Assembly (NCBI GenBank): GCA_009772895.1
Contig: WOUP01000011.1
Coordinates: 1 to 64,000 of the forward strand
Direction of reading: 5' to 3'
DNA: 64,000 bases
Source: Puniceicoccaceae bacterium 5H
Lineage (GTDB): Bacteria > Verrucomicrobiota > Verrucomicrobiia > Opitutales > Oceanipulchritudinaceae
Part shown: positions 1-64,000 of the stretch, one piece after another
Layout: each line of letters opens with the position of its first letter
How positions within the stretch are numbered: the stretch's first letter is position 1
The notes under the pieces: model-generated
Told to the model about the DNA's origin: nothing
What the model saw: only the letters and a program-made list of their open reading frames with translations
The model's database searches: none
Position numbers and translations under genes: made by a program

Positions 1-1191
1 GGTCGGGCGCGGTTGACGCGGGGCGGGGCGGGCTTCGGGCTCGGGATCCTCAAAAATGGGTTCGTCGGGCAGGTCCGGCTCGTCGAGCACGTTGAGCGCG
101 CGTTCCGGATCAAGGGCGTCCTCAGACATGCTGGAGCCTTCCGGGCCTTCCACAAACGGAGTAAAGGGAGTGGAGGTCTCCTGTTTGGGTGTCTCGGGTT
201 CCGGCTCCGGGGCGGGCTTTTCGGCCGCGGGCTTCTTCTTGCGACCAAACAGGCCGCGCTTTTCTTCCGCCGGCTCCTCGGCGGGCGTCTCTTCTTCCTT
301 GAGGGCCGCGGCCTTTTTCTTGGCCGTCTTGGACTGGAGCTTTTCGAGCGCATCGTCCGCCAGCGGGCTGAATCCACCGTTGTTGGCCGGCTTCTGGCTG
401 GGCTGCTCGGTGCGGGTCGCGGCGGCCGCCTGTTGCTTGGTGCTCGCCTTCAGTTTCTTCTTTTCCTCGGCCAACTGATTGCGCAGCTCCTTGATCTTGC
501 CGCGCTCCTTGGCCTTTTCCTTCTTCGCCTTGGCCTTGGCTTCGCGGCGTTCCTTGCGACGCTGCTGGCTGCGGGCCTCCATGGCGTTCCACCAGTTGGC
601 AATGCCCTTGAAGCTCGAGCTGCCGAGGTCCTTGAAGACGTTATCGTAAAAGAGATTGAAGCTGAGGAAGATGGTGAAGACGCCAAACACCACGAGCGAC
701 CCCACCATGCCGAGCAGGCTTTCCAGAAAGCCGTGGTAGAGGTGGCTGCCGAAGGTGCCTCCGAGGCCGGAAGGGAAGGTATTGCCGTCGAAGTCGCGCC
801 ACTGCTCGCGCTCCAGGATGCTGGCAAAGACGCTCATGCACACCGCAAAGGTGGGCATGCTGGCAATCTTGGGGATGTTCAGCACGTAGGCCTGCCCGCG
901 GAAGCACAGATACGACATCCAGAAGCTGAAGGCCGGGATACACCAGGCCGCCAACCCCACGACCAGATAGCTCCAGTACACGATGTTGACCCCGAAGGCG
1001 CCGACGAGATTCGTCTCGGCGCTGCGGGTATTGAAGTGCTGCGGCAGCTGGTCGGGACTGTAGTCCACGAAAGCGACCAGCGTCAGCAGGGCGAAAATCA
1101 GGCACAGCACCCCCCAGAATGGACGCGGACGCGCGCCGCGAGGAGTGAGTTTGGGGGCAGGCTTAGCCTTGTCCTTTCCTTTTGAGGCCAT
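1..1191 (-). CDS. ftsK: DNA translocase FtsK, N-terminal membrane half (partial)
   Basis: Open reading frame of 397 codons running off the left edge with no stop, so the C-terminus is outside the window. It starts MASKGKDKAKPAPKL. About four hydrophobic segments follow, the first near residues 25-46 and the last near 165-195, as in the 4TM domain that holds FtsK at the division septum. After them comes a long Lys/Glu/Ala/Pro-rich linker of the kind that connects FtsK membrane and motor domains. The ATPase motor and gamma domains, which pump DNA during chromosome dimer resolution, would lie beyond the edge. The call rests on architecture and the membrane-domain sequence, because no Walker motif is visible here. 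It is divergent from manA. Confidence 0.72.
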   Translation of the reverse strand, partial: MASKGKDKAKPAPKLTPRGARPRPFWGVLCLIFALLTLVAFVDYSPDQLPQHFNTRSAETNLVGAFGVNIVYWSYLVVGLAAWCIPAFSFWMSYLCFRGQAYVLNIPKIASMPTFAVCMSVFASILEREQWRDFDGNTFPSGLGGTFGSHLYHGFLESLLGMVGSLVVFGVFTIFLSFNLFYDNVFKDLGSSSFKGIANWWNAMEARSQQRRKERREAKAKAKKEKAKERGKIKELRNQLAEEKKKLKASTKQQAAAATRTEQPSQKPANNGGFSPLADDALEKLQSKTAKKKAAALKEEETPAEEPAEEKRGLFGRKKKPAAEKPAPEPEPETPKQETSTPFTPFVEGPEGSSMSEDALDPERALNVLDEPDLPDEPIFEDPEPEARPAPRQPRPT

Positions 1192-1232
1192 GGTTAACGG
1201 GAAGAGGCGCACCATGCTGCGGCGCGGCTGGT

Positions 1233-1260
1233 TTGACAAGGGCAGATTGGCAGCTACGCT
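1233..1260 (+). promoter_or_regulatory. Candidate sigma70-type promoter for the manA operon
   Basis: A perfect TTGACA (1233-1238) is followed after 16 bases by TACGCT (1255-1260), a poor -10 match. It lies about 50 bases before the manA start in the divergent ftsK-manA gap. Seen by eye only. Confidence 0.3.
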
Positions 1261-1310
1261 CCGAGTTCCTAGTTCATCTCCACCGTGCGAGCAACTGGAA
1301 ATTCCCGACC

Positions 1311-2270
1311 ATGAACTTTCTACTTTTCGAACCCATTTACCAGGAACGCGTTTGGGGCGGCCGTCGATTTGAGACGTCCCTCGGCCGAAGCCTGCCCGAA
1401 GGCGTGATCGGCGAAAGCTGGGAAATCGTCGACCGGCCGGAAGCCAACTCCAAGATCGCGGGCGGTTCCTGCGCCGGCAAGACGCTGGGCCAACTCATCC
1501 GTGAGAAGACGGAAGACATCATGGGCCCCGACTGGTCGGCCGATCGCCCCTTCCCCATCCTGGTCAAGTGGCTGGACTGCGCGGAGCGCCTCAGCCTGCA
1601 GGTGCACCCCCCGAAGGAAGTCGCCCCGGAGCTCAACGGTGAGCCCAAGACCGAGAACTGGTACGTGGTGGAAACGTATGGTGACAGCGCGGTCATGGCC
1701 GGTCTGCAGCCGGGCGTGACCCAGGATCAGTTTGAGGCGGCCCTGAAGAACAACGAGCTGGAGCCGCTCGTCTGCCGCCTCAAGACCGAGCCCGGCGACG
1801 CGCTCTTTGTGCCGAGCGGCCGCCTGCACGCCATCGACGGCGGCAACCTGATCCTCGAGATCCAGCAAAACAGCGACACCACCTACCGGGTATATGACTG
1901 GGGGCGCGTGGGCCTCGACGGCAAGCCGCGTCAGCTGCATATCGACCAGAGCATGCGCTCGATCGACTTCGACGATTTCTCCCCCAGCCTGACCAAGCCG
2001 CAGGGCAAGGTGACCAAGCTGGTCGAGGCCGCGGAGTTCCATCTCGACCGCATCGAGCTGGAAGCCGGGGACAACCTCGCCTTTGCCGCGCGCGAGCAGC
2101 CGCGCATCCTCAGCGTCGTCTCCGGCCGTTTGCACGACCAGACGAGCGAGATGCCCGTCACTGCGGGTGACAACGCGCTCTTGCCCTACGCCGGCAATTT
2201 CTCCTTTGTGGCCGAAGAGCCGGCCGTCGTGCTCGTCACGCACCGTTTTTCGGGTCCGGCAGCCTCCTAG
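1311..2270 (+). CDS. manA: Mannose-6-phosphate isomerase, class I
   Basis: Interconverts mannose 6-phosphate and fructose 6-phosphate in the cytosol, linking mannose and GDP-mannose metabolism to glycolysis. The 319-residue protein is the short bacterial type (about 315 residues in Bacillus ManA). The cupin zinc-site sequence QVHP lies at residues 97-100, followed by EPKTEN (111-116) and RLHAIDGG (171-178), all typical of the family. I chose ATG 1311 because the homologous N-terminus, MNFLLFEPIYQERVWGG, begins there; the frame is open further upstream without family similarity. First gene of the plus-strand run that continues into grpE and dnaJ. Confidence 0.93.
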   Translation: MNFLLFEPIYQERVWGGRRFETSLGRSLPEGVIGESWEIVDRPEANSKIAGGSCAGKTLGQLIREKTEDIMGPDWSADRPFPILVKWLDCAERLSLQVHPPKEVAPELNGEPKTENWYVVETYGDSAVMAGLQPGVTQDQFEAALKNNELEPLVCRLKTEPGDALFVPSGRLHAIDGGNLILEIQQNSDTTYRVYDWGRVGLDGKPRQLHIDQSMRSIDFDDFSPSLTKPQGKVTKLVEAAEFHLDRIELEAGDNLAFAAREQPRILSVVSGRLHDQTSEMPVTAGDNALLPYAGNFSFVAEEPAVVLVTHRFSGPAAS

Positions 2271-2333
2271 TGCTGCCGGGTTCGGCCCCTCCCGCGTCCT
2301 TCTCTCACGTTAACTTCTCACCGATCGTTTACC

Positions 2334-3125
2334 ATGGGTTGTGTGCTCAAATTCATCATCGGCCTCATTTCGCTGGCCGTGCTCGTTCTGGCCCTTGTTT
2401 TCGGCCTGATCTGGTTTGTCGACTCCCAAGGGGTGGAGCGTGTGGCCAAAAGCCTCTCCGCCGAGGTCGGCTACCCCGTCACTTACGACGATTACGAGAT
2501 GAAGACGACCAACGGCTACCTCGACATCGAGGGGCTCAAAGTCTCCAACCCGCCCGAGCAGTTCGAGGTGGCGGATCTCGCTCTCGTGAAACAGTTGCGT
2601 GTCGACCTCGACTGGAAGGATACGTCGGGCGAGCGCATGGTGTTTGATGAAGTGGTGCTCGATATCGAGAACCTCAGCGTCATCACCAACGACGAAGGTG
2701 TGAACAACGTGAAGCAGCTGGCCGACCGGGTGCAGCAGGCTATGGAGTCGGGCAGCCGGGGCGAACCCGCGCCCGAAGAGCCAGCGCCGAGCGAAGAGGG
2801 CCGTCAGCTCGATTACCTGATCCGCGACCTCAAGCTGCGCATCGGCAGCGTGCGTTTCAAGGACGACTCCGGCCAGATCCCCTTCATCGGCCAGCAAGAC
2901 CAGATCAAGGAGGTCAATTATACGCTGGAGCTGCAGGACGTGACCGACCTGGAAAGCGTCTATCACCAAGTGCTCGACGAGCTCTCCCGTCGCGGCCTGC
3001 AGGAAGCAATGCCCTACCTCAAGGGTTCCTTCGACGACCTGCTGCAAGATCAGGGTGTCGAGGACGAAACCCGGGGCCAAATCGAAGAAGGTTTGCGAAA
3101 TCTCTTTGAAAAGAGGGCGGAGTAG
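2334..3125 (+). CDS. AsmA-like N-terminally anchored membrane protein
   Basis: 263 residues. An N-terminal transmembrane helix (about residues 5-27) is followed by a soluble region with the sequence pattern of AsmA/DUF748-type N-termini: a short segment on a transformed substrate-like fold, then GYLDIEGLKVSNPPEQF. A Glu/Pro-rich linker lies around residues 140-158. AsmA-like proteins of diderms are bridge-like envelope proteins linked to lipid homeostasis, but this one is very short and its job cannot be assigned. It sits 63 bases after manA and 90 bases before grpE. Function inferred from fold resemblance only. Confidence 0.6.
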   Translation: MGCVLKFIIGLISLAVLVLALVFGLIWFVDSQGVERVAKSLSAEVGYPVTYDDYEMKTTNGYLDIEGLKVSNPPEQFEVADLALVKQLRVDLDWKDTSGERMVFDEVVLDIENLSVITNDEGVNNVKQLADRVQQAMESGSRGEPAPEEPAPSEEGRQLDYLIRDLKLRIGSVRFKDDSGQIPFIGQQDQIKEVNYTLELQDVTDLESVYHQVLDELSRRGLQEAMPYLKGSFDDLLQDQGVEDETRGQIEEGLRNLFEKRAE

Positions 3126-3188
3126 CCCATGTTAGATCTTTTGTCAGCCGGCGCCCGCTCTGGTCGTCGGCTTGTCTATCGACAAGTA

Positions 3189-3212
3189 CGAACGTTTTTT
3201 CGAACCGTTTTT
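3189..3212 (+). repeat. Two tandem 12-base units immediately before grpE
   Basis: CGAACGTTTTTT (3189-3200) is followed directly by CGAACCGTTTTT (3201-3212), ending three bases before the grpE start codon. A small inverted repeat CTTGTC-TATC-GACAAG lies just upstream. No purine-rich ribosome-binding site separates the repeats from the ATG. Confidence 0.5.
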
Positions 3213-3215
3213 CCT

Positions 3216-3854
3216 ATGGCGGAAGAAGCGCAACAGAAGAATCCCCATTCTCAAACGACCGACTCGCCCGAGGCGAACGAACCGCAAGTGAATCAACCTG
3301 AACAAGATACGACCAACGCGCCGGAAGCGGCGGCGGAGGCCGACGAACGCAGCGAGCTGCTGCAAAAGCTCGAGCAAGTGACGGCCGAGGCCGAGGAAAA
3401 CCAGCGCCGCTACCTGCGCGCGGTGGCCGACCTCGAAAATTACCGCAAGCGCGCGCAGCGCGAGAAGGACGAGGCGCGCCGCTACGGTTGCGAAAGCCTC
3501 GCCAGCGATCTGCTGCCCGTGCTCGACAACTTTTCGATGGGCCTGCAGGCCGCCAGCCAGCACGAAGCGGGCAAGGTGTTTGCCGAGGGCTTTGCCATGG
3601 TGCAAACGCAGATCCGGCAGGTGCTCGAAAGCAACGGCATCCAGCCGATCAATCCCGTGGGCGAGCCCTTCAACCCGCACCAGCACGAAGCCGTGGCGCA
3701 CCAGCCCAGCGACGAGGTGCCCGAGGGCAACGTGCTTGCCGTGCAGCGCGTGGGCTTCCAGCTCCACGATCGCCAGCTGCGCCCGGCCACCGTTGTCGTT
3801 TCCAGCGGCCCGGCCCAACAAACCGAAGCAAAATCCGACGAAAGCCAGGCGTAA
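3216..3854 (+). CDS. grpE: Nucleotide exchange factor GrpE
   Basis: Cytosolic co-chaperone that releases ADP from DnaK so that bound client protein can leave. 212 residues: a disordered acidic N-terminus rich in Glu, Asn and Ala (about residues 1-50), the long dimerising coiled coil with RRYLRAVADLENYRKRAQRE, and the C-terminal beta domain with the conserved region NPVGEPFNPHQHEAVAHQ. Start chosen at ATG 3216 (MAEEAQQKNP). An in-frame ATG at 3129 would add a basic 29-residue extension not seen in GrpE. dnaJ follows after 35 bases. dnaK is not in the window, and no CIRCE operator is visible upstream. Confidence 0.95.
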   Translation: MAEEAQQKNPHSQTTDSPEANEPQVNQPEQDTTNAPEAAAEADERSELLQKLEQVTAEAEENQRRYLRAVADLENYRKRAQREKDEARRYGCESLASDLLPVLDNFSMGLQAASQHEAGKVFAEGFAMVQTQIRQVLESNGIQPINPVGEPFNPHQHEAVAHQPSDEVPEGNVLAVQRVGFQLHDRQLRPATVVVSSGPAQQTEAKSDESQA

Positions 3855-3889
3855 GGCCTTCGTGTCTCTCCCAGAGCTCATCCTGAACC

Positions 3890-5065
3890 ATGGCAAAGTC
3901 TGATTATTACGAATTGCTAGGCGTCTCCCGCGACGCTTCTCCGGAGGAAATCAAAAAGGCTTACCGGAAGCAGGCCTTGAAGTATCACCCTGACAAGCAC
4001 AAGGGCGACAAGGCCATGGAGGAGAAGTTCAAGGAAGTCTCCGAAGCCTACGAAGTGCTGAAGGACGCCGACAAGCGTGCCGCCTACGATCGCTATGGCC
4101 ATGCGGCCTTCGAGGGCGGCGGAGGCGGTGCCGGTGGTATGGGAGGCATGGGCGGTTTCCGCGGCGGCGCCCACGTCGACCCGTTCGACCTCTTCCGCGA
4201 AGTCTTTGGCGGCGGAGGCGGTGGCAGCCCGTTTGACGACCTCTTCGGGGGCGGCATGGGCGGAGGCGGCGGCAGTTCCGCCCGCGCCGGAGCCGACCTG
4301 CGCTACAATCTCGAGATCTCCCTCGTCGAGGCCTACAAGGGTATGGAGAAGGAGATCAGCTACCGCTCGGCCGTGGCCTGCGATCGCTGCCATGGCGAGG
4401 GCGCGGAGCCGGGTTCGAGCGTTATCACCTGCCCCACGTGCGGCGGTGCCGGTCGCGTCGTAACCTCCCGCGGCTTCTTCCAGGTCCAGCAAGCCTGCCC
4501 CACCTGTGGCGGTGCCGGTCGTGTGCCGGAGCGCAAGTGCACCAAGTGCGGGGGCGAAGGCCGCGTGATGGAACAGCGCAAGGTGAAGCTGCGTATCCCT
4601 CCGGGCATCGACACCGGACAGCGCCTGCGTTCGTCCGGTAACGGCGAAGCGGGCATGATGGGCGGCCCGGCCGGCGACCTCTACGTCGTCATCCAGGTCA
4701 AGGACCACTCCGTGTTCGACCGTCAGGGCGACGACCTGTATTGCGACGTGCCAATCAAGTTTACGCTCGCCGCGCTGGGCGGCCAGATCGAGGTGCCGAC
4801 GCTTTCCAACGAGAGCGGCATGGTGTCTCTCAAGATCCCGGCCGGCACCCAGAGCGGCACCGTCTTCAAGCTGCGCGACCGCGGGATGCCGCGCTTGCGC
4901 GGGGGTGGCCACGGCGACCAGTTTGTGCGCGTGCAGATCGAAGTGCCCAAGAAGCTGAACCACGAGCAACGCAAGCACCTGGAGGCGTTCGCGCGGGCCA
5001 GCGGTGATGCGGACCAGCCGGTGGAAGAAAGCTTCTGGGAAAAAGCGAAGAAGATCTTCGACTGA
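3890..5065 (+). CDS. dnaJ: Chaperone protein DnaJ
   Basis: Type I J-protein that delivers clients to DnaK and stimulates its ATPase. 391 residues with all expected parts: J domain with HPD at residues 33-35, a long Gly/Phe-rich region (about 75-130) carrying repeated GGMGG stretches, four CxxCxGxG zinc repeats (Cys164/167, 181/184, 203/206, 217/220), and two C-terminal substrate-binding barrels. Length matches the family (about 375 residues), slightly longer owing to the glycine region. It follows grpE by 35 bases and precedes purN by 14 bases, so these are probably co-transcribed. Confidence 0.97.
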
Positions 5066-5079
5066 AAGGGCCGCCGGAA

Positions 5080-5661
5080 ATGAAATTCGTCATGCTCGGT
5101 TCCGGTCGCGGCTCCAATGCCGAGGCCCTGCTGCGTGCCTGGCAGCAGGGGCAGCTCGGCTCCGCTCAGCCCGCCGCGATCTTCAGCGACAAGCCCGATG
5201 CGCGCATCCTCGAACTGGGTCCGACCTTCGGCATCGAGGCCCGCTATCTCGATCCCGGCCGCTTCAAGACCAAGCTGACGCCGGAGGCCGAGCAGGAGCT
5301 GGTCGACGCCATTCGCGCTACCGGGGCTGAGTTGATCGTGCTCGCCGGCTACATGCGCGTGATCAAGGAGCCCTTCCTCAACGCCTTCCCGCGCCGCATC
5401 ATCAACCTGCACCCGAGCTTGCTGCCCTCGTTCAAGGGGCTCAACGGCATCGGCCAGGCCTACGATTACGGCGTCAAGATCACGGGCTGCACGGTGCATT
5501 GGGTGACGGGTGAGCTCGACGGCGGCCCCATTATCGATCAGGAGCCGGTCCGCATCGAACCCGGCGATACGCTGGAAGCCGTCGAGGCCAAGGTCCATGC
5601 CGCCGAACACCGTTTGCTGCCCCAGGTCGTGCGTCAGCTCGCCGACGAGTGGGGCCGATAA
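5080..5661 (+). CDS. purN: Phosphoribosylglycinamide formyltransferase (GAR transformylase)
   Basis: Transfers a formyl group from 10-formyltetrahydrofolate to GAR in purine synthesis. 193 residues, standard for PurN. The N-terminal nucleotide-binding loop GSGRGSN is at residues 7-13, and the catalytic set Asn109, His111 ([12 protein letters not shown]) and Asp147 is intact. Starts 14 bases after dnaJ and ends 16 bases before prmA, indicating co-transcription with chaperone and ribosome-modification genes. No other pur genes are nearby. Confidence 0.93.
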
Positions 5662-5677
5662 CTTCTCTTTCCCTCTC

Positions 5678-6568
5678 ATGATTGAACTGCGCTTTCCGGT
5701 CTCGGCCGAACAGGCCAACGCCCTCGAAGAATTCTTCTGCGAAGAGTACCAGACCCACTGGATGCTCTACGAAAACGAAAAGACGCAGCAGCATGAGCTG
5801 CGCGGTTTCTTCGACTCCGATGAAGAGGCGGCGGAGCAGATCAAGGCCCTGCGCGTGACGTTGCCCAACCTGCCGGAGCCTTACGAGGCCCGCCACCTCG
5901 ACGATCAGGACTGGAAGGACGCCTACAAGCTGCATTTCAAGCCCTGGAGCGATCGCGGGCTGCACTTCGTGCCCGTCTGGGAGCGGGAAAATTATACGCT
6001 GCCGGAGGGCGACGAAATCGTCTATCTCGACCCCGGCATGGCCTTCGGCACGGGCAACCACGAGACGACGCGTCTGTGCATCCGGCGCCTGCTGGACGCG
6101 CGCGACCGCTGGGGCGACTCCATCGGTGAGCGCAACGTGATCGACGCGGGCTGTGGCTCGGGCATCCTTGCCATTTCGGCGCGCAAGATCGGCTTCGGTC
6201 CGATCTTCGGCTTCGACAACGATCCGGAATCGGTCCGTATCGCGCTCGAAAACGCCGAGCTATGCGAGGTCCAGGACACGATCGAATTTCTCTGGCTGGA
6301 GCTGCGGGAAGGCCTTGAGCGCGCCCCGGCGGACCTCGTGCTGGCCAACATCCTCGCCAACGTGCTGATGGGCTTTGCCGACCAGCTCTGCAATGCCGTG
6401 AAGCCGGGCGGTGATCTGGCGCTCAGCGGCATCCTCGCCCGCGAAGTCGGTGAAGTGCAGCGCTTTTTCGAAGCCGCCGCCGAGCGCAACTGGCCCGAAG
6501 GCATCGCCCTCTCCGACCAGCGCGTTGAAGGTGAATGGGCCGATGTGCTCCTGCGCCGCGGCGCCTAG
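5678..6568 (+). CDS. prmA: Ribosomal protein L11 methyltransferase
   Basis: Uses S-adenosylmethionine to methylate ribosomal protein L11. 296 residues: an N-terminal substrate-recognition domain, then a Rossmann methyltransferase domain with the PrmA signature DPGMAFGTGNHETT (118-131) and the SAM-binding motif DAGCGSGILAIS (156-167). The catalytic-loop motif appears as LANILANVL. I take ATG 5678 (MIELRFPVSAEQ) as start; the frame is open upstream but overlaps purN. Last gene of the plus-strand run; it converges on thiE. Confidence 0.93.
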   Translation: MIELRFPVSAEQANALEEFFCEEYQTHWMLYENEKTQQHELRGFFDSDEEAAEQIKALRVTLPNLPEPYEARHLDDQDWKDAYKLHFKPWSDRGLHFVPVWERENYTLPEGDEIVYLDPGMAFGTGNHETTRLCIRRLLDARDRWGDSIGERNVIDAGCGSGILAISARKIGFGPIFGFDNDPESVRIALENAELCEVQDTIEFLWLELREGLERAPADLVLANILANVLMGFADQLCNAVKPGGDLALSGILAREVGEVQRFFEAAAERNWPEGIALSDQRVEGEWADVLLRRGA

Positions 6569-6597
6569 GATCTGCGAATGGGTGTTCACAGCTTGTT

Positions 6598-6640
6598 ACC
6601 GGTGGTTGAGGCTGGCATCCCTCCGGGAGGCTGGAGGAGA
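6598..6640. repeat. Short copy of a hairpin repeat seen again near 49.05 kb
   Basis: CCGGTGGTTGAG at 6599-6610 is identical over 12 bases to 49043-49054, where it is one arm of a larger hairpin. Here it is followed by a small inverted repeat CTCCGGGAG. The matching far arm is missing, so this looks like a decayed or partial copy. It lies in the gap between the convergent prmA and thiE genes. Confidence 0.4.
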
Positions 6641-6663
6641 GGGCTCAGTCGGGATCACCGAAC

Positions 6664-6683
6664 AAGCCCCATTGGCAGGGCTT
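6664..6683. terminator. Weak hairpin between convergent prmA and thiE
   Basis: AAGCCC and GGGCTT (6664-6669 and 6678-6683) can pair around an 8-base loop. Only a short pyrimidine tail follows on either strand. It may serve as a bidirectional terminator, but it is weak. Confidence 0.3.
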
Positions 6684-6719
6684 CTTCCCGCAGCGTGCGA
6701 ACTCCCGGAGTGCTTTCGA

Positions 6720-7358
6720 CTACCCGGCCATTGCCTGGCGGATCTCGCGGACGGCGGCTGCCGTGTCAGAAGCTTTGAGCACGTCGGAGACGACGACGAC
6801 GCGGGGGGCGCCGGCGGCCTTGACTTCGGCAATGGTCTGGCGGTTGACCCCGCCGATGGCAAACCAGGGCAGCGGTGCCTGGAGCGCGGCGACGTGCCGC
6901 ACGAGTTCCAGCCCCACCGGCTCGTAAGTGGGTTTGGTGGGGGTGGCGTAGACCGGGCCGACGGCAAAGTAGTTGAGGTGCTGGCCGTGCAGCAGCATGG
7001 CATCGGCCGCTTGTTGCGGTGAGTGGGTGGAGAGGCCCAGCACGCGATCGGGGCCCAGCTGTTTGCGGGCTTCAGCCACGCTCATGTCGTCCTGGCCCAG
7101 GTGGAGGCCGAGGCGCGGGTAGGCGAGGGCGAGCTCCAGGTGGTCGTTGATGACGAGCGGCGTGTCGATATGCTCGAACAGCGGCAGGATGCGCTCGAGC
7201 AGGGTGCGCCTTTGGTCGGGCGTCTCGTGCTTTGCCCGCAGCTGGATGATGTCCGCGCCGCCGTCGATCAGGGCGCGGCACTTGTCTTCCCACGCATGGT
7301 CGGAGACGTAACCGGTATCGAGGATGCCGTAAAAGAGCGCGGCGTGGAGGTCTTGCAT
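6720..7358 (-). CDS. thiE: Thiamine-phosphate synthase
   Basis: Joins the hydroxymethylpyrimidine and thiazole moieties to make thiamine phosphate. 212 residues, the usual size, forming a TIM barrel. Recognisable elements are [10 protein letters not shown] near residue 40, the pyrophosphate-binding ND and LGQDDM region (about 90-105), GLSTHS (about 121-126), [10 protein letters not shown] (about 143-152) and the C-terminal FAIGGVN. Last gene of the minus-strand block, 29 bases after the Asp23/AmaP-like gene. No other thiamine genes or TPP riboswitch are visible. Confidence 0.92.
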
Positions 7359-7387
7359 GCCGGGCAGGTTAGGCCGGAGCGGCGGTC

Positions 7388-8080
7388 TTAGCCAAGCCGC
7401 TTCTTGTCCGCTTCCTCTTCGGTGGTGTCCTCGTCCGTTTCCGTGGCGTCGGAACCGGTTTCGGAAACCGCCGCACTGTCATAGGGCTGGCGACCTTCGA
7501 TGTCCTGCTTCGGTTCTTGCGGGGTATGGGACACCAGGTGCGAACCCGCGGCGGCGGTGGTGGTCGTGGAATGGGCGTTGGCGTGATGGGGCTCGGGCTC
7601 TTCTTCGCGGTGCTCGAGCAGGGGCGTGCGCGGCGCGACGGGCGGGTCGCCGACGATCTTGCGCACAGTCACGTCGATCTCGCCGATGTTTTCCAGTCCA
7701 AACTGGTTGCGCAGGGCCTCGCGAATACGGTGCTTCAGCTCGGCTTCTACTTCGGGCAGCTTGGCGGTGGCCATGAGGTCGAGGTAGACGTGCACGTAGA
7801 GCTTGCGCTTTTTCGTGCCGAACTTGCTGCGTAGCTTTTCGACGCCCGGCACGCCCATCACGGCGTGATCGATGAGGTTGCGCAGCGTGCGGGGGGCGAT
7901 TTCAACCCGGCCACCCTGGGCGCGGAACGGCACGATCGGGCGATGGCTGCGGCGCCATTTTACCAGAATAATCAGAAGGATGACGGCAACGATGAGCGCC
8001 GCCAGCATGTAGAGATTGTAGCGGTCCTGAAGCCAGTCCTGCACAAGTTGCCAGTCAAATTCCATAGGTTCCTGATGCAT
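7388..8080 (-). CDS. Membrane-anchored Asp23/AmaP-like protein
   Basis: 230 residues. One transmembrane helix (about residues 23-42, YMLAALIVAVILLIILVKW) follows a short N-terminus. An Asp23-like alpha/beta domain (about 50-150) follows, with VEIAPRTLRNLIDHAV, VPGV and a basic strand. The Thr/Glu/Asp-rich tail looks disordered. The order resembles AmaP of Firmicutes, the membrane anchor of Asp23, though AmaP has two membrane helices. The soluble Asp23 gene is two genes upstream, so an anchor-partner relation is plausible but inferred. ATG 8065 (MEFDWQ) preceded by AGGA is an alternative start. Confidence 0.65.
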   Translation of the reverse strand: MHQEPMEFDWQLVQDWLQDRYNLYMLAALIVAVILLIILVKWRRSHRPIVPFRAQGGRVEIAPRTLRNLIDHAVMGVPGVEKLRSKFGTKKRKLYVHVYLDLMATAKLPEVEAELKHRIREALRNQFGLENIGEIDVTVRKIVGDPPVAPRTPLLEHREEEPEPHHANAHSTTTTAAAGSHLVSHTPQEPKQDIEGRQPYDSAAVSETGSDATETDEDTTEEEADKKRLG

Positions 8081-8164
8081 ATTAAACCATCAAAAACGCC
8101 TTCCAGCAAGTACAAGGGGTGGACTAAGCCGTTGGCGGAGGCAGACCCACGGCATCCGGGCCGC

Positions 8165-9088
8165 TCAGCTCCAGCCAAGGGCGGCGCCCAAACCGCGTTC
8201 CTGCAGCGTGTCGCGCAGCCACTGGACCTTGGGGTGCGTATGCCCCGGCTGGTCCTTCACCCAGTCGATGCAGGCGCGGGCATGGTTCAACTCGCCGCGT
8301 TTGGCATGTAGCCAGCCTTGGCCGATGCGCACGCACAGGCGATCGAGCCCTTCCGCGAGGTTAAAGCTCCACTCAAAAGCGGCATGCAGCTCATCCTCGC
8401 CGATCTCGTGGATGCTACCCGGAAAGTCGAGATCGCGGGGCAGGGGGCGCATGAGTTGGAAGCTGGCGGAAGAGGCGGGTTCGGGCACGCGGTAGAGCAG
8501 CTGGAAGTAATCCCGCAGGCGGTACATAGCCACGTGCATCGCGGTATCCGTCACCCAATACCAGTCGCGCAAAAAGAGAATGGCCCCCGGGTGCAGGTGA
8601 GGCAGAAAGCTCTGGAAGCTACGCTGGATGACTGCCGGATACTTCCAGGCGTCGACGATCAGGAGCGCGATGGGGCGCCCGCTCCATTCGTAGGTGGCGA
8701 GGTCGACCTGGTGTGTCTGGACCATGCCATCCCACGAGAGCATCTGGTCCATGAAGAAGTCGAAGAACGACTGGTTTTCCTGAAAGCGTCCGGCGAGGTG
8801 GGTGTGACGGACGAAACGGTCGAACTCGGGCCACCAGAGAAACTGGTCGAAGGTGTGCAGCCAGGGCTTGGAGCGGTCGGCATGGGTAGGGTTGCGCGCC
8901 AGGCCTTCCAGCAACGGCAGGGTGAGCGAGCCCAGCCAGCATCCTAGTTCCACCGCGAGCCCTTGGCTGAGGTTGGCCTCCTGCCCGAGCCACTGTACAT
9001 ACGCCTGCTCGTGCAAGGTGGTCATACCCACGAGCTTGTCGCGCATCGGCACCAGTTTGAGAAAGGCGTCGTGGCTGCCGGCGATCAT
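8165..9088 (-). CDS. Class I methyltransferase-like protein
   Basis: 307 residues. The region LSQGLAVELGCWLGSLTLPL near residue 40 resembles motif I of class I SAM-dependent methyltransferases, and PIALLIVDAWKY (about 139-150) looks like the strand-4 region. It most resembles the Methyltransf_24-type sugar or glycan O-methyltransferases, but no substrate can be named. The C-terminus (about 255-307) is helical and may hold a TPR-like pair. It lies between the two Asp23-family genes, 61 bases after the first. The glycine-rich loop is unusual (ELGCWLG instead of ExGxGxG), so activity is uncertain. Confidence 0.55.
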   Translation of the reverse strand: MIAGSHDAFLKLVPMRDKLVGMTTLHEQAYVQWLGQEANLSQGLAVELGCWLGSLTLPLLEGLARNPTHADRSKPWLHTFDQFLWWPEFDRFVRHTHLAGRFQENQSFFDFFMDQMLSWDGMVQTHQVDLATYEWSGRPIALLIVDAWKYPAVIQRSFQSFLPHLHPGAILFLRDWYWVTDTAMHVAMYRLRDYFQLLYRVPEPASSASFQLMRPLPRDLDFPGSIHEIGEDELHAAFEWSFNLAEGLDRLCVRIGQGWLHAKRGELNHARACIDWVKDQPGHTHPKVQWLRDTLQERGLGAALGWS

Positions 9089-9149
9089 GGTGTCTACAAA
9101 AAAGCCACCGTGGCGGTGGCGTTGGAAATGGGTTGGAGGTGGCTCGTGG

Positions 9150-9611
9150 CTACTCCCGGGATTGTTTGTTGGCGGCTTCCTTGGGCTGCTTGCGTTCGCC
9201 TTCCTGCGGCGTCGGCTTGCTCTCGGGGCGGCGGACCGCCTCGACGAACACGTTGACCTGCGACACGTCGTTGCCGGTCATGTTTTCGACTTCGTCGCGC
9301 ACGCGGATCTGGATTTCCTGGGCGACCTGGTGGAGCTTTACGCCGAGGATCAGCACCACGTGGATGTCGATGATGTAGCGGCCCTGGGAATCTTCTTCCA
9401 CCGAGACACCGCTGCCACCGCGCCCGCCAAAGAGGGGGATACCGCCCTGGCTGACGCTGAGCACGCCCTTGGTCTCCTCGGCCGCGAGCGTGGCGATGTT
9501 CTGGACGACGCCCAGCGCAATGTTGATGTTACCCGCGCCCGTATCGTGCTCGAGATACTGCTCGTAGTTGTCTTGCGGGTCGTTGAACTGGTTTTCGTTG
9601 TCTTCAGTCAT
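9150..9611 (-). CDS. Asp23/Gls24 (DUF322) family protein, YqhY-like
   Basis: 153 residues. The central domain (about 27-125) has the Asp23 pattern: INIALGVVQNIATLAAEETKGV, then a glycine-rich segment, VSVEEDSQGRYIIDIHVVLI, and a final amphipathic helix with VEN.TGNDVSQVNVFVE. Acidic N-terminus and Lys/Glu-rich C-terminus are low complexity. No membrane segment. It begins 12 bases after accC, giving the order accB-accC-Asp23, the same as accB-accC-yqhY of Bacillus subtilis, where the Asp23 protein is linked genetically to acetyl-CoA carboxylase. A similar link here is inferred. Confidence 0.82.
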   Translation of the reverse strand: MTEDNENQFNDPQDNYEQYLEHDTGAGNINIALGVVQNIATLAAEETKGVLSVSQGGIPLFGGRGGSGVSVEEDSQGRYIIDIHVVLILGVKLHQVAQEIQIRVRDEVENMTGNDVSQVNVFVEAVRRPESKPTPQEGERKQPKEAANKQSRE

Positions 9612-9623
9612 GGCGGCAGGCGT

Positions 9624-11012
9624 TTAGGATTCTTTCGGCTCCTCCGGCTTTTCAAACAGGTCCTTGGGCGCTCGCTTGAAGAAGTCCTCAATGAAGCGCG
9701 TGGTGGCACCTTGTTCCACAAAAACGGGGTCGCGCAAGATGGCCCGGCAGAAACTGATATTCGTTTTGATCCCGCGAATCAAGTACTCGCTGAGGGCGCG
9801 ATAGGCACGATCGAGTGCAATCTCGCGATTAGGGCCGTAAGCCACGACCTTGGAGATCATGCTGTCGTAATAGGGCGGGATGTGATAACCGCCGTAAACG
9901 TGGCTGTCGACCCGCACGCCGTGGCCGCCGGGCGGGTAGTAGAGCGTGATCTCGCCCGGGCTGGGCGCGAAGTTGCGTGCCGGATCTTCGGCGCACACGC
10001 GGATCTCGATCGCGTGGGCTTTGATCTTGATGTCGTCCTGCTTGAACTGGAGCTTTTCGCCCGCCGCGATGCGCAACTGCTGCTTGATCAGGTCGATGCC
10101 GGTGACTTCTTCCGTCACGGGGTGTTCGACCTGAATGCGGGTGTTCATCTCGATGAAGTAGAAGTTGCGGTGCTTATCGACGAGAAATTCGATCGTGCCC
10201 GCGTTCCAGTAATTGCAGGCTTCGGCCGCCGCAACGGCCGCCTTGCCCATCTTCTCGCGCAACTCGGGCGTGAGGAAGGGGCTGGGGGCCTCTTCGATCA
10301 CCTTTTGGTGGCGGCGCTGCACCGAGCAGTCGCGCTCACCGAGATGGATGACGTTGCCGTGCTCGTCGGCGAGGATCTGGAACTCGATGTGGCGGGGTTC
10401 CTCGATGTACTTTTCGACGTAGACGGAGCCGTCGCCAAAGGCCTTGAGGGCTTCATTGCTGGCGGCGTTGAATTCCTTCTGGAAGCTGACGGCGTTGTGG
10501 GCGAGGCGCATGCCGCGTCCGCCGCCGCCGGCCACCGCCTTGATGATGACGGGAAAGCCGATTTGTTCCGCGATCTTGACGGCTTCGGCCGGATCTTCCA
10601 CGGCGCCGGCGCTGCCGGGCACGGTGGGAACGCCGGCGGCCTTCACCGTTTCGCGCGCGCGGGCCTTGTTACCCATCAGGGCGATCGTCTCGGAGCGCGG
10701 ACCGATGAACTTGATCTTGCACTCTTCGCACTGCTCGGCGAAGTCGTCATCTTCGGCCAGGAAGCCGTAGCCGGGGTGGATGGCGTCGACGTCGGCAATC
10801 TCGGCCGCCGCGATAATGCGCTCGGGGCGGAGGTAGCTCTCGCCCGAGGGCCCGGGGCCGATGCAGATGGCGCCGTCGGCAAGCTGCACGTGCAGGGATT
10901 GCTCGTCGGCTTCGGAATAGACGGCCACGGTCTCGATCCCGAGTTCGCGGCAGGCGCGGATGATGCGCAGGGCGATTTCCCCGCGGTTGGCGATCAGAAT
11001 CTTTTTCAGCAT
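9624..11012 (-). CDS. accC: Acetyl-CoA carboxylase, biotin carboxylase subunit
   Basis: Carboxylates the biotin on AccB with bicarbonate and ATP, the first half-reaction of malonyl-CoA formation. 462 residues, slightly longer than E. coli AccC (449). The N-terminus [18 protein letters not shown] is canonical, the ATP-grasp glycine loop is AGGGGRGMR, and the biotin-carboxylase signature [16 protein letters not shown] is intact. A Pro/Glu/Lys tail after [11 protein letters not shown] is an extension. It lies 18 bases after accB and 12 before the Asp23 gene. Confidence 0.97.
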
Positions 11013-11030
11013 GGGCCAGCGAGTGCCGCG

Positions 11031-11480
11031 CTACTTGACGCGGAAGAGGGGTTGGCCGTATTCGACCGGTTGGCCGTTTTGCGCCAGCACTTCAGTAATC
11101 GTGCCGGAGAGCTCGGCCTTGATTTCGTTCATCACCTTCATCGCTTCCACGATGCAGACGACGGACTCGTTGTTGACGGAGTCGCCTACCTTGACGAAAG
11201 GCGGGCTGTCGGGTGAGGGCGAGCTGTAAAAGGTGCCAACCATCGGGCTCTTGATGACCTTGCCTTCCTCCTTGGGAGCCTCAGCGGGAGCTGCGGCAGG
11301 AGGGGCGGCTGCGGGCATCGGCTGCGGTGCGTAAGCCAGTTGGGCCGGGGCCGCAATCTGGACTTCGTTGGTGCCTTTGCGGCTGATACGCAGCCGCAGG
11401 CCTTCTTCCTCGATCTCGAATTCGGTCAGGTCGGACCGCTTCATCAGATCGACGATGGTTTTAATTTCCTTGATATCCAA
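11031..11480 (-). CDS. accB: Acetyl-CoA carboxylase biotin carboxyl carrier protein
   Basis: Carries the biotin that shuttles CO2 between AccC and the carboxyltransferase. 149 residues from a TTG start at 11480, giving (M)[17 protein letters not shown], the canonical AccB N-terminus. An AGGA lies nine bases upstream of this TTG. An in-frame ATG at 11552 would add 24 residues absent from the family. An Ala/Pro-rich linker (about 45-70) precedes the biotinyl domain, with the acceptor Lys115 in EAMKVMNEI. Immediately upstream of accC; BirA, the enzyme that would attach biotin, is encoded at the head of the same strand block. Confidence 0.93.
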
Positions 11481-11562
11481 AGCCAGGTCCTGGGTGAGGT
11501 TTATGCGATGGGGAGATCGTATATTGAAGAGGATTCCACTATCGCGGTGCAATGCAAATTCT

Positions 11563-14340
11563 TCACGGGCTTGTCACATCATGGTGTGACGGTGCGCCAC
11601 CGGTTGGCCCGTTGGGCGGGTTTTCCTCCGTTGCCTGTGCCTCCGGGGCGCCGTTGCCGCTGCTGAAGGGGTTCCACTTCCAGCCCCATTGAGGGTCTTC
11701 CAGGTTGCCGGTCACTTCCATCTCGAGCACCCCGCCGAGCGGGGTCAGCAACCCGGTCAGCATATTGCCGAGGATGGTGCCGCGCGCGATGCCGGGCGAG
11801 GTGCGCACGTCGAGATCGAGTTCCTTGGTCGGGAGATCCACGTCGCCATCGACCTTGATCTTCAGGCCCGGGCCGCCGATGCACATGTCCGGCAGGTGTA
11901 GCACGCCCTGCTGGAGCTCCAGCGCCCCGTCCACATCGCGCAGGGGGAAGGTGGTGAAGGTGATGCCCACCTCCTCGAGCAGGCGCGACAGGCCGCCGAG
12001 CAGGCGCACCCGTTGCAGCTCGGCATCCTGGATCAGCAGCTGGCCTTTGCCGCCGTAAGTGGCGAGATCGGCACCGGTGCCCTGCAGGGAAAGGTCGAGC
12101 GTCAGCTCCCCGGGCGGCTTCTCGTGGGCCGGCTCGGACGACGGGGTGTCCGGCTGGTTTTCCTGGCTCGGCTCCTCGTCCGTCAGCGAGTGGGCCCATT
12201 GCAGCGTACGGGTATAGCTGGCTTCGCGCAGGCCGAGATCGGTGTGGAAGGCTGGAGCGCCTTCCTCCGGTAGATCGGCGGAGACGGTGGCAGCGAGGCG
12301 GCCCCCGAAGACGGAGGCACTGAGCGGGTCGAGGGTCACGTGTCGGTCCTTGAACGTGCCTTCCGTGACCATCCAGTCGAAGGGCAGCTTCAGCAGCGTG
12401 AACGGCTTGTCGTTGCTGAAGGAAAAGTCGAGGTCGAAGCTCTTGTCTTCGGTCTCCCGCTGCGTGCGGATCGAGCCGGCGAAGGCGACGCGCGGTGGGG
12501 CGGTGGTCTCAAGGCGTTGGCCGATGGTGCCGGGCTCGAGCTTCAGCGCGGCTTCGAGGCCCTCCACCGGCAGGGTGCTGCGCAGGTTCACGCGCTGGAT
12601 GCGGTAGAGCGGATCGTTGGGGTCGAGTTGCCAGGAGACTTGGCCGGTCAATGCGCCTTGCTCCGCCCGGGCGTCGAGGTAGACCAGCTGGATGCGGTCG
12701 GACTCCTGGCGGATGCTCAAGTCGACTTTCTCCAGCGGCGCGCCGCGGTAGACGACGTGGCGCATGTCCATGGCCAGGTGGTGATGGGCGGCGTAGTGGA
12801 GCTTCCACTGGCTGCGCACGGAAATGCTCGACCATGGCGGTGCGCCCGGGATCTCCAGCCCCGCCCATAAGTTGTCGTACCAGTCGCCAAACATCGGGTT
12901 GAGCAGCGTCGGGTAGGCGTAGCCTTCGAAATGCAGGTAAAAGTCGCGGCTGGTCAGGCTCTGGTGGAAGGAGCCGCGCGCATATTGTTGGTGGCCCGCG
13001 TCTCCGCCGGTGATGGCGAGGATGTTGTCGAGGTAGAGCCAGTCGTTCTCGATTCGGCCGTCAGCGGTGCCCCAGTCGAAGGACACGCCTTTGACCGTCA
13101 CGGCGTTGAGGTATAGCTCAAGGTTGATCGGCCCCAGCTCGAAGCCCTCGTTGAGGCGCACGTGAGCTTCGACGCGCGACGGGGCGCCAAACCGGATCTG
13201 TTCCTGCGCTCCCTCCATCTCGAGGATGCGGTTGGGGTTGACCTCGGTGAACACGTAAAAGTCGCCGGTCTGGTGTGCCTGGTCCACGGTACCGTTAACC
13301 GTCAACAGGCCGCCGAGCACGTTGGCCGAGAGGTCGCGCACATGCCATTGGGGCGCTTCGTCCTCCAGTGAGGGAGCCTCCCAGTCGAGCCGCACGTGGC
13401 GGAGGGTGACGTCTTCCTTGGGGGTGAGCGACGCGATGCGCAGGGTGCCGGTCGCCAGGCCCCCCTGCCAAGGATGGGCCTGCAGCTCCAGATGCTCGGC
13501 CGTGCGCGCTTCGGCGGTCAGGCGCTCGGCCTGCAACTCAAGGGAGCGCCACGGGTGCTCGGGGTCGACCTGGCCCTGAGCGGAAAAGACGAGATCCTGT
13601 GCCTGCAGGGAAAACTGGGGCAGGTTGAGCCGGTGGGCGTAGCCGCGCAGGCTGGCGTCGGGCGGGCGGCCTTCTGTGGCGGCCTCGGCGAGCTGGATGC
13701 GAACCCCCGCACCTTCCAGCTCCGGCAGCTTTTCGGCAATGCCCTGCACCCGGGCGGCGACGTCGCGGATGCGCTGGGCAACGGGTTGATCTGCTTTCGG
13801 CTCCTCTTCGGGCAATTGGGGCAGGGGGCCCGAGGCGATCACGTGGATGCCCGCCACGTTGCCGCCCGCCTGTTGCAGCTCCCAACCCTCGCCCCGATGC
13901 TGAAGGTCGACGTAATCGATCTGGGCCAGCACGTCGTGGGAATTGGGCGCGTAGAGGCGAATATCGCGCGCCATCAGACGCTCAAGCGGTTGGCCCCCGT
14001 CTTCGCGCAGGGCAAACCAGTCGAGCGAAACCCGGGCGGTGCCGATCGAGAGCAGCTGGTCCTGATCGAAGCGATGCGTCAGGCGCAGGTTCTGGACGGT
14101 GATGCGCCCGCGCAGGTCGAAGTAGGCGTGGTCCCACTCCGCCCGCAACTGTTGCTTCACCAGCACCTGGTCGAGCCGGTTGAGCAGGACGGCGGGCAGC
14201 GGGATGTCGGGCGAGACGAAAAGTAAAATGAGAATGACGCTCTGGATCGCCAGCAGGATCAGGAGCAGGCAGTTGGCGGTAAGGCAGCTGCCGCGCCAGC
14301 AAAAGAGGCAGCAGCGCCTGAAGATAGGCCATTTGCGCAT
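11563..14340 (-). CDS. Large AsmA-like C-terminal region protein
   Basis: 925 residues with one N-terminal membrane helix (about 20-43) and a long beta-rich periplasmic body. The C-terminal part (about 770-890) matches the AsmA-like pattern: [21 protein letters not shown], a [19 protein letters not shown] segment, then a [13 protein letters not shown] stretch and a final GNLEDPQW. Such proteins are long hydrophobic-groove bridges linked to lipid movement between membranes. It ends 10 bases before the earliest possible accB ATG and starts 5 bases after the DUF4340 gene, so it is embedded in the operon. Specific role unknown. Confidence 0.72.
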
Positions 14341-14345
14341 CGAAC

Positions 14346-16253
14346 TCAGGATTCGCTTTCCGGCGTGCTTTCTTCAGCGGTTGGTTCGACCGCCTGATCC
14401 GGAATGGCGGCGGGCCCTCTGGCTTGGTCGAGCGGGGCCAGGAAAGGCTCGAGGGCCTCGATCATGAATTGAGGCAGGGTGAAGATCAGGTCTGCATCGG
14501 GCGAGGCCGCATACTGCGTCGTGCCGCCGCGCCGCTGGCTGAGGTAGTAGACGACCGTGCGGGTGGGCGCGTCGGAGGAACCCGGCTGGGTCACATCGGC
14601 CTCCAGGCGGAAGTCCCACGGGATGACCGTCTCGGCGTCGAGCTGGAAGGGCTTCTGGAAGCCGCGGCGCAGGTAGCTGCGCACCTCGAAGCTGCGGAAC
14701 TGGTTGCGCAGGGTCTCGATCAAGGTGCGGTCGGGCTCGTCCTCGAGCACCTCGAGCGCCTGCCAGCTGGCGGCGTCACCCAGCTCGCGTTCGAAGACTA
14801 CGGCGTCGTTGGCGTCCTGGACGAGGCGCATGCGGCGGATTTCGACCGATGCCGGCAACTGCTGCACCGTGCGGTCGCGGTAGTGCAGGGGCGAAAGTGG
14901 CAGCGTGTAGAGGATGGAGGGGCGCACCTGATAGACGGTGGCGGCCTGATTGGTCTGCGCGTAAATGACGTTGCGGTCGTCGGCCAGGGTGCCGAGGCGC
15001 AGCACGAGCGGTTCTTCCTGCCCTTCGCGGCGGAGGGTGACGATGCGTTGCGGTTGCTGGAGCCCGAAGCGTTGCAGATCGGCTTCGGCCGGTGCGTCGG
15101 TCACAAACGATACGGCTTCGAGTTCTTCCAGGGCGTCGATCACGTCGGCCAGAATCTCGGGGTCTGCCGGGGAGGATTGGAGTCCGTCGACGGGCTGGTC
15201 GAAGAGGACCTGCCACGTGCCGTTTTCAAGCTTCTGCAGCGTCGTCTTCTGCTCGTCGAGGCGGATTTCGACGGTATTGAGGTTGCGCGGCTCGAAGGTA
15301 AAGAGGCGCTTTTGCCGCAGCGATTCCTGAGCGCTGGCCACGAGGTCGAAGGTATCGGCCTGCACGGTGAAGACGGCCTCGCGGTCTTCGAGCTTGGCAA
15401 AGCGGCGCTTGGGCAGGGTTTCTCCCGGCACTTCGTTGCCGATCAGCAGGCTCTGGTTGCGCTGGGCGCTTTCGAGCGCGATGCGCAGCTCGGGATTGTC
15501 CAGCCCCTGCTCGCTCAGGCGCGCCGGCACAAAGTCGACCGCCTGCATCTGGTACAGGGCCTCGATCGCGCGGCGCACCGCCACTTCCTCGGCGGGGGCC
15601 TGCACGGGCGCTTCCAGCATCCATTCGCCCTGTTGGGCGCGCAAACGCACGCGGATGCCGTTCTGCTGAATGCTCAGCAGGCGCACTTCGGAGGGGTGGA
15701 TCTGTAAAACGCGGTGGTCGACCAGGCTGTCGAGGTCGAGGAAGAGGCTGGCGAGCAGCTGGCGGTCGACGACCAGGACCTCATCTTCCCCCGAGATCTG
15801 CAGGTAGAGCTTGGCGCCCAGTTCGGTCGGCGAGCCGATGTGCAGCTCGATCTGATCGTTGGGAGTGGTCAGGGTCAGCGTGGCGCGGGCGGGCTCGAGG
15901 CCGTATTCACTGAGGCTGCGTCCGCTAGACTCGAGCTCGTGCAGAGAAAAGCGCGTCTCCCAGCGCAGGTGCAGCAACTGGTCCAGCAGGCGTTCGAGCG
16001 CGAAGCGGTTGGCCGGCCAGTTGACGGGGCTGTCGACCCACCAGCTGCGGTCGCGCTCGCTCAGGGCCCAGGTTTCTTCGGCCTGCTCGCCGCTCAGCTC
16101 CAGGCGGTCGAGCTGTTCGATGAAGCCCACCGGCAGCACGCGTCGATGGATCGACTCGGCGGAGACGACTTCACCCCGCTGCTCGAGCAGCAGGATGGTG
16201 GAGAGCACCACCACGTTGGCGATCAGGAGAAAAATGGTCAGGCGGAAACGCAT
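14346..16253 (-). CDS. DUF4340 domain-containing membrane protein
   Basis: 635 residues with an N-terminal membrane helix (about 5-23) and a periplasmic region containing repeated DUF4340-type units, for example LEPARATLTLTTPNDQIELHIGSPTELG and a second set near residues 225-300. DUF4340 genes are regularly found beside GldG-type auxiliary transport proteins, as here: the GldG-like gene ends 7 bases upstream. The role is probably as an extracytoplasmic component of that ABC system. The C-terminus is Pro/Glu/Ser rich. Family call is from sequence pattern and context. Confidence 0.78.
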   Translation of the reverse strand: MRFRLTIFLLIANVVVLSTILLLEQRGEVVSAESIHRRVLPVGFIEQLDRLELSGEQAEETWALSERDRSWWVDSPVNWPANRFALERLLDQLLHLRWETRFSLHELESSGRSLSEYGLEPARATLTLTTPNDQIELHIGSPTELGAKLYLQISGEDEVLVVDRQLLASLFLDLDSLVDHRVLQIHPSEVRLLSIQQNGIRVRLRAQQGEWMLEAPVQAPAEEVAVRRAIEALYQMQAVDFVPARLSEQGLDNPELRIALESAQRNQSLLIGNEVPGETLPKRRFAKLEDREAVFTVQADTFDLVASAQESLRQKRLFTFEPRNLNTVEIRLDEQKTTLQKLENGTWQVLFDQPVDGLQSSPADPEILADVIDALEELEAVSFVTDAPAEADLQRFGLQQPQRIVTLRREGQEEPLVLRLGTLADDRNVIYAQTNQAATVYQVRPSILYTLPLSPLHYRDRTVQQLPASVEIRRMRLVQDANDAVVFERELGDAASWQALEVLEDEPDRTLIETLRNQFRSFEVRSYLRRGFQKPFQLDAETVIPWDFRLEADVTQPGSSDAPTRTVVYYLSQRRGGTTQYAASPDADLIFTLPQFMIEALEPFLAPLDQARGPAAIPDQAVEPTAEESTPESES

Positions 16254-16260
16254 GGGAGGG

Positions 16261-17733
16261 CTAGATGCGGCGCAGCCAGTAGAAGATGAAACCCACCAGG
16301 CCGACAGTGCCGGGCACGAGCAGGAAGTAAAGGGCCAGCTCCTTCAGCTCGCCACGGCTGGCGGTCAGCCGGTAGGAGTCGACAGGGCGAGGCGGGATGG
16401 CGAGGAACTGGTCGCGGTTGAGCAGCCAGTTGATCGTTTGCAGCAGCAGCGCCTGATTGCCCGGTGCGCTCATGCGCTGATTGGCAAAGAGTTCGCCGCA
16501 GCCAAAGACGACCAGGCGCCCCCCGGGGATGTTGATCTGCAGCTGCGAAGAGGTGCGGCGCTCGGCGGCGACGGCCAAGGGCACCGGGCCGGGCAAGTCC
16601 ACGCCCTCGTTGTAGCGGGGTGGCCCGGGTGCACGATAAGCGCGCTCGCCCCAGCTGGTGGCGGAGCTGGCCATGAGGTTGGTCACGGTCAGGCGCTCGT
16701 CACCCAGGGGTTGGCCGGACGCGCGGGCGGGCCGGCTGAGGCCGCCCACGACGTAGACTTCGTTCTTGATGTGAAATTCGGTGATGGGGTGCTCGCCAAA
16801 CTGGCGCACGAGGTAGCTGCCGGAGTCGACGAGGAAGTCGCGGCTCTCCTCCAGCACCAGCATGTCGTCGAGGCGCACGCCCCAGTTGGCCATCAGCTCG
16901 TCGAGGCCGTATTCGCGCCCCGGGCCCAGGAGCAGGATCACGCGCCCCGCCTGATCGTCGAGGTAGCGGCGCAGCTTCTCCTGCTCCGCGCGGGAGAAGG
17001 GGCCGCGGGGGCCTGCGACAATCACGACATCCGCAGTGTCCGGCACCTTTTCCACCTGGGTCAGATCCAGCGGACTGAGGGCGAAGTTGCGTTCGCGCAG
17101 CGCTCCAGAGACCACGGAGAGGCCGCGGCTGGGGCTGACGTCGTCTAGCTGCATCTCGTCGTGCCCGGAGGTGAAGTAGATCGTGGGTTGGCGCGGCGCG
17201 GTGACTTCGAGGATGGCACTGGTCAGCGCTTGCTCGCCCTTGAAGGCGGTCGGGTTTTCTTCGCGGTCGAACTCCACGAGGTCGGGCGGCAGCAGGATGC
17301 GCTGGCGCTGATCGGAGGCCACGAGGATGGCGTCGGGCTGCTGCAGACCGTAGCGCTGCCGCAGTTCTTCTGCGCGCCCGAGGTCCTGAAAGATGTTGAC
17401 GAACTCGACTTCGACGTCGTTGGGCCCGAGCCGGGCGGCCTCCTGATATTCGCGCAGCAGGCCCTCGAGGTAGGTCTTGATGCGGTCGCTGCCGGTCTCG
17501 GCGTTGCCGGTAAAGGTGACGATGACCTGCACAGGGTTTTCGAGCTCGCGCAGGTAGGCGCGCGTCTCGGGCGAGAGCGCGTAGAGGTGCTGCTGGCTCA
17601 GGTCCTGCCGGTAGTAGTGGTGCATGGCCAGGTAGTTGACGCTCGCGAGCAGCGTCAGCAGCAGCACCGTCTGGATCAGCCGGTTGGTCCGGCGGCCCAG
17701 GTTGTTGAGGCGAAACTGGTCGAGGGCGGGCAT
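16261..17733 (-). CDS. GldG-like auxiliary component of an ABC transport system
   Basis: 490 residues. An N-terminal membrane helix (about 21-38) is followed by the large periplasmic domain of the GldG/ABC_transp_aux family: LYALSPETRAYLRELENPVQV, DVEVEFVNIFQD, then a GATase-like fold with DVVIVAGPRGPFS. A C-terminal membrane helix (about 465-485, FLLVPGTVGLVGFIFYW) ends near the basic tail. In Bacteroidetes GldG partners GldA and GldF, but such operons occur widely in non-gliding bacteria, so gliding is not implied. It follows the permease gene with a one-base gap. Confidence 0.82.
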   Translation of the reverse strand: MPALDQFRLNNLGRRTNRLIQTVLLLTLLASVNYLAMHHYYRQDLSQQHLYALSPETRAYLRELENPVQVIVTFTGNAETGSDRIKTYLEGLLREYQEAARLGPNDVEVEFVNIFQDLGRAEELRQRYGLQQPDAILVASDQRQRILLPPDLVEFDREENPTAFKGEQALTSAILEVTAPRQPTIYFTSGHDEMQLDDVSPSRGLSVVSGALRERNFALSPLDLTQVEKVPDTADVVIVAGPRGPFSRAEQEKLRRYLDDQAGRVILLLGPGREYGLDELMANWGVRLDDMLVLEESRDFLVDSGSYLVRQFGEHPITEFHIKNEVYVVGGLSRPARASGQPLGDERLTVTNLMASSATSWGERAYRAPGPPRYNEGVDLPGPVPLAVAAERRTSSQLQINIPGGRLVVFGCGELFANQRMSAPGNQALLLQTINWLLNRDQFLAIPPRPVDSYRLTASRGELKELALYFLLVPGTVGLVGFIFYWLRRI

Positions 17734-17734
17734 G

Positions 17735-18499
17735 CTACACTTTGCTTTCCACGACGAGCACGGCGAGGCCCAGCACCATCAGCGTGCTGCTGAGGTAGTA
17801 GACCACGGGGCGGGTATCGATGACGCCGCGCACGAAGTCGTCGAAGTGATAGGTGACCTGCAGGTAGGCGAGGAATTCCTCCGGCACGAGCAGGTTGAGG
17901 TCGGGCGCGAATCCGGTGTTCTGGATCACCGGCACCCCGACGAGCAGGATAAAGATGATGCTGAAACACAGCATGCCGGCCACGAGTTGCGTGCGGGTGA
18001 GGCTGCTGCTGAAAATGCCGACCGCCACAAAGAGCGCACCCGAAAGGGCTATGAAGGCATAACCGCCGATGAGCGGGCCGGGCTCGAGCAGGCGCTGGGT
18101 CACATCCGGCTGGTCGAAGTACTGCACCGTGATGAGGGGGAAGGACAGCGAGAGCGCCCAGACGAAAATATAGAAGCCGTAGGCGGCGATAAATTTGGAG
18201 AACACCACCTCCGACGCGGTGGCGGGCGTCGCCAGCAGGGTCTGCAAGGTGCCCAGGCGCCGTTCTTCCGCCACGCTGCGCATAGTGAGCAGGGGCACGA
18301 AGATCAGGGCGGGGACAAAGAAGAAGCCGAAAAAGAGGGTGGCGGGCGCGGCCTCCTGCTCTTGCGCCGAGAGGTCGAAGAGCACGACGCAGTACCACGT
18401 GCCCATGACGAGCAGGGTGAGCACCGCGGCCACATAGGTTGCCGCGCTGGCGTAGAGGTTGCGCGCCTCGTAGTGGATGAGCGTCAGCAGTCTTCGCAT
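17735..18499 (-). CDS. ABC-2 type permease, GldF-like
   Basis: 254 residues with about six membrane helices and the MRRLLTLIHYEARNLYASAATYV N-terminus (first 15-20 residues cytosolic) characteristic of ABC-2/GldF permeases. An extracytoplasmic loop near FDQPDVTQRLLEPG precedes helices 4-6. The start ATG at 18499 overlaps the stop of the ATPase gene (TGATG), indicating translational coupling. Partner of the ATPase upstream and of the GldG-like protein downstream. Substrate unknown. Confidence 0.83.
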   Translation of the reverse strand: MRRLLTLIHYEARNLYASAATYVAAVLTLLVMGTWYCVVLFDLSAQEQEAAPATLFFGFFFVPALIFVPLLTMRSVAEERRLGTLQTLLATPATASEVVFSKFIAAYGFYIFVWALSLSFPLITVQYFDQPDVTQRLLEPGPLIGGYAFIALSGALFVAVGIFSSSLTRTQLVAGMLCFSIIFILLVGVPVIQNTGFAPDLNLLVPEEFLAYLQVTYHFDDFVRGVIDTRPVVYYLSSTLMVLGLAVLVVESKV

Positions 18500-19506
18500 C
18501 AGGCGTCGGCGGTGGTGTTGGAGGCGGAGGATTCGACATCCCAGCTGCGGCGGGTGGCAGCGAGGAAGATGTCTTCCAGGCGGGCGCGGCGTTCGCGCCA
18601 TTCGCGCACCGTCAGCTCCGGGGAGGTCTGCAGTTGGCGCAAGACGTCTTCGGCGGGCAGATTGGTTTCATCCGTCTCCAGCGTGACTTGTTGCCAATCG
18701 TCTTCCAGATCTTCCCATTGGGTGATCTGCATGGTGGGGAAGTGTGCTTGCAGCACGGCTTCGAGGGCTTCGCGGGAGCCTTTGCAGACAACCTCGAAGG
18801 TCTCTCCGCGGATAAATTCGTGGCGCAGCTCGGGCAGGGTGCCGGCGGCGACGAGGTGGCCCTGATTGATGATGAGCACGCGGTCGCAGGAGACCTCGAC
18901 CTCGGCCAGGATGTGGCTGGAGAGAATGACGGTCGTCTTGCCGCGCAGTTGCTCGATCAGGCGGCGGATCAGCAGGATCTGGTGCGGGTCGAGGCCGATC
19001 GTCGGCTCGTCGAGGATCGTCACTGCCGGCTGGGCCAGGACGGCTTCGGCAATACCGACGCGCTGTCGCAGGCCCTTGGAGAGCTGGCCGATCAGCCGGC
19101 GGCTGTGCTTGCGGTGCAGGTCGCACCATTCGAGGGACTGGCTCACCTGGGTGCGCAGGCGCTTGCCGTGCAGGCCCTTCAGCCGACCGCGGAAGCGCAG
19201 GTAGTCCTTCACCCGCAGGTCTTCGGGCAAGGGGTTGTTCTCCGGCATGTAGCCAAGACGTTCCTGCACCCGCTGGGGCTCGCGCGCGACGGAGATGCCG
19301 TCGACGAACGCCTCCCCTGCATCCGCCCGGATCAGGCCGGTGAGGATGCGCATGGTGGTGCTCTTGCCGGCTCCGTTGGGCCCCAGGAAGCCGACCACTT
19401 CGCCCGGGCGGACGGCAAAGCTAAGCTCGTGGAGGACCTTGGCGCGGCCGTAGGTCTTGGTCAGGCCGGCGGCCTCGATACTAAACTCACGCGTCGACTT
19501 TGCCAT
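18499..19506 (-). CDS. ABC transporter ATP-binding protein, GldA-like
   Basis: 335 residues. Walker A GPNGAGKST near residue 38, signature LSKGLRQRVGIAEA near 145, Walker B AVTILDEPTIGLDP and the switch His in LSSHIL are all present. A C-terminal extension of about 100 residues follows the ABC domain, as in ATPases of ABC-2 exporters (NatA, GldA). It starts the transporter operon, 72 bases after birA; no clear terminator separates the two. Confidence 0.88.
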   Translation of the reverse strand: MAKSTREFSIEAAGLTKTYGRAKVLHELSFAVRPGEVVGFLGPNGAGKSTTMRILTGLIRADAGEAFVDGISVAREPQRVQERLGYMPENNPLPEDLRVKDYLRFRGRLKGLHGKRLRTQVSQSLEWCDLHRKHSRRLIGQLSKGLRQRVGIAEAVLAQPAVTILDEPTIGLDPHQILLIRRLIEQLRGKTTVILSSHILAEVEVSCDRVLIINQGHLVAAGTLPELRHEFIRGETFEVVCKGSREALEAVLQAHFPTMQITQWEDLEDDWQQVTLETDETNLPAEDVLRQLQTSPELTVREWRERRARLEDIFLAATRRSWDVESSASNTTADA

Positions 19507-19578
19507 CGCAAACTACCAGCAAGCTGGCAGGTGCGACGCCCGGTGTAAAGAGAGGATAACAGGTTGCTGTGGCCCTCT

Positions 19579-20616
19579 TTACTTGGGGTCGAGGCCGTTG
19601 GCGGGCTCCGCCGCGCGTTGCTGGGCCCAGGCGGAGGTCCCGATAGTGACTTCACCCGAGTTGACCGTAATCTGCTGTTCGTTGTCGAGGTTGACTTTCA
19701 GGGCGCCGCGTTCGTCGATGCCGCCGGCTACCCCCTCAATCATCTTGCCGCGGTATTCGGCCCGGATCACACGTTGGTCAAAGGCGTCGTATTGCTGCCA
19801 CAATTCCAGCATTTGCGGTAGGTGGCGGCTTTCGATGAAGCTCTGGTAGGCGTCGGTGCAGCGTTTGATCAGATCGGCCGCCAGGTTGTTGATACTCAGC
19901 ACACTCGGGGCGTGTTCACTGAGGGTCGTCGCAATTTCGGCCACCTCGAGCGGCCATTCGCTCAGTTTGCCGGAGACGTTGAGCCCCAGGCCGAAGACGA
20001 GGTCGCGCGTGCGGTCGGCGTCGATCCGGGCTTCCGTGAGCATCCCGGCGACCTTGCGGTTGTTGATGATGAGGTCGTTGGGCCACTTGATCTGCACGGG
20101 CAGTTGGTGCACTTCGCGCAAGTAGTGGCAGACCGTGAGCCCCAGCCAGATCGTGATCGCCTGCATGCGGGCGTGATTGGTCTCGGGGCGGAAAGCGAAA
20201 CTGATGTAGAGATTGCCCTCGTCGGGGCTGTACCAGCGGCGCCCCAAACGGCCACGTCCCCGCGTTTGCGAGCCCGAAACCACGACAAACGGGGCAGTCT
20301 GACCGTTGGCGAGACGACGCTCCGCCTCACTGTTGGTGCTGTCGAGCGTCTCGTGGAAAAAGACCGGAACCTGGGATTCTGCCGACGCCAGATAAGCCAG
20401 CAGCAACGGCTCATTGAGGCGGCGCGGCTCTTCCATCAGGCGGTAGCCACGATGGCGGACGGCTTCGACCACAAAGCCGCTTTCCCGCAACTTTTCGAGC
20501 CGGGCCCACACGCCGACACGCGAGATGCCGAGTTGCTGCGCCAGATCGTTGCCCGAGACAAAATCGTCTTTGGCGGTGAGCAGGGATTGGAGGATGGTAA
20601 CGTCGGTCTGTGACAT
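19579..20616 (-). CDS. birA: Bifunctional biotin-protein ligase / biotin operon repressor
   Basis: Activates biotin as biotinyl-AMP and attaches it to AccB. 345 residues: an N-terminal winged helix-turn-helix (about 1-65, DLAQQLGISRVGVWARLEKL), the catalytic domain with GRGRLGRRW near residue 117 and KWPNDLIINNRKVAGML near 185, and a C-terminal SH3-like domain. The helix-turn-helix marks a group II enzyme able to act as a repressor. Eight kilobases downstream on the same strand lies accB, its expected substrate. An imperfect dyad lies upstream at 20645-20674. Confidence 0.93.
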   Translation of the reverse strand: MSQTDVTILQSLLTAKDDFVSGNDLAQQLGISRVGVWARLEKLRESGFVVEAVRHRGYRLMEEPRRLNEPLLLAYLASAESQVPVFFHETLDSTNSEAERRLANGQTAPFVVVSGSQTRGRGRLGRRWYSPDEGNLYISFAFRPETNHARMQAITIWLGLTVCHYLREVHQLPVQIKWPNDLIINNRKVAGMLTEARIDADRTRDLVFGLGLNVSGKLSEWPLEVAEIATTLSEHAPSVLSINNLAADLIKRCTDAYQSFIESRHLPQMLELWQQYDAFDQRVIRAEYRGKMIEGVAGGIDERGALKVNLDNEQQITVNSGEVTIGTSAWAQQRAAEPANGLDPK

Positions 20617-20644
20617 GTGGAGGCGGAAAGGTTCTTTTCTACAT

Positions 20645-20674
20645 GGTAAATCGTAACATAGGTGGATTACCTTA
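20645..20674. promoter_or_regulatory. Imperfect dyad upstream of birA
   Basis: GGTAAATC on one side and GATTACC on the other are inverted about 13 bases apart, 30-58 bases upstream of the birA start. The spacing and AT-rich arms recall BirA operators, but the sequence is not an exact match to any consensus I know. The whole gap 20617-20782 is markedly AT-richer than its surroundings. Confidence 0.3.
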
Positions 20675-20782
20675 GAAAAAACGTAGGGGTAGGGCGCAAT
20701 TAATCTGACGATATTAAGAGAAAAATTATCAAATCAAGTGCATAAAACGGATAGGTAAGGTCAACACTTTAGCGGAAAATGC

Positions 20783-21703
20783 TTACTTCCAGTCCAATCC
20801 TATATCTTTCCATCGGCTCTGATGCACAGTAGCTCCAGTCGAAACGAAATCTAATTTCAACTGGGCTAGTTCTTTCATGCGCTCGAGGGTGATGCCGCCG
20901 CTGGCTTCGGTGGCCGCTCGGCCGCCGATCAGCGTAATGGCTTCCCGCAGTTCGGGCGTTGAAAAATTGTCCAGCAGGAACCAGTGGGCCCCTGCTTCGA
21001 GCGCGGGCGGGATCTGTTCGAGGCGGTCCACCTCCACCTGGATCAGCAGGTCCGGATAGCGTTCACGGGCGGTTCGGACGAAGTCGACCAGTGACTTGCC
21101 CTGCGTCGCGCCGGTGGCGGCGAGGTGGTTATCCTTGAGCATCACCCGGTCGAAGAGCCCGATCCGGTGGTTCCAGCCGCCCCCGCAGGCCACGGCATAC
21201 TTTTCCAGCAGTCGATAGCCGGGGGTGGTCTTGCGGGTGTCGAGCAGGCGCACCGGCGTCGTGCCCATCGCCTGCACGTAGGTGTGGGTTTCGGTGGCGA
21301 CCCCGGCGAGCTTTTGCAGGAAGTTGAGCAGCACCCGTTCGAGCTGCAGGATGTCGCGGGAAGAGCCGCTGATGCGCCCGATCTCCGTGCCGCGGGTGGC
21401 GAGGGTGCCGTCCTCGACCGCTGGCGTCCACTGGCAGTCGGCCCCGTAGGCTTCAATGACGAGGGGGACGAGTTGGAGACCCGCGACGACAAGCTCCTCG
21501 CGTGCGACCGCGGCGAAAGAGCCTTGGGTGGAGCGCGGCAGCAGCGCACTCGTCACGTCAAAGCGGTAAGGGACCGCCCGTTCGAGGCCCGCGGCCGCCA
21601 GATCTTCGTCTCGCGCCCGTTCGATGAGCGCTTGCAGGTGGGGCGTCTGCAGTTCTTCCCACGTGAGCTTTTGACTCCAACGTTCGCCATAACCAGCAGT
21701 CAT
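20783..21703 (-). CDS. nadC: Nicotinate-nucleotide pyrophosphorylase (carboxylating)
   Basis: Converts quinolinate and PRPP to nicotinate mononucleotide in de novo NAD synthesis. 306 residues; the signature RKTTPGYRLLEKYAV and GGGWNHRIGLFD, followed by MLKDNHL, is canonical, as is the C-terminal EASGGITLERM. nadA and nadB are not in the window. It lies 68 bases after proA on the same strand. Confidence 0.94.
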   Translation of the reverse strand: MTAGYGERWSQKLTWEELQTPHLQALIERARDEDLAAAGLERAVPYRFDVTSALLPRSTQGSFAAVAREELVVAGLQLVPLVIEAYGADCQWTPAVEDGTLATRGTEIGRISGSSRDILQLERVLLNFLQKLAGVATETHTYVQAMGTTPVRLLDTRKTTPGYRLLEKYAVACGGGWNHRIGLFDRVMLKDNHLAATGATQGKSLVDFVRTARERYPDLLIQVEVDRLEQIPPALEAGAHWFLLDNFSTPELREAITLIGGRAATEASGGITLERMKELAQLKLDFVSTGATVHQSRWKDIGLDWK

Positions 21704-21771
21704 GCCGCCGGTAATAAAGCCTTACCGCTCGGGAAGGCGAGTCTGAACGCCGGGCTGGAGTGTGGGTACCG

Positions 21772-23058
21772 CTATTCGCGGATCTGGCCTTCGCCGACGA
21801 TCTGGTATTTGTAGGTCGTCAATTCGTTGAGCCCCATCGGGCCGCGCGCGTGCAGCTTGTCGGTCGATATGCCGATCTCTGCGCCGAGGCCGAATTCGTA
21901 ACCGTCGGTGAAGCGGGTGGAGACGTTCCAGTAGCACGTGGCGGAGTCGACGCCTTCGAGGAAGCGCTGGGCCGTGGCGACGTCGCCCGTCACGATGGCG
22001 TCGCTGTGGCTCGAGCCGTAGGTGTTGACGAATGCCACTGCCTCGTCGGCGCTGTCGACGGTCTTTACCGCCAGGATGAGGTCGAGGTATTCCTCGTGGT
22101 AATCCAGCTCGGGGTTGACCGGCGTATAGAGGATGCCGGCCTTTTCCAGCGCCTGGCCGGAGGCTTCGTCGCAACGCAGCTCCACGCCGGCGTCGGTCAG
22201 GGCGCGCGCGATCTGCAGCCAGCCCGTGTCGAGGGTCTTGCGGTGCAGGATCAGGTTTTCCGCGGCATTGCACACGCTGGGACGCTGGCACTTGGCGTTG
22301 ACGACGATGCGGGTAGCCATCTCGGCGTCAGCCGCGGCATCGACATACACGTTGCACACGCCCTTGTAGTGCTTGATCACGGGCATGCGGGCGTTTTCCG
22401 CCGTGAAGCGGATGAGGGCCTCGCCGCCGCGGGGGATAATGCAGTGGATATAATCGTCGAGCTTCAGCAGGATGTTCAGCGCCGCACGATCGGTCGTGGG
22501 CACGATCTGGACCGCGTGGGGCGTCACGCCGTGCTGCTGCAGCGCTTCGTGGATCAGCTCCGCGAGCGCGTTGTTGCTGTAAAAGGCTTCCTTGCCGCCG
22601 CGCAGGATCGTGGCGTTACCGCTCTTGAGGCAGAGCGCGGCGCAGTCGATCGTCACGTTGGGGCGCGACTCGTAAATAATGCCGATCACGCCGATGGGCA
22701 CCGAGACCTTCTTGATCGTGAAGCCTTGGGGGTGCTGATGGCTCTCCATCTCGCGTCCCACGGGGTCGGGCAGTTCGGCGACCTCGCGCACGCCCTGGGC
22801 CATGCCGGCGATGCGCTTGGGCGTCAGCTCCAGACGGTCGAGCAGGGGCTTGCTCAGGCCGTTGGCAGCGCCGGCTTCGAGGTCTTTGGCGTTGGCTTCG
22901 CGCAGGCTGTCTTCGCGTTCCTCGATGAGTTTGGCGAGGGTCAGCAGCACGGCATCCTTGGTCGCACGCGGCAGCGTGGCCAAGCTGAGGGAGGCGGCGT
23001 GGGCCTGCTGTGCCAGTTGCTGGATCGTGGACTCGAGGGATACTTCGGCTACGGACAT
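21772..23058 (-). CDS. proA: Glutamate-5-semialdehyde dehydrogenase (gamma-glutamyl phosphate reductase)
   Basis: Reduces gamma-glutamyl phosphate to the semialdehyde in proline synthesis. 428 residues, standard for ProA. Recognisable stretches are VPIGVIGIIYESRPNVT (substrate/NADPH region), KSGNATILRGGKEA, and the catalytic cysteine in NAKCQRPSVCNAAE. I start at ATG 23058 (MSVAEVSLES); the frame stays open upstream but enters the terminator of the kinase gene. proB is not adjacent. Confidence 0.95.
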   Translation of the reverse strand: MSVAEVSLESTIQQLAQQAHAASLSLATLPRATKDAVLLTLAKLIEEREDSLREANAKDLEAGAANGLSKPLLDRLELTPKRIAGMAQGVREVAELPDPVGREMESHQHPQGFTIKKVSVPIGVIGIIYESRPNVTIDCAALCLKSGNATILRGGKEAFYSNNALAELIHEALQQHGVTPHAVQIVPTTDRAALNILLKLDDYIHCIIPRGGEALIRFTAENARMPVIKHYKGVCNVYVDAAADAEMATRIVVNAKCQRPSVCNAAENLILHRKTLDTGWLQIARALTDAGVELRCDEASGQALEKAGILYTPVNPELDYHEEYLDLILAVKTVDSADEAVAFVNTYGSSHSDAIVTGDVATAQRFLEGVDSATCYWNVSTRFTDGYEFGLGAEIGISTDKLHARGPMGLNELTTYKYQIVGEGQIRE

Positions 23059-23123
23059 GATCCCCCTAGTCAACGAGTGGCAGGCCGGAGAGTCAAGCCG
23101 CAGGCGGAGAGCCGGACCTGGGC

Positions 23124-23159
23124 AAAAAGAAACCCCGCACGGCTGGAGCAGTGCGAGGT
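23124..23159 (-). terminator. Rho-independent terminator of the PfkB kinase gene
   Basis: Read on the minus strand, a 9-bp stem (ACCTCGCAC with GTGCGGGGT, one G-U pair) and a 10-base loop are followed by TTTCTTTTT. It lies 30 bases after the kinase stop codon. Confidence 0.85.
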
Positions 23160-23188
23160 CTCGAAAGGTGTGATGAAGCCAATGCCCG

Positions 23189-24199
23189 CTAGGCGGTGAC
23201 CTTGACGGCCTTGAGGCGTTCGTGCACTTCCGGCCAGGCGTCCTTGGGCAGGTGCGGACCGAGGTGTTGCACGATGGCGGAACCGAGGATCGCGCCGTAC
23301 TGGCCGGCCACTTCCAGGGATTCGCCATTGAGCCAGCCGTAGAGGAAGCCCGCAGCCCAGATGTCGCCTGCGCCCGTGGTGTCCACCGGCTTGGAGACGA
23401 CATCGGTCGTCACGTGGACGACGTTCTTGCCTTCGGCGAGGTAGGCGCCTTCCTTGCCGGCCTTGACGATGCCGATGCGGCTCATCTTGGCCAGTTCGAG
23501 GGCCATCTCGGCGTGGCTCATGCCGTCGCCAAAGAAGGCTTCGGCCTCCTCTTCGTTGGCGAGTGCCACGTCGATGTAGTGCTGCAGTGTGCGCGGGAGC
23601 GTTTCCTTGGCGGCACGGACGACTTCAAAGGAAGCGAGGTCGAGGCTGATCGTGCAGCCGGCGCGGTGAGCGCTGAGCAGCACGGACTCGAGCAAGTCCG
23701 GATTGAAGGCGAGATAGCCCTCCACGTGAGCGTGGCGGCAGCCGGCGAAGTCCAGCGGCGAAACGTCGGCCGGGTCGAGCGTCGCGGCGGCGCCGAGGTG
23801 CGTGCGCATGGTGCGCTCGCCATCGGGCGTGACCATCGAGATGCAACGGCCATTGGAGATGCGACCAACCTTGAAGCGCTCGTCGTTACCGCCCGCGCCG
23901 CGGAAGCATTCGCGGTAGAAGTCGCCGATGGCGTCGGGGCCGATCTTGCCGAGGAAGGTGGTGCGCACACCCAGCAAAGCGCAGGTATACGCGGTGTTGC
24001 CAGAGGAGCCTCCGGGCATGTCGGATCCCTTGGGCAGTGCCTTCAGGAGGTCTTCCATGCCTTCTTCGTCGATCAGCACCATTCCGCCTTTTTCGGCTTG
24101 GCGGGAGCTGAGGAAGGCGTCGTCAATATGGACCAGCGTATCGACCACAGGGGAGCCGACGCCGATCAGATCAAATTCGTATTGCTTCTCTTGTTCCAT
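23189..24199 (-). CDS. Adenosine kinase-like PfkB family carbohydrate kinase
   Basis: Ribokinase-fold kinase of 336 residues. The N-terminal motif GGSSGNTAYTCALLG (about 64-78) and the anion-hole/catalytic motif DTTGAGD near residue 284 are both intact. The sequence is closest in feel to bacterial adenosine kinases of the PfkB family (DLIGVGSPVVDTLVHIDD, MVTPDGERTMRT). Sugar versus nucleoside substrate cannot be fixed by eye. The upstream 127-residue gene ends 14 bases before, so the two form a short operon closed by the terminator at 23124-23159. Confidence 0.85.
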   Translation of the reverse strand: MEQEKQYEFDLIGVGSPVVDTLVHIDDAFLSSRQAEKGGMVLIDEEGMEDLLKALPKGSDMPGGSSGNTAYTCALLGVRTTFLGKIGPDAIGDFYRECFRGAGGNDERFKVGRISNGRCISMVTPDGERTMRTHLGAAATLDPADVSPLDFAGCRHAHVEGYLAFNPDLLESVLLSAHRAGCTISLDLASFEVVRAAKETLPRTLQHYIDVALANEEEAEAFFGDGMSHAEMALELAKMSRIGIVKAGKEGAYLAEGKNVVHVTTDVVSKPVDTTGAGDIWAAGFLYGWLNGESLEVAGQYGAILGSAIVQHLGPHLPKDAWPEVHERLKAVKVTA

Positions 24200-24213
24200 A
24201 TCTAGGTTGATGA

Positions 24214-24597
24214 CTATTCCGCAATCACCAGGCTCGTGACCAGCAGCGGTTCGTCATCGACCTCAATCAGAATCTGGTAGTTACCGGGGGTTTCGAACTT
24301 CAGGTTCTGCATCTGGTTGATCAGGTTGATCTGCTGCTGGGGTCCGGGCGATTCAAACTCGCGCTCAACGAGCTTCTCGAGCTTGTCCATCTCCAAGCCC
24401 ATGGAGATGCGGAGTTGGTGTTTACCTTCAGCGACATCGCCGATGGTCAGGAACCACATCATGCGCGGGTGTGTCGCCGGAAATTGCCGGGAGCGCACCG
24501 CCGAAAAGCAACCGAGCAAGAAGGTCTTGCCCGTCGACGGATCGACGTGAACGTTGTCACAGATGTGCCACGCTAGGAGTTGGGGAACGGATGCCAT
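24214..24597 (-). CDS. Conserved hypothetical protein (DUF6941-like)
   Basis: 127 residues starting MASVPQLLAWHICDNVHVDP; no signal peptide or membrane helix. The pattern, with an N-terminal WHICDNVHVDPSTGK, then a beta-sandwich-like alternation ending in GNYQILIEVDDEPLLVTSL, resembles a small family found in Verrucomicrobia and Planctomycetes (DUF6941), but I am not certain of the name. Function unknown. It is divergent from pyrG and co-directional with the kinase gene. Confidence 0.6.
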   Translation of the reverse strand: MASVPQLLAWHICDNVHVDPSTGKTFLLGCFSAVRSRQFPATHPRMMWFLTIGDVAEGKHQLRISMGLEMDKLEKLVEREFESPGPQQQINLINQMQNLKFETPGNYQILIEVDDEPLLVTSLVIAE

Positions 24598-24701
24598 TGC
24601 GCTGACGCTAGGGCCGAAAGGGCCTCTGGCAACGGTAAAATACGGTTCGTGAGCGCCCTGGTTTAGTACCGCCTCATAAAATCTCCTCCAGGCGAGACCG
24701 A

Positions 24702-24820
24702 GGGGGTGCTTCTGCCTTTTTCGCCACAAGGCCGAAAATGCGGTTGCCTCATGCACCCCCGCCCGCCTTAGATTTGAGTTTTTGAGTAGCACTGCCGACG
24801 TACTGCCGCTTTCGGGCGGC
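24702..24820 (+). promoter_or_regulatory. Structured leader region upstream of pyrG
   Basis: GGGGGTGC (24702-24709) and GCACCCCC (24753-24760) form an outer stem. TTTTCG and CGAAAA pair inside it. A separate hairpin GCCGC-TTTCGG-GCGGC lies at 24805-24820, 17 bases before the pyrG start. This may be a structured leader RNA or a divergent-promoter operator; no riboswitch family is recognised. Confidence 0.4.
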
Positions 24821-24837
24821 CCGACTGTTTCTGGATC

Positions 24838-26445
24838 ATGACCAAGTATATTTTCGTCACCGGTGGCGTGGTTTCCTCCCTGGGCAAGGGGCTTACGGCT
24901 GCGGCGCTCGGCGCCTTGCTGGAGCAGCGGGGGCTGCGCGTGAAGCTGCAGAAGTTCGACCCCTACCTGAATGTCGACCCGGGCACCATGAACCCCTTCC
25001 AGCACGGAGAGGTGTATGTGCTCGACGACGGTTCGGAGACCGACCTCGACCTGGGCCACTACGAGCGCTTCACCAGTGGCAAGCTCTCGCGTCACAACAA
25101 CCTGACCTCTGGCCAGATTTACGACACGATCATCAAGCGCGAACGGCGGGGCGACTTCCTCGGCCAGACGATCCAGGTGATCCCGCACGTGACCAACGAG
25201 ATCAAGGAGCGCTTCGATCCGCAGGATGAAGATGTCGACATCTGCATCACCGAGATCGGCGGCACGGTGGGGGACATCGAAGGCCTGCCCTTCATGGAGG
25301 CGATCCGCCAGTTCATGCTCGATAAGGGGCGCGACAACGTCGTGATCATCCACGTGACGCTCGTGCCTTACCTCGCGGCGGCGGGCGAGCTGAAGACCAA
25401 GCCGACCCAGATGAGTGTGGCCAAGCTGCGCGAGATCGGTATTCAGCCGGACATTCTCGTCTGCCGCACGGAAAAACCGCTGGCCCGCGACCTGCGCCAG
25501 AAGCTCAGCCTGTTTTGCAACGTGCCGGTCAAGGCCGTGATCGAAGAGCGCGACGTCGAGACCTCGATCTACGAAGTGCCGCTGATGCTCGAAAACGAGG
25601 GCGTCGACCAACTCGTGCTGGACCAGTTGCAACTGGGCGACCGCGAGGTGAAGGAAGACGCGTGGCCCGAAGTGGTGCGCATCCTCAAATACCCGAAGCA
25701 CCGCGTCGACATCGCGGTGGTCGGTAAATACATCGAGCTGCAGGACGCCTACAAGAGCGTTTACGAGTCCATCACCCACGGGGGCATCGCCCACGACTGT
25801 GCGGTCGAGATCCACCGCCTCGACTCCGAGCACCTGGAGGCGCGCGACGCCGTGGCCGAGCTGGCCAAGTATGACGGCCTGCTGGTGCCCGGCGGCTTCG
25901 GCTCTCGCGGCATCGAAGGCAAGATTCAGGCGGCCCGTTTTGCCCGTGAGCAGCGCATCCCCTACTTTGGCCTTTGCCTCGGCATGCAGATCGCGGTGAT
26001 CGAATATGCCCGCCACGTGGCCGGTTTGGAAGGGGCCAACAGCACGGAGTTCGACCCGAATACGCCGCACCCGGTGATCAACCTGATGGAAGACCAGCGC
26101 GAGGTGCAGGAGAAGGGTGCGACCATGCGCCTGGGCGCCTACGACTGCGAACTGATCGACGGCAGCTGGTCACGCGCGGCCTACAGCAAGCAAAACGTCT
26201 CCGAACGCCATCGGCACCGTTACGAGTTCAACAACCAATATCGGGATGCGTTGAAGGAAGCCGGCCTGCGGCTCGCGGGCGTCAACCCGCAGCGCGACCT
26301 GGTGGAGATTGTCGAAAACCCGGACCATCCCTGGTTTGTTGGTGTGCAATTCCACCCGGAATTCCAGTCCAAGCCGCGCCAGCCGCACCCGCTCTTCGCC
26401 GCTTTCATCAAGGCTTCGCTCGAGCGCCGCAAGGCCCACCGCTAA
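24838..26445 (+). CDS. pyrG: CTP synthase
   Basis: Aminates UTP to CTP with glutamine and ATP. 535 residues, standard length. The synthetase domain begins [18 protein letters not shown] with the P-loop, [11 protein letters not shown] is conserved, and the C-terminal glutamine amidotransferase domain has the nucleophile in LCLGMQ and the His-Glu of FHPEF. Followed by a strong terminator at 26476. Divergent from the 127-residue hypothetical gene. Confidence 0.97.
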
Positions 26446-26475
26446 TAGCGGGAGCCGAGCCAGAGAACCTTTTCG

Positions 26476-26505
26476 AAGCTGAGGCCCTCAGGCCTCAGCT
26501 TTTTC
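26476..26505 (+). terminator. Rho-independent terminator after pyrG
   Basis: A perfect 11-bp stem AAGCTGAGGCC / GGCCTCAGCTT with a CTCA loop is followed by a T run. 30 bases after the pyrG stop. Confidence 0.92.
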
Positions 26506-26517
26506 GTTGTCGGTTGA

Positions 26518-26685
26518 ATCATTCGTGCCACGCCCAACGCCAACTTTGCGGCGCTCCCAGCTGACGGCGATGACAACATGTTGATGGTTGGGGGTGAAGG
26601 CTTTGAATTTGCCGCAGTGCCCGAGCCGTTGCTCTACGCAGCGCTAGCCGGCCTGGCGGTGGTTGCGTGGAAGATCCTTCAGTAG
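26518..26685 (+). pseudogene. Orphan C-terminal tail of a PEP-CTERM protein gene
   Basis: A 55-residue open frame between the pyrG terminator and the aldo/keto reductase gene ends in VPEPLLYAALAGLAVVAW, then KILQ and a stop. This is the PEP-CTERM sorting tail (VPEP motif, hydrophobic helix, basic end). Upstream the frame closes at a TGA at 26515, with no start, signal peptide or body, although NFAALPADGDNM reads like the end of a secreted domain. An ATG at 26578 is the only possible start. Compare the intact tail at 62410-63141. Likely a remnant of a deleted gene. Confidence 0.6.
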
Positions 26686-26730
26686 CGGCTGCGGGGTTGT
26701 CAGCTCCGCGAGATTGCGTAACCTGCCGGC

Positions 26731-27741
26731 ATGACCGGTGATGATTTGTTTCTGTCCAGTCGCGGGCCACGCCTCGCGCTCGGTTGCATGCACTTTGGCG
26801 GCACGTGGGAGCGTGGTTCCGAGATTTCGGATGAGGCGCGACGACGAGCGCGTGAAGCACTGGAGGCGGCGCTGGAGATCGGGATCGATTTTTTCGACCA
26901 CGCCAACGTCTATTGCTGGGGGCGCAGTGAGCGCCTGTTCGGCGAGTTGGCGCAGGAGATGGGCCTGAAGCGCGAGGATTACGTGCTGCAGAGCAAGGTG
27001 GGGATCCGCTACAAGGGCGATCCGACCCCCACGGCGCCCAAGCGTTACGAGTTTTCCTATGCGCACATCATGGAGCAGGTGGAGGGCTCGCTCGAGCGCT
27101 TGCAGACGGATTACCTCGACTGCCTGCTGCTGCACCGTCCGGACATTCTGATGGAGGTTGAGGAGATTGCGCAGGCGTTTAATGAGCTGCAGGCCGCGGG
27201 CAAGGTGCGGCACTTTGGCGTTTCCAATCACACGCCGTGGCAGCTGATGCGCCTGGAGGCGGGGCTGGAGCAGCCGCTCGAAGCGAATCAGGTCGAGCTC
27301 AACTTGTTGAAGAGCTCGCTCTTCGATGCCTCGATCGTGGCGGGTGAAGATCGCGAGCCGATGCCGGCCACGGTGGCCAGTGGCACGCTCGATTACCACC
27401 AGCTGAAGGGCATTCGCACGCAGGCGTGGGCTCCTTTGGCCTACGGGTACCTGTCCGGTCGCCCGATCGGCCAGGAGTTCAAGTTTGAGGATACGGCCGC
27501 CGCGAAGCAGCGCATCGCAGATACGTCGGTACTGGTGAGCGAGCTGGCGGAGAAATACGGCGTCTCCCGCGAGGGCATTGTGATCGGCTGGGTGCTGCGG
27601 CATCCAGCCAAGATCCTGCCGATCATCGGCACGCGTGACCCGGGCCGACTGAAGGCGTGCGCAGAGGCGACGCAGGTGACGCTGGAGCGCGAAGACTGGT
27701 ACCGCTTGTATAACGCGGGACGCGGTCAGGAACTCCCTTAG
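26731..27741 (+). CDS. Aldo/keto reductase family oxidoreductase
   Basis: NADPH-dependent reductase of 336 residues in a TIM barrel. The active-site set is visible: Asp and Tyr in FFDHANVYCWG, Lys in QSKVGIRYKG, and His in LLLHRPDILM. The closest type is the E. coli YdhF-like group (RLALGCMHFGGTW N-terminus, then SERLFGELAQEMGLKRE). Substrate unknown. It ends before a strong hairpin at 27773. Confidence 0.88.
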   Translation: MTGDDLFLSSRGPRLALGCMHFGGTWERGSEISDEARRRAREALEAALEIGIDFFDHANVYCWGRSERLFGELAQEMGLKREDYVLQSKVGIRYKGDPTPTAPKRYEFSYAHIMEQVEGSLERLQTDYLDCLLLHRPDILMEVEEIAQAFNELQAAGKVRHFGVSNHTPWQLMRLEAGLEQPLEANQVELNLLKSSLFDASIVAGEDREPMPATVASGTLDYHQLKGIRTQAWAPLAYGYLSGRPIGQEFKFEDTAAAKQRIADTSVLVSELAEKYGVSREGIVIGWVLRHPAKILPIIGTRDPGRLKACAEATQVTLEREDWYRLYNAGRGQELP

Positions 27742-27772
27742 TCGCCGGTTTTAGCGTTGCTATTAGCGCATG

Positions 27773-27808
27773 AAAAAGCCCTGTCGGTTTCGGCAGGGCT
27801 TAAGTGTT
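27773..27808. terminator. Bidirectional rho-independent terminator
   Basis: AAGCCCTG / CAGGGCTT (27776-27783, 27794-27801), extendable by two pairs, lies between the convergent reductase gene and the coiled-coil gene. Preceded by an A run and followed by a short T-rich stretch, so it could end both transcripts. Confidence 0.75.
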
Positions 27809-27830
27809 TCTAATGGTCTCCGCGGTCGCG

Positions 27831-28919
27831 TTATTCGCCGGCGGTCTCGTGTTCGGCGTTGGTGATGGCCTGGGCACTCGCAATGGTGGCCACCAGGTAG
27901 GTGGCGAGGCCGGCAAACAGCACCTGACCGAGCGCCAGGGGCTCGACCGGGGTACCATTGGCGATGGGGAGCGCAAGGTTGACGCCCGCAGTCACGCCAC
28001 CGACGAGCAAGGCGGAGACAAAGCTGCGCACGATGACGGGCTTGCTGCTGGCCGCCTGGGAAAAGGTGATGGGGTTGCGTTCGCGCTCGGCCTGCTGGTT
28101 GACCTTCTTGAAGTAGCGGCGCAGGGCGGCCTTGGATTTGCTGGAGCCGTCGCTGAGTTTGGCCACGGCTTCCAGGCCCATCTCGATCTGGGTCCGATTG
28201 TGGCTGATCGGGTCCGTCAGGCTGTGGATGTGCTGGCTGAGGGCCTTGAATTGCTCGATCAGGCGGCTATTGGCATCGTAGTCGCCCTTCAGGTTTTCGA
28301 CGTGGCCGCGGACTTCGCTGATGCGCAGGCGGAGGTCTTCGGAGGCCTCCTGGGCGAGTTGGGTGTCCTCGTAGACGAGCAGCACGGTCTCGTGCAGGCT
28401 GTCGATGTCCTTGGTCGTGTCGCTGATGATCGCCTGGATCTTGGAGGGATTGGTGAGGGAGGTGTTGTCGTCCTCGCCCTCGTCGGTGCCAAACATGTGC
28501 ACATTGGTGCTGCTGCCTTCGCCGGCAGTGTCAGCGGGCCCGCCGAGCTCGCCGCTGGAGGTTACGGCGTCCTGCAGGTGGTCCAGGATGTTGATGATCT
28601 GCCGCAGGTTTTCCTGCAGGTTCTCCACCAGCATGGAGAAGTTCTGGACCTGGCTGGACACCTTTTCGGTCAGGGAGACGATCCCTTCGAACTTGGCGCT
28701 GCTCTCGACGATGAGCATGTCCACTGTGCCGCTCGAGTCCTGGATGCGTTCGGCCTTGTCGAGGATCTGTTCGGCCTCTTCCAGAAGTTTTTCCGCTGTG
28801 ACCACGAAGTCGTCCATCAGGCCCTGTTGCTGGCGGGCGGACTGCTGGGCCGTGTCGATGGCCGAGATAGCGTCGGTAATCGTCGGCTGTGGAGTGACGG
28901 GGGACGTGCTGGACAACAT
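27831..28919 (-). CDS. Unrecognised coiled-coil protein with two C-terminal membrane helices
   Basis: 362 residues, no family recognised. Residues 1-280 are rich in heptad-like helices (for example LLEEAEQILDKAERIQD and VSSQVQNFSMLVENLQ), broken by a Gly/Asp/Thr-rich linker around 120-155. The C-terminus carries two hydrophobic segments (about 295-315 and 327-350) separated by a short Pro-containing loop, so the coiled coil most likely faces the cytosol and the protein is tail-anchored by a hairpin. It resembles chemoreceptor-type signalling coils in general texture but has no HAMP or hairpin-tip motif. Shares its gap with the sdh operon on the other strand. Confidence 0.75.
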   Translation of the reverse strand: MLSSTSPVTPQPTITDAISAIDTAQQSARQQQGLMDDFVVTAEKLLEEAEQILDKAERIQDSSGTVDMLIVESSAKFEGIVSLTEKVSSQVQNFSMLVENLQENLRQIINILDHLQDAVTSSGELGGPADTAGEGSSTNVHMFGTDEGEDDNTSLTNPSKIQAIISDTTKDIDSLHETVLLVYEDTQLAQEASEDLRLRISEVRGHVENLKGDYDANSRLIEQFKALSQHIHSLTDPISHNRTQIEMGLEAVAKLSDGSSKSKAALRRYFKKVNQQAERERNPITFSQAASSKPVIVRSFVSALLVGGVTAGVNLALPIANGTPVEPLALGQVLFAGLATYLVATIASAQAITNAEHETAGE

Positions 28920-29385
28920 TGTTGGCGCAGGTGCTGGCGGTTGAATGACTGAGGGCAGTCAACAAGTTTTTATTGAAGAAGGCAAGACTCTATACCACTC
29001 CCGACCCAGGTAAACTGCACATGGTCCTCGGCGTTGGGGGTGGCCTGTGCGGCCGTTTGGTCTCGGAAGGGGAGCGCGGGCATGCTTTTGTGAAGCGCAA
29101 CGCGGTTCAATCTTTCCACCCGCCAATCTCGAGCTTCTCCCGCTTTTGGCTTGGGGTTAACCCCACACATACTTGCATTTGCCGGGGCGGTTCAAGCTTA
29201 AGATGAGTCAGCCCACAAAATTACCGGAAAAATTACTCATAAGAATTGCTTAACATGCAGGGATAAATGAGTTATAAGCCGGATTGAAGGGTCATTCAGG
29301 GGCCAATAAGCTTTACTGTCAGAGCACCCTTCATTAGCACAGAAGACTGAATTTCGACTGCAATAGCTTCTAATTACCGCTTTCC
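28920..29385. other. Non-coding gap between the coiled-coil gene and sdhC
   Basis: 466 bases with no convincing gene. The left 230 bases are GC-rich, with only weak short frames. The right part (about 29200-29380) is clearly AT-richer and holds the promoter candidate for sdhC at 29250-29278 and a leader of about 100 bases. Confidence 0.6.
29250..29278 (+). promoter_or_regulatory. Candidate sigma70 promoter of the sdh operon
   Basis: TTAACA (29250-29255), 17-base spacer, TATAAG (29273-29278): each hexamer matches the consensus at five of six positions. Predicted start is near 29285, giving a leader of about 100 bases before sdhC. Confidence 0.6.
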
Positions 29386-30189
29386 ATGAGTTCGTTGGTT
29401 AAGAAATACCTCATGGCCCTGACTGGTTTTGTACTGGTAGGCTTCGTTTGTGGCCACATGCTGGGTAACCTGCAGATGTTTCTGCACCCGGATTGGATTA
29501 ACGAATACGCCTATAAGCTCCAGCATCTCCCGTATGGCCTCCTTTGGGTTGTCCGCCTGGTCCTGTTGATCACGGTGATCGTCCACGTCGTGGTGGCGGT
29601 GCAACTGGTGCTGGAAAACCGCCGCGCCCGCGGCGGCGAGAACTACGCCGCCAAGGCGAAGCTCCAGGCAACCTTCGCGAGCAAGACGATGCGCTACACC
29701 GGCCTCGTGCTGCTGGCGTTCATCATCTTCCACATTCTGCACTTCACGGTGCAGAGCGTGCACCCCGAGTTCAAGGAGTTGCACACGGAGATCACCGGCA
29801 CGGGCACCCTCTGGCACGTTTACGATCACCTGAAGCCGATGGGCCACACCAACCAGCACGACGTGTATGCGATGGTGGGCATCGGGTTCAGCCCGCACTT
29901 CTGGTACGTGCCCGCCTTCTACATCTTCTCCATGGCGCTGCTCTGCATGCACTTGACGCACGGCGTGGCCAGCATGTTCCAGAGCCTGGGCCTGCGTAAC
30001 AGTGTGTGGACCCCGCGTCTGCGCAAGCTGGCCCTCGTGATCGGCTGGGTCGTGTTCCTCGGCTTCTCGAGCCTCCCGGTGGCGGGCCTGTTGCAGGCCT
30101 TCCCCCATCAGGATCATATCCAGGCCCAGTATGAGCACACCTTCGACGGTGGAGCCGCTCATTCCGACGCTGCCGCTCACAACCACTAA
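29386..30189 (+). CDS. sdhC: Succinate dehydrogenase cytochrome b558 subunit
   Basis: Membrane anchor of complex II that passes electrons from the iron-sulfur subunit to menaquinone. 267 residues with about five membrane helices (first 8-30, last near 215-235), typical of the single-subunit, di-heme b558 type that needs no SdhD. Candidate heme His residues sit in the helices, for example [20 protein letters not shown] and [12 protein letters not shown]. The His-rich C-terminal tail (SDAAAHNH) is an extension. sdhA starts 20 bases later. Confidence 0.92.
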
Positions 30190-30209
30190 TTTTGCAGGGA
30201 CATCAAGCC

Positions 30210-32171
<1,962 letters not shown>

Positions 32172-32174
32172 GAC

Positions 32175-32930
32175 ATGGAAGCTGACGCCTTGGCAAAGAT
32201 GCACGCGCAGGAGGCGAACCACTGGTGGTTCGTCGCCCGGCGGCGCATTATCGCGCGCATCCTGCGTCACGCGAAGTTGCCAGGGCAGGCCCGCATTCTC
32301 GAAGCCGGTTGCGGCACGGGTGGCAATCTCGAGATGCTCACGCGTTTTGGCGAAGTCAAGGCGTTCGAGCTCGAAGACGGTGCCCGCCAGGTCGCCACCA
32401 ATCTCGGTCGCGCTCAGGAAATCCTGCCTGGGCGCCTGCCGGACGAGGTGCCGGTTGCCTGCGAGCAGTTCGATGCCGTGGTCGCCTTCGATGTGCTGGA
32501 GCATATCGAGGACGGTCAGGGCGCGATCAAGACGCTGACCGAGCGGGTCAAGCCCGGCGGCGTCTTCTGCCTCGCAGTGCCCGCCTTCATGTCTATGTGG
32601 AGCTACCACGACACGTGGAATCACCACTTCCGCCGCTATGAGGCTCCCGTGATGCCGTCACGGCTTCAGGCGGCTGGGTTGGTGCCGGAATGCTACACGT
32701 ATTTCAACACTGCCCTCTTTCCGCTCATTGCCCTCATCCGCCGCCTGAAAAACCAGCAGGCCAAGCCGGGTGACGACCTTGCGCCGCCGCCGGCGCCGGT
32801 CAACATGTTGCTCAAGCAGCTCATTGGCAGTGAGAGCTGGTTCATGCCGCGCGTGCGCTTCCCCTTTGGGTTGTCGCTGCTCGTCCTGGCCCGGCGCCCG
32901 TTAAATGTCAGCGGTTCCAAGGCCGCCTAA
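32175..32930 (+). CDS. Class I SAM-dependent methyltransferase inside the sdh operon
   Basis: 251 residues. SAM motif [15 protein letters not shown] (about 41-55), acidic partner in [11 protein letters not shown], and the motif-4 region [14 protein letters not shown] (about 98-111) are intact. The N-terminus [18 protein letters not shown] is the pattern of Methyltransf_11/23-type enzymes, many of which act on small molecules or sugars. A helix near [17 protein letters not shown] suggests membrane proximity. It starts 3 bases after sdhA and ends 46 bases before sdhB, so it must be co-transcribed with complex II. Substrate unknown. Confidence 0.82.
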
Positions 32931-32976
32931 GTTTTATTCATCTTTATCCACTCTTACATTCCAACCGACCGAGACC

Positions 32977-33750
32977 ATGTCCGAAGGCACCATTTCCGTT
33001 AAGCTCAAGGTCTGGCGTCAGAAAAATGGCCAGGAAAGCGGCCATTTCGAAGACTACCAGATGGACGACGTGTCGACCTCGTCGTCGTTCCTTGAGATGC
33101 TCGACCTGCTGAACGAAAAGCTGATCGACGAAGACAAGGATCCTGTGGCGTTCGACCACGACTGCCGCGAAGGCATCTGTGGGATGTGCTCGTTGACGAT
33201 CAACGGCATTCCCCACGGCAAGAACGCGCTCCAGACCACCTGCCAGCTGCACATGCGTAGCTTCCAGGACGGCGATACGATCACGATCGAGCCGTTCCGC
33301 GCCCACCCGTTCCCCGTCATCCGCGACCTCGCGGTAGACCGCACCTCGTTTGAGCGCATCATGCAATCGGGCGGCTACGTGACCCAGCGTATCGGTGCGG
33401 CGCAAGACGCCAATGCCCTGCCCATCGGCAAGGAAGTGGCCGACCGCGCGATGGACGCCGCCGCCTGCATCGGCTGTGGCGCCTGCGTGGCCGTCTGCCC
33501 CAACGCCAGCGCCATGCTGTTTACCTCCGCCAAGATGACGCAGCTCAACATGTTGCCGCAGGGCCGTCCCGAAAAGGACCGCCGCAGCCTCAACATGGTG
33601 GCGCAGATGGATGCGGAAGGCTTTGGCAATTGCACCAACATCGGTGAGTGCTCCGCCGCCTGCCCGAAGGGCATCAGCATGGACTTCATTGCCATGATGA
33701 ACCGCGACTACGCCGTGGCCCGCGTGAAGAGCTTCTTCGGCGCCGCCTAG
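32977..33750 (+). CDS. sdhB: Succinate dehydrogenase iron-sulfur subunit
   Basis: Relays electrons from SdhA to SdhC. 257 residues. [2Fe-2S] ligands Cys63, Cys68, Cys71 and Cys89 ([10 protein letters not shown]). [4Fe-4S]/[3Fe-4S] ligands lie in [13 protein letters not shown] (164-174) and [15 protein letters not shown] (from Cys219). The start is ATG 32977 ([15 protein letters not shown]); the frame upstream overlaps the methyltransferase end. A strong terminator follows at 33781. Confidence 0.95.
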
Positions 33751-33780
33751 CGCAATCCGCAGTTTTTTCAAGCCCGCCTG

Positions 33781-33818
33781 AGCGGCTTCCCCTACGTTGG
33801 CGGAAGCCGCTTTTATTT
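33781..33818 (+). terminator. Rho-independent terminator of the sdh operon
   Basis: A perfect 10-bp stem AGCGGCTTCC / GGAAGCCGCT with an 11-base loop is followed by TTTATTTT, 30 bases after sdhB. Confidence 0.93.
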
Positions 33819-33971
33819 TGGCAGATGATGCGCTATCAACGGGTTAGAGGATCTGCTTCAGTCGCTGTTTGGCGGCCGGGGTGGCCAGTCTCGAAAATTC
33901 TGCCACGTTAAGGCACGGTCGCCCCCTGGGCGGCGCGCCGTTTTTGATCCCTATCTCGTAACACCGCAGCT

Positions 33972-35579
33972 ATGAAACATTGGCCCAAACCTTTCTTGAG
34001 CCTGACCGGCGCCCTGCTTTCGGCGCTGCTCTTCCTTGCCGGCTGTGCGCAACCGCAGCAATCCAGCGCACCGCAGGCCGAAACGCCCGCGCTGGGGCCG
34101 GACGGCAATCCGTTGCCCCGCACCCGGACCGTCGAGCAGGGCGGCAGCATCTACACGGAGTCGACGATCGCGTATCCCACCGGGATTCCGGAGACCAGCG
34201 TGCTGGTGGTCGAACAGACGTCACCGCAGGAAGTCATGGTCGGCGCGTCCTTCGATTACACGATTACCGTGCGCAACGTGAGCAACGCGCAATTGACGGA
34301 CGTGACGCTGCGGGACGAGGTGGCTGGTTCCTTCGACCTGTCGCACACCTCCCCGGCGGCAGCCTCCACCGATGCGGGCACGATCGTCTGGCAACTGGGG
34401 GCGATCGAGCCCGGGCAGGCGCGGACCGTGACCGTGCACGGCTCCGCGGCAGAAGAAGGTACGCTGGATTCGTGCGTCACGGCTGGCTTCTCCAACGCCC
34501 TGTGTCAGTCGATCGAGGTCGTCCGCGCCGATGTGGAGCTCGCGAGCGGGGTGCCGCAAGACGCATTGCCCTGCGACCTCATCCCGCTGCACCTGAGCGT
34601 GACCAACAGCGGCACGAGCCGCCTCACCGGCGTGACGATCCAGGACGCGCTGCCGCCGGGGCTCTCGGCGACTCGTTTGAGCGGTGACGCCACGCGGGAC
34701 TTTTCGCCCGGGAGCAACCAGCAGGTGACGATCGACGTGGGCACGCTCGAGGGCGGTGAGACGCGCAACTACACGCTGGAGGTCCGTGCCGACGGCTCGG
34801 GTGCTTACGAGAGCACCGCCTCGGTCACGACGGCCCAGGGCGCGGAGGCGGAGGACACGAGCAGCTTTGCGGTGGCGGCTCCCGAGTTGCAGGTCGCCTG
34901 TACGGCGCCGGAGCAGCGCTATATTGGTCGCCCGATCGAGGTGACGCTGACGGTGGACAATGTGGGTGAGGCCTCCACGCGGGATGGCATCATCGCCCTG
35001 CAGGTCCCGGCTGGCGCGACTTTCCTGGGGGCGACCGATGGGGGCACGCTCGAAAACGGCCGCATCGTGTGGAACGTCGGCAACTTCGTCTCGGGCGCGA
35101 CCAAGGAGGTCGCGGCCACGTTTGCGACAAAAGAGGCGCGCACGCTGGAGTTTGTCGGCTCGGCTGAAGGCCTGTGCGTGGGGGCGGTTACCAGCCGCAG
35201 TAAGACGGAGGCCAGCGGTATTCCAGCGATCTCGCTCGAGGTGTTGGACCTGAACGACCCGGTCGAAGTCGGCTCCAACGTCACCTATGAAGTGAGGGTC
35301 CGCAACCAGGGCTCGGCCACCGCCACCAACGTGCGCGTGACGGCCGATCTGGAGGAATCGCAGCGCTTCGTCACCGCCGAGGGCGAGAGCGAGGTGGCGA
35401 GCGTCAACGGCCGGGCCGTAATCATGAAGCCGATCGAGGCGTTGGCGCCGGGGGGCGAGGCGGTCTGGCGCATCACCGTGCAGGCGCTGGAGCCCGACGA
35501 TGTGCGGTTCCAGCTCACTCTGGAGAGCGACCAGATTACCCGCATCGTGCGCGAGACCGAGGCAACGCACCAGTATTAG
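33972..35579 (+). CDS. DUF11-repeat lipoprotein, OmcB-like
   Basis: 535 residues. A lipoprotein signal peptide ends in the lipobox LAGC (Cys about 25). The mature part is a Gln/Pro-rich spacer and then about four DUF11/Ig-like beta-sandwich repeats, recognisable by [59 protein letters not shown] and [18 protein letters not shown]. Around seven cysteines are spread through the repeats. The repeat arrangement recalls the cysteine-rich outer-membrane protein OmcB of Chlamydia, a relative within the PVC group, though with fewer cysteines. Probably outer-membrane anchored and structural; inferred. Confidence 0.72.
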
Positions 35580-35608
35580 GGGCGGCTTGAGGCCGGTTTG
35601 CGCTTCGC

Positions 35609-35640
35609 GGCCAGCTGCTTTTGCGGCTGGCCCTTTTTGT
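35609..35640 (+). terminator. Rho-independent terminator after the DUF11 lipoprotein
   Basis: A 10-bp stem GGCCAGCTGC / GCGGCTGGCC (one U-G pair) with a TTTT loop is followed by CTTTTTGT. It separates the lipoprotein gene from argH. Confidence 0.92.
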
Positions 35641-35679
35641 CGGTTGCCAGAGCGGCGCGGGCGCGCCAGCCTCCTGCCC

Positions 35680-37074
35680 ATGCAGACTCAAGCCACCTGG
35701 GGCGGGCGTTTTTCCAGCGGCCCCGCCGAACTCATGCAGCATTTCAGCGAGTCCGTCAGCTTTGACCAGCGGCTGGCCCGGTTCGACATTCAAGGCAGCC
35801 AGGCGCACGCGCGCATGCTGGCGCACGTCGGCATCCTCACGACCGAAGAGGCCGACGCCATCGTGCAGGGCCTGGATGAGCTGAAGGCCGAGATCGAGGC
35901 CGGTAATTTTACCTGGGATCCGAAGCTCGAGGACGTGCACATGAACATCGAGCAGGCGCTGACCCAGCGGGTCCCGGCCGCGGCCAAGCTGCACACTGCG
36001 CGTAGCCGCAACGATCAGGTGGCGACCGACATGCGCCTGTGGTTCAAGTGGGCCACCCTGGAGGTGCTCCAGGACGTAAAGGCTTTCATGCGCGTGCTGC
36101 TCGACCAGGCCGAAGCCCACCAGGAGGTCTACATCCCGGGCTACACGCACCTGCAGCGAGCTCAGCCGGTTTCGCTGGCGCACCACCTTCTGGCCTATGT
36201 CGAGATGTTGGGCCGCGACCTCAAGCGTTTCGAGCGCGTACACGACGACGCCAACTGGTGCCCGCTGGGCTCGGGTGCGATCGCGGGTACGACGCTGCCG
36301 ATCAACCGCGAGTTTACGGCGCGCGCGCTGGGCTTTGTCGATGCCGACGGCCGCGCCCGGGTGACGCGCAACAGCATGGACGCCGTGAGCGATCGCGACC
36401 TGTTCCTCGACTTTGCCCATGCCTGCGGCGTCTGCGGCCTCCACCTCTCGCGCTTGTCGGAAGACCTGATCCTCTGGAACAGCGCCGAGTTCGGCTTTGT
36501 GACGCTGCCGGATACCTTTACGACGGGCTCCAGCCTGATGCCGCAAAAGAAAAATCCCGACGCTGCCGAACTGGTGCGGGGCAAATCCGGGCGCTTGCAT
36601 GGGCACGTGGCCGCGCTCTACACCATGGTGAAGGGCCTGCCGCTGACCTATAATCGCGACCTGCAAGAGGACAAGCCGCCGGTCTTCGACGCGCTCGACC
36701 AGACCCAGGCCTGCCTGCGTGTGCTCGGCGGCACCCTGCAGGGCATGCGGGCGCGGCCCGACCGTTGCGCCGCCGCGGTGGCCGATCCGGCGCTGCTGGC
36801 GACCGACCTCGTGGACTACCTCGTGCGCAAGGGCATCCCCTTCCGTCAGGCGCACCACGTGATCGGCGCACTCGTGGCCAAGGCGGAGGAAAAGGATGTA
36901 AAGCTGAACGAGCTGAGCGACGCCGACGTGCAGGGCATTCACGAAGCCTTTGCTCCCGACTGGCGCGAGGCTTTCAACGTCGAGCGCGCCATGCAGGCCC
37001 GCGAACGCCCCGGTATGCCCGGCCCGAAACAGGTGGCCGGCCAGATCGCCAACTGGCGCCAGCACCTGGCTTAA
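35680..37074 (+). CDS. argH: Argininosuccinate lyase
   Basis: Cleaves argininosuccinate to arginine and fumarate. 464 residues, standard for ArgH of the fumarase/aspartase superfamily. N-terminal [19 protein letters not shown], the substrate motif [13 protein letters not shown], the signature [19 protein letters not shown] and the [11 protein letters not shown] region are all present. Start at ATG 35680, 40 bases after the preceding terminator; the frame is open further upstream but would overlap the DUF11 gene. No other arg gene is adjacent. Confidence 0.96.
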
Positions 37075-37192
37075 AGCGCGGATTCAGCACCAAGCCTCAG
37101 GCCGCATATCGCCGCCTCGGTGGCGAGTACCACCGGAACGCAGATCTCGCCGCTGCGCGCACCGGGAATGGTTGTCTGCCTTTCCATAAAAT

Positions 37193-37217
37193 AAGCGGGC
37201 CTGGTCAGGGCCCGCTT
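37193..37217 (-). terminator. Terminator between argH and the efflux operon
   Basis: A perfect 9-bp stem AAGCGGGCC / GGCCCGCTT. On the minus strand it is followed by TTATTTTATGG, ending the efflux operon 41 bases after its last stop. It may also act on argH, where the following sequence is less T-rich. Confidence 0.8.
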
Positions 37218-37257
37218 TGGTTTTCTGGTTTGGTCTGTAGTCTTGGTCCTTAAAGGC

Positions 37258-40200
37258 TCAGGTCATGATGACTTGCTCGTCCTTCACGTCGCGACGGGGC
37301 ACCGGCATCAGCGGTCGGCCGCGCAACCAGCGGAAGGCGTTCTTGGTCGCCCACTTGCAGTCCTCGAGGATCACGTAGAGCCCCGGCACCAGCAGGAGGG
37401 TGATGAAGGTGGCAAAGAGCACGCCGAAGGCAAGCGAAGTCGCCATGGGGATGAGGAACTGGGCTTGTAGACTACGCTCCAACAACATCGGTACAAGTCC
37501 AAAAAAGGTCGTGAGCGAGGTCAGCAGAATCGGTCGGAAACGTTGAGCGCCGGCATCGTGGGCCGCCTGCACGACGTCCTTGCCCTGTCGGCGCTCGTCG
37601 TTGACGAAGTCGACCAGCACGAGACTGTCGTTCACCACCACCCCGATGGCGGCGATGATCCCCATGAGCGACATCTGCGTGATAGGCTGAGGGGTGAGGT
37701 GCCAGCCGTCCCACGTCCCGGTGACGAAGTGGCCCCAGATGGCGCCGACGATGCCGAACGGGATGGCCGACATCACGATGAAGGGCTGGAAGTAGCTCTT
37801 GAAGGGGATGGCCAGCAGCACGTAGATCAGGAACAACACGAAAACGAGGCCGTTGGACAGCGCCTGGTTGGACTCGCGAGTGTCCTTGGCCTCACCCTCG
37901 AGCGAGCTGTAGACGCCGGGGTAGCGCTGGAGGATGCCGTCCACGTTTTCCTGCACCTCGGCGTTGAGCGTCGTCATGTTGGCGGCGCTCTTGTCCACAT
38001 CGGCCGTCACGTTGATCACACGCTGGCGATCGTAGCGGCTGATGAGGGAAAAGCCGTGCCCGATCTCGGCCTCGGCCACCTCATCGAAGGGCACCTCGCT
38101 GCCGTCGTCGAGGCGGATGCGCAGGTTGTGCAGGGCGGCGATGCTCTCGCGGTCGGCGCGCGGGTAACGCACCATCACCTTGATCTCTTCGCGCCCGCGC
38201 AGGATGCGTTGGGCTTCGGCGCCGTAGAAGGCCTGCCGGACCTGGCGGCCCAGATCGGTCGTGGTGACGCCGAGCACTTCGCCGCGCGGTTTGACCTTCA
38301 GTTTGATCTCACGGCGGCCACTGGTGAAGCTGTCGGCGATGTCGTAGACGTTGGGCAGGGTGGCCAGCATGTCCTTGATCTCCTGGGCCGCCTGCTCCAT
38401 CTGCTCGAAGTCTTCCCCGACAAGCTGAACGTTGATCGGGCTGGAGCTGCCGCCGCCGGTTTCACCCCGGAAGCTGAGCGTCTGCACGCCCGGCATCGGC
38501 CCCAGCTTTTCGCGCCAGCGATTGACGAGGTCCGGCGTGGAAATATCGCGCACCTCACTCTTGGTCAGCTCGATCGTGATCCGTCCCTGGCTCACGTTGT
38601 AGCGCGAGTTGAGGGCCGTGTTTTTGACCGGGTCCGCATAGCCTTCCTCCTCCACATCGGCGAGGACTTCGTCCCAGGCGTCCATCAGCTGATTGAGGCC
38701 GGCTACGGTGGTGGGCAGGGCCGTGCCGTCGGGATACTCGAGCGTCACGCGGATGAAGTCGCTCGGCACGCGCGGGAAGGGCTGGAAGCGCATGTGGCCG
38801 CCCATGATCATGCCGACGGTGATGAAGAGAATGCCCATAAACCCGGCGGCACTGGCGTAGCGGTGCTTGATCGCGAAATTGAGCACCGGCAGGTAAAAGC
38901 GGGAGACGAAGTGCTCGAGCCCGTCGGCCACCTTGCGTTGCAGGCGCTGCAGCCAGCCCATCTTGGCCCGTTCGCGCCCGCTGCCGATCTTGAGGGTCGA
39001 GAGGTGATAGGGCAGCACCAGCTTGCTCTGCACCAGCGAGAACGCCAGCGTGATGATGACGACGTAGGGGATGGGGCGGAACATGTCGCCCGCCCAGCCG
39101 GGGATGAAGAACACCGGCACGAAGGCCACCATGGTGGTCAACACCGCGAAGATGACCGGCACGGAAACGCGGTGCGCCCCCCGGACGGCCGCTGCCACCC
39201 GAGCTGGCTTGTCCGCCGGTTTGGACTTCTGATACTCGGTAAAGACGCTCTCGCCGACCACGATGGCGTCGTCCACCACGATCCCCAGCACGAGGATGAA
39301 GGCGAAGAGCGAGACCATGTTGATCGAGAGCCCCACGAAGGGCGCGATCATGATGGTGCCGAGGAAGGACACCGGGATGCCGAGCGCGACGTAGAAGGCC
39401 AGCATGGGCCGCAGGAACATCGTCAGCACGGCCATGACGAGGATCAGGCCCAGCAAGCCGTTCTTGACCATCATGTTGAGGCGGTCGCGCAGGTAAAAGG
39501 AGGAGTCGGTAAAGATCTCCAGCTGGATGCCCTCGGGGAACTTGTTGGCGTTGGCCTCCACGTAGTCGCGCGCCTTGTTGGCGATGTCGAGCGGGCTCTC
39601 GTTGCCGACTTCGAAGATTTCGACGAAGATGGCGGGCTGGCCGTTGAAGTAGCTGATCACGTCGTAGTCGGCAAAACCGTCGCGAATGTTGGCGATGTCA
39701 CCCAGCTTGATCGAGGTGCCGTCGGCACGAGTCACGAGCGTGATGTCGGCAAATTCGTCGTGTCGGTAGGCCTGCCCGAGGGTGCGCAGCAACAGCTCGC
39801 CGCTGGGGGCCTTGACCGCGCCGCCCGGCACGTCGCGCGAGGCCGAATTGACGCGTGCGGCTACCTGCTCGAGCGTCAGCCCGTATTTGCGCAGGGTGGC
39901 TTCGTCGATTTCGATCGCGATTTCGTAGTCCCGCGCGCCCTGAAACTCGATCTGGCTGATGCCGGGCATGCGTAGCAAATCGTTGCGCACGTCTTCGGCC
40001 GCTTTGCGCAGGGTGCGCTCGTCCGTATCGCCGTAGATGGCCAGCTCGAGCACATCGCGGGTCCACATCTGTTCTTCCACCGTGGGGCGTTCGGCGTCGG
40101 CGGGGAAGGAGCTGATGGCGTCGACGCGCGTCTTCACGTCTTCCTTCAGCTTTTGCAGGTCGAAGCCGTCGCTGACGGTGACCGAGACGCGGCCGCCGCC

Positions 40201-40461
40201 CTCCCAGGCCATGGAGTTGATTTCCTTGATGCCCTCGAGGCCCTGGATGGCCTCCTCCACGCGCATCACGAGGCCTTCTTCGGCTTCGGAAGGCGTGGCG
40301 CCCGGGTAGGAGAGGTTGACCTGGATGGTGTCGGGGTCCTGCTCCGGAAACATCTCCATGTTGAGGGAGGGGATCGCAAAGATCCCTCCGACGAGCACGA
40401 CGAACATGACGAGGTTGGCGGCTACCCCGTTGCGGGTAAACCAGTCCATCAGGCCGTTCAT
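37258..40461 (-). CDS. RND-type efflux pump inner-membrane permease
   Basis: 1067 residues, the size of AcrB/MexB-class transporters. N-terminal helix MNGLMDWFTRNGVAANLVMF, two large periplasmic loops, and twelve expected membrane helices. The proton-relay pair is seen in GIVVDDAIVVGES in helix 4. C-terminal helices carry GVVVNDSLVLVDFVN. The sequence is of the hydrophobe-amphiphile (HAE) group rather than the metal CzcA group, inferred from the double Asp without a metal-site motif. It overlaps the adaptor gene by 4 bases and is the last gene of the operon. Confidence 0.93.
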   Translation of the reverse strand: MNGLMDWFTRNGVAANLVMFVVLVGGIFAIPSLNMEMFPEQDPDTIQVNLSYPGATPSEAEEGLVMRVEEAIQGLEGIKEINSMAWEGGGRVSVTVSDGFDLQKLKEDVKTRVDAISSFPADAERPTVEEQMWTRDVLELAIYGDTDERTLRKAAEDVRNDLLRMPGISQIEFQGARDYEIAIEIDEATLRKYGLTLEQVAARVNSASRDVPGGAVKAPSGELLLRTLGQAYRHDEFADITLVTRADGTSIKLGDIANIRDGFADYDVISYFNGQPAIFVEIFEVGNESPLDIANKARDYVEANANKFPEGIQLEIFTDSSFYLRDRLNMMVKNGLLGLILVMAVLTMFLRPMLAFYVALGIPVSFLGTIMIAPFVGLSINMVSLFAFILVLGIVVDDAIVVGESVFTEYQKSKPADKPARVAAAVRGAHRVSVPVIFAVLTTMVAFVPVFFIPGWAGDMFRPIPYVVIITLAFSLVQSKLVLPYHLSTLKIGSGRERAKMGWLQRLQRKVADGLEHFVSRFYLPVLNFAIKHRYASAAGFMGILFITVGMIMGGHMRFQPFPRVPSDFIRVTLEYPDGTALPTTVAGLNQLMDAWDEVLADVEEEGYADPVKNTALNSRYNVSQGRITIELTKSEVRDISTPDLVNRWREKLGPMPGVQTLSFRGETGGGSSSPINVQLVGEDFEQMEQAAQEIKDMLATLPNVYDIADSFTSGRREIKLKVKPRGEVLGVTTTDLGRQVRQAFYGAEAQRILRGREEIKVMVRYPRADRESIAALHNLRIRLDDGSEVPFDEVAEAEIGHGFSLISRYDRQRVINVTADVDKSAANMTTLNAEVQENVDGILQRYPGVYSSLEGEAKDTRESNQALSNGLVFVLFLIYVLLAIPFKSYFQPFIVMSAIPFGIVGAIWGHFVTGTWDGWHLTPQPITQMSLMGIIAAIGVVVNDSLVLVDFVNDERRQGKDVVQAAHDAGAQRFRPILLTSLTTFFGLVPMLLERSLQAQFLIPMATSLAFGVLFATFITLLLVPGLYVILEDCKWATKNAFRWLRGRPLMPVPRRDVKDEQVIMT

Positions 40462-41726
40462 GCCTCACCCCCTTCGTTTTGGGGCGTGCTGTTGTCGGCG
40501 GTGTCGCTGGTGGGGGCGTCCGACTGCGGGATCTCGGCGTCGACCGTCGCGGTGTCGCGATCCGGATCGAGCGGATTGACCGCCATGCCTTCGATAAAGT
40601 AGATGATGGGCGTCAGGCAGATGCGTTCACCCGGGTTCAGGCCGTTGGTGACGATCGCCTTTTCGCTGTCCGACCAGTAGACTTGGACGTCGCGGGCGGT
40701 GAGGGCGTTTTCGGGCCCGATCACGTAGAGCGTATCCTGATCGACCAGCGCGCGGCGGGGCACGACGTAGACATCGTGCAGCTGGCGCCCCGCGATGTCG
40801 GCCTCGACGAAGGAACCGATCTTGAGCGGCGGGCGGTCCGGGCCGCGGTCGCCGTAGGGATCGGGCACGCGCGCCACGACGTAGGTCAGGCGCGAACGCT
40901 GGTCGACGGTGCCTTCGGTGCGGTCGAGGTAGCCGTTCCAGGTATAGGAATCGTTGCCCAGGTGCTGGTAAAGCTGCACGCGCGGGGCCTCGTCGTGACT
41001 CTCGTCGTTGCGGTAGGCCTCCGGTAGATCGAGATAGCTCAGCTCAAAGGGCGACAGGGGCATGCGCACCTCGGCCACGTCCACTGCGTAGATCGTGGCG
41101 AGCAGGGAATTGGCGGTCACCGTCTGGCCGATATCGACCGCTTTTTCGCGAATGCGACCGGCGTAGGGGGCGCGGACTTCCGTGCGGTCCAGGTTGCGCT
41201 CGGCGCGGCGCACAGCGGCTTCGGCGGCAGCTACGTTGGCCTGGGCCAGCTCCAGTTGCGGCTGTCGCAGCACGAGGTCGTTGGCGGTAGCACCTTCGCC
41301 GAGGTCGCTCCAGTCCTGGGCGGCTTGCTCGGATTGCGCCTGTTCCTGGGCCAATGCGAGCTTGGCCTGCGCCAGTTGCGCCTTGGCGTCGGCCAGGGCG
41401 GCCTCGTAATCGAGCGGGTCGATCTCTACCAGCACGTCGCCCTTTTCGAAGAAGCCGCCGTCCTTGAAGTGATTGCTGATACGGACGATGCGGCCCGAGA
41501 CCTCGGCGGTGAGCGAGGTTTCGGTGCGGGCGGTCACGTTGCCTTGGGTGTTGACCCAGAGCTGCCAGTCCTGGGGCTGGGTGACGGTGTATTCCACTTG
41601 CGGGAATTCTCGGGGGCGCTCGATTTCGGGCACATCCGGCTTCATCATGACCAAGATGAAGGCGAAGGTGGCCATCCCGAGCAGGATGACGATGGGAATG
41701 ACGCCGTAGACGACAAGTTTGCGCAT
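40458..41726 (-). CDS. RND efflux periplasmic adaptor (membrane fusion) subunit
   Basis: 422 residues. N-terminal membrane helix (about 7-28), then the barrel-sandwich and alpha-hairpin order of MFP adaptors: VSGRIVRISNHFKDGGFFEKGD, a coiled hairpin rich in Ala/Gln (about 115-180), and VRAPYAGRIREKAVDIGQTV. It docks the pump to the outer-membrane factor. Its stop overlaps the start of the permease gene by 4 bases (ATGA), so the two are translationally coupled. The Thr/Asp-rich tail is low complexity. Confidence 0.92.
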   Translation of the reverse strand: MRKLVVYGVIPIVILLGMATFAFILVMMKPDVPEIERPREFPQVEYTVTQPQDWQLWVNTQGNVTARTETSLTAEVSGRIVRISNHFKDGGFFEKGDVLVEIDPLDYEAALADAKAQLAQAKLALAQEQAQSEQAAQDWSDLGEGATANDLVLRQPQLELAQANVAAAEAAVRRAERNLDRTEVRAPYAGRIREKAVDIGQTVTANSLLATIYAVDVAEVRMPLSPFELSYLDLPEAYRNDESHDEAPRVQLYQHLGNDSYTWNGYLDRTEGTVDQRSRLTYVVARVPDPYGDRGPDRPPLKIGSFVEADIAGRQLHDVYVVPRRALVDQDTLYVIGPENALTARDVQVYWSDSEKAIVTNGLNPGERICLTPIIYFIEGMAVNPLDPDRDTATVDAEIPQSDAPTSDTADNSTPQNEGGEA

Positions 41727-41750
41727 GACGAAAGGGTGAAGGGGAGGATA

Positions 41751-43199
41751 TTAGCGTTCGAGCTGGACGAGCGGTGCGGGCGGCATCTGATCGCGCGGGA
41801 TCGGCGCTCCGCCGAGGGCGAGGTAAAGGTCGAGGCGGTTCTGCAAGCGGGCGTTGCGGACCGAGAGGTAGTCGCTGCGGGAGTTGAAGGCGCGGCGCTG
41901 GCTTTCCAGCACCGTGATGATGGTGGTGAGGCCGCGCTGGTATTGATCCCACGCCAGCGTCTCGGCCCGGTCGTTTTCCTGGGAGGCCAGGCGGAGGGCG
42001 TCTTCACGCTCGGAGAGCCATTGCTGGGAGACGAGGGCGGTTTCCACCTCGCGGAAGGCGTTCAGCACCGCGTCCTGATAGGTGGAGGCGGCGATGGAAA
42101 AGTTGGCTTCGGCCTCCTGCTTGTTCGCGCTCAGGCGGCCGGAGTCGAAGATCGGGGCGGTGAGCCCGCCGAGGATCGACCATTCGCCGGAATCGTCACG
42201 CAGCCACTTGTCGAATTCGTTGCTCACGTAACCGCCGCTGGCCGTCAGGCGGATGGTGGGCAGGAAGGCCTTTTCCGCGGCACCTACCTGGCGAGCGGCG
42301 GCCTGTAGCTGCAACCCGAGCGAAGCGAGGTCGGGCCGACGGGTCAGGATCTCGGCCGGCAGCCCCTCGGGCAAGGGCGGGGGCAGCGTCGGCAATTCCT
42401 TGAGCGTGGAAAGGTCGCCGGAAGGGTATCGGCCGAGCAGGATCTCCAGACTGCGCACGAGCGTGTCGCGCTGGAGGTTGCGCTGGGCGAGCTGGTTGCG
42501 GGCCGAGGCGACGTTGGCGCGGGCCAGCCGCAGGTCCAGGGCGTCGTTGAGGCCGCGCTCGAAGCGCTGGCGGATGATGTTCTGGCCCGACTGGAAGCTC
42601 TCGAGCGTGTCTTCGGCCAGCTTGACCTGCTGGTTGGCCTCGATCAGGTCGAACCAGTATTGGGCCACCTGAGTGGCGAGGGAAATCTGGGCGGCGGCGA
42701 GATCGGCTTCGGCCGCTTCGTATTGGCGGCGGGCGGCATCGCGCTGCAGGCGCAGCTCGCCCCACAAATCGATCTCCCAGCTCGCAGAAAGGCCGGCATC
42801 AAAGCGGTTGGCAGTGTCGCCTTGCCCCAGGCGTTCGGCGCCAGCCCCGCGGGAGGCGGTGACATCGGCATCCAGGCTGGGCCCCAGATTCGCCCCGGCG
42901 CGGCGGGCGCGGGCGGCGGCGGCTTCGACTCGGGCGGCGGCGGTGGCGAGGTCGCGGTTATAGCGCAGCGCCTCCATGACCAGCTCCGAGAGCTGCGGGT
43001 CATGCCACTGGGACAGCCAGTTCAAGGCCTCCGGGGTGATCGGGGCCGTTTCCTTGTCGTCGGCGGCCCAGGCGGCGGGCGCCTCGGGCGCGTAGTCCTC
43101 GGCCTCAGGGGCGGGGCCGATCGTGCAGCCGGTGAGAGCGGCTAGCGAGACAAGGGAAAGGACTGTGAGAGGTGTGTTTTGAAGGGAGTAGCGAAGCAT
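41751..43199 (-). CDS. Outer-membrane efflux factor, NodT/OprM-type lipoprotein
   Basis: 482 residues with a lipoprotein signal (LTGCTIGP, Cys about 25) and two repeats of the TolC/outer-membrane-efflux-protein fold, for example WDPQLSELVMEALRYNRDL in the first, DLASLGLQLQAAARQVGAAEKAFLPTI in the second. It forms the trimeric outer-membrane channel of the efflux system. tetR ends 9 bases upstream and the adaptor gene starts 24 bases downstream. Confidence 0.92.
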   Translation of the reverse strand: MLRYSLQNTPLTVLSLVSLAALTGCTIGPAPEAEDYAPEAPAAWAADDKETAPITPEALNWLSQWHDPQLSELVMEALRYNRDLATAAARVEAAAARARRAGANLGPSLDADVTASRGAGAERLGQGDTANRFDAGLSASWEIDLWGELRLQRDAARRQYEAAEADLAAAQISLATQVAQYWFDLIEANQQVKLAEDTLESFQSGQNIIRQRFERGLNDALDLRLARANVASARNQLAQRNLQRDTLVRSLEILLGRYPSGDLSTLKELPTLPPPLPEGLPAEILTRRPDLASLGLQLQAAARQVGAAEKAFLPTIRLTASGGYVSNEFDKWLRDDSGEWSILGGLTAPIFDSGRLSANKQEAEANFSIAASTYQDAVLNAFREVETALVSQQWLSEREDALRLASQENDRAETLAWDQYQRGLTTIITVLESQRRAFNSRSDYLSVRNARLQNRLDLYLALGGAPIPRDQMPPAPLVQLER

Positions 43200-43208
43200 G
43201 GATCGGAA

Positions 43209-43856
43209 TCACCCGCCGGAGACTCCGTCCTGATCGTAGGCAAAGCCGGCGGCGACAAAGTAGGTCATCTGTTTGATGATCGCCTTGAACGAAGCCGCAT
43301 CCGTATTCCCGCCGCAAAAGCAGGGCATCTCGGGAATATGGAGCAGGGTGCCAACCATGGTACTGAGGGCGAAGTTGAAGCGGACGATGAGGTCGTCGTA
43401 AGAGAGGTGTGGGACGGTTTTAGCGAGTTCTGCACCAAAGACGTCGCAAACCTCGCGAAAATACTCCGTCTTAAACGTCTTCAAGAGCTCGGGAGTTTCA
43501 TGGTAGGCCCGAAAAGCCAGCCGAATGGCCGTTAATTTGGGCTGATCGTTCTCTACGAGCGTCTCGCCCATGGGGCCAAAGAAGGCGTCAAAAATCTCCA
43601 CCAGGCTCAGGGGGGCGTCGCCTCGCGCAGAGCGCCGCTCCTGCAGGTAACTGAGACGGAGGCGGTTGACGGGTTCGACTTGGCGGCGCATCAGCTCGAC
43701 GAAGAGGTCGTGCTTGCTGCCAAAGTGGTAGTTGACGGCGGCGACGTTGGCACCCGCACGGTCGGTAATATCGCGCACGCTGGTGCCATTGAAACCGCGT
43801 TCGGCAAATAGGTACTCCGCCGCATTCAGGATGTTATCCTTGGTATTGCTGGACAT
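43209..43856 (-). CDS. TetR/AcrR-family transcriptional repressor
   Basis: 215 residues. N-terminal helix-turn-helix domain (about 8-55: ILNAAEYLFAERGFNGTSV, DITDRAGANVAAVNYHFGSK) and an all-helical ligand domain. It is the first gene of the efflux operon, 9 bases before the outer-membrane factor, an unusual position that implies the regulator is co-expressed with the pump and represses itself. A palindrome AAACAATCGTTT lies 12 bases upstream of its start, between it and the IS. Helix details such as the CxxC near residue 187 (PCFCGGN) could bear on ligand or metal sensing. Confidence 0.88.
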   Translation of the reverse strand: MSSNTKDNILNAAEYLFAERGFNGTSVRDITDRAGANVAAVNYHFGSKHDLFVELMRRQVEPVNRLRLSYLQERRSARGDAPLSLVEIFDAFFGPMGETLVENDQPKLTAIRLAFRAYHETPELLKTFKTEYFREVCDVFGAELAKTVPHLSYDDLIVRFNFALSTMVGTLLHIPEMPCFCGGNTDAASFKAIIKQMTYFVAAGFAYDQDGVSGG

Positions 43857-43867
43857 GGGCTACAAAC

Positions 43868-43879
43868 AAACAATCGTTT
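43868..43879. promoter_or_regulatory. Palindromic operator candidate upstream of tetR
   Basis: AAAC-AATC-GTTT (43868-43879), a TetR-type palindrome, sits 11 bases before the tetR start codon. On the minus strand it reads AAACGATTGTTTGTTTG, an extended AT-rich site. Confidence 0.5.
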
Positions 43880-43913
43880 AGATCAGGATTTCAAACAGAC
43901 AGCACACTATTTA

Positions 43914-44791
43914 GGGAGTGTTAACGAAAAATCTGTACATGTTATGAAAGAAGCTTCATAAGCTTCTGTATGAAGGAGCGAGTGCCTGAACTGGATCCGA
44001 AACGTTGGTTGAGTGATGAGGTGTGGGCTGTGCTGGAGCCTGCACTGGCAGATGTGCGTGATCCTCGTGGGACCAGGCCACAGCAAAGTATGCGCGAGTT
44101 TCTGACGGCGATTGCCTATCTGGTGCGCGAAGGCTGCTCTTGGCGCGGACTGCCGCCTCAGTTCGGGCATTGGCACAACGTGTATGTGCGGTTCCGGCGT
44201 TGGGAAAAAGCTAAAACCTGGGGGCTGCTCTGGCTTAAACTGCAGGGAAGCGAAGCGGCTCAAGCCCGTGCCATCTTCGTCGACTCCACGGTCATCAAGG
44301 CGCATCCTCATGCCGCCGGGGCGCCCAAAAAAACGGTGGCGATCAGGCTCTGGGACGCTCTCGAGGTGGGCTGACCACCAAGATCCACGCCGCCAGCAGC
44401 GATGAGAACCACCTGCTGCGGCTCTGTCTGAGCCCCGGCCAAACCCACGACAGCCGCGCCTTCACTGCGGTCGCTACCGGACTCGAAAAACTGCCGGAGC
44501 TGGAGGTCATTTGTGCGGACAAAGCTTACGATAGCAACGAAATCCGTGACCAGATCGAAGTCGCAGACTGCATCGCTGTCATCCCAGCCAGAAAAACGCG
44601 TAAACAACCTCAAGCTCATGACAGAGAACGCTATAAGCAGCGCAACGTGATCGAACGCGCCTTTCGTAACCTCAAGAACTTCCGCCGTATCGCCACCCGA
44701 TTTGATAAACTCGCCTGCACCTTTAAGGCATTCCTCTACTTCGCAGCATCATTTCTGGTCGCAAAAATTGACGCGAATCGTTAACACCCCC
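43914..44791 (+). mobile_element. IS5-family (IS427-group) insertion sequence
   Basis: 878 bases. The ends GGGAGTGTTAACGA (left, 43914-43927) and the complement of TCGTTAACACCCCC (right, 44778-44791) match at 13 of 14 positions. TA on both sides (43912-43913 and 44792-44793) fits the TA target duplication of the IS427 group. It encodes one transposase in two overlapping frames. The element looks intact. It is inserted between tetR and the DUF255 gene, 57 bases upstream of the tetR start codon. Confidence 0.88.
43970..44784 (+). CDS. IS5-family transposase made by -1 frameshift
   Basis: DDE transposase read in two frames. The first frame (43970-44374) encodes the N-terminal domain with MKERVPELDPKRWLSDEVWA and the first catalytic Asp at residue 105 (IFVDSTVIKAH). 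A run of seven A at 44327-44333 lies where the frames join. After a -1 shift the protein reads on as GGDQALGRSRGGLTTKIHA to the stop at 44784. The second Asp is in VICADKAYDS and the Glu in RNVIERAFRNLKNF. About 270 residues in total, usual for the group. Frameshifting at an A-run is known for this IS group, so the break is probably programmed rather than a mutation. Confidence 0.85.
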
Positions 44792-44865
44792 TAGCTTCGT
44801 GCATCTGCCCGGAGTCCAGCCTTTTGAGTGTCTTCTATCAGATTTTTTGAAGATAACGCGAAAAA

Positions 44866-46872
44866 CTAAAGTTTTTCCACTATAGAATCGGCGTTGTCTT
44901 CTGGAGCAAGGCACTGGGTGCCCACGCACAACTGGTAACCGTCAAGGCTGTTGTCGCTCATGATGAAGAGCGGGCGCCACGGTTTGTTTTCCAGTTTGGT
45001 GCGGACCGCTTCCCAATCGGCGTCCGGGCCGCCCTTGAGCACGGCGATACCGGTGGCGTCCTGTGCCCAGTAGGCGAGGGCGTGGCCGATGCCCTGCGGT
45101 GCCTGCTCGATCAGGCCGGTGTAGCAGACGCGGTGACGTTCGAGCTCTTCCTGGTAGCGTGCGTCGCCGGTAAGGGCGTACAGCTGGGAGAAGATGGCGA
45201 CGAGGCCGCTGTTGCCGGCGGGGGTCGCGGTATCGAACCACTCCTTGGCACGGTGGGGGATGCCCTCGTGATCGTCGCTGGTAAAATAGTAGCCGACGGC
45301 GTTGGGGTCGCGGAAGTGGCGGATGATGCTGTTGGTCAGGCGCTTGGCCCGATCGAGATAGGTGGCGGAAGCCCCGGGCTGGATCCAGTCGATCTTGCTC
45401 GCGACCGCCAGCAGGGCCTGAACCGCCGCCACGTAGTCGTCGAGGTAGGCGTTCTGGCGCGCCTCGCCGCCGTAGTTGACCGCGTAGAGGCGGGGCGTCT
45501 CGCTATCGGGCTCACGCACCTGGTTTTGCCAGAGCCAGTCCACGCCCGCCCGTGCCCCATTCATCCAATCCCAGCGCCCGAAGGTATAGGCGGCCTCGGC
45601 CAGCGCACGCCAGGTGAGGGCGTTCCAGGAAACCACGACCTTGTCGTCCCGGGCAGGGGCCGTGCGCTTGCGGCGATGATTCAACAAGGTCTGCCGGGCA
45701 TTTTCGAACAACTGGCGTTGATCAAAATCGCGCTCAACCAAGGTTAGTTGAGTCGTTTCGTGTTCAAAGTTGCCCTCGGCGGTCACACCGTAGGCTTCGC
45801 AAAAGCTCTCGCCCAGTTCATTGCCGAGCACCTGCTTGATCTCGTCGGGCGTCCAGACGTAGTAGCTGCCTTCTTCGCCCCCGCTGTCGGCATCCAGGCT
45901 GGCGGCAAAGACACCTTCTTGCAGCTGCATCTCGCGCTGGAGCCACTGGGCGGTCTCGTCGATGGCGGCGGCAAAAAGCGGGTTGCGGTAGCGGCGCCAG
46001 CCCTCGGTGTAGGATTCGATGAGCAGGGCGTTGTCGTAGAGCATCTTCTCGAAGTGCGGGATCGTCCAGTAGCGGTCTACGCTGTAGCGCGAGAAGCCAC
46101 CGCCGACCTGATCGTAGATGCCGCCGCGGGCCATGGCCTCGAGCGTGTGCGGCACCATCTGGTCGATCTGCTGGCGCAACTGGGGCTGGCGCTCATCGAT
46201 CGCGGCTGTGTTGCGCATCGCGAGCAGGAACTCGAGCAGCCCCGTCGGGGGGAACTTGGGGGCCGTGCCAAAGCCGCCGTACTCGTTGTCGTAGCCGGGC
46301 TGGAGCTTCTGGAAGGCCTCGAGCAACTGCGCGTTGTCAAAGCCGTCGCCGGTGGCGCCGACCGGGTCGTTGGCCAGCTTGAGGTTGCCGATGATGGCCT
46401 CGGCATTTTCCTCGAGATCGGCGCGGTTGCGCTTGAAGTAGTCGGCCACCCGCATGAGCAGCTGAGGCCACGGCACGATGCCCTGGTTGCGGTCTTCGGG
46501 CGGGAAGTAGGTGCCGCCGGCAAACGGGCGTCCATCGGGCAGGCAAAACATGTTCAGGGGCCAGCCGCCGTGCCCGTTGATCATCTGCACCGCCTCGAGG
46601 TAAATGCGGTCGAGGTCGGGGCGCTCCTCGCGGTCTACCTTGATGCAGACGAAGTGCTGGTTCATCAGGTTGGCGATGTAGGCGCTCTCGAAGGACTCGT
46701 GCGCCATCACGTGGCACCAGTGACAGCTGCTGTAGCCGATGGAGACGAGCAGGGGCTTGTCCTCGGCCTTGGCTTTGTTCAGGGCTTCCTCGCCCCACGG
46801 ATACCAATCCACGGGGTTGTCGGCATGTTGGCGGAGGTAGAGAGACTTTTCGTGCGCCAGTCGGTTGGGCAT
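44866..46872 (-). CDS. Thioredoxin-domain protein with DUF255 (YyaL/SSP411 family)
   Basis: 668 residues. The N-terminus [23 protein letters not shown] is the family signature. The thioredoxin-like domain carries the redox pair in SSCHWCHVM. The rest is the six-hairpin-glycosidase-like fold with [21 protein letters not shown] and a Gly-rich TPAGNSGL region. Members are cytosolic and of unclear physiological role, possibly thiol or sugar handling. It lies 75 bases from the IS right end and is transcribed away from it. Confidence 0.93.
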
Positions 46873-46926
46873 GTCAGTACCGTGCTGGAACTCTTCCGAA
46901 TTGCAAGGGTCGGCGTCTCGGGAGCG

Positions 46927-47979
46927 TCAGATGGCTTCGTTTGCGGCGGCGGGCGCGTCTTCCTGCAGGCCTTCGCCCTGGGCCTCGCCGACGTAGCGGG
47001 TGGGAAAGACGAAGGCGTCGTGGCCCTGTTCGCGTAGGTAGCGGCTGAACTCGTGGACCTGCCCGTGGGTCACGCCGATGCGTTCCGCGCCGGTGGCCTC
47101 GATCGCGCGCAGCAACCCGGGCCAGTCGGCGTGGTCGCTCAAGACGAAGCCGCGGTCGAAGTCCCGATTGCGGCGGGCGGCACGCGTCATCATCCAGCCG
47201 CTGGCAAAGGCCCAGCTGACGCCGCCCAGTTTACGGATCAACCCCACTTCCTGCGCCGCCGAAGAGGTGATGACGAGGCCGCGGCCTTTGATCTCCGGCA
47301 CGGTCGCTTCGCTCAGGGTGACGCTGGGGGCCAGCTGCACGCCCGCGCGCTCATACATTGGCGCATAGGTCTTTACGCTGCCGTGTAGCGCGATGGGGCC
47401 GATGGAGGCCTCCAGCCCAGCGAGCAGGCGCTGGCTCTTGCCGAGCGGATAGGCCGGTAGCACGCTGGCGATCCCGTTCTCCTGGTTGCGCCGCCACCAG
47501 GCGTGGATCTGCCCGAAAACCTGCTCGGGGGAGGGCCAGCGGTAGATCGGCAGCCCGAAGGTCGACTCGGTAATGAAGGTATGGCAGCGCACGGGCTCAT
47601 AGGGCACGCAGGAGCCGCTGGCGTGGGTGGGGTTGTAATCGCCGCTGACCACCCATACTTCGCCCTGGTGCTCGAGGCGCACCTGCGAGCTGCCGAGGAT
47701 GTGACCGGCGGGGTGCAGCGACACCTGGACGCCCCCAATCGTGGTGGTGGCACCGTAGGGCAGCGTCTCGATCGTGCCTTGCGTCCCGACCCGCTCCTGC
47801 AGGATCTCGCGACCGGAGGCTTCGCACAGGTACCACTTGGCGCCGCGCCGGGCGTGATCGCTGTGGGCGTGGGTGATGACGGCCCGTTCGACCGCCCGCC
47901 ACGGGTCGATGTAAAAGTCGCCCGCCACACAGTAAGGACCGGACTCCGTGGGGCGCACCAGAGGCTCTCGTTCCGCCAT
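46927..47979 (-). CDS. Ligase-associated DNA exonuclease (metallo-beta-lactamase fold)
   Basis: 350 residues. The metallo-beta-lactamase metal motif is THAHSDHAR (about 36-44), followed by HPAGHILGSSQV (about 89-100) and VVSGDYNP (about 109-116). The beta-CASP-like part ends with DHADWPGLLRAI. This is the nuclease type found with an ATP-dependent DNA ligase and an Lhr-family helicase in repair clusters. The ligase lies at 59827-61488, about 12 kb away. The helicase is not in the window. It starts 54 bases from the DUF255 gene on the same strand. Confidence 0.88.
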   Translation of the reverse strand: MAEREPLVRPTESGPYCVAGDFYIDPWRAVERAVITHAHSDHARRGAKWYLCEASGREILQERVGTQGTIETLPYGATTTIGGVQVSLHPAGHILGSSQVRLEHQGEVWVVSGDYNPTHASGSCVPYEPVRCHTFITESTFGLPIYRWPSPEQVFGQIHAWWRRNQENGIASVLPAYPLGKSQRLLAGLEASIGPIALHGSVKTYAPMYERAGVQLAPSVTLSEATVPEIKGRGLVITSSAAQEVGLIRKLGGVSWAFASGWMMTRAARRNRDFDRGFVLSDHADWPGLLRAIEATGAERIGVTHGQVHEFSRYLREQGHDAFVFPTRYVGEAQGEGLQEDAPAAANEAI

Positions 47980-48068
47980 AAGGTATTACGGGTGACACAA
48001 ATCCGCCGAGACGCCAAGCGTTGGGCAAACTTGCATTGCGCGGCATCCGGGGCCTTATTGGTGCCTTC

Positions 48069-48683
48069 ATGCAGTGGCTCATACTCGGCACCCTTCCGTT
48101 TATCTCCGCCCTGATTGGTTGGCTGACCAATCGGCTGGCGATCCACATGCTGTTCAATCCCCGCGAGGAGAAGAAATTGCTCGGCATCCGCTATCAGGGC
48201 CTGATCCCGCGACGGCAGCACGAGATCGCCGCCAAGACGGGCGAGATCGTGGCGGACGAACTCCTGACCTCTCACACCCTGCAGGGGGAGATCAACAAGA
48301 TCGACCTCGACCCCTACCTGCGGCAGGCCGCCGACACCCTGATCTACCAGCGCATGGGCCCGCGCCTGAAGAAGATGCCGCTGGTGGGCAGCTTCCTCAA
48401 CGACAGCGTGTTGTCGCAGGTCCACAAGATCGCGCTGGAGGAAATGACGCGTCAGGCCGAGCCGATCAAGCTGCGCTTTGCCAGCGAGGCGGAGCAGCAC
48501 CTCGACGTGAAGCGCCTCGTGCGGGAAAAGGTCGAGAGCTTCGACCTCAGCCAGCTGGAAGCAATCGTCCACCGTCTCGCGGGGCAGGAGTTTCGCCAGA
48601 TCGAGCTGCTCGGCGGCGTCATCGGTTTCATCGTCGGCCTGGTCCAGCTCGGCCTGATGCTGGCCGCCCAGGCGGTGGGTTAG
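48069..48683 (+). CDS. DUF445 family membrane protein
   Basis: 204 residues. An N-terminal hydrophobic segment (about 2-20, containing FISALIGWLTNRLAIHMLF) and a C-terminal one (about 180-200) flank a soluble middle with YQGLIPRRQHEIAAKTGEIV. This is the DUF445 (YheB/YjiN-like) family, inner-membrane proteins of unknown function. Start is taken at ATG 48069; a TTG at 48021 is in frame and would add 16 residues. Its stop overlaps the end of the convergent antitoxin gene by 4 bases. Confidence 0.82.
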   Translation: MQWLILGTLPFISALIGWLTNRLAIHMLFNPREEKKLLGIRYQGLIPRRQHEIAAKTGEIVADELLTSHTLQGEINKIDLDPYLRQAADTLIYQRMGPRLKKMPLVGSFLNDSVLSQVHKIALEEMTRQAEPIKLRFASEAEQHLDVKRLVREKVESFDLSQLEAIVHRLAGQEFRQIELLGGVIGFIVGLVQLGLMLAAQAVG

Positions 48684-48976
48684 GCGCGCGCTGCGACCGT
48701 CTCGAGCAGAGCCTCGGGATGGCGATCGGCGACTTCCAGGAGCACCTGGGCGGCCCCCGTCGGATGGCGGTGCCCTTGTTCCCAATTCTGCAGCGTTCGC
48801 AGGCTGATTCCCATCATTTCGGCGAAGCGAGCCTGTGAGAGTTGGAGCCGTTGCCGGACGCGCGTGACGTGAGAAGGTTCCATACGGGAGCGTCGCGTCG
48901 GCTCTTGCTTTCCGCGCTCAACCGCTTTCATTTCCTTCACGCTTGAAACCAGTTGCTGAAAGAGTTGGTCGTCCAT
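48680..48976 (-). CDS. NadS-like XRE-family regulator (orphan HigA-type antitoxin)
   Basis: 98 residues. The start MDDQLFQQLVSSVKEMKAV and the RMEPSHVTRVRQRLQLSQARF / GISLRTLQNWEQGHRHPTG helix-turn-helix are the NadS pattern. NadS-type genes usually sit just downstream of a RelE/HigB-like toxin gene and co-repress it. Here no toxin gene lies upstream; instead there is a hairpin repeat block. The open frame continues upstream to 49135, but that part is repeat sequence, so ATG 48976 is the likely start. It may be a solitary regulator. Confidence 0.82.
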   Translation of the reverse strand: MDDQLFQQLVSSVKEMKAVERGKQEPTRRSRMEPSHVTRVRQRLQLSQARFAEMMGISLRTLQNWEQGHRHPTGAAQVLLEVADRHPEALLETVAARA

Positions 48977-49011
48977 GGTCAATGACGTATATGCGATCAA
49001 CGAATGTTTCA

Positions 49012-49135
49012 GCATGCAAGCTGAAGGCTTGCCATAGCGTAGCCGGTGGTTGAGCCCGCGTAGCTGGGCGACACCACCGGGCGGTGTCAACAGGTCAACC
49101 CGCACCCGGGAAGGGTGCCATAGCGTCAGTATCAT
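49012..49135. repeat. Hairpin repeat block with a CATAGCGT tail on two units
   Basis: Two small hairpins have the same plan: GCAAGC-TGAAG-GCTTGC (49016-49032 region) and GCACCC-GGGAA-GGGTGC (49102-49118), each with a 6-bp stem and 5-base loop. Each is followed directly by CATAGCGT (49033-49040 and 49119-49126). Between them lies a larger hairpin, CCGGTGGT / ACCACCGG (49043-49050, 49073-49080) with inner GCCC/GGGC. The stem bases differ between the two copies but still pair. Similar to REP-type extragenic repeats. Confidence 0.6.
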
Positions 49136-49176
49136 GCTTTTGTCCTCGATCCAGGGGCGTCGAGGGCACTATCGCC

Positions 49177-50103
49177 CTACCGCCGGCGGCCGGCGCGGAG
49201 GCGCGGATCCTCGGTTTCGGTCTCGATGACTTCGTCGTTGGGCAGCACCACTTTTTCCAATTCGACCCAGAAACTGCCGACTGCGACCTCGCTCTCCATG
49301 CGCAGCGGGAAGCGGTGATTGTCGTCGGAAAACCAGAAGTGGATTGCGGCGTCCTTGCTCTTTTTGAAGACGCCCCCGAGGTCCTTCACGTTGGGCTCGA
49401 CCAGCACGGTGTCGAACCGCCCGGCGCGGAACTTCTTCTCCTCCTTTTTCACGACTTCCACGCTGCTGAGCATGACTTCCTTGCCGTTGGTCGTCGGGAC
49501 CGTCATCTCATTGCCGACCTCGAGCGGCAGGGTGCGCAGGAAGAAGGTCAGCGAAATGACGTCGTAGATGTGTTCCGGCACGGCGACCCAATCGCGCAGG
49601 GTATTGTCAGTCAGGTTCTGGTAGCGCACGGCGTCGTGCTCCCAGTCGAAGTGAAACACGGTCTTCTTCTCGTTGCCGCCCTCATTTTGAGAGCTGATGT
49701 AGTGCAGGCTGTGCGTGAGGTCCGGATCGGCGTAGGACACGGCCTCGTTGCGCACCTTGTAAAACTTGTCCGCAAAGCCGTTGGTGCGGGCGCGCATGGT
49801 GAACTTCCACGCGGGTGCGCTCTCCCAGTCGCCCTCTTCGACTGTGATGATGGCCGTGCCGACGGCAAAGATGCCCCAGCCGATCTTGTAGTGCAGCTCT
49901 TCGCCCGCCTTGAAGGGGAAGGGCGGCTGTGGCAGGAGGGCTTCCAACTCGGTGGATACCTCGGCGGCTTCTGCGGCGAGCGGCGGAGGGTTGACGGGAT
50001 CTGCGTCCTGCGCGCGCACTTGGGGCGCGAGCAGGCAGACAAAAAGCCCCCAGAGGCCGGACAGCTTCTGGGGGGTAAAGGGGTTGAGACGTCCGGGGAA
50101 CAC
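49177..50103 (-). CDS. DUF3108 domain-containing secreted protein
   Basis: 308 residues with an N-terminal signal peptide (hydrophobic run SGLWGLFVCLLAP, cleavage near VRAQ). The DUF3108 pattern begins at PFPFKAGEELHYKIGWGIF (about residue 61) and continues with KFTMRARTNGFADKFYKVRN. Members are periplasmic beta-rich proteins of unknown function, some linked to exopolysaccharide or cell envelope loci. It follows glgP by 13 bases, so it is probably co-transcribed with it. Confidence 0.8.
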   Translation of the reverse strand: MFPGRLNPFTPQKLSGLWGLFVCLLAPQVRAQDADPVNPPPLAAEAAEVSTELEALLPQPPFPFKAGEELHYKIGWGIFAVGTAIITVEEGDWESAPAWKFTMRARTNGFADKFYKVRNEAVSYADPDLTHSLHYISSQNEGGNEKKTVFHFDWEHDAVRYQNLTDNTLRDWVAVPEHIYDVISLTFFLRTLPLEVGNEMTVPTTNGKEVMLSSVEVVKKEEKKFRAGRFDTVLVEPNVKDLGGVFKKSKDAAIHFWFSDDNHRFPLRMESEVAVGSFWVELEKVVLPNDEVIETETEDPRLRAGRRR

Positions 50104-50116
50104 TACCCGTAGAGAG

Positions 50117-52597
50117 TTACTTGACGCGCACGGCGTTCAATTTCCAGATATCGCGGGCGTATTCGCTAATGGTGCGGTCGGTGGAGAACTTGCCGACGCG
50201 GGCGGTGTTGTGGATCGCCATCTGCGCCCAGCGCTTGCGATCCTGATAGGCCGCATCGGCCTCGCGTTGCTTCTCCACGTAGGCGCGCCAGTCGGCGAGC
50301 ACAAAGTAGGGATCGCCGCCCTGCAGGAAGCTGTCCTTGAGCGGCTTGAAGGCTTCCGGCTCGTTGGGCGTCCAGTAGTTGGAGCCCAGCCAGTCGACGA
50401 CGTCGCGCAACTCCTCGTCGTGGTAGTAGAGGTCCCACGGATTGTAGCCGCGCTGGCGCATGGCTTCGACCTCTTCGACCGTCAGGCCGAAGATAAAGAT
50501 GTTGTCCTGACCGACTTCCTCGCGGATCTCGACGTTGGCGCCGTCGAGCGTGCCCATGGTCAGGGCGCCGTTGAGGGCAAACTTCATGTTGCCGGTGCCC
50601 GAGGCTTCCTTGCCGGCGGTGGAGATCTGCTCGGAGATGTCGGCGGCGGGGATCATGCGCTCGGCCAGCGTCACGCGGTAGTTGGGCATGAAGAGGACCT
50701 TCAGCTTGCCCTTGATGCGCGGGTCGTGGTTGATCTTGGCACCCACGGCGTTGATGGCGTGGATGATGCGCTTGGCAAGATAGTAACCCGGTGCTGCCTT
50801 GGCCCCAAAGAGGAACACGCGCGGGTGCATCTCGAGATCGGGGTTGTGCAACAGCTGGCGGTAGAGGTGCAGGATGTGCAACAGGTTGAGGTGCTGGCGC
50901 TTGTATTCGTGCAGGCGCTTGATCTGCACGTCGAAGATTGCCTGCGGGTCCACCTTTTCACCCATCGTGTCGAGGATGATCTGGGCGAGCGCCTGCTTGT
51001 TGTGGAGCTTGATCTCCATGAAGCGCTTTTGGAAGGAGGCATCCTTGGCGTGCTTGTCCAGCCCGCGCAGCTTGTCCAGGTCGACCTGCCAACCGTCGCC
51101 GATGGTGTCGGTGATGAGCGAGGAGAGTTCGGGATTGCAGCCCTGCAGCCAGCGGCGCGGGGTGATCCCGTTGGTCTTGTTCTGGATCTTGTCGGGATAC
51201 AGGTTGTCGAAGTCGTTGAAGAGGTCCTCCTTGAGCAGACGCGTATGCAGCGCGGCGACGCCGTTGACGGCGGTGGAGCCGACAACCGAAAGGTAGGCCA
51301 TGCGGATCATCTTCGGGCTGCCTTCCTCGATGAGGGAGAGGCGGCGCTTCATCTCGTTGTCGCCCGGCCACTTGGCTTCCACCTCTTCCTCGAGGAAGCG
51401 GCGGTTGATCTCGTAAATGATCTGCAAGTGGCGCGGCAGCACCTTCTCGAACAGCGGCACACTCCAGCGCTCGAGCGCTTCGGGCATCAGCGTGTGGTTG
51501 GTGTAGTTGAACACCTTGCGCGTGATGTCCCAAGCCTTGTTCCACTCGATTTCCTCATCGTCCACGAGCAGGCGCATCAGCTCGGCCACGGCGACAGCCG
51601 GGTGCGTGTCGTTGAGCTGGATGGTGTTCTTTTCGTGGAAGGTGTCCCAGTGGCCGTTGTGTTTGCGCCAGCGGCGGATGATGTCCTGGATCGAGCAGCT
51701 GACGAAGAAGTATTGCTGCACGAGGCGCAGTTCCTTGCCGCTTTCGGAATTGTCATTGGGGTAGAGGACCTTGGAAATGGTTTCGGCCACGGCCTTTTCG
51801 CGGACCGCCTCGACGTAACCGCCCTCATTGAACACATCGAGGTTGAAGTCCTGGGACGCGCGGCTTTCCCACAGGCGCAGGAAGTTGACCGTTTCGGCGC
51901 CATAGCCGCAGATCGGGATGTCATAGGGCAGGCCCATGATTTCCTGGGTATCGACCCAGCGCGGGTGCGGATTGCCCAGGTCGTCGAAGCCCATTTCCAC
52001 GCGGCCGTAGACGCGCACGCTCTTCATGTATTCCGGGCGGCGGATCTGCCACGGGCAGCCGAAGTTGCGCCAGTTGTCGGGGCGCTCGACCTGTTTGCCG
52101 TCGATGATCTCCTGGCGGAAGAGGCCGAACTCGTAGTAGATGCCGTAGCCGACGGCGGGGAGGTTGAGCGTGGCCAGCGAGTCGAGGAAGCAGGCGGCGA
52201 GACGGCCCAGGCCACCGTTGCCGAGGCCCATGTCGTCTTCCTGGTCCATGATCTCGTTGAGGTCGAGATCCAGTTCCTGCATGGCTTTTTCCACGCTCTG
52301 GCGCAGGCCGCTGTTCCAGATGTTGTTGTTCAACATCCGCCCCATGAGGTATTCGAGGCTCAGGTAGTAGACGCGGCGCGCGTTGCCCTCGTGGTGGGCC
52401 CGCATCGTGTCGTTGAAGCGCTCGAGGATGCGGTCGTGGATGGCGTGGCAGGTGGCGATCCACCAGTCGCGCTTGGTCGCGGTTTCGGTATCGCGCGCCA
52501 AGGTAAACTTGAGGTGGTTGAGGATCGACTGCTTTACGCCGGGGGCGTCACTGCTGATATTGAAGTTAAAATTCTGGTTGGCCGGGACAGAGCTCAT
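50117..52597 (-). CDS. glgP: Glycogen/starch/alpha-glucan phosphorylase
   Basis: Releases glucose 1-phosphate from glycogen. 826 residues, the standard length for the GlgP/maltodextrin phosphorylase family. Strong landmarks are ILKKT-like N-terminal [35 protein letters not shown], and the pyridoxal-phosphate region [20 protein letters not shown] with the cofactor Lys. First gene of a two-gene unit with the DUF3108 gene. No other glycogen gene is present in the window. Confidence 0.95.
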
Positions 52598-52776
52598 ACG
52601 ACTGTAGATTCGAGTTTGCGGTAGAGATTGATCTTAGGCGAAGGTGCCTAACAGGAGGGATTAAGCAAAGCGTAATGCTAAAAAATCAAGGGTGCGACCC
52701 CGGTCAAAGCCTGTGTGGGCAGTACAATTCTTAGGTCGGCCCAAAAACATCCTGACGCCAGTGGCAAAGACCGGCT

Positions 52777-56853
<4,077 letters not shown>

Positions 56854-56934
56854 GTATGCGGAATAATGCCGGAGACTTAGTGTCTATCCCTTAAGTTCGG
56901 CTCCTTGACAGGAAAGTTTACTGAGCGCAAATCC

Positions 56935-58896
56935 TCAAAGACCGAGCCGTTGATCGATCTCACTCTTCCTAACTTCAAAGAACGTTGGCCGCCAATCGGG
57001 ACTGGTCAACGGTTGCCGACAGCGGAGTAGGCTTTCGGCCAACGGCAGCACTTCTGCCTCATTTGGCAGTGGTGAGATGCGCGCTATGCGCCGTACCGCA
57101 AGCCTCAGTGCCGAGTCACGCGCGTCATCCGCCTTGAACGAGCGACTGCCCTGTTCGCGCACCAGCCCGATCAGATCGTGCAGGTAATCGACCGCTGCTT
57201 CGGGCTCAAACCAGCTGGGAATGCTGGAGATGCGGTAAAAATGTTTTCCGAAGGGTTCAAATGTAAAACCCAGGCTGGGCCAGAAATCGCGATGCCGCTC
57301 CACGGTGTCGGCTTCCAGCGGGCTGAGCTCCAGTGAGAGGGGAAACAGCAGCGTTTGACTCGCCTGCTCGGCTTCGCGCTCGCTCGCTTCGATGCGCTCG
57401 TAGGTCACCCGTTCCTGGGCCGCCCGCAGGTTGAGGCATACGACCCCCTCCCGCGTTTCGAGCCAGGCATACCGCTCTTGCACGATGCCCAGCAGGCGCC
57501 AGGCGAGGCGAGAGGGCGCAGGTTCGGACGAAGCGGGCGCCTTCGGTTGCGGATGCGTCGGGGGTGTCGGCCGGGCTTGGGGGGCTGGCGCGGGTGTTTC
57601 ACGCCGGGCGGGTGTTTCAACCGCTTGTGAGCGCGCGGGTGCAGCTTTCTGGACGGGCGGCGGTGGCGTCGCGCGGGCGGCAGATCGGCTGCGCTCGCGC
57701 GATGGGGCCGGGGCGGTGCCCGGGCGTTCCGTTGGCTGGGCGGCCTTGGGAAGGACCGTCCTGGGGGCAGGGGCCGGCTGCACGGTGGGCGCGGCCTCGG
57801 GTGCTTCAGCGCCGTCCTCTGCCTCTTCGTTCTCGGCTTCCGGGGCGGGCGTAAAGTCTTCGACCCGTTCGGCGCGCTTCAAGGTCTGGCGGGTGGCGTG
57901 GCGCAGTTGCTCCAGCACGGCTTCCATGATGAAGCGGCGCAGGAACTCTTCCTCCCGAAAGCGCACCTCCCGCTTGGCCGGGTGCACGTTGACGTCGACC
58001 GTCATCGGCGGCACGTCGATAAACAGGTAGGCCACCGGGTAGCGCCCGCTGGGCAGGTAACTGTGATAGGCTTCGATCAGGGCGTATTGGAGCACGCGAC
58101 TGTCGACCGGGCGGCGGTTGACGTAGGCCAGCATATCGGCCCGCGTGGCGCGGCCGACCCCGGGCTCGCCGAGCAGCCCCCATACGCGGTAGGTGCCGCC
58201 GGCATGCGACTCTTCTGCCGGTTTGAGCTCGAGCAGTTCCTGGCCGAGGCGTTGGCCGTAGATTTCCTGTACGCGCTCGCGCAGGTTGGCGCACTCGGGG
58301 CTGCGGAAGACCTGGCGCCCGTTTTCGATCAAGGTAAAGGCAACCTCCGGGTGTGCCACGGCCAGCAGGCGGCAGAGGTGGGTGATGTGGGCGGCCTCGG
58401 TGCGGTCGGTCTTGAGGAACTTGCGGCGCGCCGGCACGGTATTGAAGAGGCGGGCGACCTCGATGTGGGTGCCGGGGCTCATCCCACAGGCCTGGGGCTG
58501 GCTGCGGCGGCCACGCGTCACCCGCACCTCGGTCCCGACTTCGGCTTCGGGCGGTCGGGAGCGCAGGAGGAAGTCGCTCACGCTGGCGATGCTGGGCAGC
58601 GCTTCGCCGCGAAAGCCGAAGCTGGCGATGTGGTTGAGGTCGTCCGCGCTGCTGATCTTGCTGGTGGCGTGGCGCTCGAGGCAGGCGACGGCGTCTTCGG
58701 GATCCATGCCCCCGCCGTTGTCGGTCACGCGGATGAGGCGCTTCCCCCCCTGGCGAAATTCGATCTCGATGCGCGAGGCGCCGGCGTCGAGGGAGTTTTC
58801 GACCAGCTCCTTCACGACCGCCACGGGGCGCTCGACCACTTCGCCGGCCGCGATCTGGTTCGCGACATGGTCGGGCAGTTGCACAATCCTCGGCAT
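56935..58896 (-). CDS. mutL: DNA mismatch repair protein MutL
   Basis: 653 residues. The GHKL ATPase domain is intact: DAGASRIEIEFRQGGKRLIRV, DNGGGMDPEDA, FGFRGEALPSIASVS and the GTHIEVARLFNTVPARRKF motif. A long disordered linker rich in Ala/Pro/Glu (about residues 340-465) leads to the dimerisation domain. There the region where many MutL proteins have the metal-binding endonuclease motif DQHA(x2)E(x4)E reads NLRAAQERVTYE (about 489-500), so the key Asp and His are absent. The Cys-containing end CRQPLTSPDWRPT is also unlike the usual CPHGRP. mutS is not in the window. Confidence 0.94.
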   Translation of the reverse strand: MPRIVQLPDHVANQIAAGEVVERPVAVVKELVENSLDAGASRIEIEFRQGGKRLIRVTDNGGGMDPEDAVACLERHATSKISSADDLNHIASFGFRGEALPSIASVSDFLLRSRPPEAEVGTEVRVTRGRRSQPQACGMSPGTHIEVARLFNTVPARRKFLKTDRTEAAHITHLCRLLAVAHPEVAFTLIENGRQVFRSPECANLRERVQEIYGQRLGQELLELKPAEESHAGGTYRVWGLLGEPGVGRATRADMLAYVNRRPVDSRVLQYALIEAYHSYLPSGRYPVAYLFIDVPPMTVDVNVHPAKREVRFREEEFLRRFIMEAVLEQLRHATRQTLKRAERVEDFTPAPEAENEEAEDGAEAPEAAPTVQPAPAPRTVLPKAAQPTERPGTAPAPSRERSRSAARATPPPPVQKAAPARSQAVETPARRETPAPAPQARPTPPTHPQPKAPASSEPAPSRLAWRLLGIVQERYAWLETREGVVCLNLRAAQERVTYERIEASEREAEQASQTLLFPLSLELSPLEADTVERHRDFWPSLGFTFEPFGKHFYRISSIPSWFEPEAAVDYLHDLIGLVREQGSRSFKADDARDSALRLAVRRIARISPLPNEAEVLPLAESLLRCRQPLTSPDWRPTFFEVRKSEIDQRLGL

Positions 58897-59033
58897 CCGG
58901 CACAGGATGCCATGCCCGCGCTACGATGCAAGAATGGGGATGCGGTGGCAGTCGATCCGCCTGCCGCCGGCACAACTGTCGTCAAGTGAGGCGGTTGACA
59001 TGGGGCAGGCGAGGGCGTAAGACCCTAACCAGC

Positions 59034-59783
59034 ATGTACGAACTGATTTACCTCTTCCAGTTGGCGCTCACGATTTATGCCTTGGTGCATGCGATTCGGC
59101 ATGGCGCTCAATGGTGGTGGTATCTGCTGATCTTTTTCGTGCAGCCGCTGGGCGCGATCATTTACCTGATCGTGGAGGTGTTGCCGGGCGTGACGCAGCA
59201 ACAGCAACAGGTGCGCAAGGCACGGGCGCACATCGCCAAGCCCGGGCAGAGTGACATCCGCCGCCTGCGTCGCGAGGTGGAAGACACGCCCACGCCGCGC
59301 AATTACGCGCTGTTGGCCGATGCCCTGGCGGTGAACGGCAAGGCGGAGGAGGCGATCCAGCTCTACCGCGAGGAATGCCTGCGCGGGCACAATGCCGACG
59401 ATGCCGAGCTGCTGGAAGGGCTGGCCCGCGCCCAGCTGGAGGCCAAGGATGGCGCCGGCGCGCTGGAGACGCTGGACCGCATCCCCGATCAAGGCATCGC
59501 GGCGGAAAAACAGGAGCGCGAGTTGTTGCGCTGCCGGGCGCTGATCCAGGCCGGGCGCGACGAAGAGGCGCTGCCCCGGCTCGAGCAGCTGGCCGAAGTC
59601 TACCCGGGCGAAGAGGCGCGTCTGTACCTGGGCGAAGTGCAGGCCCGTCTGGGCCGCACGGAGGCGGCCCGCGATTCTTTCCAGCTGGTGATCAAGCACG
59701 TGCGCCGTCTCAAGGGCAATTGGCGGCGGCGGCAGGTGCCGTTCCTGCGCCGGGCTCAAAAGGGCCTGAAGGGGCTCGCTTGA
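59034..59783 (+). CDS. TPR protein with two N-terminal membrane helices
   Basis: 249 residues. Two hydrophobic helices (about 4-20 and 26-48, WWWYLLIFFVQPLGAIIYLI) resemble a PLD nuclease N-terminal (PLDc_N-like) module. A Gln-rich segment (TQQQQQVRKAR) follows, then several tetratricopeptide-like helix pairs from about residue 80 to 235, for example NYALLADALAVNGKAEEAIQLYREE and ARLYLGEVQARLGRTEAARD. Start at ATG 59034. It probably acts as a membrane scaffold; no partner can be named. Forty-three bases later the ligase gene begins. Confidence 0.72.
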   Translation: MYELIYLFQLALTIYALVHAIRHGAQWWWYLLIFFVQPLGAIIYLIVEVLPGVTQQQQQVRKARAHIAKPGQSDIRRLRREVEDTPTPRNYALLADALAVNGKAEEAIQLYREECLRGHNADDAELLEGLARAQLEAKDGAGALETLDRIPDQGIAAEKQERELLRCRALIQAGRDEEALPRLEQLAEVYPGEEARLYLGEVQARLGRTEAARDSFQLVIKHVRRLKGNWRRRQVPFLRRAQKGLKGLA

Positions 59784-59826
59784 GCGGGACGCTGGCGTTG
59801 GGCCGCCTTTTGTCCCATAGTAGGGT

Positions 59827-61488
59827 ATGCGCCGCTTCACGCAGCTGTTCATCGAGCTGGATGCCTCCAACAAGACCAACGAGAAGGTCCGGGTGCTGCG
59901 CGAATACTTCCAGTCGGCCCCGCCGGAGGATGCGGCCTGGACGCTCTGGTTCCTCATTGGCAAACGCTTCCCCGCTCTGGTTCGCAGCAAGCGTCTGCGG
60001 GAGTGGACGAGCGACCTTTCCGGCTATCCCGACTGGCTCGTCGCCGAATGCTATGAGCGGGTGGGGGACGGCGCGGAGACGGTGGCGCTGTTGCTGCCCG
60101 ATGCGCATCCGGAGGGGCTGGACGAGCCGTTGCACGAGTTGGTGCAGCACCGCCTGCTGGCCCTGCGCGACTGGGATGAGGCGGTGCAGTTTCAGCTGTT
60201 GCGCGAGACCTGGGCCCAGCTCGACCGTCAGCAGATGTTCGTCTTCAACAAGATGCTGACGGGTGCCTTCCGCGTGGGCGTGAGCCGGGCGTTGGTGATT
60301 CGGGGCGTCGCGGAGGCGGCGGGGCTCGACCGCGGTACCATCGCGCACCGCCTGATGGGCGACTGGCAGCCGTCGCCGCACTTTTTCGAGCGCCTGATCA
60401 CCAAGGGCGAGACCGACGAGGATGCCTCGCGCCCCTACCCGTTTTACCTCGCGAGCCCGGCGGACCACCCGCCGACGGAGCTGGGCGAGCGGGCCCAGTG
60501 GCAGGTGGAGTGGAAGTGGGACGGCATCCGTGCGCAGTTGATCAAGCGGCACGGGCAGCTCTACCTGTGGTCGCGGGGGGATGAGCTGGTGACGGAAAAC
60601 TACCCCGAGGTGGTGCAGGCCGCCGCCCGCTTGCCCAACGGTACGGTGCTCGACGGCGAGCTGCTCTGCTGGCGGGAGGGGCGGCCGCTGGGGTTTAACG
60701 TCATGCAGACGCGGATCAGCCGCAAGCGCCTCAACGATCGCATCTTGCGCGACTGCCCGGTCAGCTTTCTGGCCTACGATTGCATGGAGGACGATGGGCA
60801 GGACATCCGCGCGCTGCCCCTAAGGGAGCGCCGGGCGCGGCTGGAGCGCATTGTGACGGGGCTGGGCGCGGGCGACCGGATCGTGGCCTCCGAGGTGGTG
60901 GAAGCGGACGCCTGGGAGGCGCTCGAGGCGTTGTGGCAGGAGAGCCGGGCGCGCGGCGTCGAAGGCTTTATGCTCAAGGGCCTGGACTCCCCCTACGAGG
61001 CCGGGCGGGTGCGCGGCCAGTGGTGGAAGTGGAAGGTGGCCCCCTTTACCGCCGATCTGGTGATGGTATATGCGCAGGCGGGGCATGGGCGCCGGGCAAG
61101 CCTCTTCACCGATTACACGCTGGCCGCCTGGGACGGTGAGGAACTGGTGCCCGTGGCCAAGGCCTACAGCGGCCTGACCGACGCCGAAATCCGCGAAGTC
61201 GACCGCTGGGTGAAGCGTCACACGTTGGCAAAGCGAGGCCCGGTGCGCACCGTCCCCGCCGAGCAGGTCTTCGAGATCGCCTTTGAGGGCATCCGGGCCA
61301 GCACCCGGCACAAGAGCGGCGTGGCCTTCCGCTTCCCTCGGATCAACCGCTGGCGGCGAGACAAAAAGCCGGAGGAGGCGGAACGGCTGGAAACGCTGAA
61401 GGCGATGCTGTTGGCAGACGGGGCCGCGCCGCCGGAAGCAGGCGAATCGGCCCCGCCCGCCCAGCCCATCCAACAGGAGCTGATGTAG
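59827..61488 (+). CDS. ATP-dependent DNA ligase
   Basis: 553 residues, the cisplatin-response/exonuclease-associated type of ligase. The AMP-accepting Lys is in motif EWKWDGIRAQ (about residue 228). VLDGELLCW, LAYDCMEDDGQ, VEGFMLKGLDSPY and WWKWKVAP are the further nucleotidyltransferase motifs. It has an N-terminal helical domain and a C-terminal OB fold. It works with the metallo-beta-lactamase exonuclease in repair clusters; that nuclease is encoded at 46927-47979. Confidence 0.9.
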   Translation: MRRFTQLFIELDASNKTNEKVRVLREYFQSAPPEDAAWTLWFLIGKRFPALVRSKRLREWTSDLSGYPDWLVAECYERVGDGAETVALLLPDAHPEGLDEPLHELVQHRLLALRDWDEAVQFQLLRETWAQLDRQQMFVFNKMLTGAFRVGVSRALVIRGVAEAAGLDRGTIAHRLMGDWQPSPHFFERLITKGETDEDASRPYPFYLASPADHPPTELGERAQWQVEWKWDGIRAQLIKRHGQLYLWSRGDELVTENYPEVVQAAARLPNGTVLDGELLCWREGRPLGFNVMQTRISRKRLNDRILRDCPVSFLAYDCMEDDGQDIRALPLRERRARLERIVTGLGAGDRIVASEVVEADAWEALEALWQESRARGVEGFMLKGLDSPYEAGRVRGQWWKWKVAPFTADLVMVYAQAGHGRRASLFTDYTLAAWDGEELVPVAKAYSGLTDAEIREVDRWVKRHTLAKRGPVRTVPAEQVFEIAFEGIRASTRHKSGVAFRFPRINRWRRDKKPEEAERLETLKAMLLADGAAPPEAGESAPPAQPIQQELM

Positions 61489-61586
61489 GGCACGGCTTTT
61501 GCTCTGCGAAAAAAGTCCCCATCCTGCTGGAAGCCGCGTGTACTTTGGCTCACTGTAAGGGGCGGCGTCCGCCCACGTTTACCTAC

Positions 61587-62228
61587 ATGAAATACCTGAC
61601 CCTCCCAGTTTTTGCGCTCGCGCTGTGCCTCTCGGGGTGCAGCTCGGTTTATTACAACACGATGGAAAAGTTCGGCATCGAGAAGCGGGAGATCCTCGTG
61701 GACCGGGTCGCCGATGCGCGGGAGAGCCAGCAGGAGGCCAAGGAAGAGTTTCGCGACGCGCTGGATGCCTTCATGGCGGTGGTCGAGGTCGATGCGCCGG
61801 AGCTGGAAAAGGCCTACCGTCGCCTGGACGGTGATTACGAACGCTTGAGCAAGCGGGCGGATGACGTGCACGAGCGCATCAACAAGGTGGAAGACGTCGC
61901 CAACGCGCTTTTTGCCGAGTGGGAGGACGAACTGGACGAATACCAGCGCGACGACTTGCGCCGGGCGAGCGAACAGACGCTGCGCGAGACGCGTCAGCGG
62001 GCGGACGACCTGATCCGCGTGATGCGGCGGGCGGAGTCCCGCATGTATCCGGTGCTGGACGCTTTTCAGGATCAGGTGCTCTTTCTCAAGCACAACCTGA
62101 ATGCGCGCGCCATCGCCTCGCTCGAGGCGGAGGCCAGCCGCGTGGAAGCCGAGGTGGCGGAGTTGATTCGCGAGATGGAACGGTCGATCGAAGAGGCGGA
62201 ATCGTTTATCGCCGACATGCAGCAATAG
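61587..62228 (+). CDS. DUF2959-family lipoprotein
   Basis: 213 residues. The signal peptide MKYLTLPVFALALCLSGC ends in a lipobox (SGC), so the protein is lipid-anchored. The mature part is a long helical coil with SSVYYNTMEKFGIEKREILVDR, a tract of heptads from residue 50 to 200 (for example EAEASRVEAEVAELIREME), and few breaks. DUF2959 lipoproteins form a family of coiled-coil envelope proteins of unknown function. Start at ATG 61587, upstream in-frame codons being non-homologous. Confidence 0.85.
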   Translation: MKYLTLPVFALALCLSGCSSVYYNTMEKFGIEKREILVDRVADARESQQEAKEEFRDALDAFMAVVEVDAPELEKAYRRLDGDYERLSKRADDVHERINKVEDVANALFAEWEDELDEYQRDDLRRASEQTLRETRQRADDLIRVMRRAESRMYPVLDAFQDQVLFLKHNLNARAIASLEAEASRVEAEVAELIREMERSIEEAESFIADMQQ

Positions 62229-62307
62229 CTCCCGGGCCACGAGTGGAGCCCCCTGTCTCAGCTACGTGAATCAGCGGTGACGGCGTAGTGACAAGTGCCT
62301 GATTGGG

Positions 62308-62346
62308 CCTGTTTCACTTGAGAGACAGGAAATTCTGCCGTTTAAT
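62308..62346 (+). promoter_or_regulatory. Promoter with overlapping inverted repeat before the PEP-CTERM gene
   Basis: TTGAGA (62318-62323), 17 bases, TTTAAT (62341-62346): both hexamers match the sigma70 consensus at five of six positions. An inverted repeat CCTGTTTC / GAGACAGG (62308-62315 and 62322-62329, one mismatch) overlaps the -35 region. Predicted leader of about 55 bases. Confidence 0.5.
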
Positions 62347-62409
62347 AAGTAAGTCGATACGGCGTACGAGGCTGTATCCGTCTCTCTCATCCGCCCAACC
62401 CGCACTGTC

Positions 62410-63141
62410 ATGAAATACGCTTTTCTCTCGTTTGCACTCCTTCCAGGTCTCGCGGCTACCGCTGCGGCGCAGACTTATGGCTTCGAAACCGACCTCTCCG
62501 GCTGGACGACCGGCGGCAATGTCGCGATCGAGGATGCCTCCACTTTCGGCCCCACCGCGACCGAAGGCAGCTCCTACGTGGTCCTCGACACCGGTGACCG
62601 TACGGTCGACATGGACTTTGGCGCCACGCCCACGCCCAACCCGACCGGTGTGACGGCGGCAGACCTTGGCCTGGGGCTGGACAAGTCGACCCTCGACGCC
62701 GCGTTCAGCATCGACTCCTACGATCTTTCGTACCTGTCGCGGACCTTCACGGTCAACGCGGGCGACACGATCACCTTCGACTGGAAGTTTCTCACCAACG
62801 AGTTTCCGGACGCGTTCAACGAGTTTAACGACACCGCGTTCTTCGCGACGAGTTTCGGCGATCTCGGCGCGCTGGCCCAGGTCAATTCGGCTTCCTATAT
62901 GGACTTTCCGAGCGCGATCGTGAGCTATGAAAGCGATTGGATGAGCGGCTCCATCACCGCCACTTCCTCAGGCTCCATGACGCTGCTGTTTGGCGTGGTC
63001 GACGATGGCGGCAATGAAGTGGCCTCCATGCTGGCGGTGGATAACCTGACCATCACGGCGGTTCCAGAGCCCTCCACCTATGCGGCGCTGGCCGGCCTGG
63101 GCGTGCTCGGCCTCGTTGTCTTGCGCCGTCGCCGCCAGTAG
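62410..63141 (+). CDS. PEP-CTERM sorting-domain surface protein
   Basis: 243 residues. Signal peptide MKYAFLSFALLPGLAATAAAQ, then a beta-sandwich extracellular domain of the choice-of-anchor type with YGFETDLSGWTTGGNVAIED, GDTITFDWKFLTNEFPD and LLFGVVDDGGNE. The C-terminus is VPEPSTYAALAGLG, a hydrophobic helix and RRRRQ: the PEP-CTERM tail processed by an exosortase and thought to place the protein in the envelope or polysaccharide matrix. Exosortase and the matching polysaccharide genes are not in the window. Confidence 0.9.
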   Translation: MKYAFLSFALLPGLAATAAAQTYGFETDLSGWTTGGNVAIEDASTFGPTATEGSSYVVLDTGDRTVDMDFGATPTPNPTGVTAADLGLGLDKSTLDAAFSIDSYDLSYLSRTFTVNAGDTITFDWKFLTNEFPDAFNEFNDTAFFATSFGDLGALAQVNSASYMDFPSAIVSYESDWMSGSITATSSGSMTLLFGVVDDGGNEVASMLAVDNLTITAVPEPSTYAALAGLGVLGLVVLRRRRQ

Positions 63142-63168
63142 TACGCCGCCTCGACCTTGATTTTGAGC

Positions 63169-63192
63169 AGGCCGGGAGCACCGGCCTTTTTT
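63169..63192 (+). terminator. Rho-independent terminator after the PEP-CTERM gene
   Basis: AGGCCGG / CCGGCCT with a 5-base loop (GAGCA) is followed by TTTTTT. 27 bases after the stop. Confidence 0.9.
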
Positions 63193-63213
63193 GTGCCCGT
63201 AGCCCAAGGCCGT

Positions 63214-63244
63214 AAAGAAAGCCCCCGGCGGCGGGCCGGAGGCT
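63214..63244 (-). terminator. Terminator of the nuclease gene
   Basis: On the minus strand AGCCTCCGGC / GCCGGGGGCT (one mismatch) with a 5-base loop is followed by TTCTTT, 45 bases after the stop codon. Confidence 0.7.
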
Positions 63245-63288
63245 GAGGAGACAGGAGAGCGAGAGAGGGCAGGCTGATCCGGTAGGGT

Positions 63289-64000
63289 TTAGAAGTGGAA
63301 GCGGGCCTCGATCGGGTCGTGGTCGGAGGAGCGCAAGGGCGTGCTGGCGTCGGCCTCGAGATTGGCCGGCCAGGCGGCGTTGACGTGCAGGATGTCCTGG
63401 CCGCGCAGGTTGTCGAGCAGGGCGGGGCTGACGATCAGGTGGTCCAGAACCTGGGCGTTGCCGACATACATGTAAGTGTAGCGGTCGTATTCCGGTACCT
63501 GCTCGATCAGGTTGGTCAATGCGGTGTCGCCGGTGGTGCCGTCGACCACGATGCTGACGGGGTTCTGGCCTTCGCCCGGCTCGTCGAAGTAGAAGTCGTT
63601 CAGGTCGCCACCGACGACGATGTTGGCGTCGGCGTTCTCCGCGAGCAGCTGGTTCACGTAGTCGCGCACCACCTGGGCCTGCAGCTTGCGCTGTTGTTCG
63701 GTTTCGCGAACAAAGGGTTCGCCCGTGCCCCAGAGCGCGCCGTCGCCGCCCTTGGATTTGAAGTGATTGGCGATCACGGTCACCTCTTCGCTGCCCAGCT
63801 GGAAGATGCCCACGTAGGGCTCGCGGCCGGGGCTGGCGGAGGCGGGCCCGAACGCGGCTTCCGTGCCCGGCACGAGGGATTCGGTGATGAGGAAGGCGTC
63901 GATCAGATCGACCGTATGGTCGTTGTAGAGGATGGCGCACTCGATGCCGCGACCGTCGCTGCTGCCGCCCGAGATGGCGACGTAGTCCGTGTCGGCGATG
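63289..64000 (-). CDS. Endonuclease/exonuclease/phosphatase-fold protein (C-terminal part)
   Basis: About 237 residues are in the window and the N-terminus lies beyond the right edge. The family motifs are FKSKGGDG, IVVGGDLNDF, the substrate-loop YMYVGNAQVLDHLIVSP and the final SSDHDPIEARF, with the catalytic Asp-Asn and His residues in place. Such enzymes are metal-dependent phosphodiesterases acting on DNA, lipids or inositol phosphates. Secretion or a fused surface domain cannot be judged. It converges with the PEP-CTERM gene across two back-to-back terminators. Confidence 0.9.
   Translation of the reverse strand, partial: IADTDYVAISGGSSDGRGIECAILYNDHTVDLIDAFLITESLVPGTEAAFGPASASPGREPYVGIFQLGSEEVTVIANHFKSKGGDGALWGTGEPFVRETEQQRKLQAQVVRDYVNQLLAENADANIVVGGDLNDFYFDEPGEGQNPVSIVVDGTTGDTALTNLIEQVPEYDRYTYMYVGNAQVLDHLIVSPALLDNLRGQDILHVNAAWPANLEADASTPLRSSDHDPIEARFHF

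Follow-up and report, generated by a model that had tools for sequence, protein, structure and literature searches.

Between sdhA and sdhB, which encode the flavoprotein and iron-sulfur subunits of succinate dehydrogenase, the genome of Puniceicoccaceae bacterium 5H carries a gene for a class I methyltransferase (MT). Does this gene belong to the respiratory function of the operon, or has it entered the operon from elsewhere and merely been expressed with it? To answer this question, we analysed the surrounding 64,000-nucleotide stretch of DNA (the window), compared the locus with sdh loci of relatives, and followed MT homologues across other genomes.

Layout of the interrupted sdhCAB operon

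An initial annotation of the window had described the order C-A-B as interrupted by a complete class I methyltransferase gene, placed 3 bases after sdhA and 46 bases before sdhB. We found an intact 251-aa open reading frame with Pfam methyltransferase matches at this position, and our coordinates agree with that spacing (Table 1). The sdhA stop codon TAA (32169-32171) is separated from MT by the three nucleotides GAC, and 46 nt lead from the end of MT at 32930 to the sdhB start codon ATG at 32977. This is the start that agrees with the nearest relatives; the mechanical list of open reading frames places it at 32905, within the MT gene. Direct sequence comparison located CCGAGACC immediately 5' of the sdhB start and in the same place in a genome of the same genus (G001). 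Compared with b558-type sdhCAB operons, the window has all three sdh genes in the same order and a terminator-like hairpin, but it contains one additional gene between A and B.

Table 1. Features of the interrupted sdh operon (positions in the window)
Feature	Position	Strand	Evidence
sdhC, succinate dehydrogenase cytochrome b558-type subunit, 267 aa	29386..30189	+	TIGR02046, 162.6 bits (cut-off 96)
sdhA, flavoprotein subunit, 653 aa, ATG at 30210	30210..32171	+	NF005749, 1131.6 bits (cut-off 866)
MT, class I SAM-dependent methyltransferase, 251 aa, ATG start, inserted gene	32175..32930	+	PF13489/PF08241; model pLDDT 93.8
MT-sdhB spacer, 46 nt	32931..32976	+	Direct sequence comparison
sdhB, iron-sulfur subunit, 257 aa	32977..33750	+	NF005746, 409.4 bits (cut-off 243)
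Terminator-like hairpin and U-rich tract, 3' of sdhB	33780..33819	+	-26.3 kcal/mol, z -4.72

We scanned positions 28900-34000 for transcription signals. Sigma-70-type promoter-like sites were absent from this interval, with 1.0 expected in shuffled sequences, and MT therefore most likely lies on the sdh transcript. The initial annotation had stated that MT must be co-transcribed with complex II. The hairpin after sdhB and the lack of a promoter-like site make this a fair reading, and we regard co-transcription as likely. Terminator-like sites numbered six in the same interval (4.7 expected), including one that coincides with the MT stop and another downstream of sdhB. The former was rejected, since the 72-nt stretch around the MT stop and the MT-sdhB spacer showed no folding advantage over shuffled sequences (z 0.19).

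The GC content of MT (0.639) equals that of the window (0.635), so that composition gives no hint of a recent import. For codon adaptation, MT reaches 0.64, compared with 0.78 for sdhA and 0.77 for sdhB, and falls within the 10-90% range of the 47 genes of the window.

Distribution of the insertion among relatives

To learn how widespread this arrangement is, we compared sdh loci across the order, using one genome per species. Among 55 genomes of the order, including that of strain 5H, sdhB was matched at 1e-30 in 42 and MT at 1e-10 in six; a larger sample of 273 genomes from the order gave sdhB matches at 1e-60 in 202. The loci taken for measurement numbered 58, namely that of strain 5H, all 42 other sdhB matches from the 1e-30 set and 15 further best-scoring loci of the larger sample. 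Three were left out, one a 463-base contig end (L211) and two with no sdhA match upstream (L207 and L210). In each of the other 54 loci measured, the gap between sdhA and sdhB ranged from -13 to +63 nt and held no MT. The gap in the window, 808 nt when counted from the last sense codon of sdhA, was seen in this genome only (n=55 measured loci). MT is thus no recurrent accessory gene in the sdh loci measured. Conservation of the insertion had been proposed as a check on its meaning, with occurrence in a single strain counting against it, and a single strain is where we find it, as far as one genome per species shows.

As a separate observation, the sdhB-like genes at L207 (genome G031) and L210 (a second sdhB-like copy in genome G024) lack an sdhA match at 1e-5 in the preceding 3 kb or so, and MT was not matched there either; these genes therefore have another arrangement.

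The closest comparison was with G001. Eleven of the 12 genes called in positions 24838-41999 (about 17 kb) match this genome collinearly at 52-92% identity, with sdhA 90% identical across residues 167-653 and sdhB 92% identical. Only MT is left unmatched at 1e-3 in the compared region, and the whole G001 genome yielded no MT match at 1e-10. Within this region, the first gene after the sdh terminator (33972-35579), by eye a putative repeat-containing lipoprotein, shares just 52% identity with the corresponding gene of G001, compared with 66-92% for the other ten matched genes. When 17 genomes of the family were searched, a full-length MT homologue was found only in strain 5H and in one further genome (G006), where MT (C2:904161) and sdhB (C2:400015) lie about 500 kb apart. 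In a third (G004), residues 39-176 were matched weakly, at 31%.

Since the relatives examined carry no MT in sdh, a lineage-specific insertion is likelier than a new component of respiration. By parsimony, MT would have been gained in this lineage, and the insertion would postdate its split from the sister species. That a gene has been inserted into sdhCAB is, taken alone, close to certain. An assembly error that placed the MT gene in the operon could be suspected from a single genome in a draft of 40 contigs, but we consider this extremely improbable: both junctions fall at gene boundaries, synteny with G001 runs on at both sides, the GC content matches, and the genome contains only one sdhB match.

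The methyltransferase and a possible link to respiration

We next asked what kind of enzyme MT is. The protein scores above the gathering thresholds of PF13489 (53 bits, cut-off 27), PF08241 (50.1, cut-off 21.2), PF08242 and PF13649, all from Pfam. These general class I models bear out the original assignment to the SAM-binding class. Its AlphaFold2 model is confident (mean pLDDT 93.8) and matches the folds of class I methyltransferases, with a best Z of 20.9. Fold and above-threshold domain models together identify MT as a class I SAM-dependent methyltransferase. As 999 of 1000 chains reached Z >=8 with similar scores, the fold names no substrate. A sequence search of the PDB returned 13 weak matches to diverse methyltransferases (best E 2.7e-6), and none of the nine NCBIfam models matched by MT reached its cut-off (for example, 39.4 versus 155 for the DVU_1556 family and 32.6 versus 184.95 for BioC). 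In an alignment of 48 sequences, nine columns are invariant, a set that includes the window MT by construction, and 21 further columns are at least 90% conserved; MT keeps all 21 of the latter. Elsewhere in the same genome (contig C1, L094, 3082-4765), two adjoining methyltransferase genes resemble by eye the pair of N-methyltransferases that makes betaine, one for glycine/sarcosine and one for sarcosine/dimethylglycine.

A role in quinone, lipid or subunit modification had been suggested for MT from its place in the operon. In such a reading, MT would have been recruited to respiration and be kept in the operon by selection, with menaquinone, a lipid or an Sdh subunit as its substrate. Its tight placement, its intact frame with the conserved columns of the family, and a fold that matches UbiG among many small-molecule methyltransferases would all suit this role. 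Nevertheless, we consider it improbable, given that MT is missing from every other measured sdh locus, that the fold matches are generic, and that neither sdhA nor sdhB lies near any of the 80 best homologues within the fetched stretches. Scores also fall far below the cut-offs for UbiG (TIGR01983, 32.3 versus 102.95 bits) and for the demethylmenaquinone methyltransferase UbiE/MenG (NF001241, 20.6 versus 327 bits), and both identities were rejected. Moreover, the genome encodes its own UbiE/MenG at C2:261078-261746 (TIGR01934, 248.7 bits, cut-off 158.35), and there is therefore no obvious gap for MT to fill. The same model, used as a control, matched in 14 of 14 control genomes and scored above its cut-off in ten. 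With this enzyme encoded elsewhere and the homologues of MT mostly found beside glycosyltransferases, the suggested quinone or subunit modification is unsupported.

Homologues beside GT2 glycosyltransferases

In order to place MT among its homologues, we searched beyond the order. Of 387 genomes drawn from the phylum, 42 had an MT match at 1e-20; 29 of these belong to the order (strain 5H included), nearly all to one family (f14). Neither sdhA nor sdhB was present at any fetched locus of an MT homologue from the phylum, within flanks of 1.5 kb up to about 11 kb. A search of GTDB genome contigs with the single MT protein found no relative. With a 6-sequence alignment, the search returned at least 588 stretches, of which at least 470 were confirmed and the best 80 retained; being the best scorers, these 80 are not a random sample. 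They align with MT over most of its length at 35-45% identity and span Pseudomonadota, Cyanobacteriota, Gemmatimonadota, Myxococcota and others. The fetched stretches, up to 6 kb on each side, contained no sdhA or sdhB in any of the 80 loci.

A GT2 glycosyltransferase related to the one beside MT in G006 was present at 68 of these 80 best loci, and no GT2 was found at the other 12. It lay within 300 bp of the MT homologue in 54 loci (upstream and on the same strand in 33 of them), so that this proximity is common, not universal. As a rough background, none of the 58 sdh loci, which are shorter stretches, had a GT2 match at 1e-3. Within the phylum, 17 of 20 fetched loci contained the GT2, ten of them within 300 bp. 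These neighbours were counted by tblastn; gene calling by GC position misses some genes, including the MTs of G006 and G034. The GT2 proteins that were scanned matched PF00535 in Pfam. Other neighbour clusters, each judged from one representative, comprised a DegT aminotransferase, a nucleotidyltransferase and a GT1 glycosyltransferase in the 20 phylum loci, where three large proteins had no Pfam match at 1e-5. Among the 80 loci, the representative of the largest recurrent cluster (22 loci) has a GtrA domain and that of another (9 loci) is a GT87, two clusters (10 and 8 loci) gave no Pfam match at 0.01, and several smaller recurrent clusters are by eye not glycan genes, for example ATP synthase and FolD.

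The closest homologue in the family, that of G006 (45% identity), overlaps the end of a GT2 gene by 11 nt at its start. Behind it lies a gene whose 735-aa product matches PMT_2, though with a score under the gathering threshold. In a quick tree, the window MT groups with the G006 MT and a homologue from a Rhodospirillales MAG (SH-aLRT 91 and 84), and N-terminal HWWF..RR and HH.RRY-type motifs are common to the window MT and its homologues. The window itself has no GT2 match. The nearest relative of the G006 GT2 in the genome of strain 5H (54%) lies on contig C13 with no MT adjoining, and is also found, at 77% identity, in G001, which lacks MT; the GT2 therefore probably preceded MT. No match to the G006 membrane-protein neighbour was found in the 5H genome, a result of little weight from a search without a positive control. 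Two GT2s, one from the 5H genome and one beside an MT homologue, gave their best NCBIfam scores, below cut-off, with PgfS and with the undecaprenyl-phosphate formamido-arabinose transferase ArnC. Thus, by similarity and conserved residues, the window MT is a member of a GT2-linked group, and by position, with no glycan genes adjoining, it stands outside.

The pairing of a methyltransferase with a GT2 no more than 300 bp away recurs across several phyla (54 of the 80 best loci), an observation in its own right. Among the papers listed in our literature searches, judged from titles and abstract openings, none concerned a methyltransferase gene in an sdh operon or the GT2-linked methyltransferase, and these searches yielded no characterised member. 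The GT2-linked methyltransferase may therefore be a component of lipid-linked sugar synthesis that has yet to be described.

We consider it probable that a glycan-type methyltransferase was inserted into sdhCAB and is expressed there as a passenger. A single gene from a widespread family that often accompanies GT2, and also large membrane proteins, would have moved cleanly between sdhA and sdhB. As it shows neither an obvious promoter nor an obvious terminator for itself, it would probably be translated from the sdhCAB mRNA, and the operon would contribute its expression only. Judged from neighbour context, its most likely chemistry would be the transfer of a methyl group from SAM to a sugar, in a pathway of lipid-linked sugars or surface glycans.

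A less probable alternative, to which we still give some weight, is a neutral passenger or early pseudogene, a chance insertion whose frame is still open and whose function does not matter. A full-length copy in only two of the 17 genomes of the family, the lack of a GT2 in the window and codon adaptation below that of sdhA and sdhB would be consistent with this. However, the MT frame is free of frameshifts and premature stops and its conserved columns are all kept, despite just 45% identity to its nearest relative in the family; selection therefore probably acted on it for most of its history. A loss of function may have come recently. Against the glycan reading, the usual partnership with GT2 is broken in this genome, and the substrate could therefore have changed; the 12 homologue loci with no GT2 and the neighbour clusters with no glycan match also weigh against it. 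MT, freed of its glycosyltransferase partner, might have been captured by sdh in this one lineage and now make a methylated quinone, lipid or Sdh subunit in step with the amount of complex II; we regard this as highly unlikely.

Comparison with known systems

This locus is a clean case of a single accessory gene within a core respiratory operon, its neighbours unbroken, and a caution that operon position in one genome is a poor guide to function. The comparison also highlights a widespread methyltransferase, frequently accompanied by GT2 glycosyltransferases of the polyprenyl-phosphate type.

UbiG and UbiE/MenG, the quinone methyltransferases, share with the window MT the class I fold and weak model matches, but MT scores far under their curated cut-offs and the genome has a separate UbiE/MenG. 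The window MT is most like the GT2-associated PF13489 (Methyltransf_23) methyltransferases of glycan loci, a grouping made in the present analysis, in aligned length, motifs and conserved columns. Unlike them, it lies in sdhCAB, and the 64-kb window around it contains no GT2 match. Many of its homologues lie beside GT2, and partly beside GtrA-domain or large membrane proteins, as in the three-component extracytoplasmic glycosylation systems (GtrA/GtrB/GT-C type) described in the available part of PMC11127046, whereas the window MT has none of those neighbours. That part of the source mentions a methyltransferase once, as a chain terminator of the WbdD type, which is not a component of MT's kind. 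The available part of PMC13390465 describes predicted SAM-dependent methyltransferase domains in the wps and gsf exopolysaccharide clusters. By analogy, the adjoining MT and GT2 of G006 resemble the setting of pathways for lipid-linked sugars, the three-component systems of PMC11127046 among them.
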